Shown here piece after piece: positions 1 through 50,217 of a stretch of 50,217 nt of DNA; position 1 is the first letter of the stretch, and every line of letters begins with the position of its first letter. The notes beneath the pieces are model-generated. The model was not told the origin of the DNA, did not search any database, and saw nothing but the letters and a program-made list of their open reading frames with translations. Source of the DNA: Prevotella sp. (GTDB lineage Bacteria > Bacteroidota > Bacteroidia > Bacteroidales > Bacteroidaceae); assembly GCA_017554105.1 (NCBI GenBank), contig JAFZIY010000002.1, forward strand, positions 1 to 50,217. Direction: 5' to 3'. The position numbers and the translations under genes are program-made.

Positions 1-62
1 ATAATATATATATAATATAAGAAATAAGACACCTAAAATCGTGAGTTCCGAAAAGGGCAAAT

Positions 63-86
63 GTTGACTTGTTGACTTGTTGACTT
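63..86. repeat. Three tandem copies of GTTGACTT
   Basis: Three perfect head-to-tail copies of the octamer GTTGACTT lie at 63-70, 71-78 and 79-86, about 110 bp upstream of the rpoD promoter. I see no gene in this stretch. The repeat could be a regulator-binding cluster or simple slippage; the sequence does not decide. Confidence 0.8.
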
Positions 87-168
87 TCTGTGTCTAACAG
101 GTGTATCTTTTCCTGATTTAGGTTAGTCTGGTCGGAGTGCATTTTTCCTGAAAAAAAGTGCAGTTTTT

Positions 169-200
169 CTTGCATTTCGCCCAAAAATTTTGTATCTTTG
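169..200 (+). promoter_or_regulatory. Promoter of rpoD, Bacteroidota type
   Basis: TATCTTTG at 193-200 fits the Bacteroidota -7 consensus TAnnTTTG. A near-match to the -33 element (CTTG, 169-172) lies 20 bp upstream. Transcription would start near 207, leaving a leader of about 170 nt before the rpoD start codon. That leader holds short GC-rich inverted repeats around 238-285. Otherwise 1-380 contains no supportable gene. Confidence 0.6.
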
Positions 201-380
201 CATAGTGGTTATTAATATGTGTCATTCGTGGTGTGTAAGTGCGCACAGGTGCTGCCAGGCACTTCTGCGAACGGCATTCCGTGGCCGCAAAATGAAGAAA
301 AACACAAAAAAACATGATTATTCTTTTGTTTTTTGTAGGAAAGTGTGTATTTTTGCAACTGCTTTAAAAATTTGATGCCA

Positions 381-1244
381 ATGAGACAACTGAAAATCTC
401 TAAGTCTATTACCAATCGGGAAAGTGCAGCGTTAGACAAATACCTGCAGGAAATAGGTCATGAGGAACTGATATCTGTAGAGGAGGAAGTGGAACTCGCA
501 CAGCGTATAAGGAAAGGCGACCGCAAAGCCCTCGAGAAACTCACCAAGGCGAACCTGAGGTTCGTGGTGTCGGTGGCAAAGCAATATCAGAACCAGGGGC
601 TGTCGCTTCCCGACCTTATCAATGAGGGCAACCTCGGGCTGATAAAGGCGGCGGAGAAATTCGACGAGACTCGTGGATTCAAGTTCATCTCCTATGCCGT
701 GTGGTGGATCAGGCAGAGCATACTGCAGGCCATTGCCGAGCAGAGCCGTATCGTAAGGCTGCCCCTGAACCAGGTGGGAGCCATGAACAAGGTGAACAGG
801 ATGCAGAGCAAGTTCGAACAGGTGAACGAGCGCAAGCCAAGCCTTGCCGAGATAGCCGAGAGCGTGGACCTGCCGGCAGACAAGATAGAGGATGCCATGA
901 AGGTGCAGAGTAGGCATGTCTCGGTGGACGCCCCGTTTGTGGACGGCGACGACAACAGTCTGCTCGACATACTCCCAAACGACGATGCACCGATGGCTGA
1001 CAACACGCTCGTCATGGAGTCGCTGCGCAACGAGATAAAGCGAGCCCTGCAGACACTGAACGACCGTGAGCGCAAGATTGTGGAGGCATTCTTCGGCATC
1101 GACCAGCCTGAGATGACACTCGAGGAGATAGGCGACAAGTACGGCCTCACACGCGAGCGCGTAAGACAGATAAAGGAGAAGGCCATAAGACGACTGCGCA
1201 ACAACACCAAGAACAAGTTGCTAAGGTCGTATCTGGGCAGTTAG
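381..1244 (+). CDS. rpoD: RNA polymerase primary sigma factor RpoD (sigma-70 family)
   Basis: Primary sigma factor that directs RNA polymerase to housekeeping promoters. Starting at 381 gives 287 residues. This start is chosen because Bacteroidota primary sigma factors begin MRQLKI; an in-frame ATG at 375 and a further one upstream are possible but not family-like. Region 1.2 covers about 11-44. Region 2 covers about 50-120 and includes [13 protein letters not shown] and the promoter-melting segment [11 protein letters not shown]. Region 3 lies at about 125-200. Region 4.2 is the helix-turn-helix [19 protein letters not shown] near 248-265. There is no region 1.1 or long non-conserved insert, which is normal for this phylum. 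A purine-rich AGGAGGAG directly after the stop may serve the next gene, 24 bp away. Confidence 0.96.
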
Positions 1245-1268
1245 GAGGAGAAAGTTGTATTAAGGATT

Positions 1269-1802
1269 ATGAAGAGAATACTATATTTGATGATTGCCAT
1301 CCTCAGCATGGCGACAACTGTGGCCATCAGTGCCAAGGACGGCGACATAAAGCAGGCCAAGGTGTATGCCTTCGGTGTGTCAACCTCTTTCAACGACAGC
1401 ACTGTGTTCTTCACCGAGATACAGGAGATGGACGGCGTGTGGGTAGAGTCGAAGAGCAACTTCGTGGTGAGTCGCTCAGAATATGCCGGTCAGTTGCGCG
1501 ACCATCTCTCCGACAAGGGATACCCGAAGCGCACATGCGTCTTCGTGTGTGACGACAGCCGGAAGAAGGTGGAGAAGAAATACAACAAGATGAAACAGCG
1601 CTTCGTGAAGAAAGGAGGCTGCGACCTGCTGCTCATAGACAATACCGAGTTCATGTTCAAGCCGATAACGTCAATATCGTCGGCACAGCAGGAGACGGTG
1701 GGGAAAAAGGAAAAGCCCAAGAAGCAAAAAGCGCCGAAGCCTGAGAAAGGACCAAAGCCAGGCAAGGGACCCAAGCCTGGAAAACCCGAGAAAAGACCAT
1801 GA
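1269..1802 (+). CDS. Exported protein of unknown function with Lys/Pro/Gly-rich tail
   Basis: I do not recognise the family. The 177-residue product begins with a positively charged start and a hydrophobic stretch to about residue 22, which looks like a signal peptide. A mixed alpha/beta-looking domain follows to about residue 135. The last 35 residues are low complexity, with repeated KGPKPGK-type units rich in Lys, Pro and Gly, a kind of tail seen on proteins that contact acidic surfaces or polymers. It lies 24 bp after rpoD and its TGA overlaps the next ATG (ATGA), so it is probably co-translated with the HPr-kinase-like gene. Its place at the head of a kinase/peptidase/PqqD cassette makes it a candidate substrate of those enzymes, which is inference only. 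Confidence 0.75.
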   Translation: MKRILYLMIAILSMATTVAISAKDGDIKQAKVYAFGVSTSFNDSTVFFTEIQEMDGVWVESKSNFVVSRSEYAGQLRDHLSDKGYPKRTCVFVCDDSRKKVEKKYNKMKQRFVKKGGCDLLLIDNTEFMFKPITSISSAQQETVGKKEKPKKQKAPKPEKGPKPGKGPKPGKPEKRP

Positions 1803-2704
1803 TGCCCGCAGAAGAATATAAGTCATATTTCTTCAACATTGCAGAGTTGGACGTCAAGATTACATTCAGGAAATCAAAGTTCAACAGCATGCGACTATTG
1901 CCTTCCTTCGCACCGTTCAAGACGACTGAGGAAGGCAAAGATTTGTTTTTCCACCTTACCATCGACGACGAACTGCCGCCAGTGAGGGAGGGAAAGACGA
2001 GGATTGACAACTTCGACACCGGCAACGGCCACACCATAGTCGACAGGCTGCAGGACGGGGGATACCAGTACATCGTCAAGAACATCAACGACGCCGACTG
2101 CTGCCTGCTGCAGACAAACAAGGACTTCACCGACTGTCGCTGTGCACTCAACGGCAATTACAACATGCGGTGCTTCGGACTGAACAATGCCCTGATGCTC
2201 ATCTTCGCCTTCGCGGGAAGCAAGCGCAAGACACTACTCATACATGCCTCGCTGGTGAGAAACAACGGATGGGGATATGCGTTCATAGCAAAGAGCGGAA
2301 CGGGAAAAAGCACGCAGGTGAGCAACTGGCTCAGGTACATACCCGGAAGCGACCTGATGAACGACGACAACCCAATCATCAGAATACTCGACGACGGCAA
2401 GCCCTACATCTACGGAGGACCGTGGAGCGGAAAGACTCCATGCTACCGTAACGTGAAGGCACCCCTGGGAGCAATAACACGCATAGACAGGGCAGAGCAG
2501 AACAGCGTGGAGAAACTGAAGCCCGTGGAGGCATTCGCCTCGGTGCTGCCCTCATGCTCGTCGATGAAATGGGACAAGGAGATATTCAACAACGTTTGTA
2601 ACAACGTCACAAAGATAGTGGAGACAACGGGGATATACATCCTGCATTGCCTGCCCGACAAAGAATCAGCCGTAATATGCCACAGGGAGATAGCAAAGCA
2701 ATAG
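1799..2704 (+). CDS. HPr-kinase/PEP-carboxykinase-like P-loop protein
   Basis: A 301-residue protein whose C-terminal half resembles the HPr serine kinase fold. A Walker A loop GTGKST sits at 167-172, preceded by LIHAS (147-151) as in HPr-kinase-like proteins. Candidate metal or base residues lie in DLMNDDNP (185-192), and a PWSGKTPCYRN segment follows at 208-218. The N-terminal 140 residues are divergent and may bind the partner. Classical HPrK has an N-terminal DRTGG-type domain and acts in PTS regulation; that is absent, so a role in carbon regulation is unlikely. Related kinases accompany PqqD-type proteins in peptide-modification clusters. The substrate here is unknown. It overlaps the gene before (ATGA), and the following peptidase gene starts inside its 3' end. 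Confidence 0.75.
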   Translation: MMPAEEYKSYFFNIAELDVKITFRKSKFNSMRLLPSFAPFKTTEEGKDLFFHLTIDDELPPVREGKTRIDNFDTGNGHTIVDRLQDGGYQYIVKNINDADCCLLQTNKDFTDCRCALNGNYNMRCFGLNNALMLIFAFAGSKRKTLLIHASLVRNNGWGYAFIAKSGTGKSTQVSNWLRYIPGSDLMNDDNPIIRILDDGKPYIYGGPWSGKTPCYRNVKAPLGAITRIDRAEQNSVEKLKPVEAFASVLPSCSSMKWDKEIFNNVCNNVTKIVETTGIYILHCLPDKESAVICHREIAKQ

Positions 2705-3171
2705 ACGTGAAAGTCGTAGAGAAGAAATTCGACAATGCCGTGATACTGCCCGAGGCAATAAGGATTGTCAACGAGGGACACACCGTGACGCTGCCGCTGA
2801 AAGGCTTCAGCATGAGACCGTTCCTCGAGGACGGGCGCGACAAGGCACTGCTGACAAAGGTCACTACGCTGAAGGTGGGCGACCCCGTGCTTGCCGAGAC
2901 CTATCCCTCGCACTATGTGCTGCACCGTATAATAAAGATTGACGGCGACAACGTGGTGCTGCGCGGCGACGGCAACCTCTCAAACGAGTACTGCCGTGTG
3001 GAGGATGTGAAGGCAGCCGTGATAGGGTTCTACCGCAAGGGACGTAACACTCTCGACCGCACCGACGGCAGGAAGTGGCGCATCTACTCGTTCTTCTGGA
3101 TGCATCTCTCACCCGTGAGGCGCTACCTGCTGGCCTTCTACCGCAGGATATGGCTCAGACTGTTCAGGTGA
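2677..3171 (+). CDS. S24/S26-type serine peptidase, signal-peptidase-like
   Basis: A 164-residue protein from ATG 2677. GTG 2707 is the alternative start and ATG 2647 would overlap the previous gene further. The segment LKGFSMRPFL (41-50) carries the family nucleophile, Ser45. A second conserved block, YVLHRIIKID (80-89), has His83 where bacterial signal peptidase I has the catalytic lysine. This Ser/His arrangement is that of the S26B (SipW/ER-type) group. RGDGN (97-101) is the third family box. The C-terminus is hydrophobic and aromatic (about 136-160) and could anchor the protein in the membrane. The start lies 28 bp before the end of the kinase-like gene, so the two are probably translationally coupled. 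The likely role is cleavage of an exported or modified peptide; the substrate is not shown. Confidence 0.75.
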   Translation: MPQGDSKAIDVKVVEKKFDNAVILPEAIRIVNEGHTVTLPLKGFSMRPFLEDGRDKALLTKVTTLKVGDPVLAETYPSHYVLHRIIKIDGDNVVLRGDGNLSNEYCRVEDVKAAVIGFYRKGRNTLDRTDGRKWRIYSFFWMHLSPVRRYLLAFYRRIWLRLFR

Positions 3172-3204
3172 GCATGACACGATTTAATCTCAATTAATAT
3201 AGAT

Positions 3205-3477
3205 ATGAAAGTAAAACCAGGTTTCACGCTTCGCGACATCTGCGGAGAATACATCATCGTTGCGGAAGGACTCGAGAATATCGACTTCAGCAACATCATA
3301 AGCCTTAACGAGTCGTCGGCCTATCTCTGGAAGAACGTGGAGGAGATGGAGTCGTTCACCGTTGACGACCTCGCCCGGCTCCTCACCGAGGAGTATGAGG
3401 TGGACAGGGAAACGGCACTCAGAGACTCGGAACAACTAGCACAACAATGGCTCAAGGTAGGTGTCGTAAGTGAATAA
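3205..3477 (+). CDS. PqqD-like peptide-binding (RRE) protein
   Basis: A 90-residue protein with the PqqD pattern: an N-terminal beta-hairpin (KPGFTLRDICGEYIIV), then NIISLNESSAYLW, then helices with YEVDRETALRDSEQL. PqqD-type proteins are winged-helix peptide chaperones that present a leader peptide to modifying enzymes (RiPP recognition element). No radical SAM enzyme or PQQ gene lies nearby. The partners here are the HPr-kinase-like and S26-like proteins directly upstream, 33 bp away, presumably in one operon. The full length matches stand-alone PqqD. Target and function in this strain are unknown. Confidence 0.8.
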   Translation: MKVKPGFTLRDICGEYIIVAEGLENIDFSNIISLNESSAYLWKNVEEMESFTVDDLARLLTEEYEVDRETALRDSEQLAQQWLKVGVVSE

Positions 3478-3521
3478 TTGCAAGGCTATGTATAAATTTT
3501 ATTAAATTTTATGCAGTATTC

Positions 3522-3552
3522 TTGACATCTATTGAAAATTTATTTATTTTTG
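3522..3552 (+). promoter_or_regulatory. Promoter of the AraC-type regulator gene
   Basis: TATTTTTG at 3545-3552 fits the -7 consensus, with TTG at 3522-3524 as a partial -33 element 20 bp upstream. The downstream ATG is at 3582. Confidence 0.5.
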
Positions 3553-3581
3553 CATACAATTTAAAGTCTGGACAAATTAGT

Positions 3582-4049
3582 ATGGCAAAGTACAACATCA
3601 CACCTAAAAAAGACAAAACAGCAGCTTACAGAGCGTTAATAAAACCCAAACTCATGGATGAACTCGAACGTAGAATAACAGATGTAGTCTATGTTCAAAA
3701 GAAGTACCGTGACCCTAACTATTCCGCTAAACAACTCGCAGAAGAACTACAGACAAATACAAGATACATCTCTGCGGTGGTTAACGTCAGGTTCGGAATG
3801 AACTATACGTCGCTCATCAACAAGTACAGGATTGACGAGGCGATGGCAGTTCTCGCAGACCCTGCGTATCGCAAGACTAACATGGAGGACATCAGTTCGA
3901 TGGTGGGTTTCTCAAACAGACAGTCGTTCTATGCCTCTTTCTACAGAATCACTGGAATAACGCCCCGCGAGTACAAACTCTCGAAACTGAACGCTGGCGA
4001 GACAACGTCCTGCAAGGAGGCGGCGAAGGTGAGCGCAAAGAAAAAATAA
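3582..4049 (+). CDS. AraC-family transcriptional regulator (DNA-binding domain only)
   Basis: A 155-residue protein that is essentially an AraC/XylS DNA-binding domain with a short N-terminus. The start at 3582 is preferred over 3522 because the promoter lies between them. Helix-turn-helix 1 is at about 48-72 (SAKQLAEELQTNTRYISAVVN). Helix-turn-helix 2 is at about 102-126 (DISSMVGFSNRQSFYASF), followed by the family signature TGITPREYK. There is no sugar-binding or response-receiver domain, so the signal is unclear. The basic tail is low complexity. The M49 peptidase gene follows after 12 bp, so they may be co-transcribed. The regulated genes cannot be read from the sequence. Confidence 0.85.
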   Translation: MAKYNITPKKDKTAAYRALIKPKLMDELERRITDVVYVQKKYRDPNYSAKQLAEELQTNTRYISAVVNVRFGMNYTSLINKYRIDEAMAVLADPAYRKTNMEDISSMVGFSNRQSFYASFYRITGITPREYKLSKLNAGETTSCKEAAKVSAKKK

Positions 4050-4061
4050 CATAAACCATAA

Positions 4062-6020
4062 ATGACAAACGACAACTTCTGTTACGCTGATGAACGATTC
4101 GCGGACCTACAATTGCTCCGTTACAGGCTGAACGGTTTCGAAAACCTTTCGCTGAGACAAAAGAAATTAGTTTATTACCTTTCAGAAGCGACGCTTTATG
4201 GTCGTGACATCACCTTCGACCAGTTCGGGAAATACAATCTTATAATCAGAAAGACGCTTGAGGCCATCTTCCTTTCATATAGTGGTGACAGGGAAGATGA
4301 GGAGTTCAAGCGTCTTGTGGTATACCTCAAAAGGGTGTGGTTCTCTAACGGCATCTACCATCACTACGGATGCGAGAAAATCATGCCCGAGTTCTCACAA
4401 CGTTTCTTCATCGACGCATTAAGTGCAGCCGACCTTGCGTTGCTACCGCTTGAGAAGGTGGGCACGGTAGAGGCGCTGTGCTCGATGATATGTCCCGTGA
4501 TGTTCGATGCCGCCATACTCCCCAAGAGGGTGAGCAAGGCAGAGGGCGCCGATGTGGTCACAACGTCGGCATGCAACTTCTACGAGGGCGTGACACAGCA
4601 GGAGGTGGAGGACTTCTACAATGACATGAAGGCCGCCAATGCCGACGACAAGGAGCCTGTGTCCTACGGACTGAACTCCAAGGTGGTGAAGCAAGACGGG
4701 AAGGTCAGGGAGATGGTATGGAGCGAGAAAGGCATGTATGCCGACGCCATACGGCACATCACCCACTGGCTCGGGAAAGCGGTCGAAGTGGCTGAGAACG
4801 AACGGCAGAGACAGTACATTGAGACTCTCATACGCTATTACAGGAGCGGCGACCTGCGCGACTTCAACGACTATTGCATACAGTGGGTAGGCGAGCACGA
4901 GGCGCAGGTGGATTTCGTCAACGGATTCATTGAGGTGTATGGCGACCCGCTTGGCCTGAAAGGCTCGTGGGAGGGCATCGTGGAGTACAAGGACCTTGTG
5001 GCCACGAAGCGGACACAGACGATAAGCAGCAACGCACAGTGGTTCGAGGACCACAGTCCTGTTGACCCTCGCTTCAAGAAGAAGGAGGTGAAGGGTGTCA
5101 CGGCCAATGTGATATGTGCTGCAATGCTCGGAGGCGACGAGTATCCCTCGACAGCCATAGGCATCAATCTGCCCAATGCCGACTGGATAAGGGCGGAGCA
5201 CGGCAGCAAGAGCGTCACCATAGGCAACCTCACCGAGGCCTATAACAAGGCGGCACACGGCAACGGCTTCAAGGAGGAGTTCGTTATCGATGCCGAGACG
5301 ATAGCGATGATAGAGAAGTATGGTGACGTCTGCGACGACCTTCACACCGACCTTCACGAGTGTCTGGGACATGGTAGCGGACAACTGTTGCCCGGTGTCG
5401 ATCCCGATGTGCTGAAGTCATACGGCAATACCATCGAGGAGGCGCGTGCAGACCTCTTCGGACTCTATTACATTGCTGACGAGAAACTGGTGGAACTTGG
5501 TCTCACTCCCGACGCGGAGGCATATAAGAGCCAATACTACACCTACGTCATGAATGGCCTAATGACACAACTGACAAGGATAAAGCCCGGACACGATATC
5601 GAGGAGGCACACATGCGCAACAGGGCGCTGATAGCACGATGGTGCTACGATAACGGAACGGCAATAGAGATGGTCAGGAGAGACGGTAAGACATTCGTGG
5701 CAATCAACGACTACGAGGCATTGCGCGCCCTCTTCGCACAGTTGCTGGCAGAGATTCAGCGCATAAAGAGCGAGGGCGACCATGAGGCAGCCAAGGCTCT
5801 TGTGGAGAAGTATGCCGTAAAGGTGGACAGCGAACTCCACGCAGAGGTTCTCGAGCGTTACAGACGACTCAATCTCGCTCCTTACAAGGGATTCCTTAAC
5901 CCCGTGATGACTCCCGTTACTGGCGATGATGGCGAGATAACCGATATCAGCATCGACTATACCGAGGGCTATTCAGAGCAGATGCTTCGCTATAGCAGAC
6001 AATACGGCACACTCATATAG
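4062..6020 (+). CDS. Dipeptidyl peptidase III-like zinc peptidase (family M49)
   Basis: A 652-residue metallopeptidase expected to remove dipeptides from the N-termini of short peptides. The zinc-binding motif is HECLGH (432-437) with a Cys at the third position, where HELLGH is usual. The third ligand is in EEARAD (459-464), probably Glu460. The spacing of 28 residues between the first His and this Glu matches bacterial M49 enzymes rather than the longer eukaryotic spacing. I see no signal peptide or lipobox, so the product looks cytosolic, where it would take part in peptide turnover. Homologues are sometimes mislabelled as dihydrofolate reductase. The start at 4062 is the first ATG after the regulator, 12 bp downstream. 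Confidence 0.9.
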   Translation: MTNDNFCYADERFADLQLLRYRLNGFENLSLRQKKLVYYLSEATLYGRDITFDQFGKYNLIIRKTLEAIFLSYSGDREDEEFKRLVVYLKRVWFSNGIYHHYGCEKIMPEFSQRFFIDALSAADLALLPLEKVGTVEALCSMICPVMFDAAILPKRVSKAEGADVVTTSACNFYEGVTQQEVEDFYNDMKAANADDKEPVSYGLNSKVVKQDGKVREMVWSEKGMYADAIRHITHWLGKAVEVAENERQRQYIETLIRYYRSGDLRDFNDYCIQWVGEHEAQVDFVNGFIEVYGDPLGLKGSWEGIVEYKDLVATKRTQTISSNAQWFEDHSPVDPRFKKKEVKGVTANVICAAMLGGDEYPSTAIGINLPNADWIRAEHGSKSVTIGNLTEAYNKAAHGNGFKEEFVIDAETIAMIEKYGDVCDDLHTDLHECLGHGSGQLLPGVDPDVLKSYGNTIEEARADLFGLYYIADEKLVELGLTPDAEAYKSQYYTYVMNGLMTQLTRIKPGHDIEEAHMRNRALIARWCYDNGTAIEMVRRDGKTFVAINDYEALRALFAQLLAEIQRIKSEGDHEAAKALVEKYAVKVDSELHAEVLERYRRLNLAPYKGFLNPVMTPVTGDDGEITDISIDYTEGYSEQMLRYSRQYGTLI

Positions 6021-6053
6021 TGTCTTTTTTCTTTCATAGTAACTTCATAGCAC

Positions 6054-6665
6054 ATGGATACGGCAGACAAACTGAAGCAGATAAAACAGTCCTTCAGGCT
6101 GAGGATGAATGGTGACACATCTCGCTCGATGAGGGAGAAGGGCGTGAACTATCACATTAATTGGGGCGTCTCGCTCCCCGACCTGAAACAGATGGCCAAG
6201 GAATACGGCAAGGACTACGACCTCGCTATCGCCCTGTGGAAGGAGGACATACGCGAATGTAAGATTCTTGCCACGATGATAATGCCGGCGGAGGTAATGC
6301 TGCCGGAGGTGGCGGACATCTGGATGGAGCAGACACCGTCGCAGGAGATAGCGGAACAGGCTGCCTTCAACCTCTATCAGCATGCTCCTTTCGCATCGCA
6401 GAAAGCATTCGAGTGGATATCTTCCGACAAGGAGTTCTATCAGGTGTGCGGCTATCATATCCTTGCACGATTGATGTCAAAAGGTGGAGAGCCTAACGAG
6501 CGCTCAACTAACGAGTTACTTGACCAGGTTCAAGTGGCGCTGCAGGAAAAGAGTCTTGCCGTGCGTCATGCTGCGATGACATGCATTCAGCGCTATGCCG
6601 GTCTCGGAACGGAGCAAGAGAACAGGGCACGTGCGGCATTGAGGGAAGTAGGCTATGAGATATAG
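6054..6665 (+). CDS. DNA alkylation repair protein (AlkD/HEAT-like)
   Basis: A 203-residue all-helical protein in the AlkC/AlkD-type HEAT-repeat family, which excises or binds alkylated bases. Recognisable features are the N-terminal SFRLRMNGDTSRSMREKG, followed by a helix with LPDLKQMAKEYGKDYDLA and the conserved WKEDIRECKILATMIM block near 62-77. The later helices repeat the HEAT pattern (AEQAAFNLYQHAPFAS; AVRHAAMTCIQRYAG). The size fits the short Bacteroidota members. It lies 33 bp after the M49 gene and may share its transcript. Catalytic activity cannot be assured from the sequence alone. Confidence 0.85.
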   Translation: MDTADKLKQIKQSFRLRMNGDTSRSMREKGVNYHINWGVSLPDLKQMAKEYGKDYDLAIALWKEDIRECKILATMIMPAEVMLPEVADIWMEQTPSQEIAEQAAFNLYQHAPFASQKAFEWISSDKEFYQVCGYHILARLMSKGGEPNERSTNELLDQVQVALQEKSLAVRHAAMTCIQRYAGLGTEQENRARAALREVGYEI

Positions 6666-6691
6666 CGTAAATACAAAATATTATTAAATGT

Positions 6692-6722
6692 TTTGTTGTT
6701 CGTGATAATTGTTGTAATTTTG
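6692..6722 (+). promoter_or_regulatory. Promoter of the Fur-family/purA/hisS unit
   Basis: A good match to the Bacteroidota consensus: TTTG at 6692-6695 and TAATTTTG at 6715-6722, separated by 19 bp. The first gene starts at 6747. Confidence 0.7.
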
Positions 6723-6746
6723 CACGTAATAAGTTTCTCTGTGTAA

Positions 6747-7259
6747 ATGAAGAATGTTAAAATTGAGGTAAAGAACATCCTTACCCAATATCTGGAACAG
6801 AATAACATGCGCAAGACTGTCGAGCGATTTGCCGTGCTGGATGCGGCGTACAGCTTCGGCTCTTTTTTCACTATAGAGGAACTTGACGACCTTCTCATGA
6901 GGAAGAGTTTTCCCGTTAGCCGTGCCACATTATACAACTCGCTGAAGCTTTTCCAAACGCTTCAGTTGGTGGTGTGCCACAGACTCTATGACGGGACGAA
7001 GTATGAGGCTACATTCATACATCACAGCAACTGCCATCAGATATGCACCATGTGCGGAAAGGTGACCGAGGTCGACTCCCGTAAGATATCAGAGGCGGTG
7101 GACAACACAAGGTTCAAGCGTTTCCGCATAGAGAGTTTCTCGCTGTATGTATATGGCACATGCAGTTCGTGTCAGGCAAAGATGACAAGGGAGCGCAACA
7201 GGAAGACGAAAGACAAATCGGTAAGCAAACGAGTAAACATAAAACAAAATAAGAAATGA
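6747..7259 (+). CDS. Fur-family metal-dependent transcriptional regulator
   Basis: A 170-residue Fur-superfamily repressor. The N-terminal winged helix spans about 5-85, with the recognition helix near VSRATLYNSLKLFQ (57-70). The C-terminal dimerisation and metal domain has a His-rich start (HHSNCHQ, 92-98) and two CxxC motifs, Cys100/Cys103 and Cys139/Cys142, which form the structural zinc site. The basic tail (about 148-170) is longer than usual. Fur, Zur and PerR types cannot be separated reliably here. Its stop overlaps the purA ATG (ATGA), so it is translationally coupled to purine synthesis, an arrangement I cannot explain from metal biology alone. Confidence 0.88.
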   Translation: MKNVKIEVKNILTQYLEQNNMRKTVERFAVLDAAYSFGSFFTIEELDDLLMRKSFPVSRATLYNSLKLFQTLQLVVCHRLYDGTKYEATFIHHSNCHQICTMCGKVTEVDSRKISEAVDNTRFKRFRIESFSLYVYGTCSSCQAKMTRERNRKTKDKSVSKRVNIKQNKK

Positions 7260-8530
7260 AATCAGGAAAAGTAGATGTTCTGCTGGGTCTCCAGTGGGGC
7301 GATGAGGGAAAAGGTAAGGTCGTTGACGTTCTCACACCTAATTATGACGTCGTAGCACGTTTCCAGGGAGGTCCTAATGCAGGTCACACGCTGGAGTTCG
7401 AGGGTGAGAAATACGTGCTCAGAAGCATTCCTTCAGGCATCTTCCAGGGTGGAAAGGTGAATATCATAGGTAATGGAGTGGTGCTCGCACCCGACCTTTT
7501 CATGCAGGAGGCAAAGGACCTCGAGAAGAGTGGTCACGACCTGAGAAACCGCCTGCATATCTCAAAGAAGGCACATCTCATCATGCCCACACACCGTCTG
7601 CTGGATGCAGCATACGAGGCACAGAAAGGCAAGAGCAAGGTGGGAACGACAGGAAAGGGCATAGGTCCTACATATACCGACAAGATTAGCCGTAACGGAC
7701 TCCGAGTGGGCGATATCTTCGACAATTTCGATGAGAAGTATGCTGCACACAAGGCTCGTCATGAGGAAATCCTCAAGTCGCTCAACTTCACCGACTATGA
7801 TATTACCGAGGTTGAGAAGACCTGGATGGAGGGCATCGAGTATATGAAGCAGTTCAATATCGTTGACTCTGAATACGAGATAAACAACATCCTCAAGAGT
7901 GGCAAGAGCATACTTTGCGAGGGAGCACAGGGAACGATGCTCGACGTGGACTTCGGAAGTTATCCTTTCGTGACCTCTTCAAACACGATATGTGCTGGTG
8001 CATGCACGGGACTGGGCATCGGACCAAACAAGATTGGCGAGGTGTTCGGAATAATGAAGGCTTATTGTACTCGCGTGGGTGCTGGTCCTTTCCCGACGGA
8101 ACTCTTTGACGAGACGGGTGCGAGGATTCGCGACCTCGGTCATGAGTATGGTGCAGTTACTGGTCGTGAGCGTCGTTGTGGATGGATAGACCTCGTAGCA
8201 TTGCGCTATGCTATCGCCATTAACGGAGTCACGCAGCTTATAATGATGAAGAGTGACGTTCTCGACGGCTTCGACACCATCAAGGCATGTGTGGCATACA
8301 AGCAGAATGGCGTGGAGATAGACCATTTCCCGTATAATATCGAGGAGGGCATCGAGCCTATATACAAGGAACTGCCAGGATGGAAGACCGACATGACGAA
8401 GTTCACCTCCGAGGAGGAGTTCCCCGTTGAGTTCAAGAACTATATCGACTTCCTCGAGGCAGAACTCGAGACACCTATTAAGATTATCTCAATCGGTCCT
8501 GACCGCGACCAGACAATAGTAAGAAAGTAA
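7256..8530 (+). CDS. purA: Adenylosuccinate synthetase PurA
   Basis: Catalyses the GTP-dependent joining of IMP and aspartate to adenylosuccinate, the first committed step of AMP synthesis, in the cytosol. The 424-residue length is normal. The GTP loop GDEGKGK lies at 15-21, and NAGHTLEF contains the catalytic His. [14 protein letters not shown] is the IMP-binding loop, and the GTP-specificity segment ending [10 protein letters not shown] is in the C-terminal part. The ATG overlaps the Fur-family stop by 4 bp and its TAA overlaps the hisS ATG by one base, so all three genes form one tightly coupled unit. Confidence 0.97.
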
Positions 8531-9891
8531 TGGCAAACAAACCAAGCATACCAAAGGGCACTCGCGACTTCTCGCCGATGGAGATGTCGAAGCGCAACTA
8601 TATCTTCAACACCATAAAAGAAGTTTATTCCCTCTATGGCTTCCAGCAGATAGAGACGCCTGCGATGGAGACTCTGCAGACGCTGATGGGAAAGTATGGA
8701 GAGGAAGGCGACAAACTGCTGTTCAAGGTGCTCAATAGCGGCGATTTCCTCAGTAAGGTGTCTGATGAGGAACTGCAGGAGAAGAATGTGCTGCATCTTG
8801 CGTCACGTCTTTGTGAGAAGGGACTGCGCTACGACCTTACGGTGCCTTTTGCACGTTATGTGGTAATGCACCGCGAGGAGTTGCAGATGCCGTTCAAGCG
8901 TTATCAGATACAACCTGTATGGCGTGCCGACCGTCCACAGAAAGGTCGCTATCGTGAGTTCTACCAGTGTGATGCCGACATAGTTGGTTCCGACTCTCTG
9001 CTCAATGAGGTGGAACTGATGCAGATAGTCGACACGGTGTTTACGCGCTTCGGTGTTCGTGTGCAGATAAAAATCAACAACCGCAAGATACTTTCCGGCA
9101 TCGCGGAGGTAATCGGAGAACCGGAGAAGATTGTTGACATCACCGTTGCCATCGACAAACTTGACAAGATAGGACTTGAGGCTGTAAACGAGGAACTTGC
9201 AAAGGACGGCATAAGCAGCGAGGCAATAGAGAAACTGCAGCCGATAATATCGCTTAGTGGCTCGAACGACGAGAAACTCAGCGTTATCAGCGAAGTCCTT
9301 GAGGGTTCTGAAATAGGCAAGAAAGGCCTGGAAGAGACACGTTTCATTCTTGACACTCTTAAGAAGTGCGGCCTTAACAACGAGATACAACTCGACCTAA
9401 CACTTGCCCGCGGACTGAACTACTACACAGGTGCTATCTTCGAAGTGAAGGCTCTCGACGTGCAGATAGGAAGCATCACGGGTGGAGGACGCTACGACAA
9501 CCTTACTGGAATATTCGGTATGCCGGGACTGAGCGGTGTGGGTATCTCCTTCGGTGCCGACCGTATATTCGACGTGCTGAACCAACTCGACCTCTATCCT
9601 AAGGAGGCGGTGGATGCGACAAGGCTGCTCTTCATAAACTTCGGTGAAAAAGAGATGGAGTATTGTCTCCCGATTGCTGCCCAGGCACGCAAGGCGGGCA
9701 TTGCTACGGAAACATATCCGGATGCTGTCAAGATGAAGAAGCAGATGAGTTATGCCAATGCCAAGAACATTCCTTTCGTTGCTATCGTTGGAGAGAACGA
9801 GATGGCTGAGGGAAAGGTGATGCTCAAGGATATGGTGAAGGGCGAGCAGCGTCTTGTTACGGCAGAGGAACTCATAGCAGCACTTTCATAA
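8530..9891 (+). CDS. hisS: Histidyl-tRNA synthetase
   Basis: Charges tRNA-His with histidine. A class II synthetase of 453 residues, somewhat longer than the E. coli enzyme, as usual in Bacteroidota. Motif 1 is in the N-terminal PKGTRDFSP segment. Motif 2 is [20 protein letters not shown]. The HisA-type signature is [15 protein letters not shown], and motif 3 follows in [12 protein letters not shown]. The C-terminal anticodon-binding domain runs from about residue 360. It is joined to purA by TAATG. Confidence 0.97.
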
Positions 9892-9932
9892 GAAGGCTGA
9901 AACAAACTACTTGAAATACTATCTTACTGTTC

Positions 9933-10928
9933 ATGAAATACCTGAAAGGTGCCGCTCTTTTCATTGTGGCAATAGTCGTGCTTGCCTCTTTCTGCAAAGA
10001 CAAGAGGATAACCATCTTTATGGTGGGCGACAGTACAATGGCCAACAAGGATATCAGTGGCGGAAAAGTTGAAAGAGGGTGGGGTATGATGCTCTGCAAC
10101 TACTTCTCGGATGATGTGGTTGTGGACAATCATGCCAAGAATGGTAGGTCGAGCAAGAGTTTTATTGATGAGGGACTATGGGATAATGTGCTGGACAAGA
10201 TCACCCCAGGTGACTATGTTTTCATCCAGTTCGGACATAACGATGAGAAAGATGCTCCTGCACGTCATACCGAACCAGGTACTACCTTTGATGCAGCATT
10301 GCGGAAATATGTTTTGGAGACACGTGCGAAAGGTGGCATCCCAGTCTTGTTTAATGCCGTTGTGAGGCGAAAATTCTACCGCGAAGGCGATGACAGTGTT
10401 GATGACGAGTTGCTCAGGGACACGAAATATGCTGATGAGAAAATCAACAGCGACACGCTTATTGACACACATGGTGCATATCTTCTTTCACCACTTAATG
10501 TCGCAAGAGAACTAAACGTACCCTTTGTGGATGCCAACAAGGTGACACACGACCTCGAACAGAGTATGGGTGCAATAGAGTCGAGGCGTCTTCACATGTG
10601 GTTCAGGCCCGGCGAGGAACCAAGTGTTCCGGAGGGAAGACAGGATAATACTCATTATAATATATATGGTGCAAATATTGTGGCATCATTGCTCGTTGAT
10701 GAGATAGCGCGGCAGGTTCCTTCACTGAGGAAATATGTACGGCATTATGACAGTAGCGTCGCATCAGACGGGAAAGGCTTGTACTTTAATCCTCAGGATG
10801 CCGTTGACAACGCTCCTTCTCACAAGAAGACAAGGATACTCATAAACAAAGGAACGTGGAAAAAGCCTGTTGTTCCTAAAGAAAAGAAGATAAAATTCGT
10901 TATGCGCAAGGATGCACATTGGGAATAA
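9933..10928 (+). CDS. SGNH-fold esterase, rhamnogalacturonan acetylesterase-like
   Basis: A 331-residue exported hydrolase. The N-terminal hydrophobic segment (about 7-20) is a signal peptide or anchor. The SGNH blocks are visible: GDST with nucleophile Ser34, the Gly at about 71, FGHND with Asn103, and DNTHY with Asp238 and His241. The spacing of the blocks and the DNTHY sequence are those of rhamnogalacturonan acetylesterases, which deacetylate pectin. No other polysaccharide-utilisation genes adjoin it, so the pectin substrate is inferred from the family only. A possible insert of charged residues lies at about 145-170. It follows hisS by 41 bp with no clear promoter in between. Confidence 0.85.
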   Translation: MKYLKGAALFIVAIVVLASFCKDKRITIFMVGDSTMANKDISGGKVERGWGMMLCNYFSDDVVVDNHAKNGRSSKSFIDEGLWDNVLDKITPGDYVFIQFGHNDEKDAPARHTEPGTTFDAALRKYVLETRAKGGIPVLFNAVVRRKFYREGDDSVDDELLRDTKYADEKINSDTLIDTHGAYLLSPLNVARELNVPFVDANKVTHDLEQSMGAIESRRLHMWFRPGEEPSVPEGRQDNTHYNIYGANIVASLLVDEIARQVPSLRKYVRHYDSSVASDGKGLYFNPQDAVDNAPSHKKTRILINKGTWKKPVVPKEKKIKFVMRKDAHWE

Positions 10929-10983
10929 ACAGACTTCATGAGAAATAAAAAAAGTCATGTCTATCAAAATATTTTGTTAAATA

Positions 10984-11015
10984 TTTGGTAAATATGGCTT
11001 TTCTTATTATATTTG
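10984..11015 (+). promoter_or_regulatory. Promoter of the rubrerythrin gene
   Basis: TTTG at 10984-10987 and TATATTTG at 11008-11015, with 20 bp between, are an excellent fit to the Bacteroidota consensus. The ATG is at 11050. Confidence 0.75.
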
Positions 11016-11049
11016 CAAAACATATTGTTAATCTAAATACAATCACATT

Positions 11050-11604
11050 ATGAAGAAAAAGTTTATATGTACCGTTTGTGGATATGTCCATGAAGGACCA
11101 GAGCCACCAGAGAAGTGTCCTGTATGCAAAGTGCCAGCAAGCAAGTTCAAGGAACTCGTAGAGGACGAAGATGAAGCATTTGCTACTGTTCACGAACTCG
11201 GAGCAGCACGTAAGGAAGGTGCTGACGAGGAAATGATAAAGGACCTGAAGAATCATTTCGATGGAGAGTGTGGTGAAGTGGGAATGTATCTCGCTATGAG
11301 CCGTCAGGCTGACCGCGAGGGCTATCCTGAGATTGCAGAGGCATTTAAGCGCTATGCCTTCGAAGAGGCTGAGCATGCAAGTAAGTTTGCTGAACTTCTG
11401 GGCGATGTCCTGAAGGACACCAAGAGCAATCTTGAGGCACGTATTGCAGCAGAGCGTGGTGCATGTGAGGACAAGTTCCGCATAGCACGCAATGCAAAGG
11501 CTGCCAACATGGATGCCACACACGACACTGTTCATGAGATGGCGAAGGACGAGGCACGTCACTGTGCTGGCTTCCAAGGCCTTTACAAGCGCTATTTCAA
11601 ATAA
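11050..11604 (+). CDS. Reverse rubrerythrin (rubredoxin domain first)
   Basis: A 184-residue non-haem iron protein that reduces peroxide in anaerobes. An N-terminal rubredoxin-like domain holds the iron-binding Cys7, Cys10, Cys23 and Cys26. The ferritin-like diiron domain follows, with ligand motifs [14 protein letters not shown] and DEARH. The domain order is opposite to classical rubrerythrin, which is the form seen in several anaerobes, including Bacteroides. It has its own strong promoter and a terminator, so it is a single-gene unit. A role in oxygen or peroxide defence is inferred from the family. Confidence 0.93.
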
Positions 11605-11636
11605 GAGAAAGACCGTCTCTTATCGTTAACACAATG

Positions 11637-11673
11637 CCCTTCAGTACTTTTACTCCTACTGAGGGGTATTTTT
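11637..11673 (+). terminator. Rho-independent terminator after the rubrerythrin gene
   Basis: A 10-bp stem (11637-11646 with 11657-11666, one G-T pair) with a 10-base loop is followed by TATTTTTA. Confidence 0.75.
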
Positions 11674-11728
11674 ATGTTGACGTGTCATCTGCTATATGTA
11701 GTAGTTCATAATTCGCGAAACAAAATCT

Positions 11729-11760
11729 TTTGCACAATTGAATTATTCTTTGTAACTTTG
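11729..11760 (+). promoter_or_regulatory. Promoter of the TamL-like gene
   Basis: TTTG at 11729-11732 and TAACTTTG at 11753-11760 with a 20-bp spacer. The ATG at 11769 is only 8 bp past the -7 box, so the mRNA leader is very short or absent. Confidence 0.65.
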
Positions 11761-11768
11761 CACATGAT

Positions 11769-13991
11769 ATGAGAGAATGTAGGCTTCACGCACATTCCAT
11801 CTCCTTGCTGCTTTTCATTGTGGCAGTAATGATTGTTGGTTGCTCGACACAGAAGTTTGTGCCGGACAAGGAGTACCTGCTCTCTAAGGTGGAGGTGAAG
11901 AGTGATGTTGACGATGTTGATGCCGCTATGCTGCATCAGTATGTCAGGCAAAAGGCTAACTCCAAGTGGTTCTCTCTCTTTAATGTTCCTCTGGGCACCT
12001 ATTCGCTTGCTGGAAAGGACACTACGAAATGGATAAACAGGACGCTGAAGAGCATCGGTGAAAAGCCTGTAATATATGATAGCGCCCAGGCACGGCTTTC
12101 ATGTCAGGACCTGTTAACGGCAATGCATAACATGGGTTACATGAATGCTTCCGTGTCGCTTAGCAAGAAAATCAGCGGTAAGAAGATTGCTCTTAAGTAC
12201 GACGTTCATCCTGGTGAACCTTTTTATATAAGGAACGTGGATTATGTCATTGATGATCCTGTCATTGAGCAACTGCTCGGACTCAGGGATTCTTCCAAGT
12301 GGGGACTGCATAGGGGTATGAAGTTTACTGTGGCCAATCTCGACAATGAGCGCAAAAGAATAACCAACCTTTTACAGAATGAAGGCTATTACAGGTTTAA
12401 CAAAGACTTCATAAGGTTCTCTGCCGACTCTACGGCTAATCTTAGAGAGGTGGATGTGGTGCTTCATTTGTTGAGGTATAAGCCAAATAATAATGCCGAG
12501 GTGACTCTGCATCCGAGGTATTTCATCGGCTCAGTGGAGTATGTGGCAATTGGCGAGGATGAGGTTCATCTTCGTCAGAAGGTGCTCGATGACAACAACA
12601 TGATAGAAACTGGACATCCATATAGTGCCAGAGCCTTACAACGTACATATAACAATCTCGGCAATCTTGCCGCCTTGGGATATACCAACATTGGTTTCAC
12701 TGAACGCAAGGACACGACGCTGCTTGATTGTATAATACACTTGAGTCGGAAGAAGCCCAATACCATAAGTTTCCAACCTGAAGGTACCAATACCGCAGGT
12801 AACCTAGGTGCCGCAGCATCCGTGACATGGACAAACAGAAATCTCTTTCGTGGTTCGGAGCAGTTGAGCATTGAGTTGAGAGGTGCTTTCGAGGCTATTA
12901 CAGGACTTGAAGGATACCAGAATGAGAACTACACGGAATTTGGTGTTGAGACACGACTGGAGTTCCCGCGATTTGTGGCTCCGTTCCTTTCCCGCTCATT
13001 CCGACGTAACTCAAGAGCGACAAGTGAGTTGTCTATAAGTTATGACATGCAGAACCGTCCTGAGTTCCATCGTCGCGTGTTCTCTGCGGCGTGGAGGTAT
13101 AAGTGGAGTGATGCGCGTCATTTCACTACTTATCGCTTCGATTTACTTGACCTCAACTATATCTACATGCCGTGGATCTCGCCTACATTCAAGACCGAAT
13201 ATCTTGACAATGCGAGCAGTAGGAATGCCATATTAAGGTACAATTATGAAGACCTGTTTATAACAAAGATAGGTTTTGGCGTGAATTATAATAACGGCAT
13301 ACGTGCTTTCAGGGCAAACATTGAGACCTCTGGTAATCTTCTTAGTGCTATTTCCCACATGTCGAAAGGTAAAAAGAACGAAGATGGACAATATACCTTA
13401 TTTAATATAGCGTATGCGCAATATGTCAAGTTTGATATCGACTATTCCCGTGTGTGGCGTATCGATAAGCATAACTCCTTTGGAGTGCACGGTGCCTTAG
13501 GAATTGCTTATCCTTACGGCAACAGTAAGGTGCTTCCTTTTGAGAAACGCTATTTCGGTGGTGGTGCAAACTCTGTACGTGGATGGAATGTTAGAGGACT
13601 GGGACCAGGAAAGTTTAAGGGAACAAATGGTGCCATTGACTTCATTAACCAGACGGGTGACATGAAACTTGACCTTAGTGCTGAGTATCGCACATATTTG
13701 TTCTGGAAGATAGACGGTGCAGTATTCGTCGATGCGGGTAATATTTGGACGTTGCGTGAATATGAGGAACAGCCAGGTGGTCAGTTCTCATTCAAGGATT
13801 TCTACAAAGAGATTGCCGTAGCCTATGGAGTGGGATTCCGTCTGAACTTTGGATATTTCCTGTTGCGCTTCGATATGGGTATGAAAGCAATTAATCCTGC
13901 CTACGAAACAAAAGAAGAACACTATGCCATCATTCACCCGAAGCTTAGTCGTGACTTCGCTTTTCACTTCGCGGTAGGCCTTCCATTCTGA
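11769..13991 (+). CDS. tamL: BamA/TamA-superfamily outer-membrane lipoprotein (TamL type)
   Basis: A 740-residue Omp85-family protein involved in outer-membrane assembly. The signal sequence ends in MIVGC, so Cys25 is probably lipidated, which distinguishes TamL of Bacteroidota from BamA and TamA. POTRA-like repeats occupy about 30-320, and the 16-strand barrel follows. The family motif VRGW lies in the barrel (GGGANSVRGWNVRGLGPG), and the last residues end in aromatic FHFAVGLPF, the barrel-targeting signature. The partner gene tamB is not in this window. The 3' end overlaps the end of the convergent lipoprotein gene by 47 bp. TamL rather than a second BamA is the better call because of the lipobox and the short length. 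Confidence 0.85.
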   Translation: MRECRLHAHSISLLLFIVAVMIVGCSTQKFVPDKEYLLSKVEVKSDVDDVDAAMLHQYVRQKANSKWFSLFNVPLGTYSLAGKDTTKWINRTLKSIGEKPVIYDSAQARLSCQDLLTAMHNMGYMNASVSLSKKISGKKIALKYDVHPGEPFYIRNVDYVIDDPVIEQLLGLRDSSKWGLHRGMKFTVANLDNERKRITNLLQNEGYYRFNKDFIRFSADSTANLREVDVVLHLLRYKPNNNAEVTLHPRYFIGSVEYVAIGEDEVHLRQKVLDDNNMIETGHPYSARALQRTYNNLGNLAALGYTNIGFTERKDTTLLDCIIHLSRKKPNTISFQPEGTNTAGNLGAAASVTWTNRNLFRGSEQLSIELRGAFEAITGLEGYQNENYTEFGVETRLEFPRFVAPFLSRSFRRNSRATSELSISYDMQNRPEFHRRVFSAAWRYKWSDARHFTTYRFDLLDLNYIYMPWISPTFKTEYLDNASSRNAILRYNYEDLFITKIGFGVNYNNGIRAFRANIETSGNLLSAISHMSKGKKNEDGQYTLFNIAYAQYVKFDIDYSRVWRIDKHNSFGVHGALGIAYPYGNSKVLPFEKRYFGGGANSVRGWNVRGLGPGKFKGTNGAIDFINQTGDMKLDLSAEYRTYLFWKIDGAVFVDAGNIWTLREYEEQPGGQFSFKDFYKEIAVAYGVGFRLNFGYFLLRFDMGMKAINPAYETKEEHYAIIHPKLSRDFAFHFAVGLPF

Positions 13992-14409
13992 CCTTCCATG
14001 ACTTGCCTTCCTTCACAAGCATAATATCGAACAGTCCTTCGTCGACGACGTGTCCTTTCTTTCCTATAGTGTCTGCTTCAAAATAGTTGGTCACTTTGAT
14101 GGTAGCATGACATTCCGTATCGTCTCCGCTGACATCACTGACCTCGATACTTGCTTCTTCCTCGAGTCCATGCAGGAGTTCGATATCCTCTTTTGTTATC
14201 TGGCTTGCCGCAAAGCTAATCCACTTTTCACTTTCCTGGGTGCAGTACTTTGCGGAGTTCTTGTATCTAAGGTTGAAATAGTTTTCGGCAAATGCTTCTG
14301 CAACGTCTTCTGCATTAGAGGGATTGACTGAAGAAGGCATGTTGCATGAAAAGAGCAACGTCGCAAATAATACCGTTGATATATTAATCAGATTGTTCTT
14401 TATAGCCAT
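13945..14409 (-). CDS. Small exported lipoprotein, DUF4878-like
   Basis: A 154-residue minus-strand protein. The signal peptide ends in LLFSC, so Cys22 is the likely lipidation site. The mature part has the alternating helices and strands of an NTF2-like fold. An EDVAEAFAENYFNLRY start and a C-terminal LVKEGKSWKVRM strand are typical of DUF4878-type lipoproteins. Function is unknown. The last 15 codons overlap the end of the TamL-like gene tail to tail, which is uncommon. The start lies 122 bp from the divergent MBL gene, with promoters for both in the gap. Confidence 0.85.
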   Translation of the reverse strand: MAIKNNLINISTVLFATLLFSCNMPSSVNPSNAEDVAEAFAENYFNLRYKNSAKYCTQESEKWISFAASQITKEDIELLHGLEEEASIEVSDVSGDDTECHATIKVTNYFEADTIGKKGHVVDEGLFDIMLVKEGKSWKVRMEGLPRSEKRSHD

Positions 14410-14463
14410 AAGTATTTTCGTCTTTGAATGCTTAGAAATAATATTAATAAGATTAAATCAGTG

Positions 14464-14471
14464 CAAAGATA
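14464..14471 (-). promoter_or_regulatory. Possible -7 box for the small lipoprotein gene
   Basis: The minus-strand sequence TATCTTTG fits the -7 consensus, 55 bp upstream of the lipoprotein start. I see no matching TTTG at the expected distance. Confidence 0.45.
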
Positions 14472-14481
14472 GTGAAATTCT

Positions 14482-14512
14482 TTTGTAGTTAATCTATTTT
14501 TGATTACTTTTG
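14482..14512 (+). promoter_or_regulatory. Promoter of the MBL-fold hydrolase gene
   Basis: TTTG at 14482-14485 and TACTTTTG at 14505-14512 with a 19-bp spacer. A second, weaker -7 box (TATTTTTG) is at 14495-14502. Confidence 0.6.
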
Positions 14513-14531
14513 TATCAAAATACACGCATTA

Positions 14532-15335
14532 ATGTTTAAATTCATCTCTTTTGGCAGTGGGAGCAGTGGCAATTGCTATTACCTTTTCACTGAGACCGAC
14601 GGGCTTCTCATAGATGCCGGCGTGGGTGTGAGGTCTCTGAAGAAATGGTTTGCCGATAATGGTCTCCCAATGTCAACGATCCATAGCATATTAATCACCC
14701 ACGATCATGCCGACCATGTTAAATGTGTCGGAAGTTTAAGCAATGACCTGAAGTTGCCTGTCTATGCCACGCGCCTTGTTCATTCCGGAATAGAGAATAA
14801 CTATTGTGTAAGGCAAAAGGTTAACGGCGCAAATATCAAGTATATTGAGAAACAAACAACTTTCGAAATCAGTGATTTCAGGATCACACCTTTTGGAATT
14901 CCTCATGATAGTACCGACAATGTGGGATATTTTATAGAGCATGACGGAGTTGGATTTTGTCTAATGACGGATGCTGGTCATGTGACAGATGAAATGAAGT
15001 CTTATATTATGCGGGCCAACTATCTTGTCATTGAGGCCAATCATGATGACGAGATGCTTATGTCTGGACCATATCCGGAGCATCTGAAGGAAAGAGTGGC
15101 GAGCGATGAGGGACATCTTTCAAACAAGTCATGTGCCGTAGCATTGGCAGAGAATGCTACTGGTAATCTTAGGCATGTATGGCTTTGTCATCTTAGCGAG
15201 GAGAACAATCATCCGGAACTTGCAAGAAAAACCGTTCAGATGATACTTCGTAACTATGGGATAATTGCCGGCAAGGATTTCAATCTTGAAGTGCTAAAAC
15301 GTAAAACTCCGAGTATAATCTTCAATTTGACATGA
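14532..15335 (+). CDS. MBL-fold metallo-hydrolase, YycJ/WalJ-like
   Basis: A 267-residue protein beginning with the family hallmark FISFGSGSSGNCYYL. The metallo-beta-lactamase metal-binding motif THDHADH lies at 56-62, with further ligands in LMTDAGH and near the end in VWLCHLSEENNHPE. WalJ-type proteins are cytosolic nucleases or phosphodiesterases; in Firmicutes one is linked to the WalRK system and to DNA repair. No two-component genes are next to it here. The gene is transcribed alone from its own promoter, with 157 bp to the ribosomal protein unit. The precise substrate is unknown. Confidence 0.88.
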   Translation: MFKFISFGSGSSGNCYYLFTETDGLLIDAGVGVRSLKKWFADNGLPMSTIHSILITHDHADHVKCVGSLSNDLKLPVYATRLVHSGIENNYCVRQKVNGANIKYIEKQTTFEISDFRITPFGIPHDSTDNVGYFIEHDGVGFCLMTDAGHVTDEMKSYIMRANYLVIEANHDDEMLMSGPYPEHLKERVASDEGHLSNKSCAVALAENATGNLRHVWLCHLSEENNHPELARKTVQMILRNYGIIAGKDFNLEVLKRKTPSIIFNLT

Positions 15336-15413
15336 TTTGAGTGCAATTGATGCTTGTAAATGGTGCCAAAACTCAAAAAAAAACTTAATTGACAATATTA
15401 ATAAAAGAAATAT

Positions 15414-15444
15414 TTTGTTAATTCGGGAAAAGTTTGTAATTTTG
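15414..15444 (+). promoter_or_regulatory. Promoter of the rpmB-rpmG-DUF4295 unit
   Basis: TTTG at 15414-15417 and TAATTTTG at 15437-15444, with a 19-bp spacer. The first ATG is at 15493. Confidence 0.7.
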
Positions 15445-15492
15445 CACCCTGTTTGGAATAAGTATCAAAAAATCAGAAAAAAGTAGATAGAA

Positions 15493-15756
15493 ATGTCGAA
15501 GATTTGTCAGATTACGGGAAAGAAAGCACAGATAGGCAACAACGTTTCCCATTCGAAGCATCGCACAAAGCGCAGCTTTGATGTAAACCTGTTCAGCAAG
15601 AAGTTCTACTATGTAGAGGAAAGTTGCTGGATAAGCCTTAAGATAAGCGCAGCAGGCTTGCGCCTAATTAATAAAATTGGTCTCGACGCTGCTTTAAAGC
15701 AGGCAGTTGCCAAAGGATACTGTGACTGGAAAGACATTAAAGTTATAGGAGAATAA
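15493..15756 (+). CDS. rpmB: 50S ribosomal protein L28
   Basis: An 87-residue protein of the large ribosomal subunit. The N-terminal [11 protein letters not shown] is the L28 signature, and the basic core [14 protein letters not shown] follows. Only one Cys is in the first block, so the CxxC zinc site of some L28 proteins is missing and this is the zinc-independent form. It is first in an operon with L33 and DUF4295, a Bacteroidota arrangement; the next gene begins 5 bp later. Confidence 0.97.
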
Positions 15757-15761
15757 TCATC

Positions 15762-15950
15762 ATGGCAAAGAAAGCAAAAGGTAATAGGGTACAGGTTATT
15801 CTTGAATGCACAGAGATGAAGAATAGCGGTCTTCCAGGAACAAGTCGCTATATCACAACAAAGAACCGCAAGAATACCCCAGAGCGTATGGAGTTGAAGA
15901 AGTACAACCCCATTCTGAAGCGTATGACTGTTCATAAGGAAATTAAATAA
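15762..15950 (+). CDS. rpmG: 50S ribosomal protein L33
   Basis: A 62-residue protein with L33 features: the start [18 protein letters not shown], then [21 protein letters not shown]. It has a single Cys and no CxxC pairs, so it is the zinc-free type, like L28 beside it. It lies between L28 and the DUF4295 gene in one transcript. Confidence 0.97.
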
Positions 15951-15966
15951 TTAAAACAGAAACGAG

Positions 15967-16125
15967 ATGGCAAAGAAAACTGTCGCAACCCTCCACGAAG
16001 GTTCTAAGGACGGGCGTGCATACACAAAGGTGATCAAGATGGAAAAGAGCCCAAAGACTGGTGCTTACATCTTCAATGAGCAGATGGTTCCTAACGAAGC
16101 CGTTAAGGATTTCTTCAAGAATTGA
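15967..16125 (+). CDS. DUF4295 small ribosome-operon protein
   Basis: A 52-residue basic protein (MAKKTVATLHEGSKDG... ending AVKDFFKN) found next to L28 and L33 in Bacteroidota and annotated as DUF4295. It starts 16 bp after the L33 stop and is followed by a terminator, so it is the last gene of the unit. Its position suggests an accessory or phylum-specific ribosomal component, but the function is inferred from context only. Confidence 0.9.
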   Translation: MAKKTVATLHEGSKDGRAYTKVIKMEKSPKTGAYIFNEQMVPNEAVKDFFKN

Positions 16126-16150
16126 TTTTCTTATAATTACTATAGAATTA

Positions 16151-16188
16151 AGCCGCAACATTTATGATGTTTGCGGCTAATTTTATTT
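16151..16188 (+). terminator. Rho-independent terminator after the L28/L33/DUF4295 unit
   Basis: AGCCGCAACAT and ATGTTTGCGGCT (16151-16178) form a stem with one bulged base and a 5-base loop, followed by TTTTATTT. Confidence 0.8.
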
Positions 16189-16216
16189 ATAACCGTCAAT
16201 AAAAAGACCAGTTAGA

Positions 16217-16248
16217 TTTGCTATTATAAAAGATTTGATGTAATTTTG
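16217..16248 (+). promoter_or_regulatory. Promoter of ftsY
   Basis: TTTG at 16217-16220 and TAATTTTG at 16241-16248 with a 20-bp spacer. The ATG is at 16266, so the leader is short. Confidence 0.7.
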
Positions 16249-16265
16249 TAGGCAAATTAGATATT

Positions 16266-17222
16266 ATGGCTATTTTTGGATTATTTAATAAGAAAAAAAA
16301 AGAGACACTCGATAAAGGTCTTGAAAAAACGAAAGAGAGTGTTTTCTCGAAACTGGCACGTGCCGTTGCCGGCAAGTCAAAAGTGGATGATGACGTTCTC
16401 GACAACCTTGAAGAAGTGCTTATTACCAGTGACGTGGGTGTAGACACTACTTTGAAGATTATAGAAAAGATTGAGAATAGAGTCGCACGTGACAAGTATG
16501 TTTCCACATCAGAACTGAATGGTATCTTAAGAGAGGAAATCGCCGACCTTCTTGCAGAAAATAATACTGAGGATAATGACAACTGGGACCTGCCATCAGA
16601 TCATGTTCCATACGTGATTCTTGTTGTTGGCGTGAATGGAGTAGGCAAGACGACGACTATTGGAAAACTTGCATATCAGTTCAAGAATGCAGGCAAGACC
16701 GTATATCTTGGTGCTGCCGACACCTTCAGGGCTGCTGCCGTAGAACAGTTATGCATCTGGGGAGAGCGCGTCGGTTGTCCTGTGATAAAGCAAAAGATGG
16801 GAAGTGACCCTGCTTCTGTTGCATACGACACTCTATGTTCGGCAAAGGCAAACGGGGCAGACGTTGTTCTTATTGACACAGCAGGACGCTTACATAATAA
16901 AGTGGGCTTGATGAACGAGCTTAAGAAGATTAAGGATGTCATGAAAAAAGTGGCTCCGACTGCTCCCGATGAGGTCTTGCTTGTTCTTGATGGCAGTACA
17001 GGCCAGAATGCTTTCGAGCAAGCAAAGCAGTTCGCTGCCGTTACCCAGATAACAAGTCTTGCTATCACGAAACTCGACGGTACAGCAAAGGGTGGAGTTG
17101 TGATAGGCATCAGCGACCAGTTGAAGGTTCCTGTGAAATACATCGGTCTTGGTGAGGGAATGGAAGACCTTCAACTCTTTAATAGACGACAGTTTGTTGA
17201 TTCGTTGTTCAGCAACGATTAG
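16266..17222 (+). CDS. ftsY: Signal recognition particle receptor FtsY
   Basis: The SRP receptor GTPase, which docks ribosome-nascent chains to the inner-membrane translocon. It has 318 residues with a short basic N-terminus and no acidic A domain, as in many Bacteroidota. The N domain spans about 20-100. In the G domain, G1 is GVNGVGKT (122-129), the insertion-box segment is near DTFRAAAVEQL, G3 is DTAGR (204-208) and G4 is TKLDGTAKGG. Transcription starts at its own promoter and probably continues into rimO, 29 bp downstream, and the HU genes. Confidence 0.97.
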   Translation: MAIFGLFNKKKKETLDKGLEKTKESVFSKLARAVAGKSKVDDDVLDNLEEVLITSDVGVDTTLKIIEKIENRVARDKYVSTSELNGILREEIADLLAENNTEDNDNWDLPSDHVPYVILVVGVNGVGKTTTIGKLAYQFKNAGKTVYLGAADTFRAAAVEQLCIWGERVGCPVIKQKMGSDPASVAYDTLCSAKANGADVVLIDTAGRLHNKVGLMNELKKIKDVMKKVAPTAPDEVLLVLDGSTGQNAFEQAKQFAAVTQITSLAITKLDGTAKGGVVIGISDQLKVPVKYIGLGEGMEDLQLFNRRQFVDSLFSND

Positions 17223-17251
17223 TGTTATAGAATATAACGGTAGGTATTGTC

Positions 17252-18553
17252 TTGAAACGTAATCACGTTGACATAATCACTCTTGGCTGCTCCAAGAATC
17301 TCGTTGATAGTGAGATTCTGATGAAGCAGTTTGTCTCTCATGGGTACTCATGTGAACATGATAGTGAGAATCCTCAAGGTGAGATAGCGGTCATTAATAC
17401 CTGTGGTTTTATCGGTGATGCAAAGGAAGAGAGCATAAACACCATTCTGGAGTTTGCAGAACGAAAGAAAAAGGGAATGCTGAAGAAGCTTTTTGTTATG
17501 GGATGTCTTTCTCAGAGATATAAAGAGGATCTTGAGATAAATCTTCCTGAAGTGGACAAATACTACGGGAAGTTTGACTATAAGCAACTAATAGTAGACC
17601 TTGGCATTGCCGAACAAGTACAGGATAGTACCGAACGCATCGTGACAACACCTTCACATTACGCCTATATCAAGATAAGTGAGGGATGTGACCGTCATTG
17701 TGCCTATTGTGCAATACCTATTATTACCGGCAAACATGTTAGTCGTCCTAAAGACGAGATTATCAATGAAATAAAACACCTTGTAAAGCAGGGTGTCAAG
17801 GAGTTTCAGATCATTGCCCAGGAACTCACTTTCTATGGGCGGGATATTGACGGGAAATCGCATATAGCGGAGTTAGTTGCCGAGATATCCGAGGTGGAAG
17901 GTGTTGAGTGGATAAGGCTTCATTATGCCTATCCCGCACAATTTCCATATGAACTACTTGATGTGATACGTGAAAAGAGTAATGTTTGCAAGTATCTCGA
18001 CATTGCCTTGCAGCATATTTCCGACCACATGCTTACAGCTATGCATAGGCACGTCACCAAGGAAGAGACATATAGGCTTATTGAAAAGATAAGAGAGAAG
18101 GTCCCCGGGATATCATTGAGAACTACATTAATGGTCGGATTCCCAGGGGAAACAGACGAGGACTTCAAGGAACTAATGGAGTTTACTCGATGGGCGAGGT
18201 TTGAGAGAATGGGCGCGTTTGCCTATTCGGAGGAAGAAGGAACATATAGCGAGAAGCATTACGAGGACGATGTGCCTGAGAGTGTTAAGGAGAAACGGCT
18301 TTCTGACCTTATGATGCTACAGCAGAACATTAGTTCCGAACTTGAGGAAACACGCGTTGGCTCGGTCATGAAGGTAATTATTGACAGGGAGGAAGGCGAC
18401 TACTATGTGGGAAGGACAGAATATAGTTCGCCAGAGGTGGATCCTGAGGTGCTTATCCGTGCCGATGAGAAAGAACTGAACATAGGAGAGTTCTATGAGG
18501 TGAAGATTATAGGCTCTGAAGAGTTCGACCTTTATGCCACTACCATTTATTGA
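17252..18553 (+). CDS. rimO: Ribosomal protein S12 methylthiotransferase RimO
   Basis: A radical SAM enzyme that adds a methylthio group to an aspartate of ribosomal protein S12. It has 433 residues. The UPF0004 domain carries cluster ligands Cys13, Cys51 and Cys85. The radical SAM motif is CDRHCAYC (Cys146, Cys150, Cys153), and the TRAM domain covers about 365-433. The start codon is TTG at 17252. No ATG or GTG lies between it and the in-frame stop at 17228-17230, and starting here gives the normal N-terminus. TTG is rare for this phylum. The gene ends 24 bp before the first HU gene. Confidence 0.96.
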   Translation: MKRNHVDIITLGCSKNLVDSEILMKQFVSHGYSCEHDSENPQGEIAVINTCGFIGDAKEESINTILEFAERKKKGMLKKLFVMGCLSQRYKEDLEINLPEVDKYYGKFDYKQLIVDLGIAEQVQDSTERIVTTPSHYAYIKISEGCDRHCAYCAIPIITGKHVSRPKDEIINEIKHLVKQGVKEFQIIAQELTFYGRDIDGKSHIAELVAEISEVEGVEWIRLHYAYPAQFPYELLDVIREKSNVCKYLDIALQHISDHMLTAMHRHVTKEETYRLIEKIREKVPGISLRTTLMVGFPGETDEDFKELMEFTRWARFERMGAFAYSEEEGTYSEKHYEDDVPESVKEKRLSDLMMLQQNISSELEETRVGSVMKVIIDREEGDYYVGRTEYSSPEVDPEVLIRADEKELNIGEFYEVKIIGSEEFDLYATTIY

Positions 18554-18577
18554 AAAGAAGAAAACATTATATAGAAG

Positions 18578-18871
18578 ATGAATAATAAGGACTTCATACA
18601 CCAATTGTCGTTAAGGTTGGACATCTCACAAGAGGACGTCCAGTCTATCATGAATAAGACAATAGACATCATGGGTGATATATTCCAGGAAGGCGACTCG
18701 ATACAGATGACTAACTTCGGAACGTTTGAAGTAAAGAAAAGAATGGAGCGAGTCGTCGTAAATCCTGGTACCAAACAGCGTATGCTTGTTCCACCGAAAC
18801 TGGTTTTGGGTTTCAAGCCCGTTGCTTCTATTAAGGAGAAACTAAAGAATGGAGGAAATCGCAATGAGTAA
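18578..18871 (+). CDS. HU/IHF-family DNA-binding protein
   Basis: A 97-residue nucleoid protein. Features are the N-terminal helices (NNKDFIHQLSLRLDISQEDV), the family box NFGTFEVKKR near 47-56, and an arm that keeps the Asn-Pro pair (VVVNPGTKQRM) that wedges into DNA. It is between rimO and a second, much longer HU-type gene; its end overlaps that gene's ATG by 8 bp. Co-translation suggests that the two HU proteins work together, possibly as heterodimers, which is inference. Confidence 0.92.
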   Translation: MNNKDFIHQLSLRLDISQEDVQSIMNKTIDIMGDIFQEGDSIQMTNFGTFEVKKRMERVVVNPGTKQRMLVPPKLVLGFKPVASIKEKLKNGGNRNE

Positions 18872-20375
18872 GATAACAATACAGGATTTCGCCATTCGTC
18901 TTGCTGAGAGGAAGAACATAAGTGTTGCTGATGCCCAGCGCTTCATGACAGCAATGCTTGACACTATCAATGAAGGACTTAGTAATGATAAAGTCGTTAA
19001 GATTAAAGGCTTAGGAACTTTTAAGGTCATTGATGTCAAGCAACGCAAGAGCGTTGATGTAAATACTGGTGAGGAAATCATCATTGAGGGAAGGGGGAAA
19101 ATAACATTCACTCCTGACACAATAATGAGAGATTTGGTAAACAAGCCATTCTCACAATTTGAGACTGTCCTACTTAACGAAGGTGTTGATTTCTCTGAAA
19201 TGGATGCTCCGAGTGTTGAAGATGAGGAATCAGCAGAGCTAAATGAGACAGTAGAAAAGGAAGAACCTCAAGAAATCATTCCTCAAGAGGAAAAGATTAT
19301 ACCACAGGAGGAAGAATTATTACCTCAAGAAGTGGAGGAAAAACCGCAAGAAGAAGTCGAGAAGCACGTGGAAGAAGAACCAGACATTGTGTCAGGCGAA
19401 TCCTTTAGTGAGGCACTTCTTGTGTTGGATTATATTAATGGAAAGGAATTACCGAAGGAAGAACCTCAAGAAGAAAAAGAGGAGCCAGCCCTTGATGCTA
19501 CCGACGAGGCAATAGCAGATGCGCTTTTTGTCCTGAATACTCTTGACGACGACAACATAGATGTTCCAATTACGACTGAAACAACTGTGGAGCCTGTTGA
19601 AGAAGAGTCTGCAGAGACTCAAGAGGCACCTGTTCAGACACTTATGGAACCAAGCAATGACGAGATGACGGATGACGTTCCAAGTAACGAAGAGCAGAGT
19701 GTTGAGGAAGATACTACTGAAGAGATAGTCGAAGAGGAACAACCGACGGAGGAACTGGAGAATGACGCATATGAAGAAGAGGAGCATTCGAGTCCATGGA
19801 AACGTTGGCTTATTGCTATTGCACTTATTGGAGTAGTGGGACTGTTGTCATATTACTGCATTAATTACTTCTATAACAAGGAAGGTTTGGCGCAAGAGGA
19901 AATAAATGGTAACAATACGGTCGTGGATGATAACACACCTGCGGCTAATGTTGTTGCTGATTCTGTTGCAATCGCTGACTCTTTGAATAGGGCTATTCGT
20001 GAAAAAGAGATTGAGGACTCTATTGCAGCCTTGACTTTGAAAGAAAAGCAAGAGAAAACAGAGCCCCCAAAGATTGCTCAACAAAATACTCAGGCAGAGA
20101 AGCAAGAGCCAGAGAAACAACAAGTTCAAACTCAGTCAAACAACAAAGAACTTGAATATGCTAAAAGGCTCGTGAAATATGGTGCGTATAACATTGTCGG
20201 AACCGACCAGGTGATTACCATAAAGAAAGGTCAGACAATGACTTCTGTGGCCAAGGCTTATCTCGGAAAGGATATGGCATGCTATATCGAAGTGCATAAT
20301 GGAACCACGACTTTAATTGAGGGACAGAAGTTGAAAATACCGAAACTGGAAACCAAAAAGAAGTCGAAGAGATAA
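18864..20375 (+). CDS. HU-domain protein with acidic linker, transmembrane helix and LysM-like C-terminus
   Basis: A 503-residue protein from ATG 18864; ATG 18849 adds five residues but overlaps the preceding gene further. Residues 1-95 are an HU fold with the box KGLGTFKVIDV. In the DNA arm the usual Pro is replaced (VDVNTGEEI). A Glu/Pro/Gln-rich acidic linker runs from about 110 to 305. A single hydrophobic helix (WLIAIALIGVVGLLSYYC) lies near 313-330. A second charged linker leads to a LysM-like unit at about 451-496 (KKGQTMTSVAKAYLG, then EGQKLKIPKL). The topology is probably HU in the cytoplasm and LysM in the periplasm. DNA binding and peptidoglycan binding at opposite ends are inferred from family resemblance; neither is proven. 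Confidence 0.82.
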   Translation: MSKITIQDFAIRLAERKNISVADAQRFMTAMLDTINEGLSNDKVVKIKGLGTFKVIDVKQRKSVDVNTGEEIIIEGRGKITFTPDTIMRDLVNKPFSQFETVLLNEGVDFSEMDAPSVEDEESAELNETVEKEEPQEIIPQEEKIIPQEEELLPQEVEEKPQEEVEKHVEEEPDIVSGESFSEALLVLDYINGKELPKEEPQEEKEEPALDATDEAIADALFVLNTLDDDNIDVPITTETTVEPVEEESAETQEAPVQTLMEPSNDEMTDDVPSNEEQSVEEDTTEEIVEEEQPTEELENDAYEEEEHSSPWKRWLIAIALIGVVGLLSYYCINYFYNKEGLAQEEINGNNTVVDDNTPAANVVADSVAIADSLNRAIREKEIEDSIAALTLKEKQEKTEPPKIAQQNTQAEKQEPEKQQVQTQSNNKELEYAKRLVKYGAYNIVGTDQVITIKKGQTMTSVAKAYLGKDMACYIEVHNGTTTLIEGQKLKIPKLETKKKSKR

Positions 20376-20395
20376 AGCAGTCCTATACGTGTCCC

Positions 20396-20483
20396 AAAGA
20401 TGGCTTTTGGCAGTCTCAAAGATGGCTTTTTACGTCCTCAAAGACGTCCTTTTACATGCTAAAAGATATGCTTTGGAAGGCTT
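20396..20483. repeat. Four units of a 22-bp periodic intergenic repeat
   Basis: AAAGA recurs at 20396, 20418, 20440 and 20462, exactly 22 bp apart. Each unit has the form AAAGAnnnnCTTTT or close to it, so each can form a small hairpin. ACGTGTC precedes the array (20387-20393). A related array lies at 33866-33940. The unit sequences vary and there are no spacers, so this is not a CRISPR array. Confidence 0.7.
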
Positions 20484-20514
20484 GGAAATAATAACTTTAA
20501 GGGTATTAAACATA

Positions 20515-20552
20515 AAGTTTCTTAAAAGTGAGTTTTAAGAAACTTTTTTTAT
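20515..20552 (+). terminator. Rho-independent terminator after the HU genes
   Basis: A perfect 13-bp stem (20515-20527 with 20533-20545) and a 5-base loop, followed by a run of T. Confidence 0.85.
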
Positions 20553-20571
20553 ACTTTTTTAGTCGCTATTC

Positions 20572-20603
20572 TTCGGAAATAAAAAGCGAAAGTATTACTT
20601 TTG
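20572..20603 (+). promoter_or_regulatory. Promoter of the moxR-bat cluster
   Basis: TACTTTTG at 20596-20603 fits the -7 consensus. TTCG at 20572-20575 is an imperfect -33 element 20 bp upstream. The ATG is at 20644. Confidence 0.55.
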
Positions 20604-20643
20604 CATTTGAATAAAGAATATAATAATTAATAAAGATAAAACT

Positions 20644-21639
20644 ATGGCAGAAGCTTTTGATATACGTGAGTTGAACAACCGTATAGAGCAGCAGAGTTCG
20701 TTTATTGATACCCTTATCATGGGTATGGATCGTGTAATCGTAGGACAGAAGCATCTCGTTGATTCTCTCCTTATCGGACTTCTTAGCGATGGACACATAC
20801 TTCTTGAGGGTGTTCCAGGTCTGGCTAAGACACTTGCAATTAAAACACTGGCGCAGCTTATTGACGCCGATTACAGTCGCATACAGTTCACTCCCGACCT
20901 GTTGCCGGCAGATGTAATAGGCACATTGATATACTCTCAGAAGGACGAGAACTTCCAAGTGAAGAAAGGTCCGGTATTTGCGAATTTCGTATTAGCCGAC
21001 GAAATAAACCGCGCACCTGCCAAAGTGCAGAGTGCTCTGCTTGAGGCTATGCAGGAGCATATGGTTACTATTGGAAGCGATACGTTTAATCTTCCTAATC
21101 CTTTCCTCGTGATGGCAACCCAGAACCCTATCGAGCAGGAGGGAACATATCCGCTTCCCGAGGCTCAGGTTGACCGTTTCATGCTGAAGGTTGTGATAGA
21201 CTATCCTTCTATTGAAGAGGAAAAACTGATTATCAGAGAGAATCTTCAGAGTTCTCTGCCAACGGTTACTCCTGTTATTACATCCGAGGAGATTCTCAAT
21301 GCGCGTGATGTGGTAAGGCAGGTATATATTGACGAGAAGATAGAGCAATATATCGCGGACATAGTGTTTGCTACCCGTTATCCTGACAAGTATGGCTTGG
21401 CCTCGCTGAAGAATATGATTACATTTGGCGGTTCTCCCCGTGCTTCAATCAATTTGGCAAAGGCTGCTCGTGCGTTCGCCTTTATCAAGCGTAGAGGCTA
21501 TGTGGTGCCGGAAGATGTTCGTGCTGTTGCACATGATGTTTTGCGTCATCGCATCGGCTTAAGCTATGAGGCAGAGGCAAGCAACGTTACAAGTGAGGAA
21601 ATCGTGAGTAACATCATCAACAAGGTTGAGGTTCCATAA
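20644..21639 (+). CDS. MoxR-family AAA+ ATPase
   Basis: A 331-residue ATPase of the MoxR/RavA group, which acts as a chaperone for proteins with von Willebrand A domains. Walker A is LEGVPGLAKT, Walker B is VLADEINRAP, and sensor 1 is MATQNPIEQEGTYPLPEAQVDRF. The C-terminal lid domain has GGSPRASINLAKAARAFA. It heads the cluster that includes DUF58, BatA and BatB, all of which it could help to assemble or load with metal. The start at 20644 is the first ATG after the promoter. Confidence 0.95.
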   Translation: MAEAFDIRELNNRIEQQSSFIDTLIMGMDRVIVGQKHLVDSLLIGLLSDGHILLEGVPGLAKTLAIKTLAQLIDADYSRIQFTPDLLPADVIGTLIYSQKDENFQVKKGPVFANFVLADEINRAPAKVQSALLEAMQEHMVTIGSDTFNLPNPFLVMATQNPIEQEGTYPLPEAQVDRFMLKVVIDYPSIEEEKLIIRENLQSSLPTVTPVITSEEILNARDVVRQVYIDEKIEQYIADIVFATRYPDKYGLASLKNMITFGGSPRASINLAKAARAFAFIKRRGYVVPEDVRAVAHDVLRHRIGLSYEAEASNVTSEEIVSNIINKVEVP

Positions 21640-21690
21640 ACCGAGTGTTTTTTATAGAACGGTATAATTGTTGGAGCAAAATATAGATTA

Positions 21691-22560
21691 ATGGAAACAT
21701 CGGACATACTGAAGAAGGTTCGTAAGATAGAAATAAAGACACGAGGCTTGAGTCGTGATATCTTTGCCGGCCAGTATCATTCGGCTTTTAAGGGTCGAGG
21801 AATGGCGTTTAGCGAAGTGCGCGAGTATCAGTTTGGCGATGACATTCGTGACATTGACTGGAATGTTACGGCCCGTTTCCATCGTCCCTATGTAAAGGTC
21901 TATGAGGAAGAACGCGAATTGACGGTGATGCTACTTATAGACGTCAGCGGCTCGCTTGACTTCGGAACAAAGAAGCAGATGAAGCGTGATATGGTGACGG
22001 AGATAGCGGCTACACTTGCATTCAGCGCCATTCAGAATAACGATAAGATTGGCGTCGTGTTTTTTTCTGATAAGATAGAGAAGTATATACCGCCCAAGAA
22101 AGGTAGAAAACACATCCTCTATATCATACGTGAGATGCTCGATTTCCAGGCTTCAAGCAAGAAAACCAACCTTAAGAATGCCGTAGAGTTTCTTACAAGT
22201 GTCACTAAGAGGCGTTGCACAGCATTCATAATGAGTGACTTCTATGACCAGAGTGACTTTGAGAAAGCCTTGACTATATGTAACAGGAAACATGATGTTG
22301 TTGCTATTCAGGTGTATGATCCAAGAGCAAAAGACCTTCCTGACGTTGGCATAATGAAGGTGCTGGATGCTGAGACCGGACATGAGATGTATATCGACAC
22401 CAGCAGCAAGAAACTCCGTGCTGCCCATCACAACTATTGGGTAAAGCGTCAGCGTATATTAAATGACACTTTTGTGAGGTGCAGGGTTGACAATGTCTCT
22501 ATCACGACTACGGATGATTATGTGAAATCTCTTATGCAGTTGTTTGCTATGAGAGGCTAG
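21691..22560 (+). CDS. DUF58 / vWA-like protein of the bat cluster
   Basis: A 289-residue cytosolic protein. The DUF58 signature is GDDIRDIDWNVTARF near residues 50-64. A vWA-type metal site follows, LIDVSGSLDFG (near 87-97). MoxR, DUF58 and vWA proteins commonly occur together. The spacing is 51 bp after moxR and 19-37 bp before the next gene. A role in the Bat complex is inferred from conserved order; biochemical function is unknown. Confidence 0.9.
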   Translation: METSDILKKVRKIEIKTRGLSRDIFAGQYHSAFKGRGMAFSEVREYQFGDDIRDIDWNVTARFHRPYVKVYEEERELTVMLLIDVSGSLDFGTKKQMKRDMVTEIAATLAFSAIQNNDKIGVVFFSDKIEKYIPPKKGRKHILYIIREMLDFQASSKKTNLKNAVEFLTSVTKRRCTAFIMSDFYDQSDFEKALTICNRKHDVVAIQVYDPRAKDLPDVGIMKVLDAETGHEMYIDTSSKKLRAAHHNYWVKRQRILNDTFVRCRVDNVSITTTDDYVKSLMQLFAMRG

Positions 22561-22597
22561 TAAAGTAATGAATTAAGACGTGAATATTAATAGCAAG

Positions 22598-23704
22598 ATG
22601 CTTGTCGAAATAAAGAAGATATCAATTGTAATATTGCTGATATTGAGTGTGTTGCCAATAAAGGCTCAAGTGGAGGTGAAGACCCAAATCGACTCCACTG
22701 AGATTCTTATTGGACAGCAGGCGCATATTACTCTTGACGTTACAATAAAGTCGGGAATGAAGATTGCGTTTCCTGAATATAAACCTCAGCAAAACATAAC
22801 TCCTGGTGTTGAGGTGTTGGAGCAAAGTATTCCGGATACTTCTTCCTTGAGTGACGAAAGATTGAAAATCTCACGTGTATATACTCTAACATCCTTTGAT
22901 GAAAATATATACTACATCCCGGCAATGAACGTGAAAGTTGACGGAAAGGACTATAAGAGCAAGGAACTTGCACTAAAGGTACTTACCGTCGAGGTTGATA
23001 CACTTCATCCAGAGAAGTTTTATCCTCCTAAGGATGTTCAGAATAATCCCTTTAAATGGGAAGACTGGAGTGCGCTGTTCTGGATGGGATTATTGCTAAC
23101 TGTTCTTGCCTTGCTCGTCTATTATTTGTACACAAGATACAAGGAGAACAAACCAGTCATCGCCAAAGTTAAGTTCGTGAAGCGTTTGTTGCCACATCAG
23201 AAGGCGATGAACGAGATAGAACGTATTAAGGCAGACAATCTCGTGTCGTCCGAGAATCAGAAAGAGTACTATACAAAACTTACTGATACGCTAAGGAAAT
23301 ATATCGAAGAGCGTTTCGGTTTCAGCGCTATGGAGATGACAAGTTCTGAAATTATTTCCAGTCTTAAGGCAAATGGCGACAATGAAATGATAAAAGAGCT
23401 GAACGAGCTGTTTGAAACGGCCGACCTTGTTAAGTTTGCCAAGTATTCTACTCTTATCAACGAGAACGATAATAATCTAGTAAATGCCATTCAATATATC
23501 AACACCACGAAGATGGAAGACCAGCCACAAGTGGAGAGGATAGAACCCGTGCTGACAACACAGGAAAAGCAGGACATGCGTTACAGAAGTGTCCTGAAAT
23601 GGGTTATCGCAATTCTTGGTGTTGTATGTTTGGCTATCTTGATATATATAATCTATAATTCGGCAGTTCTTCTGTCGTATGAACTTGAGACATGGACTTT
23701 GTAA
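22598..23704 (+). CDS. BatD-like accessory membrane protein of the bat cluster
   Basis: A protein of about 368 residues from ATG 22598; a GTG at 22580 would add six residues. It has a signal peptide (to about residue 24) and a beta-rich periplasmic domain. A transmembrane helix (FWMGLLLTVLALLVYYLY) is followed by a cytoplasmic part with EYYTKLTDTLRKYIEERFGF, and a second hydrophobic helix lies near the C-terminus. This layout is a shorter relative of BatD. It occupies the usual place between DUF58 and batA. The last 13 bp overlap the batA start. The function is not known beyond its membership in the cluster. Confidence 0.8.
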   Translation: MLVEIKKISIVILLILSVLPIKAQVEVKTQIDSTEILIGQQAHITLDVTIKSGMKIAFPEYKPQQNITPGVEVLEQSIPDTSSLSDERLKISRVYTLTSFDENIYYIPAMNVKVDGKDYKSKELALKVLTVEVDTLHPEKFYPPKDVQNNPFKWEDWSALFWMGLLLTVLALLVYYLYTRYKENKPVIAKVKFVKRLLPHQKAMNEIERIKADNLVSSENQKEYYTKLTDTLRKYIEERFGFSAMEMTSSEIISSLKANGDNEMIKELNELFETADLVKFAKYSTLINENDNNLVNAIQYINTTKMEDQPQVERIEPVLTTQEKQDMRYRSVLKWVIAILGVVCLAILIYIIYNSAVLLSYELETWTL

Positions 23705-24690
23705 ATAAAGAGTGTTTCCTGCTGTTGTTGCTTCTCATACCATATTTCCTATGGTATGTGCTCTATCGTAAGAAGAGTGAGCCGACAATGAAGATGAGCG
23801 ACACAAATGCCTATCGATATGCTCCCAAGAGCTTAAAGATGCGACTGATGTGGCTCCCTGACTTGTTGCGTGTAATTACATTCATTCTGCTTGTTATAAT
23901 CCTGGCTCGTCCACAGACACATACATCATGGGGAAACCGCACTGTTGAAGGCATTGACATAATGCTTGCGATGGATGTTTCCACAAGTATGCTTGCGGAA
24001 GACCTTAAGCCAAACCGCATAGAAGCAGCTAAGGAAGTGGCAACGGAGTTTATTTCCGACCGTCCTGACGACAACATTGGACTTACTGTTTTTGCGGGTG
24101 AGGCATTCACTCAATGTCCTATGACTACCGACCATACGTCACTTCTGAATCTTCTTCAGAACGTAAGAACCGACATTGCGGCAAGAGGACTGATAGAAGA
24201 TGGTACTGCCATAGGTATGGGATTGGCAAATGCAGTTAGTCGTTTAAAAGAAAGCAAGACCAAAAGCAAGGTCGTTATATTACTTACAGACGGCAGTAAC
24301 AACATGGGCGACATATCACCATTAACCGCAGCCAACATCGCCAAGAGTCTTGGAATACGTGTCTATACCGTTGCTGTGGGTTCAAAGACAGTGGCACCTT
24401 ATCCTGTTCAGATAGGTGGTACTACCCAGTATGTTAATGCTCGTGCAGATATCGATACTAAGACTCTTAGTGATATTGCCGCTACAGCTGATGGTCATTT
24501 CTATCGTGCCACAAACAATACAGAATTGAAGCAGATATATAAAGACATAGATAAATTGGAAAAGACAAGACTTGACGTCAAAAAGTTCTCACGACATTAT
24601 GACGCTTATCAGCCATTTGCCTTGGCTGCTCTGGTGACATTATTGCTTGAGATACTTCTAAGACTCACAGTATTCCGTCGAATTCCATAA
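23692..24690 (+). CDS. batA: BatA, vWA-domain membrane protein
   Basis: A 332-residue inner-membrane protein. Transmembrane helices lie at about 5-20 and 57-76, a vWA domain is in the middle, and a helix is at the C-terminus. The metal-ion-dependent adhesion site is DVSTSM with later Thr and Asp (LTDGSN). BatA was named for Bacteroides aerotolerance; the molecular task is still unclear. It overlaps the preceding gene by 13 bp and is followed by batB after 11 bp. Confidence 0.92.
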   Translation: MDFVNKECFLLLLLLIPYFLWYVLYRKKSEPTMKMSDTNAYRYAPKSLKMRLMWLPDLLRVITFILLVIILARPQTHTSWGNRTVEGIDIMLAMDVSTSMLAEDLKPNRIEAAKEVATEFISDRPDDNIGLTVFAGEAFTQCPMTTDHTSLLNLLQNVRTDIAARGLIEDGTAIGMGLANAVSRLKESKTKSKVVILLTDGSNNMGDISPLTAANIAKSLGIRVYTVAVGSKTVAPYPVQIGGTTQYVNARADIDTKTLSDIAATADGHFYRATNNTELKQIYKDIDKLEKTRLDVKKFSRHYDAYQPFALAALVTLLLEILLRLTVFRRIP

Positions 24691-24701
24691 ATAGAAAGCA
24701 A

Positions 24702-25742
24702 ATGTTTAGATTCGAGAATCCTATATATTTATACCTCTTGATTCTTATTCCGATGCTAGTCATGATAAGATGGGCTATGCTGAAGAATAGGAAGAAAAGA
24801 CTTCAGAAGTTTGGTGACACAAACCTTCTTGAAGAAATGATGCCTTCTGTATCCAAGAATCGGCGTTTGATAAAGTTCTGGTTGCTTATGGCGGCATTGG
24901 CTCTTGTTATAATAATGCTTGCAAGACCACAGATGGGTTCAAAGATAAGTAATGAAACACGCAACGGAATAGAGGCTATAATTGCCCTTGACATTAGTAA
25001 CTCCATGAGAGCAGAGGATGTAGTTCCTTCTCGTCTGGACAAGAGTAAGATGCTCATAGAGAACATGGTGGATAATTTCACCAATGACAAGGTCGGACTC
25101 GTTGTATTTGCCGGCGATGCGTTCATACAGCTCCCGATAACAAGCGACTATGTTTCCGCAAAGATGTTCATGCAGAACACAACACCTTCCTTGATAGCAT
25201 CACAGGGTACGAACATCTCTGAGGCAATCAGAATTGCGTCTGTCAGTTTCACAAAAGCAGAGAATATCGGTCGTGCCATCATTATAATCACTGATGGAGA
25301 AGACCATGAGGGTGGTGCTGAAGAGGCTGCTGCAGCCGCTAAAAAGAAGGGTATTAATGTCTTTGTACTTGGTGTTGGCTCCACAAAGGGAGCACTGATA
25401 CCTGACGGACAGGGTGGATTCATTAAGGATAACACAGGTACCGAGGTTGTATCCTCTCTCAATGAGAGTATGTGTAAGCAGATAGCTGAAGCAGGCGGTG
25501 GCGGCTATATACATGTTGACAACACAAATGTAGCACAGGAAAAGCTTAATGCCGCTCTGACAAAACTTCAGAAGGGAGAGATAGATAGCGTCATATATAG
25601 CGAGTTTGATGAGCAGTTCAGGGCTGTTGCAATCATCGTACTGATACTCCTTATAGTTGAGATTTGTATAATGGAGAGCCGCAATCCGCTATTAAAGAAC
25701 ATAAAACTCTTTAAGAGTAAAAACAAAACGAAAGAAGATTGA
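24702..25742 (+). CDS. batB: BatB, vWA-domain membrane protein
   Basis: A 346-residue paralogue of BatA with the same layout: two N-terminal membrane helices, a vWA domain with MIDAS DISNSM and ITDGEDHEGG, and one C-terminal helix (VAIIVLILLIVEICIM). The stop shares one base with the batC start (TGATG), so the genes are translationally coupled. BatA and BatB probably pair in the membrane. Confidence 0.92.
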   Translation: MFRFENPIYLYLLILIPMLVMIRWAMLKNRKKRLQKFGDTNLLEEMMPSVSKNRRLIKFWLLMAALALVIIMLARPQMGSKISNETRNGIEAIIALDISNSMRAEDVVPSRLDKSKMLIENMVDNFTNDKVGLVVFAGDAFIQLPITSDYVSAKMFMQNTTPSLIASQGTNISEAIRIASVSFTKAENIGRAIIIITDGEDHEGGAEEAAAAAKKKGINVFVLGVGSTKGALIPDGQGGFIKDNTGTEVVSSLNESMCKQIAEAGGGGYIHVDNTNVAQEKLNAALTKLQKGEIDSVIYSEFDEQFRAVAIIVLILLIVEICIMESRNPLLKNIKLFKSKNKTKED

Positions 25743-26437
25743 TGATGAGAAATATTGTTCTGTTTGTATTCCTTATGGTTGCATCTCTGGCATTCGCACA
25801 AAACGACCGCGACTATGTCAGAAGTGGAAACAGGCTCTATCGTGCCAAGAAATTCGATAAGGCGGAGGTGGAATATCGTAAGGCAATATCTGTAAATGCA
25901 GAAAATCCGCAGGCTGTATATAACCTCGGATGCTCTATGATGATGCAGCAAAAAGACTCTCTGGCAATTAACCAGTTCGAGCGAGCTTCGCAATTGGAGA
26001 CGAACAAGTTGCGTAGAGCGAAGTCCAATCATAATATTGGTGTGATATTGCAGAACCACAAGATGTATGACAAGGCTATCGATGCATACAAGAAGGCTCT
26101 TCGTGACAATCCCAATGATGACGAAACACGTTATAATCTCGCCCTTTGTCAGAAACTGTTGAAGAACCAGCCGAAGAATAATGACAACAACAAGGACAAT
26201 CAGGACAAGGACAAGAACAAGGATAAGGATAACAAAGATAATAAAGACAAGAATCAAGATAAGGACAAGAATGATGATAAGAAAGATCAGCAGAATCAAC
26301 CTCCTAAAGAACAGATGAGCAAAGATAATGCTGAACAACTTCTCAATGCGGCTATGCAGAATGAAAAGGAAACTCAGCAGAGGCTCCAGAAAGCGATGCA
26401 ACAGCCAAAGAAGAATCGTAGTCAGAAGAATTGGTAA
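25742..26437 (+). CDS. batC: BatC, TPR protein with highly charged Asn/Asp/Lys-rich tail
   Basis: About 231 residues from ATG 25742 (ATG 25745 is also possible). A signal peptide of about 20 residues precedes two or three TPR units (YVRSGNRLYRAKKFDKAEVEYRKAI; AVYNLGCSMMMQQ; AIDAYKKALRDNPNDDETRYNLALC). A long low-complexity stretch of Asp, Lys and Asn follows (about 145-195), then a short helix. Periplasmic, probably a scaffold for the BatA/BatB/BatD proteins. The biased tail produces a long artefactual reading frame on the other strand. Confidence 0.88.
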   Translation: MMRNIVLFVFLMVASLAFAQNDRDYVRSGNRLYRAKKFDKAEVEYRKAISVNAENPQAVYNLGCSMMMQQKDSLAINQFERASQLETNKLRRAKSNHNIGVILQNHKMYDKAIDAYKKALRDNPNDDETRYNLALCQKLLKNQPKNNDNNKDNQDKDKNKDKDNKDNKDKNQDKDKNDDKKDQQNQPPKEQMSKDNAEQLLNAAMQNEKETQQRLQKAMQQPKKNRSQKNW

Positions 26438-26454
26438 ACTAAAAGATTAGTAAT

Positions 26455-29016
26455 ATGAGACGATGTTATACTCTTTTATTATGTCTTGTTTTGTTTGTGG
26501 CGGCAAAGTCACAAACACTTACCGTTAATGCACCGTCACATGTGACAACAGGCGAAAACTTCCGTTTGACATATACAACAAATACTCAAAATGTTGGCGA
26601 CTTAAGTATAGGCAATCTTCCAGAAGGATTAGAGCTTATAGCAGGACCATATAGGTCTTCACAGTCAAGTTTCCAAATGATAAACGGTCACACGAGCAGT
26701 AGCAGTTCTGTCACATTCACATATATTGTGAGTGCAAATAAAGCCGGTAGTTATACTATTCCTGCTGCTCATCTGGAAACAGGAGGAAAGACCGTTAGTT
26801 CTTCTGCGGCAAAACTGGTAGTATCTGGAACTGCTGCTAATACCGGTGGAGCTCCTCGCATGCATGAGGACAGCGAACCATCAAGAGGTGTAAGGAGTGC
26901 TGGAACGCCAATTACTGGTAGCGACTTGTTCATCAAGGTAAGCGCAAACAAGACCAATGTCTATGAACAGGAACCGGTTTTGCTCACATACAAGGTATAC
27001 ACTTTAGTGGAACTTACCCAACTTGAGGGAAAGATGCCAGACCTTACGGGCTTCCATACACAAGAGGTAAAACTGCCTCAACAAAAGTCTTTCCATATAG
27101 AGAACGTTAATGGAAGGAACTATCGTTGTGTTACTTGGAGTCAGTATGTAATGTATCCTCAAATGACGGGTAAACTTGAGATTCCAAGTATCACCTTCAA
27201 TGGTACCGTAGTTCAGCAAAACCGTAATGTCGATCCTTTTGAGGCATTTCTGAATGGCGGCTCTGGCTATGTTGAGGTTAAGCGAAGTATCAATGCCCCT
27301 GGACTTACAATTAATGTTGCACCATTGCCATCAAAACCTGAGAACTTCTCTGGAGGAGTGGGTAACTTCAATATTACTGCCCAGTTGGACAATAATGAGA
27401 TTAAGGCAGGAACACCTTTGGCATTGCGTGTAATTGTTGGCGGTAATGGTAATTTGAAGCTTATAAAGCAACCGACCGTTGATTTCCCCAAGGATTTTGA
27501 CAAGTATGATCCTAAGGTGACTGACAAAACATCCCTCACAAGCAATGGTCTTGAGGGCAATATGATTTATGATTTCCTCGCTGTTCCTCGTAATCAGGGA
27601 AAATATACGATACCGGCCGTAGAGTTCACATATTTTGATACTGCATCGAAATCGTACAAGACAATAAAGACAAAACCGTTCGACATAACTGTGGAGAAAG
27701 GTGACGGTAATGTTGAATCAGAGGATTTCATGGACATAAAGAATCAGGACATACATCAAATCAAGACAGGTGACACAAAGGTTGTTGCCCCTGATGCATT
27801 CTTCTTCGGTTCTCTTAAATACCTGCTCATTATAGGCTTTATTCTTCTTTTATTCCTGATACTGTTCCTCATGTTCAGGAAAAGAGCAATAGATAATGCA
27901 AATGTCGTTATGATGAAAGGCAAGAAAGCCAATAAGGTCGCAACAAAGAGACTGCAGGTTGCCAAGTCTTTGATGCTCAATAACCGTTCTTCAGAGTTCT
28001 ACGATGAAGTCTTGAAGGCATTATGGGGATATGTTGGCGACAAGTTCAATATTCCTGTTGAGCATCTTTCGCGTGAGAATATCAATGAACTCCTCACGGA
28101 GAAGGGTGTCCAGGAATCGACTATCAAGCAGTTTGTGGGTGCTATTGACGAATGTGAGTATGAGAGATATGCACCAGGTGATACTAAAGGTAATATGACT
28201 AAGACATTTGAGTCTGCTATGACAGCCATCATGAATATCGAGGAAACAGTAAAGAAGACGAAGAAGACAGCAACTCCTGTAGTCTTGTTGATACTCTTGC
28301 TAATGCCCGCTTCCATGTATGCTCAACAATCATTGAAGGTAAGTGGTGACGAGGCTTATAGCAAAGGAAACTACCAGCAGGCAATAAGCATATACGAACA
28401 ACTGCTTAAGAAAGGTGTGAGTGCTGAGGTGTACTATAATCTTGGAAATGCATACTATCGTTCAGAGAATATCACTAAGGCAATAATCAATTACGAACGA
28501 GCTTTGCTTTTGTCACCTGGTGACAAGGACATTCGTTTCAATCTGCAACTGGCGCGTTCAAAGACGATAGACAAGATAACCCCGGAAAGCGAAATGTTTT
28601 TTGTCACATGGTATCGTTCGCTGGTAAATTTGACGAGCGTAGACGGTTGGGCTTACATAGCACTTGTTAGTCTTTTAATAGCCTTGTGCTTGGCTCTTCT
28701 TTATCTGTTCTCATCAAAGGTATGGCTTAGGAAGATTGGCTTCTTCGGAGGTATCGTGATGATTATCTTGTTTATTGTTTCAAATGTGTTTGCCTATCAT
28801 CAGCGTAGGATGCTTGACAACCGCACGGGTGCAGTTGTGATAACACCTTCTGCAAACGTCAAGACCACACCGGAATCGAACGCCAAGGATGCATTCCTTC
28901 TCCATGAGGGTACCAAGGTGGAGATAATTGACGATTCAATGAACGACTGGAAGTGCATACATCTTGCTAATGGCAAGGAGGGTTGGATTTCCACTAAGAT
29001 GCTTGAAAGAATCTAA
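26455..29016 (+). CDS. batD: BatD-BatE fusion protein (aerotolerance)
   Basis: An 853-residue membrane protein. A signal peptide (1-19) precedes a tandem beta-sandwich BatD region (about 20-440), a membrane helix near 457-475 and a cytoplasmic segment resembling that of the gene at 22598. Then comes a second signal-peptide-like helix (about 607-624, ending SMYAQQ), TPR units (about 630-700), two membrane helices (about 730-752 and 761-782) and a C-terminal SH3-like domain (about 800-853). The part after residue 605 matches BatE, which is a separate gene in Bacteroides. The reading frame is continuous, so this is either a true fusion or a precursor cut after SMYA. It closes the bat cluster. 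Confidence 0.87.
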   Translation: MRRCYTLLLCLVLFVAAKSQTLTVNAPSHVTTGENFRLTYTTNTQNVGDLSIGNLPEGLELIAGPYRSSQSSFQMINGHTSSSSSVTFTYIVSANKAGSYTIPAAHLETGGKTVSSSAAKLVVSGTAANTGGAPRMHEDSEPSRGVRSAGTPITGSDLFIKVSANKTNVYEQEPVLLTYKVYTLVELTQLEGKMPDLTGFHTQEVKLPQQKSFHIENVNGRNYRCVTWSQYVMYPQMTGKLEIPSITFNGTVVQQNRNVDPFEAFLNGGSGYVEVKRSINAPGLTINVAPLPSKPENFSGGVGNFNITAQLDNNEIKAGTPLALRVIVGGNGNLKLIKQPTVDFPKDFDKYDPKVTDKTSLTSNGLEGNMIYDFLAVPRNQGKYTIPAVEFTYFDTASKSYKTIKTKPFDITVEKGDGNVESEDFMDIKNQDIHQIKTGDTKVVAPDAFFFGSLKYLLIIGFILLLFLILFLMFRKRAIDNANVVMMKGKKANKVATKRLQVAKSLMLNNRSSEFYDEVLKALWGYVGDKFNIPVEHLSRENINELLTEKGVQESTIKQFVGAIDECEYERYAPGDTKGNMTKTFESAMTAIMNIEETVKKTKKTATPVVLLILLLMPASMYAQQSLKVSGDEAYSKGNYQQAISIYEQLLKKGVSAEVYYNLGNAYYRSENITKAIINYERALLLSPGDKDIRFNLQLARSKTIDKITPESEMFFVTWYRSLVNLTSVDGWAYIALVSLLIALCLALLYLFSSKVWLRKIGFFGGIVMIILFIVSNVFAYHQRRMLDNRTGAVVITPSANVKTTPESNAKDAFLLHEGTKVEIIDDSMNDWKCIHLANGKEGWISTKMLERI

Positions 29017-29021
29017 GACGG

Positions 29022-29711
29022 ATGGAAGAATTAATAAATATCGATCAGTTTGTATTATCGTTGTTCAACGGAAGCAGTTCGCTTTATGTTGACACGTTAA
29101 TGACGGTGCTCACCAATGCTTTCACATGGGTGCCGTTATACCTGATGCTGATATTTGTTATTATTAAGAATAACGAGACAATGCCACAGATACTGCTTGC
29201 CATTGGCTGTGGTATCCTATGTGTATTGCTGACTGATTTGATAGCAGACATAATCGTCAAACCATATGTTGAGCGCTGGAGACCTACCCAAGACCCATTC
29301 ATTAAATATACAATTGACGTGGTGAATGGCATGAGGGAAACCAAATACGGCTTTTTCTCTGCCCATGCAGCCAATACTATGGGAATAGCAGTTTTTGTCT
29401 CCCTGCTTGTTAGAAGCAAGATAATGACTTGGTTTATGATACTCTGGTCTTTGTTAAACTGCTACACCCGCTTATATCTTGGCGTTCATTATCCTGGTGA
29501 TATTCTGGTGGGATTGCTTTGTGGCGCATTGGTTGGAATCCTTGTGTATTTTATTTATTACAGAATCTATAACAAGATCTCACCAAGTCTCAATTATATA
29601 TCGACACAATACACCTCAACGGGATATAGTTATAACGACATACATCTTGTTTTCAATATAGTTATGTACACATTGGTCGTCGCATCTATTATGGCGGTCT
29701 TTGTGATATAA
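29022..29711 (+). CDS. PAP2-family membrane phosphatase
   Basis: A 229-residue protein with about six hydrophobic helices. The phosphatase motifs are KPYVERWRP, SAHAAN (for PSGH) and TRLYLGVHYPGD. The family removes phosphate from lipid pyrophosphates such as undecaprenyl-PP or lipid A; the substrate cannot be told here. It lies 5 bp after batD-batE and 7 bp before the queA-family gene, so it is probably co-transcribed with both. Confidence 0.92.
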   Translation: MEELINIDQFVLSLFNGSSSLYVDTLMTVLTNAFTWVPLYLMLIFVIIKNNETMPQILLAIGCGILCVLLTDLIADIIVKPYVERWRPTQDPFIKYTIDVVNGMRETKYGFFSAHAANTMGIAVFVSLLVRSKIMTWFMILWSLLNCYTRLYLGVHYPGDILVGLLCGALVGILVYFIYYRIYNKISPSLNYISTQYTSTGYSYNDIHLVFNIVMYTLVVASIMAVFVI

Positions 29712-29718
29712 AGTTTGA

Positions 29719-30966
29719 ATGATGGAAGCGAAAGGAATAAGAATAGAGGACTACAACTACGATTTGCCTGACAATCGAATAGCACAGTTCCCTTTGGTGC
29801 AAAGGGATCATAGTAAGTTGCTTATCGATGATAAGGGCGAAATAGGGGAAGACCTGTTCTTTAATCTGCCAAACCATATACCGAGTGGTTCGCTGATGAT
29901 TTTTAATAACACAAGGGTAATTCAGGCGAGGCTCCATTTCCGAAAGAGTACAGGAGCATTGATTGAAGTATTCTTGCTGGAACCATATATACCTGCTGAC
30001 TATGAGCGCATCTTCCAACAGACAAAGTCGTGCTCATGGTTATGCATGATTGGTAATTTGAAGAAATGGAAGAGTGAGACTCTTGAGCGAGAGATAACCA
30101 TCGGAGACTCAATAGTAACTCTTAAAGCCGAGAAAAGGGAGCATCCTCAGTCGTCTCAATACGAAAATGTATACTTTACATGGAATGACGAGAATCTTTC
30201 TTTTAGTGAACTGCTGGAGGCTTTTGGAGAACTTCCGATTCCTCCTTACCTGAACAGAGAAACGGAAGAAAGCGACAAGACGACTTATCAGACGGTTTAT
30301 AGCAAGATAAAGGGCAGTGTAGCCGCCCCGACTGCAGGTCTTCATTTTAGTGATGATGTGCTTAAGGCATTAGATGAAAAAGGCGTGGAACGTCAGGAAG
30401 TGACACTTCATGTCGGTGCTGGCACCTTCAAGCCAGTCAAATCTGCCGAGATTGGCGACCACGACATGCATACCGAGTACATATGTGTAAAGCGCGAAGT
30501 GCTCGAGAGCATTGTTGCTCATGACTCACAGGTAATTGCCGTAGGAACCACAAGTGTCAGAACGCTGGAGAGCCTTTATTACATAGGTTGCAAAATTGCG
30601 GAAAATCCAGATGTTACGGAAGAGCAATTGCACGTAAACCAATGGGAGCCATACGAGAGAACGTATTCCCTATCACCTCAGGAGGCCATAACGAGTATTA
30701 TCGACTATCTAGACAAAAACGGTCTGACATCATTGCACTCGAGTACGCAGATAATTATTGTCCCAGGATATGAATACAAGTTCGTTAAGCGACTCATAAC
30801 CAACTTCCACCAACCTCAAAGCACCTTGCTCCTGCTAGTTAGTGCTTTCCTTAAAGGTCGTTGGCGCGAAGTATATGATTATGCTATCTCTCACGATTTC
30901 AGATTCCTGAGCTATGGTGACAGCAGTCTCCTCATACCACCTTCAGACGAAACATTAAAAATATAG
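29719..30966 (+). CDS. queA: QueA-family S-adenosylmethionine:tRNA ribosyltransferase-isomerase, long form
   Basis: The family converts preQ1 in tRNA to epoxyqueuosine, using the ribosyl part of SAM. The protein has 415 residues, about 60 more than E. coli QueA. Conserved blocks are present: FNNTRVIQARL, IPPYLNRE, AAPTAGLHF, VTLHVGAGTFKPV, VGTTSVRTLES, TNFHQPQSTLLLLVSAF and FLSYGDSSLL. The extra length is mainly one insert between VGTTSVRTLES and IIIVPGYEYK (about 287-340), containing EQLHVNQWEPYERTYSLS. The long form may be a paralogue with a different substrate. ATG 29722 is an alternative start. Confidence 0.88.
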   Translation: MMEAKGIRIEDYNYDLPDNRIAQFPLVQRDHSKLLIDDKGEIGEDLFFNLPNHIPSGSLMIFNNTRVIQARLHFRKSTGALIEVFLLEPYIPADYERIFQQTKSCSWLCMIGNLKKWKSETLEREITIGDSIVTLKAEKREHPQSSQYENVYFTWNDENLSFSELLEAFGELPIPPYLNRETEESDKTTYQTVYSKIKGSVAAPTAGLHFSDDVLKALDEKGVERQEVTLHVGAGTFKPVKSAEIGDHDMHTEYICVKREVLESIVAHDSQVIAVGTTSVRTLESLYYIGCKIAENPDVTEEQLHVNQWEPYERTYSLSPQEAITSIIDYLDKNGLTSLHSSTQIIIVPGYEYKFVKRLITNFHQPQSTLLLLVSAFLKGRWREVYDYAISHDFRFLSYGDSSLLIPPSDETLKI

Positions 30967-30970
30967 ACCT

Positions 30971-32914
30971 ATGAGATACGGATTTATAAACATCGCCTCT
31001 GCCATACCTTCTGTTAAGGTTGCCGATTGCAGATATAACACAGACGAGATAATAAGACTTATCGACGACGCCGATCAAAAGGGCGCCGAGATAGTTGTTT
31101 TCCCAGAGCTGAGCATTACCTCCTATACCTGTCAGGATCTGTTTCATCAGCAAGTCCTTCTGAAGGAGGCAGAAAATGGGGTAGAGAAGATAATCAGCCA
31201 TAGCCAGACATTAGATATTATAGCTATTGTCGGAGTGCCTGTTGTTGTCGGTTCCTTGTTGCTGAATTGTGCGGCGGTTATTCAACGAGGTGTTCTCCTA
31301 GGACTCATACCAAAGACTTTCCTTCCCAATTATTCTGAGTTTTACGAGAAGAGATGGTTCTCTTCAGCACGAGACATCCCGTATGATATCACTATTGAAT
31401 ATGCCAAGCAGAGCATCCTGATTTCAAAAAGGCCTACATTGTTCCAGACGAGCGAAGGAGCAAAGTTTGGAATAGAGATTTGTGAGGACCTCTGGGCACC
31501 TGTTCCACCGAGCAACACGTTGACTGTTCAGGGTGCTGACATAATCTTCAACCTTTCCGCTTCAGACGAACTGATAGACAAGCATAAATATCTGCTAAAC
31601 CTTATCTCACAACAGAGTGCCAGAAACATGAGTGGATATGTGTATAGTTCGTGTGGTTTTGGCGAGAGTACACAAGATGTGGTCTATGCGGGTAATGCCT
31701 TGGTGTTTGAGAATGGTAAGATGGTTGCGGAGAACAAGCGTTTCTCACTTGAGCCACAACTTGTTGTTGCTCAGATAGATATCGAGCGTTTGCGTTCAGA
31801 GCGTAGGCTCAATAGTACATTTGCTACGGCTGAAGCACTTGCTAAGGACGAGCCTAGCATGATAGAATGTGTTGCACCCGCATACGAAAAGAAGGCATTC
31901 ACGCTAATTAGAGATATCAATCCCACACCTTTCGTTCCGTCATCTGAGATAATGCAAGACAGGTGTGACGAGATATTCAACATCCAAGTGCTGGGATTGG
32001 CCAAGCGTTTGGTGCATACAAGATGCAAGCGTGTGGTGATAGGTATTAGCGGTGGACTCGACAGTACACTTGCTTTGCTGGTATGCGTAAAGACTTTCGA
32101 CAAGCTTGGAATGCCTCGCAAGGACATTCTTGGAGTCACGATGCCAGGATTTGGCACTACCGATAGGACATATAAGAATGCCCTCTCGCTGATGGAGTCA
32201 CTGGGTATTGAGATGAGGGAGATTAGCATTGCTGATGCCGTAAGACAGCATTTCAAGGACATCGGGCATGATATTGACAATCATGATGTCACTTACGAGA
32301 ACTCACAGGCACGCGAGCGCACCCAGATACTCATGGACCTTAGCAACAAGGAAGGTGCGATGGTGGTAGGTACAGGTGACCTTTCGGAATTGGCATTAGG
32401 ATGGGCCACATACAATGGCGACCACATGTCAATGTATGGAGTTAACGCAAGCATCCCCAAGACGCTAATACGTTATCTCGTAAGGAGCGTGGCAGAGAGT
32501 GACGGTATCGACAAGAAATCGCACGACACCTTGCTTGATATTATCGACACACCGATAAGTCCTGAACTCACTCCAGCCGATGAGAAGGGCAACATAAAGC
32601 AGAAGACCGAGGACTTGGTAGGACCTTACGAGTTGCATGATTTCTTCCTTTATTACATGTTGCGTCACGGCTTCTCACCAGAGAAGATTCTTTTCCTGGC
32701 TAAGCATGCGTTCAAGACAGGTACTTCGGAGGAGAAATATGACGAGGAGACAATCAAACGCTGGCTCGGAGTATTCATGCGCAGGTTCTTCTCGCAACAG
32801 TTCAAGCGCTCATGTCTGCCCGACGGTCCCAAGGTGGGTAGCGTAAGCCTGAGTCCAAGAGGTGACTGGCGTATGCCTTCCGATGCTTCTGGAGAATTGT
32901 GGAAACTGGATTAA
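30971..32914 (+). CDS. nadE: Glutamine-dependent NAD+ synthetase
   Basis: Makes NAD+ from deamido-NAD, ATP and glutamine. It has 647 residues and two domains. The N-terminal nitrilase-type glutaminase (about 1-275) has Glu in VVFPELSITSY, Lys in LIPKTFLPNY and Cys in EICEDLW. The C-terminal synthetase (about 340-647) has the ATP-loop SGGLDST near 360-366 and GTGDLSELALGW. It follows the queA-family gene by 4 bp. The length matches other glutamine-dependent enzymes. Confidence 0.97.
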   Translation: MRYGFINIASAIPSVKVADCRYNTDEIIRLIDDADQKGAEIVVFPELSITSYTCQDLFHQQVLLKEAENGVEKIISHSQTLDIIAIVGVPVVVGSLLLNCAAVIQRGVLLGLIPKTFLPNYSEFYEKRWFSSARDIPYDITIEYAKQSILISKRPTLFQTSEGAKFGIEICEDLWAPVPPSNTLTVQGADIIFNLSASDELIDKHKYLLNLISQQSARNMSGYVYSSCGFGESTQDVVYAGNALVFENGKMVAENKRFSLEPQLVVAQIDIERLRSERRLNSTFATAEALAKDEPSMIECVAPAYEKKAFTLIRDINPTPFVPSSEIMQDRCDEIFNIQVLGLAKRLVHTRCKRVVIGISGGLDSTLALLVCVKTFDKLGMPRKDILGVTMPGFGTTDRTYKNALSLMESLGIEMREISIADAVRQHFKDIGHDIDNHDVTYENSQARERTQILMDLSNKEGAMVVGTGDLSELALGWATYNGDHMSMYGVNASIPKTLIRYLVRSVAESDGIDKKSHDTLLDIIDTPISPELTPADEKGNIKQKTEDLVGPYELHDFFLYYMLRHGFSPEKILFLAKHAFKTGTSEEKYDEETIKRWLGVFMRRFFSQQFKRSCLPDGPKVGSVSLSPRGDWRMPSDASGELWKLD

Positions 32915-32944
32915 TATTGTAGAATGCTATAAATTATTCGTTAT

Positions 32945-33838
32945 ATGCGCCATTTCATTAGAATTATATTCCTGCTGGCAATCTCCCTTCAATGTCATTC
33001 TCAGACAATGAGGAAGAATGCTGCATACGAGAGATATATCGCCCAATATGCAGAAATAGCCGTTGAGCAAATGAAACTTCATGGAATACCTGCAAGCATA
33101 ACCCTTGCACAAGGACTCATTGAGAGTGGAGCAGGGCAGAGTGAACTGGCGCGTAAAGGCAACAATCATTTCGGAATAAAGTGTCACGGGTGGCAAGGAC
33201 GGAAGGTATATCATGACGATGACCTTGAAGGTGAATGCTTCCGGGCATATTCCAATGCACGAGAGAGCTATGAGGACCATAGCCAATTCCTTGTGAATGG
33301 GCGCAGATATAGAAGTCTCTTCTCACTATCTACAAAGGACTATAAGGGCTGGGCGCGTGGATTGAAGGCCGCAGGATACGCCACGAATCCTACATATGCC
33401 GACGCTCTTATTAGGATTATCGAGTTGTATGAACTCTACAAGTATGACGATGGCAAACAGGTAAAGCAACATGTAGAGCCTGTTGAGGAAGAGAGATTCG
33501 GTATCTTCGAGCGCAACAATACTCCTTACATCGTGGTAAGGAGAGGTGAGACACTTGCTACAATAAGCGAAATGACTGGCATATCGGTTAGACGACTTGC
33601 TAAATACAATGAGTTGCCTAAGAACGCAACCTTGAAACAGGGTTCTCCTATCTATCTTGAGAAGAAGCCTAAGAAGGCATCGAAGGAGTATAAGGGCAAG
33701 TATCATGTGGTTAAGGCTGGCGAGAGCTTCCACTCTATAGCACAAGACTATGCTATGAGGGTGGAGACTCTATACAAGGTGAACCATCTCTCTTACGACT
33801 ATAGCCTGAAAGAGGGCGACCGTTTGCGCATACGATAG
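32945..33838 (+). CDS. GH73-type N-acetylglucosaminidase with two LysM units
   Basis: A 297-residue exported peptidoglycan hydrolase. The signal peptide ends near residue 19. The glucosaminidase domain (about 25-165) has the family pattern LAQGLIESGAGQSELARKGN, with the likely catalytic Glu in LIESG, and NHFGIKCHGW. LysM-like units lie at about 195-240 (YIVVRRGETLATISEMTG) and 250-297 (YHVVKAGESFHSIAQDYA). It would cut the glycan backbone during wall remodelling. It lies 30 bp after nadE and is followed by a repeat-bearing gap. Confidence 0.93.
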   Translation: MRHFIRIIFLLAISLQCHSQTMRKNAAYERYIAQYAEIAVEQMKLHGIPASITLAQGLIESGAGQSELARKGNNHFGIKCHGWQGRKVYHDDDLEGECFRAYSNARESYEDHSQFLVNGRRYRSLFSLSTKDYKGWARGLKAAGYATNPTYADALIRIIELYELYKYDDGKQVKQHVEPVEEERFGIFERNNTPYIVVRRGETLATISEMTGISVRRLAKYNELPKNATLKQGSPIYLEKKPKKASKEYKGKYHVVKAGESFHSIAQDYAMRVETLYKVNHLSYDYSLKEGDRLRIR

Positions 33839-33865
33839 ACGCGAAAGATATACAAGTGACATTGT

Positions 33866-33940
33866 CAGAGGCCACCTTTTATGATGCAAAAGGGCACCTC
33901 TGACATGCTCAAAAGCCACCTTTGGCATGACGAAAGGATA
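33866..33940. repeat. Imperfect 21-23 bp periodic intergenic repeat array
   Basis: Units start at 33866, 33887, 33910 and 33931, with the common form CAAAGG-CACCTTT-GACATG. Adjacent units are partly complementary and can form hairpins. ACGTGTC follows at 33964-33970, the same heptamer as beside the array at 20396. The 329-bp gap 33839-34167 holds this array, the gyrA promoter and a structured leader; I see no gene in it. Confidence 0.6.
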
Positions 33941-34047
33941 TCAGTTGCGAAAGCATACCATACACGTGTCGTTTTAAGGTCAAAAAACTTGTTGTAACTA
34001 TAGCATGAACGCATTTTTCATATAAACCTAAAATTTCGTCATAAATG

Positions 34048-34079
34048 TTTCTTTATGTCGAAAAAAAATAGTAACTTTG
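34048..34079 (+). promoter_or_regulatory. Promoter of gyrA
   Basis: TAACTTTG at 34072-34079 fits the -7 consensus; TTTC at 34048-34051 is a one-mismatch -33 element 20 bp upstream. The leader of about 85 nt contains small hairpins (GCGTT-AAA-AACGC at 34094-34106; AGAGG/CCTCT at 34109-34130). Confidence 0.6.
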
Positions 34080-34167
34080 CAATGATTTTTGAGGCGTTAA
34101 AAACGCGTAGAGGGCGTTTAAAGGGCCTCTAATGGCATTTTAAAGGAAATTAACAATATAAAATAAG

Positions 34168-36843
34168 ATGGACGAAAATCAGACATTTGACCAGGACAGG
34201 ATTATTAAAATTAACATCGAGGAGGAAATGAAAACCTCCTATATCGACTATTCTATGTCGGTAATCGTTGCTCGTGCGCTTCCAGATGTGCGCGACGGAT
34301 TCAAGCCGGTGCACCGACGCATACTCTATGGAATGAAGGGTATCAACAACCTTAGTACCCAACCATATAAGAAATGTGCACGCGTTGTGGGTGAGGTGCT
34401 TGGTAAGTACCATCCACATGGCGATGGTTCAGTCTATGGTGCATTGGTTCGCATGGGACAAGAGTGGAACATGCGCTATACGCTTGTTGACGGACAAGGA
34501 AACTTCGGTTCCGTTGACGGTGACTCACCGGCTGCTATGCGTTATACTGAGTGCCGTCTCTCGAAGATGGGAGAGCATATCATGGACGACATAGAGAAGG
34601 ACACCGTTGATATGGTGAACAACTTCGACGACTCTCTCACTGAACCAAGTGTGATGCCGACAAAGGTTCCTAACCTCCTGGTAAATGGAGGTAATGGTAT
34701 TGCCGTTGGTATGGCGACAAACATGCCGACACATAACCTTGGTGAAGTAATCGATGGTTGTTGTGCGTTCATTGACAATCCCGACATCGATACGGAAGGA
34801 TTGATGAAGTATATCCCCGCTCCTGACTTCCCTACAGGTGCCTACATCTACGGCTTACAAGGCGTTAAGGAAGCATATGAGACAGGTCGCGGACGTATTT
34901 TGATGCGTGCCAAAGCTGAGATAGAGAGTGATGAGAGTCACGACAAGATCGTTATTACCGAGATTCCTTATGGAGTTAACAAGGCACAACTTATCGAGTA
35001 TATTGCCGATCTCGTAAAAGACGGAAAACTGGATGGCATCTCTAATGCTAACGATGAAACCGGTCGTCAGGGTATGCGCATCGTTATCGATGTAAAGAAG
35101 GATGCCAATGCCAATGTGATATTAAATAAGTTATTTAAGATGACCGCTCTACAGAGCTCATTCTCAGTTAATAACATCGCATTGGTTCCAAGCAAGAATG
35201 ACCACTCTAAGCTTTATCCAAGACTCCTCACGCTACGTGAGTGCATAAGTTACTTTGTAGAGCATCGTCGTGAGGTTACAATTCGTCGAACCAAGTTTGA
35301 CCTTAAGAAAGCCCAGGAACGTGCTCATATACTTGAAGGACTCATTATCGCATGCGACAATATCGATGAGGTTGTTCACATTATACGTGGTTCGAAGACT
35401 CCAGCAGATGCCCAGCGCAATTTGGAACAGCGCTTCGAACTTGACGAACTCCAGTCGAAGGCAATTGTAGACATGCGTCTTTCTCAGTTGACTGGACTCC
35501 GTATGGATCAGTTGCATGCTGAGTATGACGACTTGATGAAGCAGATTGATTACTTGCAGAGCATTCTTGACGACCCAGAGCTTTGCAAGAAGGTCATGAA
35601 AGATGAGCTTCAGGAGGTAAAGGAGAAATATGGCGACCCGCGTCGCACACAGATAGTGCCAGACGAGCATGAGTTCAATGCTGAGGACTTCTATCCAAAC
35701 GACCCAGTGGTTATTACTGTTAGTCATCTTGGATACATTAAGCGCACACCTCTGTCAGAGTTCCGCGAGCAGTCACGAGGTGGCGTTGGAAGCAAGGGAG
35801 CCCGTAGCCGCGACCAGGATTTTACCGAATACATCTATCCGGCAACGATGCATCAGACTATGATGTTCTTCACTCGCAAGGGCCGTTGCTACTGGTTGAA
35901 ATGCTATGAGATACCTGAAGGTGACAAGAATTCAAAGGGTAGGGCCATTCAAAACATGCTTAACATTGATTCGGACGATCAGGTTAATGCATTCATGCGC
36001 CTGCGCAACAAGGGTCTTGACGACCAGGAGTTCATCAATTCTCATTATGTTGTATTTGCAACGAAGAACGGTATCGTTAAGAAAACATCACTCGAAGCAT
36101 ATTCAAGACCACGTGCTAATGGTGTGATAGCCATCAATATACTTGAGGGTGATGAGGTTGTTGACGTTCGTTTGACTAATGGACATAACGAACTCATCAT
36201 TGCCAACCGCAATGGTCGTGCCGTTAGATTCAACGAGAACGCCATTCGTGCTATGGGGCGTGTGGCAACAGGTGTTATAGGTATGCGTCTCGATGGTGGC
36301 GATGATGCCGTTGTAGGAATGGTTGTCGTGAACAAGCCGGAAGAGGAAACCATCATGGTGGTAAGCGAAAACGGTTATGGCAAGCGTTCACAGGTTGAGG
36401 ATTATCGTATAACCAACCGTGGAACGAAGGGTGTGAAGACACTTAACATCACGGAAAAGACGGGACGTCTGGTAGCAATTAAGAACGTTACTGACCAGAA
36501 TGACCTTATGATAATCAACAAGAGTGGCATAGTCATCAGGCTCGCCGTTAGCGAGTGCAGAGTCATGGGACGAAACACCCAGGGCGTACGTCTGATTAAT
36601 CTTTCTAAGAAAAATGACGTCATAGCAAGTGTATGCAAAGTTATGAGCTCTGAATTGGAGGCCATCGCAGAGCAGAAGAGTCGTGAGGCATTCGCCCAGA
36701 ATAGTGAGGCTTTCAAGAGCGAGACTGGTCAGGGCATGTCAGGCACCTCTTCTTCTGACAACGAAGGCGAAGATGTTGAGGGCGACGACTATGACAACAC
36801 TCCTCTCGTTGACTTTGACGAGCCTACAGAGGACAATCAATAA
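34168..36843 (+). CDS. gyrA: DNA gyrase subunit A
   Basis: Subunit A of gyrase, which cuts and rejoins DNA during ATP-driven supercoiling. It has 891 residues. The catalytic Tyr126 is in AMRYTECRL. The fluoroquinolone-related segment is HPHGDGSVYGALVRMGQEW (82-100): residue 87, at the position of E. coli Ser83, is Gly, and residue 91, at the position of Asp87, is also Gly. The C-terminal beta-pinwheel (about 510-830) includes the GyrA box QSRGGVGSKGAR. An acidic Ser/Asp/Glu tail ends the protein. The leader has its own promoter, and a gene for an exported TPR protein follows 35 bp later. Confidence 0.97.
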   Translation: MDENQTFDQDRIIKINIEEEMKTSYIDYSMSVIVARALPDVRDGFKPVHRRILYGMKGINNLSTQPYKKCARVVGEVLGKYHPHGDGSVYGALVRMGQEWNMRYTLVDGQGNFGSVDGDSPAAMRYTECRLSKMGEHIMDDIEKDTVDMVNNFDDSLTEPSVMPTKVPNLLVNGGNGIAVGMATNMPTHNLGEVIDGCCAFIDNPDIDTEGLMKYIPAPDFPTGAYIYGLQGVKEAYETGRGRILMRAKAEIESDESHDKIVITEIPYGVNKAQLIEYIADLVKDGKLDGISNANDETGRQGMRIVIDVKKDANANVILNKLFKMTALQSSFSVNNIALVPSKNDHSKLYPRLLTLRECISYFVEHRREVTIRRTKFDLKKAQERAHILEGLIIACDNIDEVVHIIRGSKTPADAQRNLEQRFELDELQSKAIVDMRLSQLTGLRMDQLHAEYDDLMKQIDYLQSILDDPELCKKVMKDELQEVKEKYGDPRRTQIVPDEHEFNAEDFYPNDPVVITVSHLGYIKRTPLSEFREQSRGGVGSKGARSRDQDFTEYIYPATMHQTMMFFTRKGRCYWLKCYEIPEGDKNSKGRAIQNMLNIDSDDQVNAFMRLRNKGLDDQEFINSHYVVFATKNGIVKKTSLEAYSRPRANGVIAINILEGDEVVDVRLTNGHNELIIANRNGRAVRFNENAIRAMGRVATGVIGMRLDGGDDAVVGMVVVNKPEEETIMVVSENGYGKRSQVEDYRITNRGTKGVKTLNITEKTGRLVAIKNVTDQNDLMIINKSGIVIRLAVSECRVMGRNTQGVRLINLSKKNDVIASVCKVMSSELEAIAEQKSREAFAQNSEAFKSETGQGMSGTSSSDNEGEDVEGDDYDNTPLVDFDEPTEDNQ

Positions 36844-36878
36844 GAAAATAATATCAAACCTTTTAAAACTTAAGAATT

Positions 36879-38045
36879 ATGAAGAAATTAATGATGATGG
36901 CTGTTGCTGCTCTCTTTGCCGCTTCGGCCAATGCACAGACAGACATCGTTAAGCTGGTCAAGAAAGCCAAGACCTATAGCGATGCCATGGAACTGGTTAA
37001 TCAAGGTGTAAGTGCCTTGAGCAACGAAGACAAGGGTAAGGTTTACACAAAGTTGTGTGAGCTTGCAGCTAAGGAGTTCTCCGCAGAGCAGGAAAACTAC
37101 ATCAAGAAGGACCTTACTCCTGGATATGACGTGAACAACGCCTATACGGCTGCTCAGAGTCTCCTCAAGTCAAGCATCTTGCTTCGTGCTGTTGACGCAA
37201 AAGCACCTCTTAAATATATTGCTCAGTTGAATAAGGCTCGTGAGATGATGCTCAATGCAGGTCAGGAAGGTCTCGATACCAAGGACTACAATAAGGTTCT
37301 TGCAAATCTCGGACTTTATGTTGATGCCGCTGATGTGGTTACCGATGGTAATCTGGCACTCGATCCTAACGTTCCACAGATTGCATACTTCTCTACATGG
37401 GGCGCTTCTGAGCTTAAGGATGATGCCAATGTGATGAAGTATTCTACATATGCACTTAACGATTCTGCATATGGTGCTCCTGCAATGAGCCTTATGCTTA
37501 ACGCTATGGAGAAGAAAGTCGCTTCTAAGCAGGACTCTGTAGAGTTCGTTCAGAAGATGAAGGGAATGATTGGCAAGTATCCTGTAGGCAAGGCAGACGA
37601 TGCCATCCTTGGCAAGATTGTTTCATTCTATTCTGCTCCACAATATGCAGCTGAGATAGACAAGTTGCTTGATGAGACTGTAGCCTCTAATCCTAAATCC
37701 GATATGGCATGGGCATTGAAGGGTCAGACAGCACTCAATAAGATGGATTATGACGCCGCTATAATGGCTAACAAGAAGGCAATTGAACTCAATCCTAAGT
37801 TCACTCAGGTTAGATTCAACCTTGCAACTGGCCAGAAAGACAAGGCTATGACTATTATCGATGCTGCTGGTGGCAATGTGACTCCAGAGGCTAAGGCTCT
37901 TGTTGACGAGGCTATTGCAAACTTCACTCAGATTCGCGAGGAAGATCCAGACCATGAGGTTGTACAATGGAAGTATCCTCTGGCTCAATGCTATTACATC
38001 CTTGGCAACACCGCTAAGTATGAGGAAACCATAGCTCTGCCGTAA
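36879..38045 (+). CDS. Exported TPR-containing protein
   Basis: A 388-residue protein with a signal peptide (MKKLMMMAVAALFAASANAQ) and mostly helical mature part. Clear TPR-type units are near the C-terminus (DMAWALKGQTALNKMDYDAAIMANKKAIELNP, which I read as one unit). The periplasm is the likely site. I do not recognise a specific family; such proteins often serve as scaffolds. It lies 35 bp after gyrA and 27 bp before a second TPR gene, so the two may be one unit. Confidence 0.82.
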   Translation: MKKLMMMAVAALFAASANAQTDIVKLVKKAKTYSDAMELVNQGVSALSNEDKGKVYTKLCELAAKEFSAEQENYIKKDLTPGYDVNNAYTAAQSLLKSSILLRAVDAKAPLKYIAQLNKAREMMLNAGQEGLDTKDYNKVLANLGLYVDAADVVTDGNLALDPNVPQIAYFSTWGASELKDDANVMKYSTYALNDSAYGAPAMSLMLNAMEKKVASKQDSVEFVQKMKGMIGKYPVGKADDAILGKIVSFYSAPQYAAEIDKLLDETVASNPKSDMAWALKGQTALNKMDYDAAIMANKKAIELNPKFTQVRFNLATGQKDKAMTIIDAAGGNVTPEAKALVDEAIANFTQIREEDPDHEVVQWKYPLAQCYYILGNTAKYEETIALP

Positions 38046-38072
38046 TATCTTTAAGAAAAACAAACATTAAGA

Positions 38073-39281
38073 ATGATACTTAAGAAGCAGTTGATATTAT
38101 CAATGCTTCTCTTAATAACCCAAAGTCCGTGCGTGAACGCTCAAAAGAAAGAGATTGCTCAGGCACGGACTTATATTAAGAGCGGCAAAAACCTTGATAA
38201 GGCGGAACAGGCAATGAATAAGTTGCTCCGCGACAGTGCCAATATAGATAATATAAGGATATACACGACACTTGCTGAAGCCGTCAGGAAACAGTATGAG
38301 CAAGTGAATGAGAAGGTATATCTGAAACAATCTTATGACTCTGCCGCATTCTTTAATATCGCCAAGAAGGTTTTTGACGTTCATGAAAAGCTGGATAGTG
38401 CCCTTGTTATCTATGGCAAGAAACCAGATGCCAATACCAAGATAAGGGCAAGAAATAGTGAATATCTGAACATATACCGCGTCAATCTTTATAACGGAGG
38501 CCTGTATTGGTTGCGCAAAAACGACTTTAAGAAAGCAATAACTATGTTTGATGCATATCTGGATTGCCACCGTCAGCCTCTTTTCTCCGATTACACACTT
38601 AACGAAAACGATGATATCGCGCCGTTGGCGGCTTCCCGTGCTCTCTATTGTGGGTATAGGATGCAAAACACAAGCATTGTCTTCAAGAATAAGGAGTTGG
38701 CACTTAAGGATACGGCGATGCTTGAGCGCACCTTGCAATATCTGGCAGAGACATACACCTTGACGAATGACACTTCCAAGTATGTCAACACCCTTATCGA
38801 TGGAATCGGCAATTTTCCACGTTCAAATTATTTTTTCACCCATTTAATCGACTATTATAGTAACACAAACCATTTCGAGGAAGCACTAAGAATTGCCGAT
38901 AAAGCGATTTCGTTGGACAGTTTGGAGACGTTGTATCTTTATGCCAAGAGTAATATTTTGCTTAATATCGGAAAGTACGATGATTGCATTGATTTGTGCG
39001 ATAAAATCATATCAATTAACGATTCCGTTTCAGAAGCATATTATAATGCTGGTGTAGCTTATATCAACAAGGCGTTTACAATGGAAAAAAGCAGGGTGAA
39101 CAACAAGAAACGCCAACAGATAAAGGGTCTTTATTCCAAGTCTTTGACCTATATCGAGAAGTACAGGGCAATGCGACCTGACGACAAAGACAAGTGGGCG
39201 GCAGCACTATACAATGTTTATCTCAAACTTAATATGGGCAAGGAGTTTGAGGAGATAGACAGGATACTTAAGAATTCATGA
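38073..39281 (+). CDS. Exported TPR-containing protein
   Basis: A 402-residue protein with a signal peptide of about 23 residues (ending VNAQ) and many helix pairs. TPR-like units include NGGLYWLRKNDFKKAITMFDAYLD and NHFEEALRIADKAISLDSLETLYLYAKS. It resembles the preceding gene product in layout and probably acts with it. It ends 4 bp before the convergent plug-domain gene. No enzymatic motif is visible. Confidence 0.8.
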   Translation: MILKKQLILSMLLLITQSPCVNAQKKEIAQARTYIKSGKNLDKAEQAMNKLLRDSANIDNIRIYTTLAEAVRKQYEQVNEKVYLKQSYDSAAFFNIAKKVFDVHEKLDSALVIYGKKPDANTKIRARNSEYLNIYRVNLYNGGLYWLRKNDFKKAITMFDAYLDCHRQPLFSDYTLNENDDIAPLAASRALYCGYRMQNTSIVFKNKELALKDTAMLERTLQYLAETYTLTNDTSKYVNTLIDGIGNFPRSNYFFTHLIDYYSNTNHFEEALRIADKAISLDSLETLYLYAKSNILLNIGKYDDCIDLCDKIISINDSVSEAYYNAGVAYINKAFTMEKSRVNNKKRQQIKGLYSKSLTYIEKYRAMRPDDKDKWAAALYNVYLKLNMGKEFEEIDRILKNS

Positions 39282-39285
39282 ACCG

Positions 39286-40539
39286 CTATTTATATTGTGC
39301 GTTCTGATATCCGACCAACCTATCATACCGTCCCCCGGGCGCTTTATAATAAACGTATGCCTGATATGTGTTTTCCGTTTGATAAAAGCTTCCCTCGGTA
39401 GGCATAATGCGTGAAACACCGTTTTCATCCAGCATTATGTATTGATAGCTATAATAACCTTGTTTCTGCATCAGAACGGCTTCATAGCACATCTTCTCGT
39501 CATTATACTCCATCTTATATTTGGGAATGAACTGGTTGTTCGTCCATACACCGTTTATATACACATCTCCGTTTACTCTCTGCGGACAATATAGCCTATA
39601 GTGAACGAGCACATATTCAGATGTCCTGTCGTTCTCGATGTTGTCGCTATTTCGAATATAGAAGGCACCATTCGCGTCCTCATCGTATAAATAGTTGAGT
39701 CTTTCCTTTGACGAGAAAGGATATACATTATAGTTCTCTCCATCCCATTCGAGATAATCTATTCCCATAGTGGTATGATGTATGTCAAGTATCTCATACT
39801 TGTGATACTCGTTTCCAGCATCAAATATCAAGTCCCTGTTATGCTCCCATCTCAAACCATCAGGCATGATATATTGTGGTTTGGCGTTTATCTTTGCATT
39901 ATCCCATCGCTGGTTTTGCGTGACAACCGTCTTTATCTGGTCCTGATGATTGTTTATAATGGTGCCACCATAGTTCAGGTTCATTGATACCTGCTGGTGG
40001 CTGTTGTTTATGTCGATATCAGTGTTTGCCGAGATATTGAGCGACACGCCCATCTGCGGCTCAACAACCATGAAGCAGGCGGTAAACATAGGTTCGCTAT
40101 CGGCATTCTCGTCATAGACAGTAACCTTGTAGTTCCCGCTTAACTTCAACTTGCAATACTCATTAGGAATGACCAGCGAGTAATGGTTGTATAAAATGTT
40201 GGTGTTTAATGACTCCTGGACATCATCGATGGTGTTCCCCTCAGCAAAACCTTCAACGTAATCACTTGAGAACAACTCTTCGGAAGTAGTCCAGTCGGCC
40301 TCACAATGCTCTATGGTGTAAGTGTACCTCTGGTATGTGTGCGTCAGGTCGTCAAAGGATATATGAATATAGTTGGCGTCACTTAAACTATTCAGTTTTA
40401 TTACTGGCGGTAACAGCCAGTTCTCACCTGCAACCACCTGTAGGGAGGCAATCCTGTCATTGTATATTATGTTTCTTTGTGCTATTGCCCCAAGTGGTAA
40501 CAATATGGTAATCAGTAGCAGGTAAAAGACTTTATTCAT
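39286..40539 (-). CDS. DUF5103 protein (type IX secretion plug-type domain)
   Basis: A 417-residue minus-strand protein with a signal peptide (about 1-20, ending AIAQ). The mature part is beta-rich, with segments typical of DUF5103: YTIEHCEADWTTSEELFSSDYVEG and LVHYRLYCPQRVNGDVYINGVWTNN. The N-terminal half of the family is called the plug domain because a member blocks the SprA pore of the type IX secretion system. Whether this organism has that system cannot be judged from this window. It converges on the TPR gene and diverges from the DUF4375 gene 73 bp away. Confidence 0.85.
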   Translation of the reverse strand: MNKVFYLLLITILLPLGAIAQRNIIYNDRIASLQVVAGENWLLPPVIKLNSLSDANYIHISFDDLTHTYQRYTYTIEHCEADWTTSEELFSSDYVEGFAEGNTIDDVQESLNTNILYNHYSLVIPNEYCKLKLSGNYKVTVYDENADSEPMFTACFMVVEPQMGVSLNISANTDIDINNSHQQVSMNLNYGGTIINNHQDQIKTVVTQNQRWDNAKINAKPQYIMPDGLRWEHNRDLIFDAGNEYHKYEILDIHHTTMGIDYLEWDGENYNVYPFSSKERLNYLYDEDANGAFYIRNSDNIENDRTSEYVLVHYRLYCPQRVNGDVYINGVWTNNQFIPKYKMEYNDEKMCYEAVLMQKQGYYSYQYIMLDENGVSRIMPTEGSFYQTENTYQAYVYYKAPGGRYDRLVGYQNAQYK

Positions 40540-40581
40540 AAGTTTTTTTCTTTTATAACGTAGTTATACCGATTTTTATTG

Positions 40582-40589
40582 TAACTTTG
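40582..40589 (+). promoter_or_regulatory. Possible -7 box before the DUF4375 gene
   Basis: TAACTTTG fits the -7 consensus, 23 bp upstream of the ATG. I see no clear -33 TTTG at the usual distance. Confidence 0.5.
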
Positions 40590-40612
40590 CACATGAATTA
40601 GAAAAAGTAGTT

Positions 40613-41116
40613 ATGATTCACGCAGAAGTTAAAGACATCGACCTTCAGAATGCGGCGAGTAAAGGCATGGACGAGTTCATACAAGTCTTTGTCGATGGCA
40701 TTTATAGTGCCATTGGTGGAGAGCTTACGCAAGAATCGATAGTTGAGCTCAATTCTGATCAGGTCACGTTGCTGGCATATATCATCTTGCGAGACGAGGT
40801 GATGGATGGTGGCTTCGTTCAGCTTATCCATAACGGATACGGTCTTTTCATCTTTAAGAATCCTTTCGCGAAGGCATTGAAGAACTGGGGACTTAAGGAT
40901 TTGAGCAGGTTGATTTACAATGTCCATACGCTCTACGTGAAATATCATGCTGAGATTGAGAAGGATTGCGATGATGACGAGTTTATGGCTATGTTCGAGC
41001 GCTTCCCCGAATTCGACGAATATGACGATGACTTCGTAGAAAACGAGGAGCAATGGACCGATGAAATCGCACATTATATAGATTCTCACATCGACAACTT
41101 CGCAAAGATTGTATAA
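40613..41116 (+). CDS. DUF4375 (DMP19-type) protein
   Basis: A 167-residue acidic cytosolic protein. The segment LAYIILRDEVMDGGFVQLIHNGYG matches the DUF4375 core (E.xNGGF.QFf.N.xG). The C-terminal half is rich in Asp and Glu (ERFPEFDEYDDDFVENEEQW), and DMP19-type proteins are thought to mimic DNA with such surfaces. No function is established for the bacterial members. The smpB gene follows 12 bp later, so they may share a transcript. Confidence 0.7.
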   Translation: MIHAEVKDIDLQNAASKGMDEFIQVFVDGIYSAIGGELTQESIVELNSDQVTLLAYIILRDEVMDGGFVQLIHNGYGLFIFKNPFAKALKNWGLKDLSRLIYNVHTLYVKYHAEIEKDCDDDEFMAMFERFPEFDEYDDDFVENEEQWTDEIAHYIDSHIDNFAKIV

Positions 41117-41128
41117 TTTATTTCGAGA

Positions 41129-41608
41129 ATGAATAAGGAAGAAGAACTTCTTAGGAAAAAGAGTCCTATCAATATAAAAAACAAGAAAGCTTCGTTTGAG
41201 TATTTCTTTGTTGATGTTCTTACGGCTGGCATTGTACTTACGGGAACAGAAATCAAGTCCATCCGTATGGGCAAGGCGTCTCTGGTCGATTCCTATTGCC
41301 ATATCCATAATAATGAGATTTGGGTGAAAGGAATGAACATATCTCCTTATTTCTATGGTTCATATAGCAATCATGAGAGCAAGCGCGAGCGCAAGCTTCT
41401 CTTGACCAGGCGTGAGATACATAAGCTTGACGAAGCATCGAAACTTCCTGGTTATACAATTGTCCCGATACTTCTTTTCATTGACGATAAAGGTCGTGCG
41501 AAGCTTGATATTGCTTTGGCAAGGGGAAAGAAAGTGTATGACAAAAGACAGACAATGAAAGAAAAGGAAGACCGCCGGGAGATGGATAGGGCAGTTAAGA
41601 GATACTGA
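41129..41608 (+). CDS. smpB: SsrA-binding protein SmpB
   Basis: Binds tmRNA and rescues stalled ribosomes. It has 159 residues with the hallmark blocks [28 protein letters not shown] and the C-terminal basic tail ([25 protein letters not shown]) that enters the ribosomal decoding path. The tmRNA gene itself is not in this window. The following metH gene begins 35 bp later. Confidence 0.97.
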
Positions 41609-41643
41609 TGCTATTCTCAAAAGGTTTGTTGAAACGGTAATAT

Positions 41644-44412
41644 ATGAAGAGTATTCGGGATGTTATAAAGGAAAGGATTCTCATACTTGACGGTGCTATG
41701 GGAACGATGATTCAGCAATATAATCTTGTTGAAAAGGATTTCCGTGGCGAGAGGTTTGCTGATAGCAAGTGCCTCTTGAAAGGCAATAATGACATTCTCA
41801 ATATAACCCGTCCTGATATCGTTGAGGAGATTCACGAGAAGTATCTGAAAGCAGGTGCTGACATCATCACCACAAACACCTTTAGCAGCCAGCGTATAAG
41901 CCAGATGGACTATGCCCTCCAGGGCATTTGTAGGGAGATGGCGTTTAATGGCGCACGTATTGCACGCAAGATAGCAGACAGGTATTCTACTGATGAGAAG
42001 CCCCGATATGTGGCAGGCAGCATCGGACCTACCACCAAGACATGCTCGATGAGCAATGACATCAGCAATCCCGCCTTTCGCGACCTTACGTATGATGCTC
42101 TTTACGATGCCTATACCGAGCAAATAGAGGGAATGATTGACGGAGGCATCGACGCCATACTTATAGAGACGATATTCGACACCCTTAATGCGAAATGTGC
42201 TATAGACGCTTCTGTCGCTATTATGAACAAGCGAGGCATAAACCTGCCTATAATGCTTTCCGTGACCGTAAGCGACCTGGCGGGCAGAACCCTTAGCGGT
42301 CAGTCTCTCGATGCCTTCCTTGCAAGCGTCAGTTCATATCCTATATTCTCCGTGGGACTCAACTGTTCCTTCGGCGCTAAGCAGATGTTCCAGTATATCG
42401 AGGAGATATCACGCAAGGCGCCATATTACATAAGCGCATATCCTAATGCCGGACTGCCCAACTCATTGGGACTTTACGATGAGACTCCGGAGAGCATGTC
42501 GGCAGATATCGCCCATTTCATCGACGAAGGACTGGTGAATATCATCGGTGGTTGTTGTGGAACTACCGATGAGTTTATCGCGAAATATGTGAGTCTTGCC
42601 GACAACAAGGCGCCACATGTAGTCGCAAAGCCTCACGAAAGCATCGAACTGAGTGGTCTGGAGAAACTTGAGTTGTCGCCCGAGGTTCCGTTCATAAATG
42701 TCGGCGAGCGTTGTAATGTGGCTGGAAGTCGTAAGTTCCTGCGCCTAATCAAGGAGAAGAACTACGAGGAGGCATTGCAGATAGCGAGAAAACAGGTCGA
42801 CGATGGCGCTCTTGTCATAGACGTTAACATGGACGACGGTCTGCTTGACGCTCCCCATGAGATGTCCCATTTCCTTAATCTTGTCGCTTCCGAGCCAGAC
42901 ATCTCAAAGGTTCCCATAATGATTGACTCGAGCAAGTGGGATGTCATTCTTGAGGGTTTGAAGTGTGTTCAGGGCAAGTGCATCGTAAACTCCATCTCGT
43001 TAAAGGAAGGCGAGGAAGTGTTCATAAGCCACGCTCGTGATGTGATGCGTTTTGGTGCTGCCGTTGTCGTTATGTGCTTTGACGAGAAAGGGCAGGCCAC
43101 TACCTATGATAGAAAGATTGAGATAGCAGAACGTGCATATAGAATACTTGTTGATGTGGTTGGAATGAAGCCCTCAGACATCATTTTCGACCCAAACATA
43201 CTTACCGTCTCAACCGGAATACCTGAGCATGACTCATATAGTCTTGACTTCATACGAGCCACGAAATGGATTCGCGAGAATCTTCCACATGCCAATGTGA
43301 GTGGAGGAGTGAGCAATCTCAGTTTCTCATTCAGGGGAAACAACTACATTCGCGAGGCTATGCATGCTGTATTCCTTTATCATGCGATAAGGAACGGTAT
43401 GAACTTCGGTATCGTTAATCCCGCTACAAGTGTCCTTTATGCAGACATTCCGAGCGACCAACTCGAAATTATTGAGAACGTTATACTGAACAAGACACCA
43501 GACGCTTCCGACCGTTTGATTGAACTCGCCGAGAAGATACGTGAGGAGAATGAAAGTCTTAAGAACCAGAACCCGTCGAAGGCCAATTCGCCTAAAGATA
43601 CGGCAAACGAGTGGCGAAGCAAGAGTCTTGAGGAGAGGCTGGAGTATTCCCTCGTTAAAGGTATCGGTAGTTTCCTTGAGGAAGACCTGAACGAGGCACT
43701 TGCCATTTATCCGCATGCTGTAGATATCATCGAAGGTCCTCTGATGTCGGGTATGAATACCGTAGGTACATTGTTCGGCGAAGGCAAGATGTTCTTGCCA
43801 CAGGTGGTTAAGACAGCACGAACGATGAAAGAGGCCGTTGCCATCCTACAGCCGCATATCGAGGCAGAGAAAGCAGAAGGCTCAGCCAAGGCTGGCAAGG
43901 TGCTTCTTGCTACTGTTAAGGGCGACGTTCATGACATCGGGAAGAATATAGTTGCTGTCATAATGGCTTGCAACAACTACGAGGTCGTTGACATGGGCGT
44001 TATGGTTCCAGCAGAGCAGATAGTAAAGAAAGCCATAGAAGAGAAGGTGGATCTGATAGGACTTAGCGGTCTGATAACGCCAAGTCTCGAGGAGATGGTC
44101 AACGTTGCCGTATCGTTAAGAAAGGCAGGTGTCAGCATTCCTATAATGATAGGCGGCGCCACGACGAGCAAACTACATGTGGCCTTGAAGATAGCGCCTG
44201 TCTATAAAGGTCCTGTGGTGTGGCTCAAGGATGCTTCCCAGAACGTGCTTGTGGCCTCCAACCTGATGAGCAGCGAGGAGGAGGATTTCGTTGACTCTCT
44301 CAACGAAGAATACAAGGCGATGCGGGAGGAGTATGATTCCGAGCATCAGGACCAGTTAGTCGACTTGCGCAAGGCGCGTGAGGAAAGACTAAACCTTTTC
44401 GAAAAAGAATAG
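41644..44412 (+). CDS. metH: Cobalamin-dependent methionine synthase, without reactivation domain
   Basis: Transfers a methyl group from methyltetrahydrofolate through cobalamin to homocysteine. It has 922 residues. The homocysteine module has zinc ligands in GLNCSFG (Cys near 241) and GGCCGTT (near 304-305). The folate module begins near [19 protein letters not shown]. The cobalamin module has the base-off ligand motif GDVHDIGKN with His763. The protein ends just after the cobalamin domain; the SAM-binding reactivation domain of the E. coli type (about 330 residues) is missing. A separate reactivating protein would be needed and is not in this window. Confidence 0.95.
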
Positions 44413-44466
44413 TCAAACAAGTTAAATAGTAAGATAATAATTTGCGGCAAAGCCCGTATATATAAT

Positions 44467-45087
44467 ATGATTAAGAACATCCTCTTTGATTTGGGCGGAG
44501 TAGTGATGACCATTGACCAGCCCCAGGCTGTAAGGCGTTTCAAAGAGATAGGACTCGTTGATGCGGAAAGCCGACTCGACCCATACACTCAGAAGGGAAT
44601 ATTCGGCGATCTTGAAGAGGGGAAGATAGGTGCCTTGGAGTTCAGGGTGGAACTCGGGAAGATTATAGGCAGGGAACTGACTCACGAAGAGTGCCTCTAT
44701 GCGTGGCGAGGCTATTGCAAGGAAGTGCCGCGAAGGAATCTCGAGGCATTGAGGAAATTGCATGACGAGGGCTATAACCTCATTCTGCTCTCGAATACCA
44801 ACCCATACATGATGGAATGGGCGATGAGTAATGAATTCGACGGGATGGGCAACTCGATAGACACCTATTTCGACATGTCCTTCAGGAGTTATGAGTGTGG
44901 TATGATGAAACCCTCAAGGCGATTCTTCCAGCACGTCATAGACACCGCAGGGATTAACCCCGAGGAAACCCTTTTCCTCGATGACGGAGAAGCCAATGTG
45001 ATATCAGCCTCAGAACTTGGCATCAGGACGTTCCTGACCACCAACGGAGGCGACTGGACAAAAGAAATATATAAATACTTAGTATAA
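44467..45087 (+). CDS. HAD-superfamily hydrolase
   Basis: A 206-residue phosphatase-like protein of the YihX type. Motif I is IKNILFDLGGVV with the nucleophilic Asp near residue 8. Motif II is LILLSNTNPYM, the motif III Lys is in GMMKPSRRFF, and motif IV is TLFLDDGEANV. The helical cap is between motifs I and II. A sugar-phosphate or nucleotide substrate is likely but cannot be named. It lies 54 bp after metH. Confidence 0.9.
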   Translation: MIKNILFDLGGVVMTIDQPQAVRRFKEIGLVDAESRLDPYTQKGIFGDLEEGKIGALEFRVELGKIIGRELTHEECLYAWRGYCKEVPRRNLEALRKLHDEGYNLILLSNTNPYMMEWAMSNEFDGMGNSIDTYFDMSFRSYECGMMKPSRRFFQHVIDTAGINPEETLFLDDGEANVISASELGIRTFLTTNGGDWTKEIYKYLV

Positions 45088-45108
45088 ATCATTTTAAAAC
45101 GTTTTATT

Positions 45109-45510
45109 ATGAAAAGATTATTACTTGCATCCCTGATGGCGCTCTTCGTTGTTGCCTCCGGATTTGCTAAAACACACTACAAGATTTTGTATAGTGCCGA
45201 GCAGAATGTTCAAACAAAGGTATATATAAACAAACTACATGAGGTGAATATTTCAATCGTTCGCGACGGTGACGAGCGAATGGTTATCGACGGTAAGGCC
45301 TACAACCTGTCTAACAAGGTTGTTACCGACAACGAACTGTATCATGCAGAACAGTATGATGCTACAGACCTTGCCGGCCGTACCTATATCGTCAGCTTCA
45401 AGCACATGAAGGGCGTTGATGCTGCTATAGAGTATCAGATTGTGTTCTTCTCAACTAATGATATCTACAACTGGACATATTATATTTCCGAGAAGCCTGT
45501 TGAGATTTAA
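45109..45510 (+). CDS. Small exported protein of unknown function
   Basis: A 133-residue protein. The signal peptide (about 1-20) ends near SGFAK. The mature part, about 110 residues, has alternating beta strands and no Cys. I do not recognise the family. It is 21 bp after the HAD gene and 18 bp before map, so it is probably in the same transcript, though no functional link is apparent. Confidence 0.75.
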   Translation: MKRLLLASLMALFVVASGFAKTHYKILYSAEQNVQTKVYINKLHEVNISIVRDGDERMVIDGKAYNLSNKVVTDNELYHAEQYDATDLAGRTYIVSFKHMKGVDAAIEYQIVFFSTNDIYNWTYYISEKPVEI

Positions 45511-45528
45511 CTCACCTGACCTTAGTAT

Positions 45529-46383
45529 ATGAAAAGAAAGAGATGGCATCTCTTGCCCGGTCAGCCTCCTACCGAACTCGACAAGCGGGTGATGTACTGG
45601 GAGAACAAGGGTAGGGAGGTGCCTACAAGAGACTTGATAAAGACTCCCGAGCAGATAGAGGGAATCCGTGAGGCCGGCAAACTGAATACCGCCGTGCTTG
45701 ACGAGGTTGCCCGGAACATCCGTGAGGGTATGTCGACGCTTGAGATAGATGAGATAGTCTATAACTACACCACCCAGCATGGCGGCACACCGGCCCCGCT
45801 CAACTACGAGGGTTTCCCCAAGAGCGTATGCACCAGCATCAACGAGGTGGTGTGTCACGGAATACCAAAGGCTGAGGATGTCCTCATTGAGGGCGACATC
45901 ATAAACGTCGATTGTACCACAATACTCAATGGTTATTATGCCGATGCCTCACGTATGTTCATCATCGGGAAGACAACGCCCGAGAAGGAGCAGTTGGTCC
46001 GTGTCGCAAAGGAATGTCTGGAGATAGGCATCAATGCCGCCAAGCCTTTCTGCTTTGTGGGCGACATTGGCAATGCCATTCAAAAACATGCTGATAAATA
46101 TCATTACGGCATCGTGCGTGACCTGTGCGGACACGGTGTGGGCAATGCGTTCCACGAGGAGCCTGATGTGACTCATTTCGGTCGAAAGGGCACGGGTATG
46201 TTGCTTGTTCCAGGCATGGTGTTCACCATCGAGCCGATGGTCAACATGGGCACATGGAAGGTATTCACCGATGAGGACGACCCATACGGATGGGAGGTTA
46301 TCTCATGGGACGAGAAACCGAGCGCACAATGGGAACACACTCTGCTGATGACAGAGGACGGTGTGGAAATCCTTACATATTGA
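45529..46383 (+). CDS. map: Methionine aminopeptidase, type I, with N-terminal extension
   Basis: Removes the initiator Met from new proteins. It has 284 residues; the E. coli enzyme has 264. About 35 basic residues precede the catalytic domain (MKRKRWHLLPGQPPTELDKR). The five metal ligands are visible: Asp in INVDCTTI, Asp in YYADASRMF, His in HGVGNAFH, Glu in FTIEPMV and Glu in QWEHTLLM. The function of the extension is unknown. The next gene, tsaD, starts 4 bp after the stop. Confidence 0.95.
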   Translation: MKRKRWHLLPGQPPTELDKRVMYWENKGREVPTRDLIKTPEQIEGIREAGKLNTAVLDEVARNIREGMSTLEIDEIVYNYTTQHGGTPAPLNYEGFPKSVCTSINEVVCHGIPKAEDVLIEGDIINVDCTTILNGYYADASRMFIIGKTTPEKEQLVRVAKECLEIGINAAKPFCFVGDIGNAIQKHADKYHYGIVRDLCGHGVGNAFHEEPDVTHFGRKGTGMLLVPGMVFTIEPMVNMGTWKVFTDEDDPYGWEVISWDEKPSAQWEHTLLMTEDGVEILTY

Positions 46384-46387
46384 AGAA

Positions 46388-47413
46388 ATGCAAGACGTAT
46401 ATATATTAGGTATAGAAAGCAGTTGCGACGACACATCGGCAGCAGTCCTTCGCAATGGGGTGTTGCTGAGCAACGTCACCGCCTCGCAGGATGTACACAA
46501 GGCTTATGGTGGGGTAGTGCCTGAGCTGGCTTCACGCGCCCACCAGCAGAATGTGGTTCCTGTTGTTGACCAAGCCCTGAAGCGTGCCAATGTCACCAAG
46601 GAACAACTGTCTGCCATCGCCTTCACCCGTGGTCCCGGACTGATGGGCTCTTTGCTTGTGGGAGTGAGTTTTGCGAAAGGCCTGGCACGCTCGCTTGAGA
46701 TACCTCTCATCGACGTGAACCACCTTCAAGGTCATGTGATGGCGCATTTCATCAAGGAGTCGGACGACGACCAATCAGCTCCTCCGTTGCCATTCCTCTG
46801 CCTCTTGGTAAGTGGCGGCAACTCACAGATTGTCAAGGTCAATGCCTACAACGACATGCAGGTGTTGGGCCAGACCATCGACGATGCTGCCGGCGAGGCG
46901 ATAGACAAGTGTTCGAAGGTGATGGGACTTGGCTATCCAGGAGGACCTATCATCGACCGTCTGGCGCGTCAGGGCAACCCCGAGGCGTATAAGTTCAGCG
47001 AGCCGCACATACCAGGACTCGACTATAGTTTCAGCGGTTTGAAAACGTCGTTCCTCTATAATCTCAGGGACTGGATTAAGGAAGACCCTGATTTCATCGA
47101 GCATCACAAGGAAGACCTCGCTGCATCGCTTGAGCACACCATCGTGAACATACTGATGAAGAAGTTGCGCCTTGCCGTCAAGCAAACGAAAATCAAGCAT
47201 GTGGCTCTTGCCGGTGGTGTCAGTGCCAACAATGGTCTGCGCAATGCTTTCCGCGACCATGCTGAACGCTACGGCTGGACCATATATATTCCCAAGTTCA
47301 GTTATACCACCGACAACGCCGCCATGATAGGCATCACGGGCTATTACAAGTTTCTTGATAGGGATTTCTGCACAATCGAGAAACCCGCCTTTTCTAAAGT
47401 GACATTTAAATAA
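46388..47413 (+). CDS. tsaD: tRNA threonylcarbamoyladenosine transferase TsaD
   Basis: Catalyses the last step of the t6A modification at position 37 of tRNAs reading ANN codons, with TsaB and TsaE. From ATG 46388 it has 341 residues; the GTG at 46361 lies inside map and is rejected. The ASKHA blocks are GIESSCDDTSAAV, the metal-binding SRAHQQNVVPV, FTRGPGLMGSLLVG, and VSGGNSQIV, with AGGVSANNGLR in the C-terminal half. Overall length is normal. TsaB and TsaE are not in this window. Confidence 0.96.
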   Translation: MQDVYILGIESSCDDTSAAVLRNGVLLSNVTASQDVHKAYGGVVPELASRAHQQNVVPVVDQALKRANVTKEQLSAIAFTRGPGLMGSLLVGVSFAKGLARSLEIPLIDVNHLQGHVMAHFIKESDDDQSAPPLPFLCLLVSGGNSQIVKVNAYNDMQVLGQTIDDAAGEAIDKCSKVMGLGYPGGPIIDRLARQGNPEAYKFSEPHIPGLDYSFSGLKTSFLYNLRDWIKEDPDFIEHHKEDLAASLEHTIVNILMKKLRLAVKQTKIKHVALAGGVSANNGLRNAFRDHAERYGWTIYIPKFSYTTDNAAMIGITGYYKFLDRDFCTIEKPAFSKVTFK

Positions 47414-47422
47414 TAATATAAA

Positions 47423-47935
47423 ATGGAATTAGAGAACAAAATATTAAGCAAGGAGATACATTATCTTCTTTATGAGACCGAGAAAACATTAGGTACAGCA
47501 GAGAGTTGTACAGGAGGCCGCATTGCAGAGGCCATAATAGCGGCTCCAGGTTCATCGCACTATTTCAAGGGAAGCATCGTCTCATACGTTGACGAGATAA
47601 AGGAGAAACTGCTTCACGTGGATGCGAAACTCATCGAGGAGAAGAATGCCGTAAGCGAGGAGGTAGCCATCGCTATGGTCGAGGGTGCATGCGACGCACT
47701 TAATGTAACCTATGCCATTGCAGCAACCGGCTTTGCAGGTCCTGGCGGCGGCACACCCGAGATTCCCGTGGGCACCATTTGGATTGCCTGTGGTACCAAG
47801 GGCGATGTTGTAACTGAGAAGATATTCAGCGACGAGGGTAGGGACCTCAACCTTGCAAATGCCACCAACCATGCCCTGCAGTTGTTCCTGAAGTATCTTG
47901 GTGAGAGAATTGAACCATCCCCAATGCTTCCCTAA
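47423..47935 (+). CDS. pncC: CinA C-terminal-type nicotinamide-nucleotide amidase
   Basis: A 170-residue stand-alone CinA C-terminal domain, the PncC type, which deamidates NMN during NAD salvage. The blocks TAESCTGGRIAEAIIAAPGSSHYF and ATGFAGPGGGTPEIPVGTIWIA are diagnostic; the Ser of AESCTGG is probably the nucleophile. It is 9 bp after tsaD. The N-terminal MoaB-like domain of full CinA is absent, which is normal for PncC. Confidence 0.9.
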   Translation: MELENKILSKEIHYLLYETEKTLGTAESCTGGRIAEAIIAAPGSSHYFKGSIVSYVDEIKEKLLHVDAKLIEEKNAVSEEVAIAMVEGACDALNVTYAIAATGFAGPGGGTPEIPVGTIWIACGTKGDVVTEKIFSDEGRDLNLANATNHALQLFLKYLGERIEPSPMLP

Positions 47936-47990
47936 GGCAGGTATAGACACTCAGGGATATGGTTCCACACCCTTGTATTCCCCCCATTTC

Positions 47991-48020
47991 AGCCCCTTTC
48001 CTCACGGAGGGGGCTTTAAC
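47991..48020 (+). terminator. Weak candidate terminator after pncC
   Basis: AGCCCC at 47991-47996 can pair with GGGGCT near 48010-48015. The following T run is short and interrupted. Confidence 0.4.
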
Positions 48021-48176
48021 ATTTTTGCCCCTCGCCTTTAACATTCTGAACTCTTTTTTGCTTTTTCATTTTTTCAACTTTGACGTTTTGTTAGCAAAAT
48101 GCCGTTAAACACGAGTTTTTATTGTTAAAAGAGGACAAAAGTTGCGACAAAATGGCACGTGACACGATTTTTGCTA

Positions 48177-48184
48177 TATATTTG
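48177..48184 (+). promoter_or_regulatory. Possible -7 box of degP
   Basis: TATATTTG fits the consensus, 36 bp upstream of the ATG. I see no TTTG at the usual -33 distance, so the promoter may depend on an activator or another sigma factor. Otherwise 47936-48220 holds no gene. Confidence 0.5.
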
Positions 48185-48220
48185 CAACAACGTAAATGGT
48201 AATTTCTAAATTAATATAAA

Positions 48221-49699
48221 ATGAAAATGACAATGAAAACGTTTAAGAACATTTTTCTCTACTCATCTGTAGTTGTAGCTCTGGCGTTCTCTGCTGGAGC
48301 ATTTATCAAGGCCAATGCTGCCTCAAACTCTACACAGGCTGCCGCACCAGGTCAGCCGGTAGATCTCACCTATGCAGCCGAGAAGGCACTTCCTGCTGTA
48401 GTACATATTAAATACGTACAGAACAGCAAGGTGCGTGAGGTGGAAGTGGAATCCGACCCATTCGGAGATTTCTTCGACCCATTTGGATTCTTCGGAAATC
48501 CAGGCGGACAGGGAGGCAGACAGCGCCGTCAGGTTCAGACACCTAAGCGAGAGGCAAGCGGCTCTGGCGTCATCATATCAGCCGATGGATATATCGTAAC
48601 GAACAACCACGTTGTCAATGGGGCCGACGAACTGACAGTCACACTCAACGACAACCGCGAGTACTCTGCACGTATTATTGGTACTGACGAGACTACCGAC
48701 CTGGCTCTCATCAAGGTTGACGGTAAGAACCTTCCGACTCTCCCCATCGGCGACTCTGACAAGCTGAAAGTGGGTGAGTGGGTGCTCGCCGTGGGCAATC
48801 CATTCAATCTTAACTCAACCGTTACCGCTGGTATCGTAAGTGCTAAGGCACGTTCACTCGGTGCAAACGGTGTTGAGAGTTTCATTCAGACCGATGCTGC
48901 CATCAACGCAGGTAACTCCGGTGGTGCCCTTGTGAACACCAGTGGCGAGCTTGTGGGTATCAACGCCATGCTCTATTCTCAGACAGGTAGCTACAGCGGT
49001 TATGGTTTTGCTATTCCTACCACCATCATGAACAAGGTGGTTGACGACCTGAAGAAGTACGGAACAGTACAGCGTGCCGTTATAGGTATCCGCGGACAGG
49101 ATGCACACAACTACATTGATGCACAGAAGGCCAAGGGTAGTGAGGTTGACCTCGGAACCAACGAGGGTATTTATGTGGCAGAGATTGATGAGGATGGCGC
49201 AGGTGCTGCAGCCGGTCTCGAGAAGGGTGACGTCATCACCAACATCGATGGCAAGAAGGTAACTAAGATGGCTGAGCTTCAGGAGTATCTCGCCAACAAG
49301 CGTCCGGGCGACAAGGTGCAGATTACCTATCTCCATAAGAAGAACAAGAAGAACGCCACCGTTACGCTCAAGAACACTCAGGGCAATACCAAGATAATGA
49401 AGGAGGGCGACATGGATGTCCTGGGAGCAAACTTCCGTGAGGTGAACGATCAGGAGAAGCGCCAACTTGAAATCAACTACGGACTCAAGGTTACTAATGT
49501 GACGGGCGGTGCGATGAAGGGACGCATCAACAAGGGATTCGTAATCCTCAATGTCAACAACAAGCCGATGAAGTCGGTCAGTGACCTGCAGGCAGTGGTT
49601 AAGGAGGCTTCGCAGAGCAAGGACCAGGTGCTCTACATCAAGGGCATCCAGCCATCAGGCAAGATTGACTATGTAGCCGTTCCACTCTCTGAGGACTAA
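48221..49699 (+). CDS. degP: Periplasmic serine protease of the DegP/HtrA family
   Basis: A 492-residue envelope quality-control protease. An N-terminal hydrophobic segment (about 10-30) exports or anchors it. The catalytic triad is His130 (NNHVV), Asp160 (TTDLALIKV) and Ser233 (GNSGGALV). Two PDZ domains follow, from about 280 and 390, with the first containing YVAEIDEDGAGAAAGLEKGD. A Gly/Arg/Gln-rich flexible loop lies at about 93-110. The start is the first of three closely spaced ATGs (codons 1, 3 and 5). The gene is a single unit ending in a terminator. Confidence 0.96.
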   Translation: MKMTMKTFKNIFLYSSVVVALAFSAGAFIKANAASNSTQAAAPGQPVDLTYAAEKALPAVVHIKYVQNSKVREVEVESDPFGDFFDPFGFFGNPGGQGGRQRRQVQTPKREASGSGVIISADGYIVTNNHVVNGADELTVTLNDNREYSARIIGTDETTDLALIKVDGKNLPTLPIGDSDKLKVGEWVLAVGNPFNLNSTVTAGIVSAKARSLGANGVESFIQTDAAINAGNSGGALVNTSGELVGINAMLYSQTGSYSGYGFAIPTTIMNKVVDDLKKYGTVQRAVIGIRGQDAHNYIDAQKAKGSEVDLGTNEGIYVAEIDEDGAGAAAGLEKGDVITNIDGKKVTKMAELQEYLANKRPGDKVQITYLHKKNKKNATVTLKNTQGNTKIMKEGDMDVLGANFREVNDQEKRQLEINYGLKVTNVTGGAMKGRINKGFVILNVNNKPMKSVSDLQAVVKEASQSKDQVLYIKGIQPSGKIDYVAVPLSED

Positions 49700-49730
49700 T
49701 TGAAAAGACTAACTGACAAGTAAATGATAA

Positions 49731-49768
49731 AGCGGGAATCTCTTTGCGGGGTTCCCGCTCTTTCTTTA
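49731..49768 (+). terminator. Rho-independent terminator after degP
   Basis: AGCGGGAA (49731-49738) pairs with TTCCCGCT (49752-49759) around a 13-base loop and is followed by CTTTCTTTA. Confidence 0.85.
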
Positions 49769-49878
49769 GGAGAGGCACGAAGTCACGCCAAGCGTGGTGG
49801 CAATGGCAGTAAGTATAGAGATTACTATCTGCAAAATGAGTTTCCAAGAATCTTTTGACATAAAGGTTTAAAGTTAAG

Positions 49879-49914
49879 ACCCACCCCCTTCCCCTCCCGA
49901 AGGGAGGAGAGTTG
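49879..49914. repeat. 36-bp GC-rich repeat, left copy of an inverted pair
   Basis: This 36-bp segment begins ACCCACC and contains an internal hairpin, CTCCC-GAA-GGGAG. Its reverse complement recurs at 50051-50086 with about 30 of 36 bases alike. Between the copies lies a further small hairpin, CCGCTT/AAGCGG (49983-50002). I see no open reading frame in 49769-50089. Confidence 0.7.
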
Positions 49915-50050
49915 GATTACCTTAGTGGCGAGGGGGACAGGAATGGGCATAGTTAATTCGTGAAATTTGTGTAATTCTTTCTCCGCTTCGCTATGAAAGC
50001 GGCATAGCCGAGCGCGTAGTTGTTAAGAGTTTAGAGAAAGAGTGGTGATT

Positions 50051-50086
50051 AAACCCTCCTCCCTTGGGGAGGAGATGGAGGTGGGT
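50051..50086. repeat. 36-bp GC-rich repeat, right copy of an inverted pair
   Basis: The inverted partner of the repeat at 49879-49914, ending GTGGGT on the plus strand, with its own hairpin CTCC-CTTGG-GGAG. It lies 4 bp beyond the stop codon of the partial minus-strand gene, so it may also act as that gene's terminator. Confidence 0.65.
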
Positions 50087-50089
50087 TTT

Positions 50090-50217
50090 TTATGGATTTG
50101 GACTCACGTCCTCTTCTGCCACCGCATTCTTCTCGAGTTCGCTGATGCTGCACTTCTTGCGCAGTTCCGCGTTGCTCCATGTCTTGGTGTTGCGCACCAG
50201 CAGGTGCACGCTCTTCA
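50090..50217 (-). CDS. C-terminal end of an unidentified minus-strand gene
   Basis: An open minus-strand frame enters from beyond the window and stops at TAA (50092-50090). The 41 visible residues include SVHLLVRNTKTWSNAELRKK and end in an acidic tail, EEDVSPNP. Its composition and the even codon use look like a real C-terminus, and other frames here are short. I do not recognise the family. Confidence 0.5.
   Translation of the reverse strand, partial: KSVHLLVRNTKTWSNAELRKKCSISELEKNAVAEEDVSPNP

Follow-up and report, generated by a model that had tools for sequence, protein, structure and literature searches.

A Conserved HU-Fold Gene Pair of Bacteroidales Includes a Membrane HU With a LysM-Like End and May Link the Nucleoid to Peptidoglycan

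Introduction

IHF alpha/beta and HU alpha/beta each consist of two co-inherited HU-fold paralogues, as do the two proteins described here, a short HU (S) and a membrane HU (F). Unlike in those heterodimers, the genes for S and F are adjacent, F is membrane-anchored, and the F arm in Bacteroidales is neutral and without Pro. A second related group is HU-CCDC81_bac (PF18174, PF18175, PF05036), whose members share with F an N-terminal HU, a hydrophobic segment and a C-terminal end of the peptidoglycan-binding type. They differ in that this end is SPOR and not LysM, that both of their HU domains are CCDC81-type, and that they are encoded by one gene and not by a pair. A role in chromosome partitioning is said to have been predicted for these double-HU proteins in a treatment of HU clades.

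A third group, HU-HIG (PF18291), joins HU to extra domains according to its Pfam name. Going by the same name, these are wHTH, Ig or glycine-rich domains, unlike those of F, which scores a sub-threshold 16.6 bits against 26.2. The LysM fold of F is common to Kbp, described in its PDB title as potassium-binding, and to the NlpC/P60 endopeptidase of T. thermophilus; unlike F, the solved chains of both have no HU domain listed. No paper on an HU-transmembrane (TM)-LysM architecture was among the matches listed in the literature searched, which does not imply its absence from print. The HU-clades paper of Burroughs et al. (2017; doi 10.1080/15384101.2017.1315494) is among the references of PMC12218091.

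Results

Architecture of the Membrane HU

We analyzed a stretch of 50,217 nucleotides from a Prevotella sp. genome, referred to below as the window, whose relevant features are collected in Table 1. The initial annotation had described F as an HU domain, an acidic linker, one TM helix and a LysM-like end joined in 503 residues. Pfam, hydropathy, profile comparison and an AlphaFold model all agree with this, confirming that the architecture is real. In the Pfam scan the HU domain was well over the PF00216 cut-off (67.5 vs 22.4 bits). The 213 residues of the acidic linker include 78 D/E vs 7 K/R, and the TM stretch (residues 320-338 in the numbering of the 508-aa open reading frame) is the sole segment with hydropathy above 1.6. 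That F might be a chance or frame artefact was ruled out by its conservation in the first 30 of 30 loci. In Parabacteroides distasonis and Bacteroides finegoldii, RefSeq labels both genes of the pair merely as "HU family DNA-binding protein."

Table 1. Features of the S-F locus and its upstream neighbors, with positions in the window.
Feature	Position	Strand	Basis
ftsY, upstream with rimO	16266-17222		Gene order in related loci; RefSeq names in Parabacteroides, Bacteroides
rimO, common upstream neighbor	17252..18553	+	Gene order in related loci; RefSeq names in Parabacteroides, Bacteroides
Short HU, 97 aa (S), co-inherited partner of F	18578..18871	+	PF00216 E 1.5e-21; overlaps F start by 8 bases
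HU-TM-LysM protein, 503 aa ("membrane HU," F; also P0001)	18864..20375	+	ORF, Pfam, profiles, AlphaFold model
HU domain of F, residues 5-93	18876..19142	+	PF00216 E 1.2e-18; genome scan 71.8 bits
Val66 codon of F, at the place of DNA-wedging Pro63 in E. coli HU-alpha	19059..19061	+	Alignment
Acidic linker of F, residues 98-310, net charge -71, probably disordered, predicted cytoplasmic	19155..19793	+	pLDDT mostly <50
TM segment of F, residues 315-333	19806..19862	+	Hydropathy 2.24; model helix 311-350
Linker of F, presumed periplasmic, residues 334-425	19863..20138	+	AlphaFold model, composition
LysM domain of F, residues 442-497	20187..20354	+	AlphaFold model, family-profile matches
Terminator-like hairpin with T run	20514..20550	+	Inverted repeat I1; absent from the consensus scan's matches

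The LysM-like unit proposed earlier stood up in the AlphaFold model, where the C-terminus takes a beta-alpha-alpha-beta fold, and in profile matches to solved LysM domains; its Pfam score stayed below the cut-off. On PF01476, F itself reached 13.2 bits and two relatives (L113 and L160) reached 16.6 and 17.4 bits, against a cut-off of 20.9. Kbp was the top solved match for the C-terminal part of family profile A4 (E 7.1e-10), and the T. thermophilus NlpC/P60 endopeptidase (4uz2) was the top solved match for profile A2 (E 7.8e-7). A Foldseek search with the small C-terminal domain of F gave a best E of only 0.071. By its fold this domain may bind peptidoglycan through GlcNAc polymers; the fold is, however, shared by Kbp and by phage baseplates, which are not known to bind the wall and which rank among the closest matches.

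Topology

Membrane topology was assessed in 159 non-redundant F proteins (169 before redundancy was removed). One segment exceeded hydropathy 1.6 in 157 of these, and the other two had none (peaks of 1.5 and 1.53). K/R residues were more numerous before the TM segment than after it in 112 proteins, equal in 30 and fewer in 17. In Prevotellaceae the net charge of the TM flanks showed no bias (+0.17 vs +0.21), although the K/R counts were biased. The linker before the TM segment, counted from residue 111, had a median length of 156, 124, and 107 residues in Prevotellaceae, other Bacteroidales and f135 (a coded family outside the class), respectively, and the median stretch between the TM segment and the last 75 residues was 94, 78, and 107.

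The N-in/C-out orientation put forward in the initial annotation is likely, since the HU domain lies at the extreme N-terminus, there is no second hydrophobic segment, and K/R are in excess before the TM segment; the net charges in Prevotellaceae did not add to its support.

Distribution

Within the same genus, F was found in 30 of 35 genomes (the source genome not counted), 28 as full loci and two (G009 and G019) with both ends present in the match rows. The five genomes without F (G001, G005, G014, G021, and G023) are 50-86% complete. Applying a threshold of E 1e-30 to a draw of 198 genomes of the order, source genome included, gave 34 with F, which span 18 coded families as counted from the match rows. 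The remaining 164 of 198 were without F at this threshold, so the device is dispensable in the phylum.

A phylum draw of 296 genomes was searched at E 1e-20 or better. Beyond the window's own family, all matches came from f135, which lies in another class, with F in 30 of its 35 listed genomes; the listing omits 13 genomes that gave no match. Families f114-f123, of the same class, reached at best 2.4e-17 in this draw, with short frames where shown. Among named relatives, at least 553 with F were confirmed by scan; the best 80 were taken further, with Prevotella koreensis giving the top E-value. Outside Prevotellaceae, F occurs in P. distasonis, B. finegoldii and Phocaeicola massiliensis; all three proteins have a single hydrophobic segment, and their C-termini look LysM-like on inspection by eye. 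The initial annotation had proposed a search of Bacteroidales for the fusion protein and its short HU partner, and the two occur together in all 34 of the 198 order genomes that have F. F is a conserved chromosomal gene.

Pairing and Fusion of S and F

Wherever F was found in the order draw, S accompanied it, lying beside F in 32 of the 34 genomes and forming one frame with it in the remaining two. An S-profile score of 94.7 bits or more was seen in 29 of the 198 genomes, each time directly beside F, and the next row below (87.7 bits) was an unlinked HU. Three further genomes (G110, G164, and G169) have an S that adjoins F with a lower score. Among order genomes without F the best S-profile score was 84.0 bits (G103), and none reached an S-level score. 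In the best 80 of the at least 553 named relatives, S was beside F in 79 and fused to it in one (L094). S precedes F in 79 of these 80 loci, overlapping it in 63 and separated by 0-35 bases in 16. As coordinates follow the longest open reading frames, a start or the extent of an overlap could in some cases be wrong by a few codons. In f135, where 30 genomes have F, S was beside F in all 27 of the loci read.

The fusion in L094, a Prevotellaceae metagenome-assembled genome (MAG), is one 567-aa frame (L094:3992-5695) containing a full S (residues 1-94, 105 bits) and a full F from about residue 104, and PF00216 finds two stretches in it (E 5.1e-40). A first reading of this locus as being without a short HU was rejected, S being fused to F there. 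The fusion may be natural or, as it comes from a single MAG contig, an indel error joining two frames.

Both other fusions belong to family f83 (G118 and G204), where rimO (E 1.1e-174 and 4.3e-173) is directly followed by one open reading frame (L257:1489-2865 and L258:1412-2734) in which an S-type HU is joined to an F-type HU that has no arm, a TM segment and LysM. Their HU parts are strongly divergent: Pfam recognizes that of L257 only faintly (E 0.0024) and assigns L258 to none of its HU families. The F-type HU scored 36.4 and 24.4 bits against 6.6 for the best of 2000 shuffles, and the S-type HU 28.3 and 18.4 bits against 6.4. Strict co-occurrence, adjacency and these fusions back the S-F heterodimer suggested in the initial annotation strongly if indirectly, and we infer that S and F may dimerize physically. 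The top solved match of the family profile was the single-chain IHF 2iie (E 4.1e-26); the NCBIfam IHF models NF001401 and TIGR00987 stayed far below their cut-offs, at 48.4 bits against 111 and 45.2 bits against 120.25.

Ancestry and Arm Residues

A tree of HU domains was built from 65 sequences and 84 columns, with the arm tip excluded; it is unrooted, comes from a quick search on few columns, and leaves out the f83 fused loci and L094. It placed 31 F sequences on one branch (SH-aLRT 99) and 31 S sequences on another (98), with two ordinary HUs of the source genome and E. coli HU outside both. Bacteroidales and f135 share both branches, so the pair either already formed one unit in a shared ancestor or spread as one.

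The earlier observation that the F arm has Val at the place of the wedging Pro, which the short HU keeps, agrees with the alignment. This Val is not peculiar to the source F, a possibility ruled out by V/I being found lineage-wide in Bacteroidales. Among the 104 Prevotellaceae rows of F, 103 have V/I at HU-alpha position 63, the lone P being that of L094, whose row is its S part. The same holds for 24 of 28 rows from other Bacteroidales, where L138 and L139 have gaps, L119 has E and L137 has P. This makes V/I 127 of 132 across Bacteroidales rows, and f135 has P in 27 of 27. In S, position 63 is P in 157 of 158 sequences, comprising 103/103 in Prevotellaceae, 27/28 in other Bacteroidales (not L139) and 27/27 in f135. 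The rows of L137 and f135, read with the unrooted tree, suggest that F originally carried Pro and that the replacement took place inside Bacteroidales. An arm-tip Pro is no requirement of Pfam family PF00216, and one HU of the source genome (L217) likewise has none by eye.

The basic residues of the arm are also divided between the two proteins. Position 55 is basic in 100, 93, and 85% of S and in 1, 0, and 0% of F (Prevotellaceae, other Bacteroidales and f135, respectively), and the arm carries a median net charge of +5, +6, and +3 in S against -1, 0, and +1 in F. Position 58 is basic in F too (100, 89, and 100%), and positions 51 and 76 in Bacteroidales are basic more often in F than in S. 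As the F arm is without most basic residues, DNA binding by F itself is doubtful and a tether would rest on S. This split of labor is only partial in f135, where F keeps Pro.

HU homodimers are common, and with the Pro kept by F of f135 this could suggest that F is a homodimer with S a mere neighbor, each acting alone, so that any tether would need no S. The strict co-occurrence and adjacency of the pair, its separate branches and its fusions make such an arrangement quite improbable, and favor the heterodimer.

In four loci the F arm is deleted (L138, L139, L259, and L260), and S has also lost its Pro in L139, L259, and L260 while retaining it in L138. DNA bending is therefore not universal, given these losses in three of four armless-F loci and the very divergent HU parts of G118 and G204. 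A scaffold-like role has been proposed for CCDC81-type HU domains in eukaryotes, and here too the HU pair could act mainly off DNA, with the HU of F as a protein-protein module and the complex as an envelope scaffold. The loss of Pro and of most arm basic residues from Bacteroidales F would suit this, as would the lineages in which that arm is deleted and the Pro of S gone too. Nevertheless, a scaffold would need neither the nearly invariant Pro of S (157/158) nor its basic position 55 (85-100%), and we consider this explanation unlikely. Contact with DNA through S is the reading that we retain.

Gene Neighborhood

The order commonly seen in Bacteroidales is rpmB-rpmG-ftsY-rimO upstream of the pair and MoxR-DUF58-Bat downstream, with the outer gene order varying. 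A recent or mobile one-off origin for F was ruled out because many relatives have it at the same place, flanked by rimO on one side and the MoxR/Bat genes on the other. Four records filed in a plasmid collection contain the S-F unit (NZ_OY725834.1, NZ_OY725888.1, OY726008.1, and NC_022111.1, a 1.77-Mb replicon). In NZ_OY725834.1 and NZ_OY725888.1 the unit is accompanied by ftsY, rimO and the downstream genes in matching annotated order, so these two look like pieces of chromosome; all four look like chromosomal segments deposited as plasmids.

Downstream of F, the terminator-like hairpin may close the S-F unit. A 22-base repeat in four to five imperfect copies (20373-20489) lies between the F stop codon and this hairpin. 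A consensus promoter scan of positions 15900-20900 was uninformative (7 found vs 9.5 expected).

Of 12 window genes compared in f135, the pair alone was retained, in 14 of 14 loci tested. This bears on whether S and F could form a latent regulator, in which LysM would sense the wall, a protease would cut the tether and the freed HU pair would act on transcription or DNA under envelope stress. F is laid out as a single-pass sensor with a DNA-binding head and has long flexible linkers. Against this, no compared neighbor other than the pair itself is present in the 14 f135 loci, and HU as a rule has no sequence specificity. We therefore regard a latent regulator as very unlikely, and the tether remains the preferred reading.

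Other HU-Fold Proteins in the Source Genome

The source genome has ten PF00216 matches, four of which are full-length HU domains, S and F among them. The six weaker matches, on contigs C5, C12, C13, C16, and C22, are frames of 148-157 aa, which by their size are perhaps of the HU-HIG type. There is one ParB_N match, and the MinC profile had no match in this genome.

Contig C12 also encodes a 372-aa protein (L181:2822-3940) with two CCDC81-type HU domains and, by eye, a hydrophobic segment. Its SPOR match is sub-threshold (13.7 of 21 bits), and SPOR is over the cut-off in all six of the relatives scanned (6/6). PF18174 was found in 54 of 60 genomes, source included, and a PDB search with a CCDC81 protein gave no match. 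F itself reaches 20.6 bits on PF18175 (CCDC81_bac_2) vs a cut-off of 35, and the fused L094 protein 39.4 bits over two stretches; PF18174 is absent from the match list of both. With this double-HU-TM-SPOR-like protein in the same genome, a membrane-anchored HU with a wall-binding-type end is not unique to F, whose kind is thus partly known already.

Discussion

The analysis establishes the domains, the one TM segment, the conserved pair, its fusions and the way in which the arm residues are split between the two proteins, and these fit a model in which the overlapping genes would give rise to one membrane-anchored HU heterodimer. S would make the DNA contacts through its basic arm and wedging Pro, and F would supply the other half of the dimer body together with a long acidic cytoplasmic tether. 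From there a single TM helix, N-in/C-out, would lead to a periplasmic LysM holding peptidoglycan, while the acidic linker would keep the membrane end off the DNA. Nucleoid DNA would in this way be tied to the wall at many points, and the role of the tether may lie in nucleoid positioning or segregation.

That S and F form a membrane-anchored HU heterodimer linking the nucleoid to peptidoglycan is a proposal that we hold with moderate confidence. It is the most economical reading, each functional step of which (dimerization, DNA binding, topology, peptidoglycan binding and the tethering itself) we infer from sequence comparison and structure prediction. A stronger version is offered tentatively and may well go too far: that across distant Bacteroidota the pair, inherited as two genes in one unit, is an obligate, IHF-like, envelope-anchored heterodimer that connects the nucleoid mechanically and directly with peptidoglycan, and in which S grips the DNA and F has ceded its grip to become the anchor.

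The S-F fusions offer a single-chain form usable for structural work. The conservation of the pair in gut commensals (Bacteroides, Parabacteroides) makes nucleoid-wall tethering testable by single-gene deletion, which bears on how bacterial chromosomes are held relative to the envelope. If the stronger version is true, then together with the double-HU-TM-SPOR type in the same cells it would make HU-fold nucleoid-wall tethering a device general to the phylum, in two versions that differ in their wall-binding end.
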